Source of the DNA: Candidatus Thorarchaeota archaeon
GTDB taxonomy: Archaea > Asgardarchaeota > Thorarchaeia > Thorarchaeales > Thorarchaeaceae
Reading direction: 5' to 3'
NCBI GenBank assembly: GCA_016840245.1
Contig: JAEOST010000159.1
Location: 1-5,310, forward strand
Length of the DNA stretch: 5,310 nt
Shown one piece after another: positions 1 through 5,310 of this stretch (positions are counted from its first letter, which is position 1; each line of letters starts with the position of its first letter). The notes under the pieces were generated by a model. The model had not been told where the DNA came from, ran no database searches, and was given only the letters and a program-made list of their open reading frames with translations. The position numbers and the translations under genes were made by a program.

Positions 1-644
1 CGGACTGTACAGGTCTGGATATCGATGATGAACGTCAGCTCGTCCAGACTCGACCCGCCTTCGGTGGAAACATCATGGCGGAGATCCTCTGTCCTTACTC
101 ACGTCCTCAGATGGCAACAGTTAGACCCAACGTCTTCAAGCCAACTGAACGTGATGAGTCCCGCACTGGTGACATTGAGAAGATTGACATTCAGGTAAGT
201 CCTGTTCAAATCCGGACCAAGATCATTGAGAAGGTCCGTGAGGTCGCTGAGGGTGAGCTCTCAGTAGAAGAGACTGATATCGTGGTATGTAGCGGACGAG
301 GAATCAAAGATCCTTCAAATCTTGATCTACCCCGAGAACTTGCCAAGATATTGGATGCTGCTGTAGGTGGCTCTCGACCCATTGTGGACCTAGGTTGGCT
401 TCCACCAACTCAACAGGTGGGACAGTCTGGTAGAACAATCTCCCCCAAGCTGTACTTCGCGTTGGGAATCTCTGGGGCAATACAGCATCTCGCGGGGTGT
501 GCTACAGCGGATATCCTCGTAGCTATCAACAAAGACCCTGATGCTCCGATCTTTGAGGCAGCAGACTTCGGAATTGTTGGTGACTTATTCCAAATTCTGC
601 CAGAGATCATTGAAGAGATTAAACGGGTCAAAGCTGAGAGATAA
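1..644 (+). CDS. etfA: Electron transfer flavoprotein alpha subunit, C-terminal part (5' end outside window)
   Basis: The reading frame is open from base 3 to the TAA at 642-644, giving 213 residues. The first ATG at 75 is internal, because conserved family sequence (TRPAFGGNIMAEILCP, RPQMATVRP) straddles it. The family is usually about 320 residues, so roughly the N-terminal third is missing. EtfA binds FAD in its C-terminal domain and, with EtfB, passes electrons between flavin dehydrogenases and a membrane or bifurcating partner. The FAD-domain signature is complete: SGRGI, GGSRPIVDLGWLP, the QVGQSGRTISPKLY loop, ALGISGAIQHLAG, VAINKDPDAPIF and ADFGIVGDL. The C-terminus is LPEIIEEIKRVKAER. 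An etfB gene would be expected upstream, out of view. The last 15 codons recur at 4552-4599 beyond the STAND gene. The gene itself looks intact here. The electron partner cannot be told from this sequence. Confidence 0.96.
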   Translation, partial: DCTGLDIDDERQLVQTRPAFGGNIMAEILCPYSRPQMATVRPNVFKPTERDESRTGDIEKIDIQVSPVQIRTKIIEKVREVAEGELSVEETDIVVCSGRGIKDPSNLDLPRELAKILDAAVGGSRPIVDLGWLPPTQQVGQSGRTISPKLYFALGISGAIQHLAGCATADILVAINKDPDAPIFEAADFGIVGDLFQILPEIIEEIKRVKAER

Positions 645-690
645 ACCACATTGCCTGTCTAGTTATTCTTACTAGGCAGGTTTCTCTTCT
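597..690 (+). repeat. Direct repeat, left copy: etfA 3' end plus hairpin
   Basis: This segment is repeated at 4552-4649. From 600 to 643 it matches 4555-4598 at 41 of 44 positions, with differences at 602, 605 and 620. After a diverged stretch of about 10 nt with one indel, the hairpin and T-rich tail match again. It covers the last 15 codons, stop and hairpin of etfA. The left copy is fused to the complete etfA reading frame; the right copy is detached. Confidence 0.9.
653..690 (+). terminator. Hairpin and T-rich tail after etfA (copy 1)
   Basis: A 9-bp stem (CCTGTCTAG at 654-662 with CTAGGCAGG at 672-680, one G-U pair) encloses a 9-nt loop and is followed by a pyrimidine-rich tail, TTTCTCTTCTTTTAT. 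It begins 10 nt after the etfA stop. T-rich tracts are the known termination signal in archaea; the stem may stabilise the mRNA end. The converging gene at 692-1093 stops in the tail, so the hairpin also lies just past that gene's 3' end. A diverged but paired copy occurs at 4610-4636. Confidence 0.75.
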
Positions 691-691
691 T

Positions 692-1093
692 TTATCCGGC
701 GCCGCTCTTTCTTGACCAACGCATAACTGTATAATATGGCCAAGGGTGATTGTATGTATCGAAAAGGGATTCTGCTATCTCTCCCCAGGAAATCCCTTTA
801 CTTCTCATCTTTCTGATATGGTCTATCTCTAAAGTAGTCATCTTTCTTGAGTGGTCCCATGTATCAATCATTCTTGATAGTTTATCCAGATTATCTCTTA
901 TCTCTGTTGAATATCTGAACATACTGATTTCGGAAGCCTTCTTTATCGAATCTCTTGCATTGATTGCTACTGCACCGTCTCCTTTGTGCGTAATAATTCC
1001 AAACGTACCTAGTAAATCCCGGAAGAACTTTGTGTTTGTACTTGTGGCGATACTAAGGTTATTCACGTTTGGTTGAAGTGGAATAAGTATCAT
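692..1093 (-). CDS. LAGLIDADG homing-endonuclease-like protein, C-terminal half, with helix-turn-helix
   Basis: 133 residues, ATG at 1093 and TAA at 692. An in-frame TAA lies about nine codons upstream, so this is the only plausible start. Residues 12-33 (NLSIATSTNTKFFRDLLGTFGI) and 41-72 (AVAINARDSIKKASEISMF, then a basic region) follow the pattern of the second half of LAGLIDADG endonucleases: a strand, 'STN', a helix ending in LL..FGI, a strand, then 'SIKKF..IGF'. The LAGLIDADG helix, which carries the catalytic acid, is absent, and the usual IGF is SMF. The protein is therefore probably a truncated or repurposed remnant that cannot cut DNA alone. Residues 86-128 look like a helix-turn-helix (LEIDHIRKMRSKGISWGEIAESL, quoted as 87-100 and 101-110, then YTVMRWSRK). 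It could instead be a small DNA-binding regulator. The gene converges on etfA and diverges from the STAND gene. The family call is by pattern reading only. Confidence 0.55.
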   Translation of the reverse strand: MILIPLQPNVNNLSIATSTNTKFFRDLLGTFGIITHKGDGAVAINARDSIKKASEISMFRYSTEIRDNLDKLSRMIDTWDHSRKMTTLEIDHIRKMRSKGISWGEIAESLFDTYNHPWPYYTVMRWSRKSGAG

Positions 1094-1113
1094 CGTTTTG
1101 AAATTTTCAAGAA

Positions 1114-1123
1114 TAATTTAATC
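1114..1123 (-). promoter_or_regulatory. TATA-like box for the 692-1093 gene
   Basis: On the minus strand this reads GATTAAATTA, centred about 25 nt before the ATG at 1093. That spacing suits an archaeal TATA box driving a leaderless transcript, and no Shine-Dalgarno sequence precedes this ATG. The surrounding DNA is very AT-rich, which lowers the weight of the match. Confidence 0.4.
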
Positions 1124-1223
1124 ATTGAACATATCTCTAATGTTTACATTCTAATCGTATCTTATTGGAGATTGTTCAAGACTCTCAAAACAAAGAGTGA
1201 TGAATTGGGATGTGAAGCGACAC

Positions 1224-1240
1224 ATGGAGTGGGAAGTGAA
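1224..1240 (+). repeat. 17-bp direct repeat, copy upstream of the STAND gene
   Basis: ATGGAGTGGGAAGTGAA here matches 4438-4454 in the STAND gene at 16 of 17 positions. Read in the same phase both encode M-(E/K)-W-E-V-K, and the upstream copy is closed by TAA one codon later. It may be a relic of an older gene end, or chance. Confidence 0.45.
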
Positions 1241-1248
1241 GTAAATCA

Positions 1249-1257
1249 CTTTTAAAG
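1249..1257 (+). promoter_or_regulatory. Possible TATA-like box for the STAND gene
   Basis: CTTTTAAAG lies about 85 nt before the GTG start. With usual archaeal spacing, transcription would begin near 1280 and leave a leader of about 60 nt. The match is short and no clear BRE is visible, so this is only the best candidate in the interval. Confidence 0.25.
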
Positions 1258-1326
1258 AACTGTTTTAGCAAACGGCAACCGGCGTCTTTATGACAAGTTG
1301 CGTTCAATACAGATGAAGCGTGACCA

Positions 1327-1332
1327 GAGGGA
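1327..1332 (+). promoter_or_regulatory. Shine-Dalgarno-like site for the GTG start of the STAND gene
   Basis: GAGGGA ends 6 nt before the GTG at 1339. It supports this start, which is the only possible one in the frame because a TGA sits at 1321-1323 and no other start codon falls between. Confidence 0.5.
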
Positions 1333-1338
1333 TGCCCG

Positions 1339-4300
1339 GTGTATGAGCACTTCCAACCATCTGAGCAGGTATTCGTGGATAGAGAAGAGTATCTCGATTG
1401 GATGTCAGAGGCGCTCAAGAGATGCAAAGACCAATCTGTTGTTCTACACCTCCGAGGAATTGGAGGAATCGGAAAGAGCACGCTCTTGAATCACTGGATG
1501 AACACTGTGGAATCAGCCATTCGCCTAGATTGCCAGCAGTACCCAGATTTCTACAGTCGTCTGAATGTATTAGCCAAGGGTGCGGCACTTGTTGGCATAC
1601 GACTTCAGCGATTTGATGTCCTCTGGCAGATTCGTCAACGCTTCGTGGAAGGTGTGGAGCCAGTTAAACAAGAGGGACGGGAATGGGCGAAGGAGATTGC
1701 CATGGCCATACCCTTCATTGGGTCTCTCGCCAGCATTGGCAGCGCCATCAGTGCAGCAGGTTCAAAGATCGCTCCCAAACTGAAGGGGAAGTATAGTACG
1801 GTTGGTAAGTGGTTGGAGAACCGGCTGGGGAAGGATCATGTAGAGCGTTTGCTTGAGATTCTCTGGAAAGAACCTCGAAATGCAGAGTTTTTGTATTTGG
1901 ACTCACTCCTTGAAGACATAAATTGCCGGAATCAGACGGAACAACCCCTCCTCTTTCTCTTCGATCACTTTGAGTATGTTGACTATGACACTGCACTCTG
2001 GCGTTATAGAGGAAAGAAGATCAGCGAGGCCGAGCTGTGGTGTGTATTTCTTTCATCACTAAACCACAGTGTCGGTGTTTTGGGAAGTAGGAGGTCGAGT
2101 CCAACTGCAGGAGATGCGAAAAGAAGGGTCGAGGAGAAAGAGCTCACCGAGCTAGATGAAGTCAGTACTCGTGAATTACTTGAGAAGAGAGAAGTATCTG
2201 ACAATGCAATGCAGGATAGGATAGTGAGTGTGAGTGGTGGCAACCCATTCATCATTGATGCCATCTGTGACATGAAGGATACTGGTACGATTTCGTTGGA
2301 TGATGTAGAAAGCCTTCGAGCTGACACACTTGATAAAGTCCGTCTGATGACATGGCGTCGACTCTTCAATATGACAGCGGGACTTCAGGACATCATCAAA
2401 CGAGCTGGACTAATGGAGTTCTTTGGTCGCAGAGTAATGGACATCATCGCCCCATCTATGACCACTGATTTGTGGGACCAGCTTTTGCGTTTGAGCTTTG
2501 TCCGCTCGCGTGATGATGGTACTTGGGTGCTGCATGATTTGGCAAGAGAACTAATCATTGCTGAGTTGGGCTCGCGGGGTAAGAGTTTAGCAGAAGAAGT
2601 CGCTCAATTACTTGAGAAGAAATCAGATGATGAGGGCGATTTGACCCTAATTGGACACGCATTCTCAATTAGAGCGATTTTCTCAGAGGAGGAGGTCATC
2701 GAAAAAGTAAAGGAAGCAATCGATGACCTAGTCAGGAAAGATGCAGCACTGGAAGCGCTGGAAATTCTTGAAAATACAAGGTTTCAATCCACTAAAGGTA
2801 AAGCTGAGCTGCAAGGGCTTAAAGGCAAAGCATTGATCTTGACCTCACGTTATCCTGAAGCGGAGGAAGTGCTTCGAGAGGCCATAAGAGTCAATGAGGA
2901 ATTGGCAAAGGAGGAATCGGAGAAGCATCTTGACAGTGTGGCAGAATATCTTTGTGACCTATGGGAGGTATTGAAGAATACCAGAGTTGACGAAGCTTTC
3001 GACGCAATTTCAAGGGCTCTAGAGATTCAAAGAACCGTTGCAGCCCAGGGAGATCCTAAACAGCTCAAAACCCTAGCTTGGATTCTGGTGCAGTATGGTC
3101 TATCGCGGAGATTGAAGAATCCCTTAGATGCAATAAGTCCCATGCAAGAAGGAATTGCGATTTACAGGGAGATCAAAGAAATTGCTCAGGTTCCTTTTTC
3201 CCTAAATGCTCTCGGCTTAATACTGATGAACGCCAACAAGTGGGATGAAGCAGATGAAGTTATCCGCGAGGCAATTGAGCTTCAAAGAGGGTTGATTGAA
3301 TCTGAACCAGACAATCTACGCCTACCATCTGTCTTGGCCGCAATGTTGCACAACTTGGCATATATGGCTGATTTTAATGGTGACATGAAAGAAGCAGAAC
3401 GCCTTTTCACTGAAGCGTTGCAGATTCGTAGAAGTCTTGCTGACAGAGATCCTGATGTCTATATGCAAAGATTGGCAAGTGAGCTCTGGACCTATAGCAT
3501 ATTATGTTTCAAAATAAACCGACTAGACGAGACTGAACAGCTATGTATTGAGCTCCTTGAAATGGCACAGGAGAATGTTGAGGAATCACCAGAGGAGTAC
3601 AAACCTTGGATGGAACGTGCCCAATTTACTTTGAGCCAGGTCTATAGTATCCGTGGAAAGACAACTCAGGCCATTTCATCAATGAATCAGGCTATCGGAT
3701 CATGTAGGAAACGCGTTGAGCAGGGCGCCAACATTTTGAATTTAGGATCTCAACTCAGTATGTCTGCGGTCATCCGAATGAGGAATGGTGAGTATGAGAA
3801 GGCAGAAGAGGAACTACTTGAAGCCATTCAGCTCTACCGTGATTATGGGTCATTGCCGCACAGGTTCCATGCTGACCTTGCTTTGTTTCTAAATAATCAT
3901 GGGATTATACTCCGGTGTAAGGGTAGCTTTCCCGAAGCAAAGGCAGTACTTGAAGAAGCTCTAGAAATTTCTCGCGGAAAAGTGGATGAGTCACCAGAGG
4001 CCTACAAAGGGCTTCTTTCAATTGTGCTCTGCAACCTTGCTATTATTCTAGCGGAGAATAATGAATTGGAGGCTGCGGGTCCTCATTTTCAGGAGTCGCT
4101 ATCCATTGGTGAGTACCTTGCCAAGAGAACACCTGAGCAATACAGAATCCATCTAGCAATACTGCTTCACAACTACTCCCAATTCCTTCTCAAGGCAGAC
4201 CGAAAGTCGGAGGCATACTCCAATTTGAAGAGAACAGTTGATATCAAACGGGAGCTTGTAAGGGAATTTCCAGGGATGTTCGAAGCGAGTCTTGTAGTAT

Positions 4301-4482
4301 CACTAAGAAATCTGTCAGTAATGTTGCGAGAGGACAATTCGCATGACTCAGGAGAAGTCCTCCAAGAAGTTGTTGAAATCTGTAAACAAGCCCAGTATCC
4401 CAGTTTAGAAGAAATGACCAAAGAAGAGACCTGGCAGATGAAGTGGGAAGTGAAATTCGGGGGGTTTGGAGATACACCCTAG
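1339..4482 (+). CDS. STAND-class (NLR-like) NTPase with C-terminal TPR array
   Basis: 1047 residues, GTG start, TAG at 4480-4482. The NTPase domain shows the P-loop GIGGIGKST (40-48), Walker B LLFLFDHFE (204-212, D209 and E212), an arginine-bearing sensor-like GSRR (249-252) and the GxP motif GGNPF (300-304). A winged helix follows at about 340-425, ending in VLHDLAREL (397-405), whose H399-D400 recalls the MHD motif. From about 485 to 1015 there are about twelve TPR-like helical pairs at about 45-residue spacing, for example WDEADEVIREAIELQR (635-650), MKEAERLFTEALQIRR (683-698) and FPEAKAVLEEALEISR (864-879). STAND proteins are ATP-driven switches that oligomerise when the repeat domain senses a ligand; many defend against viruses. 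Only 39 residues precede the P-loop, so there is no N-terminal effector domain. A Gly/Ala-rich hydrophobic stretch (about 121-145) lies between Walker A and B. No neighbour is an obvious effector, so a defence role is inference; regulation or scaffolding is possible. Confidence 0.93.
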   Translation: MYEHFQPSEQVFVDREEYLDWMSEALKRCKDQSVVLHLRGIGGIGKSTLLNHWMNTVESAIRLDCQQYPDFYSRLNVLAKGAALVGIRLQRFDVLWQIRQRFVEGVEPVKQEGREWAKEIAMAIPFIGSLASIGSAISAAGSKIAPKLKGKYSTVGKWLENRLGKDHVERLLEILWKEPRNAEFLYLDSLLEDINCRNQTEQPLLFLFDHFEYVDYDTALWRYRGKKISEAELWCVFLSSLNHSVGVLGSRRSSPTAGDAKRRVEEKELTELDEVSTRELLEKREVSDNAMQDRIVSVSGGNPFIIDAICDMKDTGTISLDDVESLRADTLDKVRLMTWRRLFNMTAGLQDIIKRAGLMEFFGRRVMDIIAPSMTTDLWDQLLRLSFVRSRDDGTWVLHDLARELIIAELGSRGKSLAEEVAQLLEKKSDDEGDLTLIGHAFSIRAIFSEEEVIEKVKEAIDDLVRKDAALEALEILENTRFQSTKGKAELQGLKGKALILTSRYPEAEEVLREAIRVNEELAKEESEKHLDSVAEYLCDLWEVLKNTRVDEAFDAISRALEIQRTVAAQGDPKQLKTLAWILVQYGLSRRLKNPLDAISPMQEGIAIYREIKEIAQVPFSLNALGLILMNANKWDEADEVIREAIELQRGLIESEPDNLRLPSVLAAMLHNLAYMADFNGDMKEAERLFTEALQIRRSLADRDPDVYMQRLASELWTYSILCFKINRLDETEQLCIELLEMAQENVEESPEEYKPWMERAQFTLSQVYSIRGKTTQAISSMNQAIGSCRKRVEQGANILNLGSQLSMSAVIRMRNGEYEKAEEELLEAIQLYRDYGSLPHRFHADLALFLNNHGIILRCKGSFPEAKAVLEEALEISRGKVDESPEAYKGLLSIVLCNLAIILAENNELEAAGPHFQESLSIGEYLAKRTPEQYRIHLAILLHNYSQFLLKADRKSEAYSNLKRTVDIKRELVREFPGMFEASLVVSLRNLSVMLREDNSHDSGEVLQEVVEICKQAQYPSLEEMTKEETWQMKWEVKFGGFGDTP
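4438..4454 (+). repeat. 17-bp direct repeat, copy inside the STAND gene 3' end
   Basis: Partner of 1224-1240, with one mismatch at 4441. It encodes MKWEVK, residues 1034-1039, near the C-terminus of the STAND protein. With its partner it brackets almost the whole STAND gene. Confidence 0.45.
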
Positions 4483-4490
4483 TCACCGAT

Positions 4491-4512
4491 TCTTCCACTA
4501 GGGGGAGGAAGA
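4491..4512 (+). other. Small inverted repeat just after the STAND gene
   Basis: TCTTCC (4491-4496) pairs with GGAAGA (4507-4512) around a 10-nt loop, starting 8 nt after the STAND stop codon. It could mark the mRNA end, but no T-rich tail follows, and the stronger hairpin at 4610 may do that job. The rest of 4483-4551 shows nothing else recognisable. Confidence 0.25.
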
Positions 4513-4542
4513 GCACTTGAGATACTCAGCTAGTAAACTACA

Positions 4543-4599
4543 ATGGTTAGATTACCGGAAATCATTGAAGAGATAAAACGGGTCAAAGCTGAGAGATAG
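4543..4599 (+). pseudogene. Detached second copy of the etfA 3' end
   Basis: From 4552 to the TAG at 4597-4599 this encodes LPEIIEEIKRVKAER, identical to the last 15 residues of the etfA product at the start of the window. Relative to etfA, the codons for L, P, E and I differ only by synonymous changes (CTG/TTA, CCA/CCG, GAG/GAA, ATT/ATA), and the stop is TAG instead of TAA. An ATG at 4543 would make an 18-codon frame, MVRLPEIIEEIKRVKAER, but no ribosome site precedes it and the first three residues do not match etfA. No trace of upstream etfA sequence is seen in 4483-4551. Most likely this is the original or displaced gene end beyond an insertion; a relic of an etfA paralogue is the alternative. 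Confidence 0.85.
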
Positions 4600-4649
4600 T
4601 AGAGTGAATCCTGTCCAGTTATCGCTACTGGACGGGTTCTTCCTCCTAT
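4552..4649 (+). repeat. Direct repeat, right copy: etfA 3' end plus hairpin
   Basis: Counterpart of 597-690 at an offset of 3955 in the coding part and 3956 in the hairpin, so one indel separates them. The copy ends at the stop codon of the converging NosD-like gene, just as the left copy ends at the stop of the 692-1093 gene. Confidence 0.9.
4610..4649. terminator. Hairpin and pyrimidine-rich tail (copy 2), between convergent gene ends
   Basis: CCTGTCCAG (4610-4618) pairs with CTGGACGGG (4628-4636) in a 9-bp stem with one G-U pair and a 9-nt loop, followed by TTCTTCCTCCTAT. Compared with copy 1, stem pair 7/21 is C-G instead of T-A, pair 5/23 is T-A instead of T-G, and pair 3/25 is T-G instead of T-A; pairing survives every change. 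It lies between the STAND gene and the converging NosD-like gene, whose stop is 9 nt away, and may serve both. Confidence 0.7.
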
Positions 4650-5310
4650 AACCTAGTCTTACGATACATGATGACGATGGCCAGAACTGCTACAACTGTA
4701 CCCACGCCCAGAATCGTGATGACCAAGTTGGGCAAATTTCCGTTTCCTGTTGTAGTTCTTGTAGTGCTTGTGGTTGGAATAGTAGGTGGATATACCAATG
4801 GATGGTAGTCTATGCGATTTCCTCTTCCGGGTATATGATACACACCCGTGCCAGAATAGTCAGACCAGAAGTTACCCTTTCCTGTGGTATTCCAGTGATT
4901 GTTAATTCCTTTGTCGTATGCATTTTTGTTATCGTTATTGGTAATTACATTAAGATAGACACGGTTGTTCTCAGCTTTATATCCTAAATATACCCCGAAA
5001 TTTGAGTTTCTAGAAATTGTATTCCTCACTACCAAGTTATTCAAAGAATATTGGAAAATCACACCATCATAATTCTCGATGATTGAATTGTTTAGCACTG
5101 TGTTCTCAGAGGAGTCTACGAGATACACACCATAGTTGTTACCCTTGATAGTATTGTTCATCATAGTAGTATCAGATGAATCCTTGAGATCCACACCAGT
5201 TCTGGTGTTGTTTAAGATGGGATGAGGTTTACCAAAGATTCTGTTGCTCACTACCTTATTGGATGATGAGTAAAGTATCCGTACTCCTGACCAGAGGTTT
5301 CCTGAGATAG
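4646..5310 (-). CDS. NosD-like parallel beta-helix surface protein with C-terminal membrane anchor (N-terminus outside window)
   Basis: The frame is open from the window edge at 5310 to the TAG at 4646-4648, about 220 residues. A GTG at 5251 is not the start: beta-helix sequence continues upstream (SGNLWSGVRILYSSSNKVV). At least four rungs of 22-24 residues repeat the pattern G-V-x-L-x-x-S-x-x-N-x-x-x-x-N-x-I, for example GVYLVDSSENTVLNNSI. A cap follows with GNFWSDYSGTGVYHIPGRGN and IDYHPLVYPP, as in many archaeal right-handed beta-helix proteins. A Thr-rich stalk (TIPTTSTTRTTTGNGN) then leads to a membrane helix (about VITILGVGTVVAVLAIVIMY) and a basic tail (RKTRL). The protein is thus anchored at its C-terminus with the helix outside the cell. 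Such folds bind or process sugars, but no catalytic residues can be identified here. It converges on the STAND gene and is probably old flanking DNA, unrelated to the module. Confidence 0.88.
   Translation of the reverse strand, partial: ISGNLWSGVRILYSSSNKVVSNRIFGKPHPILNNTRTGVDLKDSSDTTMMNNTIKGNNYGVYLVDSSENTVLNNSIIENYDGVIFQYSLNNLVVRNTISRNSNFGVYLGYKAENNRVYLNVITNNDNKNAYDKGINNHWNTTGKGNFWSDYSGTGVYHIPGRGNRIDYHPLVYPPTIPTTSTTRTTTGNGNLPNLVITILGVGTVVAVLAIVIMYRKTRL

Follow-up and report, generated by a model that had tools for sequence, protein, structure and literature searches.

Why should the end of one gene be found twice on the same contig? In the window, the 5,310-nucleotide stretch of Thorarchaeal DNA that was analysed as a whole, the last 15 codons, stop codon and hairpin of etfA are present again 3.96 kb downstream. 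The gene itself is present as its C-terminal part (positions 3 to 644, plus strand; PF00766, PF01012), which carries the attached, presumably functional 3' end and holds the positions at which relatives show breakpoints. The attached copy of the repeat spans 597 to 690 (plus strand), with its stop codon at 642–644 and a hairpin at about 653–681 (z −4.56); the displaced copy spans 4552 to 4649 (plus strand), with its stop codon at 4597–4599 and a hairpin at about 4610–4636 (z −3.74). The peptide LPEIIEEIKRVKAER is the same in both copies, and all five nucleotide differences across the shared 15 codons are synonymous. A repeat search of the window gave 93% identity over 44 nt between 600–643 and 4555–4598 (repeat family D2). 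This confirms the diverged direct repeat of etfA end and hairpin that an earlier, sequence-only reading had described, with positions accurate to a few bases. On the right-hand side the similarity starts at 4552–4555, and the DNA preceding it holds no further etfA.

We then looked at the genes between the two copies. The sequence-only reading had placed a homing-endonuclease-like gene there, and the ORF at 692 to 1093 (minus strand, 133 aa, convergent with etfA) is indeed the C-terminal remnant of a LAGLIDADG homing-endonuclease-like (HE) gene. It is 50% identical over 117 aa to residues 429–545, at the C-terminal end, of L204, an intact HE-family protein of 551 aa that adjoins etfA. The remnant lacks both LAGLIDADG motifs and everything N-terminal of them, and it has no Pfam match of its own at E ≤ 0.1. 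The second gene (1339 to 4482, plus strand) is cargo and encodes a STAND-like NTPase with TPR repeats (1047 aa). TPR families score above the Pfam cut-off, and a STAND/AAA_16-like region scores below it (AAA_16, 29.8 bits against a cut-off of 32.6). The suggestion that the cargo is possibly defensive found no support, since PADLOC returned no PADLOC-DB family at E ≤ 0.1 for either ORF, and hence no match to a known defence protein model of the kind that marks an antiviral defence island. Past the displaced copy, a NosD-like gene (4646 to 5308, minus strand; PF05048, PF13229) is open at the window end. A NosD context shared with L002 was considered and dropped, the two being too dissimilar at 28% identity. 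No RNA families or tRNAs were found in the window.

Within the phylum, 37 of 227 genomes carry the HE family. LAGLIDADG_3 exceeds its Pfam cut-off in six of the eight proteins scanned, and the two etfA-clade proteins scanned fall under it (L001, 15.1 bits; L013, 13.1 bits). The motif aspartates D352 and D474/D476 are invariant in a 26-row alignment, in which one protein appears twice. As a sequence profile run against PDB sequences gave nothing better than E 0.049 (PI-PkoII, 0.053), we compared folds. With a structure model of pLDDT 85.8, every one of the 34 matches in the PDB at E ≤ 0.001 is a LAGLIDADG endonuclease, an intein of such an enzyme or a LAGLIDADG maturase, and the predicted fold resembles I-DmoI, I-SceI, E-DreI and PI-SceI. 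By predicted fold, sequence family and the two motifs with their catalytic aspartates, the family is LAGLIDADG homing-endonuclease-like and its members are putative nucleases. A profile search of the protein collection, with 7994 candidates scored, returned the same 23 proteins as the single-query search. Among viral contigs three stretches fitted a pattern for HE relatives and none was confirmed.

The HE lineages cluster in the tree by target gene. ORF 692–1093 groups with L001, L013 and L204 in a clade that adjoins etfA only (four rows, 100/100). Under strict criteria, 10 of 63 HE loci, the window included (11 rows of the displaced-end table), have an HE flanked on one side by a gene and on the other by a displaced version of either the 3' or the 5' end of this gene; at the other 53 no gene end is displaced across the HE, and many of the contigs stop near it. 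Displaced ends are carried by 15 of the 614 non-HE genes across these loci. HE-adjacent genes make up 12 of those 15, compared with 112 of all 614 (Fisher p 2.3e-7). At all ten loci the HE has its 3' end towards the gene and its 5' end towards the displaced end. Attached and displaced ends differ mostly at synonymous positions, with a pN/pS of 0.18 over 27 pairs and 0.50 for the highest single pair. Breakpoints recur as well: in acyl-CoA dehydrogenase they lie 21–25 codons before the stop in four copies from two genomes, and in oadB at the same codons in genomes G219 and G020. Altogether, etfA is not special as a target, nor are 3' ends special compared with 5' ends.

If the etfA 3' end receives insertions, related genomes should hold sites that are empty or filled otherwise, and they show either a single etfA end or two or three copies separated by other cargo. 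Among the 26 Thorarchaeal genomes scanned, none of which has an HE directly adjoining etfA, 10 have detached etfA 3' ends after the gene. In G003 (contig C115) the two genes after a detached tail are the ones found immediately downstream of intact etfA in L012. Most of the tails start at, and recurrently break at, the H-L-A-G codons of etfA (486–497 in the window). These relatives support the proposal that the etfA 3' end is an insertion site for accessory cargo. Most detached tails have cargo and no HE left adjoining, and G027 alone shows a degenerate HE trace, about 2 kb past its tail. This weighs against homing and would suit a process in which foreign DNA comes to lie beside conserved genes, one edge recombining homologously within the gene end and the other being joined illegitimately, with HE genes as hitchhikers among the cargo; the oadB ends of G219, displaced and attached, which are identical in the stretch closest to the break, would suit it too. 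Such a process, however, would predict neither displaced ends adjoining HEs, nor constant orientation in ten loci, nor target-specific HE clades, nor recurrent breakpoints, and we regard it as unlikely.

Which of the two ends is native could be asked at L025, one testable case, using its relative L017. The displaced etfA end of L025 matches L017 at 0.90, equal to the rest of the gene, and the attached end at 0.76–0.79. In this case, then, it is clearly the displaced end that agrees with the nearest relative and is native, and the attached end is foreign. The comparison uses blastn rows; alignment row L025_d (0.25) was out of register and was left out. The identity dip near −165 to −105 is also found, as a local dip, in the pairs L018–L020 and L020–L022, a point against homing. 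For oadB of G020 the data are suggestive of a foreign attached end, and the attached gene body also looks foreign; in the tree of the 79-residue oadB ends, 3 of 25 inner branches are starred (L265, L268 and L273, in which no registration motif was found, were left out, L264 was replaced by L164, and G220 enters without its 5' end). The contig of G220, a relative of G219, stops within oadB.

The L025 result also bears on the idea that a duplicate of etfA decayed until only the right-hand copy was left. Several genomes (G003, G004 and G025) each contain more than one copy of the tail, as decay of duplicates might leave them. Yet the detached copies found hold at most about the last 60 codons of etfA, none of those listed extends into a full-length second etfA, the differences are mostly synonymous, and the displaced copy of L025 fits the relative's end better than the attached copy does. 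A decayed duplicate is thus largely contradicted and extremely improbable.

Integrative elements leave cargo and tandem series, and they restore the gene end while displacing the former one, whose edge recurs. An element of the tyrosine or serine recombinase type that used etfA as its attachment site and restored the 3' end, its integrase since lost and the endonuclease a mere passenger, would account for the restored and displaced ends, the series, the cargo and the recurring H-L-A-G edge. We searched 17 genomes for the tyrosine integrase family PF00589 and found no match beside etfA or the detached tails. Seven genomes had a match. None of these matches shares a contig with a detached etfA tail; a single one, on a 2.58-Mb contig of G002, shares it with etfA itself, at a distance of about 175 kb. 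The other ten genomes had no match, these assemblies being incomplete MAGs. The target-specific HE lineages and the existence of displaced 5' ends also argue against a recombinase element, which we judge very unlikely. The integrative element of the sequence-only reading thus stands as an insertion, and its most likely mover is a homing endonuclease, not an integrase.

We infer the endonuclease as mover because the HE clades are target-specific and the breakpoints recur in etfA, acyl-CoA dehydrogenase and oadB. Gene ends near HEs, sometimes with the displaced old end, suggest entry without killing the gene, by means of a replacement end. The endonuclease would cut an element-free allele inside the gene end, and repair would copy the element into the cut allele. 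The element would bring a diverged gene end of its own (B'), linked to the nuclease gene, so that the gene with B' stays whole and escapes further cutting; the old end (B), left on the far side, would serve as the right-hand homology arm for later homing. The nuclease may later decay while cargo gathers, and repeated invasion of the site would give a series of displaced ends. On this basis the window most probably holds the decayed remains of a homing element whose point of entry was close to the 3' end of etfA, with the layout A-B'-HE-(cargo)-B; we put the probability at about 0.78. Several observations weigh against it. The displaced end in the window begins 15 codons before the stop, as against the usual 42–54. 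The other etfA-clade HE loci (L001, L013 and L204) have no displaced etfA end nearby, and the HE of L001 is in the opposite orientation. Displaced ends also occur away from an HE (L209, L222, L026 and L028). The 53 HE loci that lack an end displaced across the HE and the low LAGLIDADG_3 scores of L001 and L013 count against it as well.

More broadly, we think it likely that Thorarchaeota and some other members of the phylum harbour many free-standing HE lineages, each tied to one conserved protein gene and living in coding sequence with no intron or intein by replacing its 5' or 3' end with their own. Housekeeping genes would thereby become allele mosaics across species, and the landing pads would fill with accessory genes. 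A replacement end brought by the element suggests that gene ends are shuffled between species. To our knowledge, gene-end replacement as an entry route is described only from fungal mitochondria, and it would be another way into conserved genes for homing endonucleases. Self-splicing partners free these enzymes to invade such genes, and free-standing ones are described as generally limited to intergenic sites (PMC3943268, PMC13405050). Should such replacement be common among Asgard archaea, the lineage nearest eukaryotes, core metabolic genes there would exchange segments across species, with consequences for gene trees. It would also be a cargo route that needs no integrase, and homing predicts exact cut sites.

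Among known systems, some integrative elements restore a protein gene at its 3' end, for example icd and rlmH. They share the restored end, the displaced old end, the series and the cargo; here, however, no tyrosine integrase was found beside the tails, 5' ends are also hit, and the associated enzyme is from a family of endonucleases. LAGLIDADG endonucleases that reside in inteins and group I introns have the same nuclease fold and home into conserved coding sequence (PMC3943268), whereas here there is no splicing and the replacement end would keep the gene whole. HeimM2 of Heimdallarchaeum (8 kb) is likewise an Asgard mobile element with a homing endonuclease, thought to direct site-specific insertion (PMC8813620). 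As described there, this enzyme is kin to rRNA-intron enzymes and the site lies between 16S rRNA and a tRNA gene, and a replaced protein gene end does not figure in that account (PMC8813620). The mobile endonuclease ORFs (mORFs) of fungal mitochondria, reported in Allomyces atp6 and in Glomus atp6, atp9, cox2 and nad3 (PMC3630166), reside in mitochondria, whereas the Thorarchaeal elements lie in archaeal chromosomes. Compared with the mORFs as reported, the archaeal elements hit 5' as well as 3' ends and many target genes, at 3' ends their HE usually runs antisense to the target gene, the proteins have extra N-terminal and C-terminal parts, and the loci hold cargo genes and series of displaced ends. 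In both, the gene carries a foreign end, the native end is displaced and an endonuclease ORF lies between the two; these ends differ largely synonymously, and the native end groups with close relatives (PMC3630166). The Thorarchaeal loci are best read in the same way as these fungal mobile ORFs, as homing elements that enter coding sequence and supply a replacement for the gene end.

The duplication of the etfA 3' end that the sequence-only reading had proposed was borne out, positions 600-643 and 4555-4598 being 93% identical over 44 nt. Both copies encode the same 15 residues, the 5 nucleotide differences in these codons are all synonymous, and each copy is followed by a stop and then by a stable hairpin (by eye, one U-A pair on the left corresponds to C-G on the right). 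etfA ends in the left copy; no further etfA sequence precedes the right one. Between them lie a minus-strand ORF of 133 aa (692-1093) and an ORF of 1047 aa that has TPR repeats and, below threshold, a region of STAND NTPase type. The 1047-aa product resembles a STAND NTPase; no defence model matched it.

Judged by its sequence, the 133-aa ORF is what remains of the C-terminal end of a homing-endonuclease-like protein, from a family (HE) whose members are about 550-600 aa long, some of them within longer ORFs. An intact 551-aa HE beside etfA in a relative (locus L204) is 50% identical to the window ORF over 117 residues and, compared with it, the window ORF lacks all sequence through both LAGLIDADG motifs. 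The LAGLIDADG_3 model scored above its cut-off in six of eight family proteins and below it in the etfA-clade proteins of loci L001 (15.1 bits) and L013 (13.1 bits), and the motif aspartates are invariant in a 26-row alignment. The structural model of the 606-aa L155 protein (pLDDT 85.8, pTM 0.73) matches I-DmoI, I-SceI, E-DreI and PI-SceI, and every one of its 34 PDB matches at E ≤ 0.001 belongs to the LAGLIDADG endonucleases, to their inteins or to a LAGLIDADG maturase. Homologues, where the source names them, are called 'hypothetical protein'. Searching with the L001 protein located the family in 13 of 29 genomes; with the 606-aa protein, 37 of the 227 genomes in the phylum of G001 had it. 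HE genes often stand at contig ends (L165, L168, L207, L221, L240 and others), as if they or their flanks had interrupted the assemblies.

We looked for second copies of gene ends in 63 HE loci with 687 ORFs (60 loci fetched with their flanks, the window, L001 and L013). Under strict criteria, 15 of the 614 non-HE genes had a displaced end, and 12 of these 15 adjoin an HE as compared with 112 of the 614 overall (Fisher p 2.3e-7). The HE lies between the gene and its displaced end in 11 rows, that is 10 loci, L224 giving two. Gene names other than etfA being our reading of the sequences, the displaced 3' ends are those of etfA in the window, of acyl-CoA dehydrogenase in L155 (two copies) and L169 (two copies and a weaker third), of a MoxR-like gene in L224 and of a 146-aa gene in L243 (two copies; the HE-like ORF matches the family in its N-terminal part only). 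The displaced 5' ends belong to gcvT (L157), hutU-like genes (L163 and L229), an argF-like gene (L230) and an oadB-like gene (L212), the last of these ends (10417-10704, minus strand) having a start codon of its own and a reading frame that stays open for 95 codons. As to the other rows, the pccB-like gene of L208 is HE-adjacent with its displaced 3' end on the side away from the HE; the genes of the remaining rows, in L209, L222 and L241 (the last a repeat protein), do not adjoin an HE. The displaced 3' ends at L208 5527-5640 and 9426-9458, L209 9277-9342 and L222 1052-1117, none across an HE of the same locus, belong to pccB-like genes and a 509-aa gene. At the contig edge of L158 (1-39), across the HE, a fragment resembles the 5' end of an L44e-like gene at 3412-3702 (E 0.001). 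In L238, L242 and L243, from three genomes, an HE-like ORF of about 910 aa points at the 3' end of one and the same small gene (144-146 aa); the family match of these ORFs is confined to the N-terminal part and their nuclease part may be of another kind.

A control scan of Thorarchaeal loci without an HE beside etfA (418 genes) returned etfA ends, rows with a displaced etfA piece as the query, and a further three genes. Two of these are in L026, one being ABC-transporter-like with a similar gene as its neighbour; the third is in L028. A bacterial control (16 loci, 206 genes) returned one gene with a displaced end. The displaced 3' end of a 256-aa gene at L028 6286-6444 (85% at the amino-acid level) and the displaced 5' end of a 238-aa gene at L026 12668-12799 (61%) have no HE seen beside them; these two genes are probably further targets.

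The HE 3' end adjoins the neighbouring gene, mostly within 180 nt; the distance is that to the nearest predicted ORF, and some of these ORFs may be spurious. Throughout the 10 loci, HE and gene converge where the gene is hit at its 3' end and run in the same direction where it is hit at its 5' end, with the displaced end past the HE 5' end. The L001 HE is reversed. On a tree of the 29 of 69 HE stretches with a nameable target (the window row filling 31% of the columns, L001 being labelled etfA from its position beside that gene), target labels change 10 times, the fewest possible, against a mean of 21.1 after shuffling and with 0 of 200 shuffles as low. The HEs of etfA, acyl-CoA dehydrogenase, oadB, hutU and sec61beta each form one supported group; those of pccB do not. 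Breakpoints recur as well: measured from the stop, the start lies 21-25 codons upstream in four displaced acyl-CoA dehydrogenase ends from two genomes and 42-54 codons upstream in most displaced etfA ends. The displaced oadB ends of genomes G219 and G020 break off at identical codons; in G020 the HE is on another contig than the displaced end. The displaced end of the window begins 15 codons before the stop; later loss of its front part, or a different cut site, would account for this.

The etfA relatives place the window in Thorarchaeota, the best 29 loci being Asgard records mostly so named. Detached etfA 3' ends are common there. Among 26 genomes scanned, in which etfA has no HE directly beside it (one, L029, without the etfA 3' end), 10 carry such ends downstream of etfA on the same strand under strict criteria: L002 (two), L018, L020, L021, L022, L023, L025, L026, L027 and the genome of L009, where it lies about 9.3 kb away in the longer stretch L123. 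L028 has a shorter etfA piece directly after the stop. Whole-genome searches gave copies on other contigs, one in G025 (C188), one in G018 (C67) and three in G003 (C115). The latter three, on a contig without etfA (L118/L119), fall within about 20 kb, at 2042-2197, 19408-19560 and 21895-21981, with a masked stretch between the last two. The different cargo expected between copies if the etfA end receives insertions was indeed seen (NosD-like, beta-propeller and proteins without a Pfam family), and so was an empty site: the two genes after intact etfA in L012 are those after a detached tail in G003:C115, the two being the empty and the occupied site. Similar ORFs lie between the etfA copies of L018 and L020. 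Between etfA and the displaced tail of L025, a 399-aa protein without a Pfam match (5159-6358, minus strand) is possibly a different nuclease. A classical integrative element is disfavoured, since PF00589 had no match on contigs bearing a detached etfA tail and one match about 175 kb from etfA in G002.

Over 27 attached/displaced pairs from several genes, pS was 0.714 and pN 0.130; the ratio is 0.18 (0.00 to 0.50 in single pairs). Selection for coding function has thus acted on both ends during most of the time in which they diverged, unlike what is expected for a decaying local duplicate, a reading that we consider very unlikely. Where a close relative exists, it is the displaced end that looks native by identity. 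The etfA genes of L017 and L025 are 0.90 identical upstream versus 0.76-0.79 in their attached ends, and the L025 genome holds a displaced end (C188) 0.90 identical to the etfA end of L017. The mutual identity of L012, L021 and L027 is 0.86-0.90 upstream and 0.71-0.72 over the last 147 nt. In five pairs (L012-L027, L012-L021, L021-L027, L017-L025 and L019-L023) identity drops at some 150-165 nt from the stop, the region (codons H-L-A-G) in which most detached tails start; the drop is to be read with caution as the tail averages 0.05 less identical than the upstream part over all 435 pairs, and L018-L020 and L020-L022 dip locally in the same stretch and then recover. The oadB gene of G020 may be a second, weaker case: its displaced 5' end is nearest to G023, G013, G003 and G027 (0.83-0.86), with two of which (L023, L027) the host also pairs best by etfA, and its attached end to G018, G008 and G019 (0.79). 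The attached gene body is also nearest to G018 (0.80), and therefore more than the end may be foreign.

The data thus far establish the nuclease family, the layout, target-specific lineages, divergence between functional alleles, a mosaic etfA and recurrent breakpoints. In the mechanism that we propose, an HE-less allele would be cut within the gene end, the element would be copied in with a diverged, cutting-resistant gene end, and the old end would act as the right-hand homology arm. In the order A-B'-HE-B (gene body, replacement end, HE, old displaced end), the duplication would be needed because B' preserves the whole gene and B permits renewed homing. Against this mechanism stand the three other etfA-clade loci (L001, L013, L204) with no displaced etfA end nearby, the 53 of 63 HE loci without a displaced gene end across the HE, and the lack of a remaining HE at most detached etfA tails. 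At these tails we assume that the HE was lost after homing, the outcome that homing genes usually meet according to PMC13405050.

Mobile endonuclease ORFs (mORFs) of fungal mitochondria have the same layout according to PMC3630166, and PMC8813620 describes an Asgard element that sits at an rRNA/tRNA site and encodes a homing endonuclease. The open-licence literature on Asgard or Thorarchaeota HEs or LAGLIDADG proteins, duplicated or replaced gene ends, free-standing archaeal LAGLIDADG proteins and Asgard elements in protein-coding genes, searched by title and start of abstract, gave no report of such a layout in archaea or bacteria among the matches listed.
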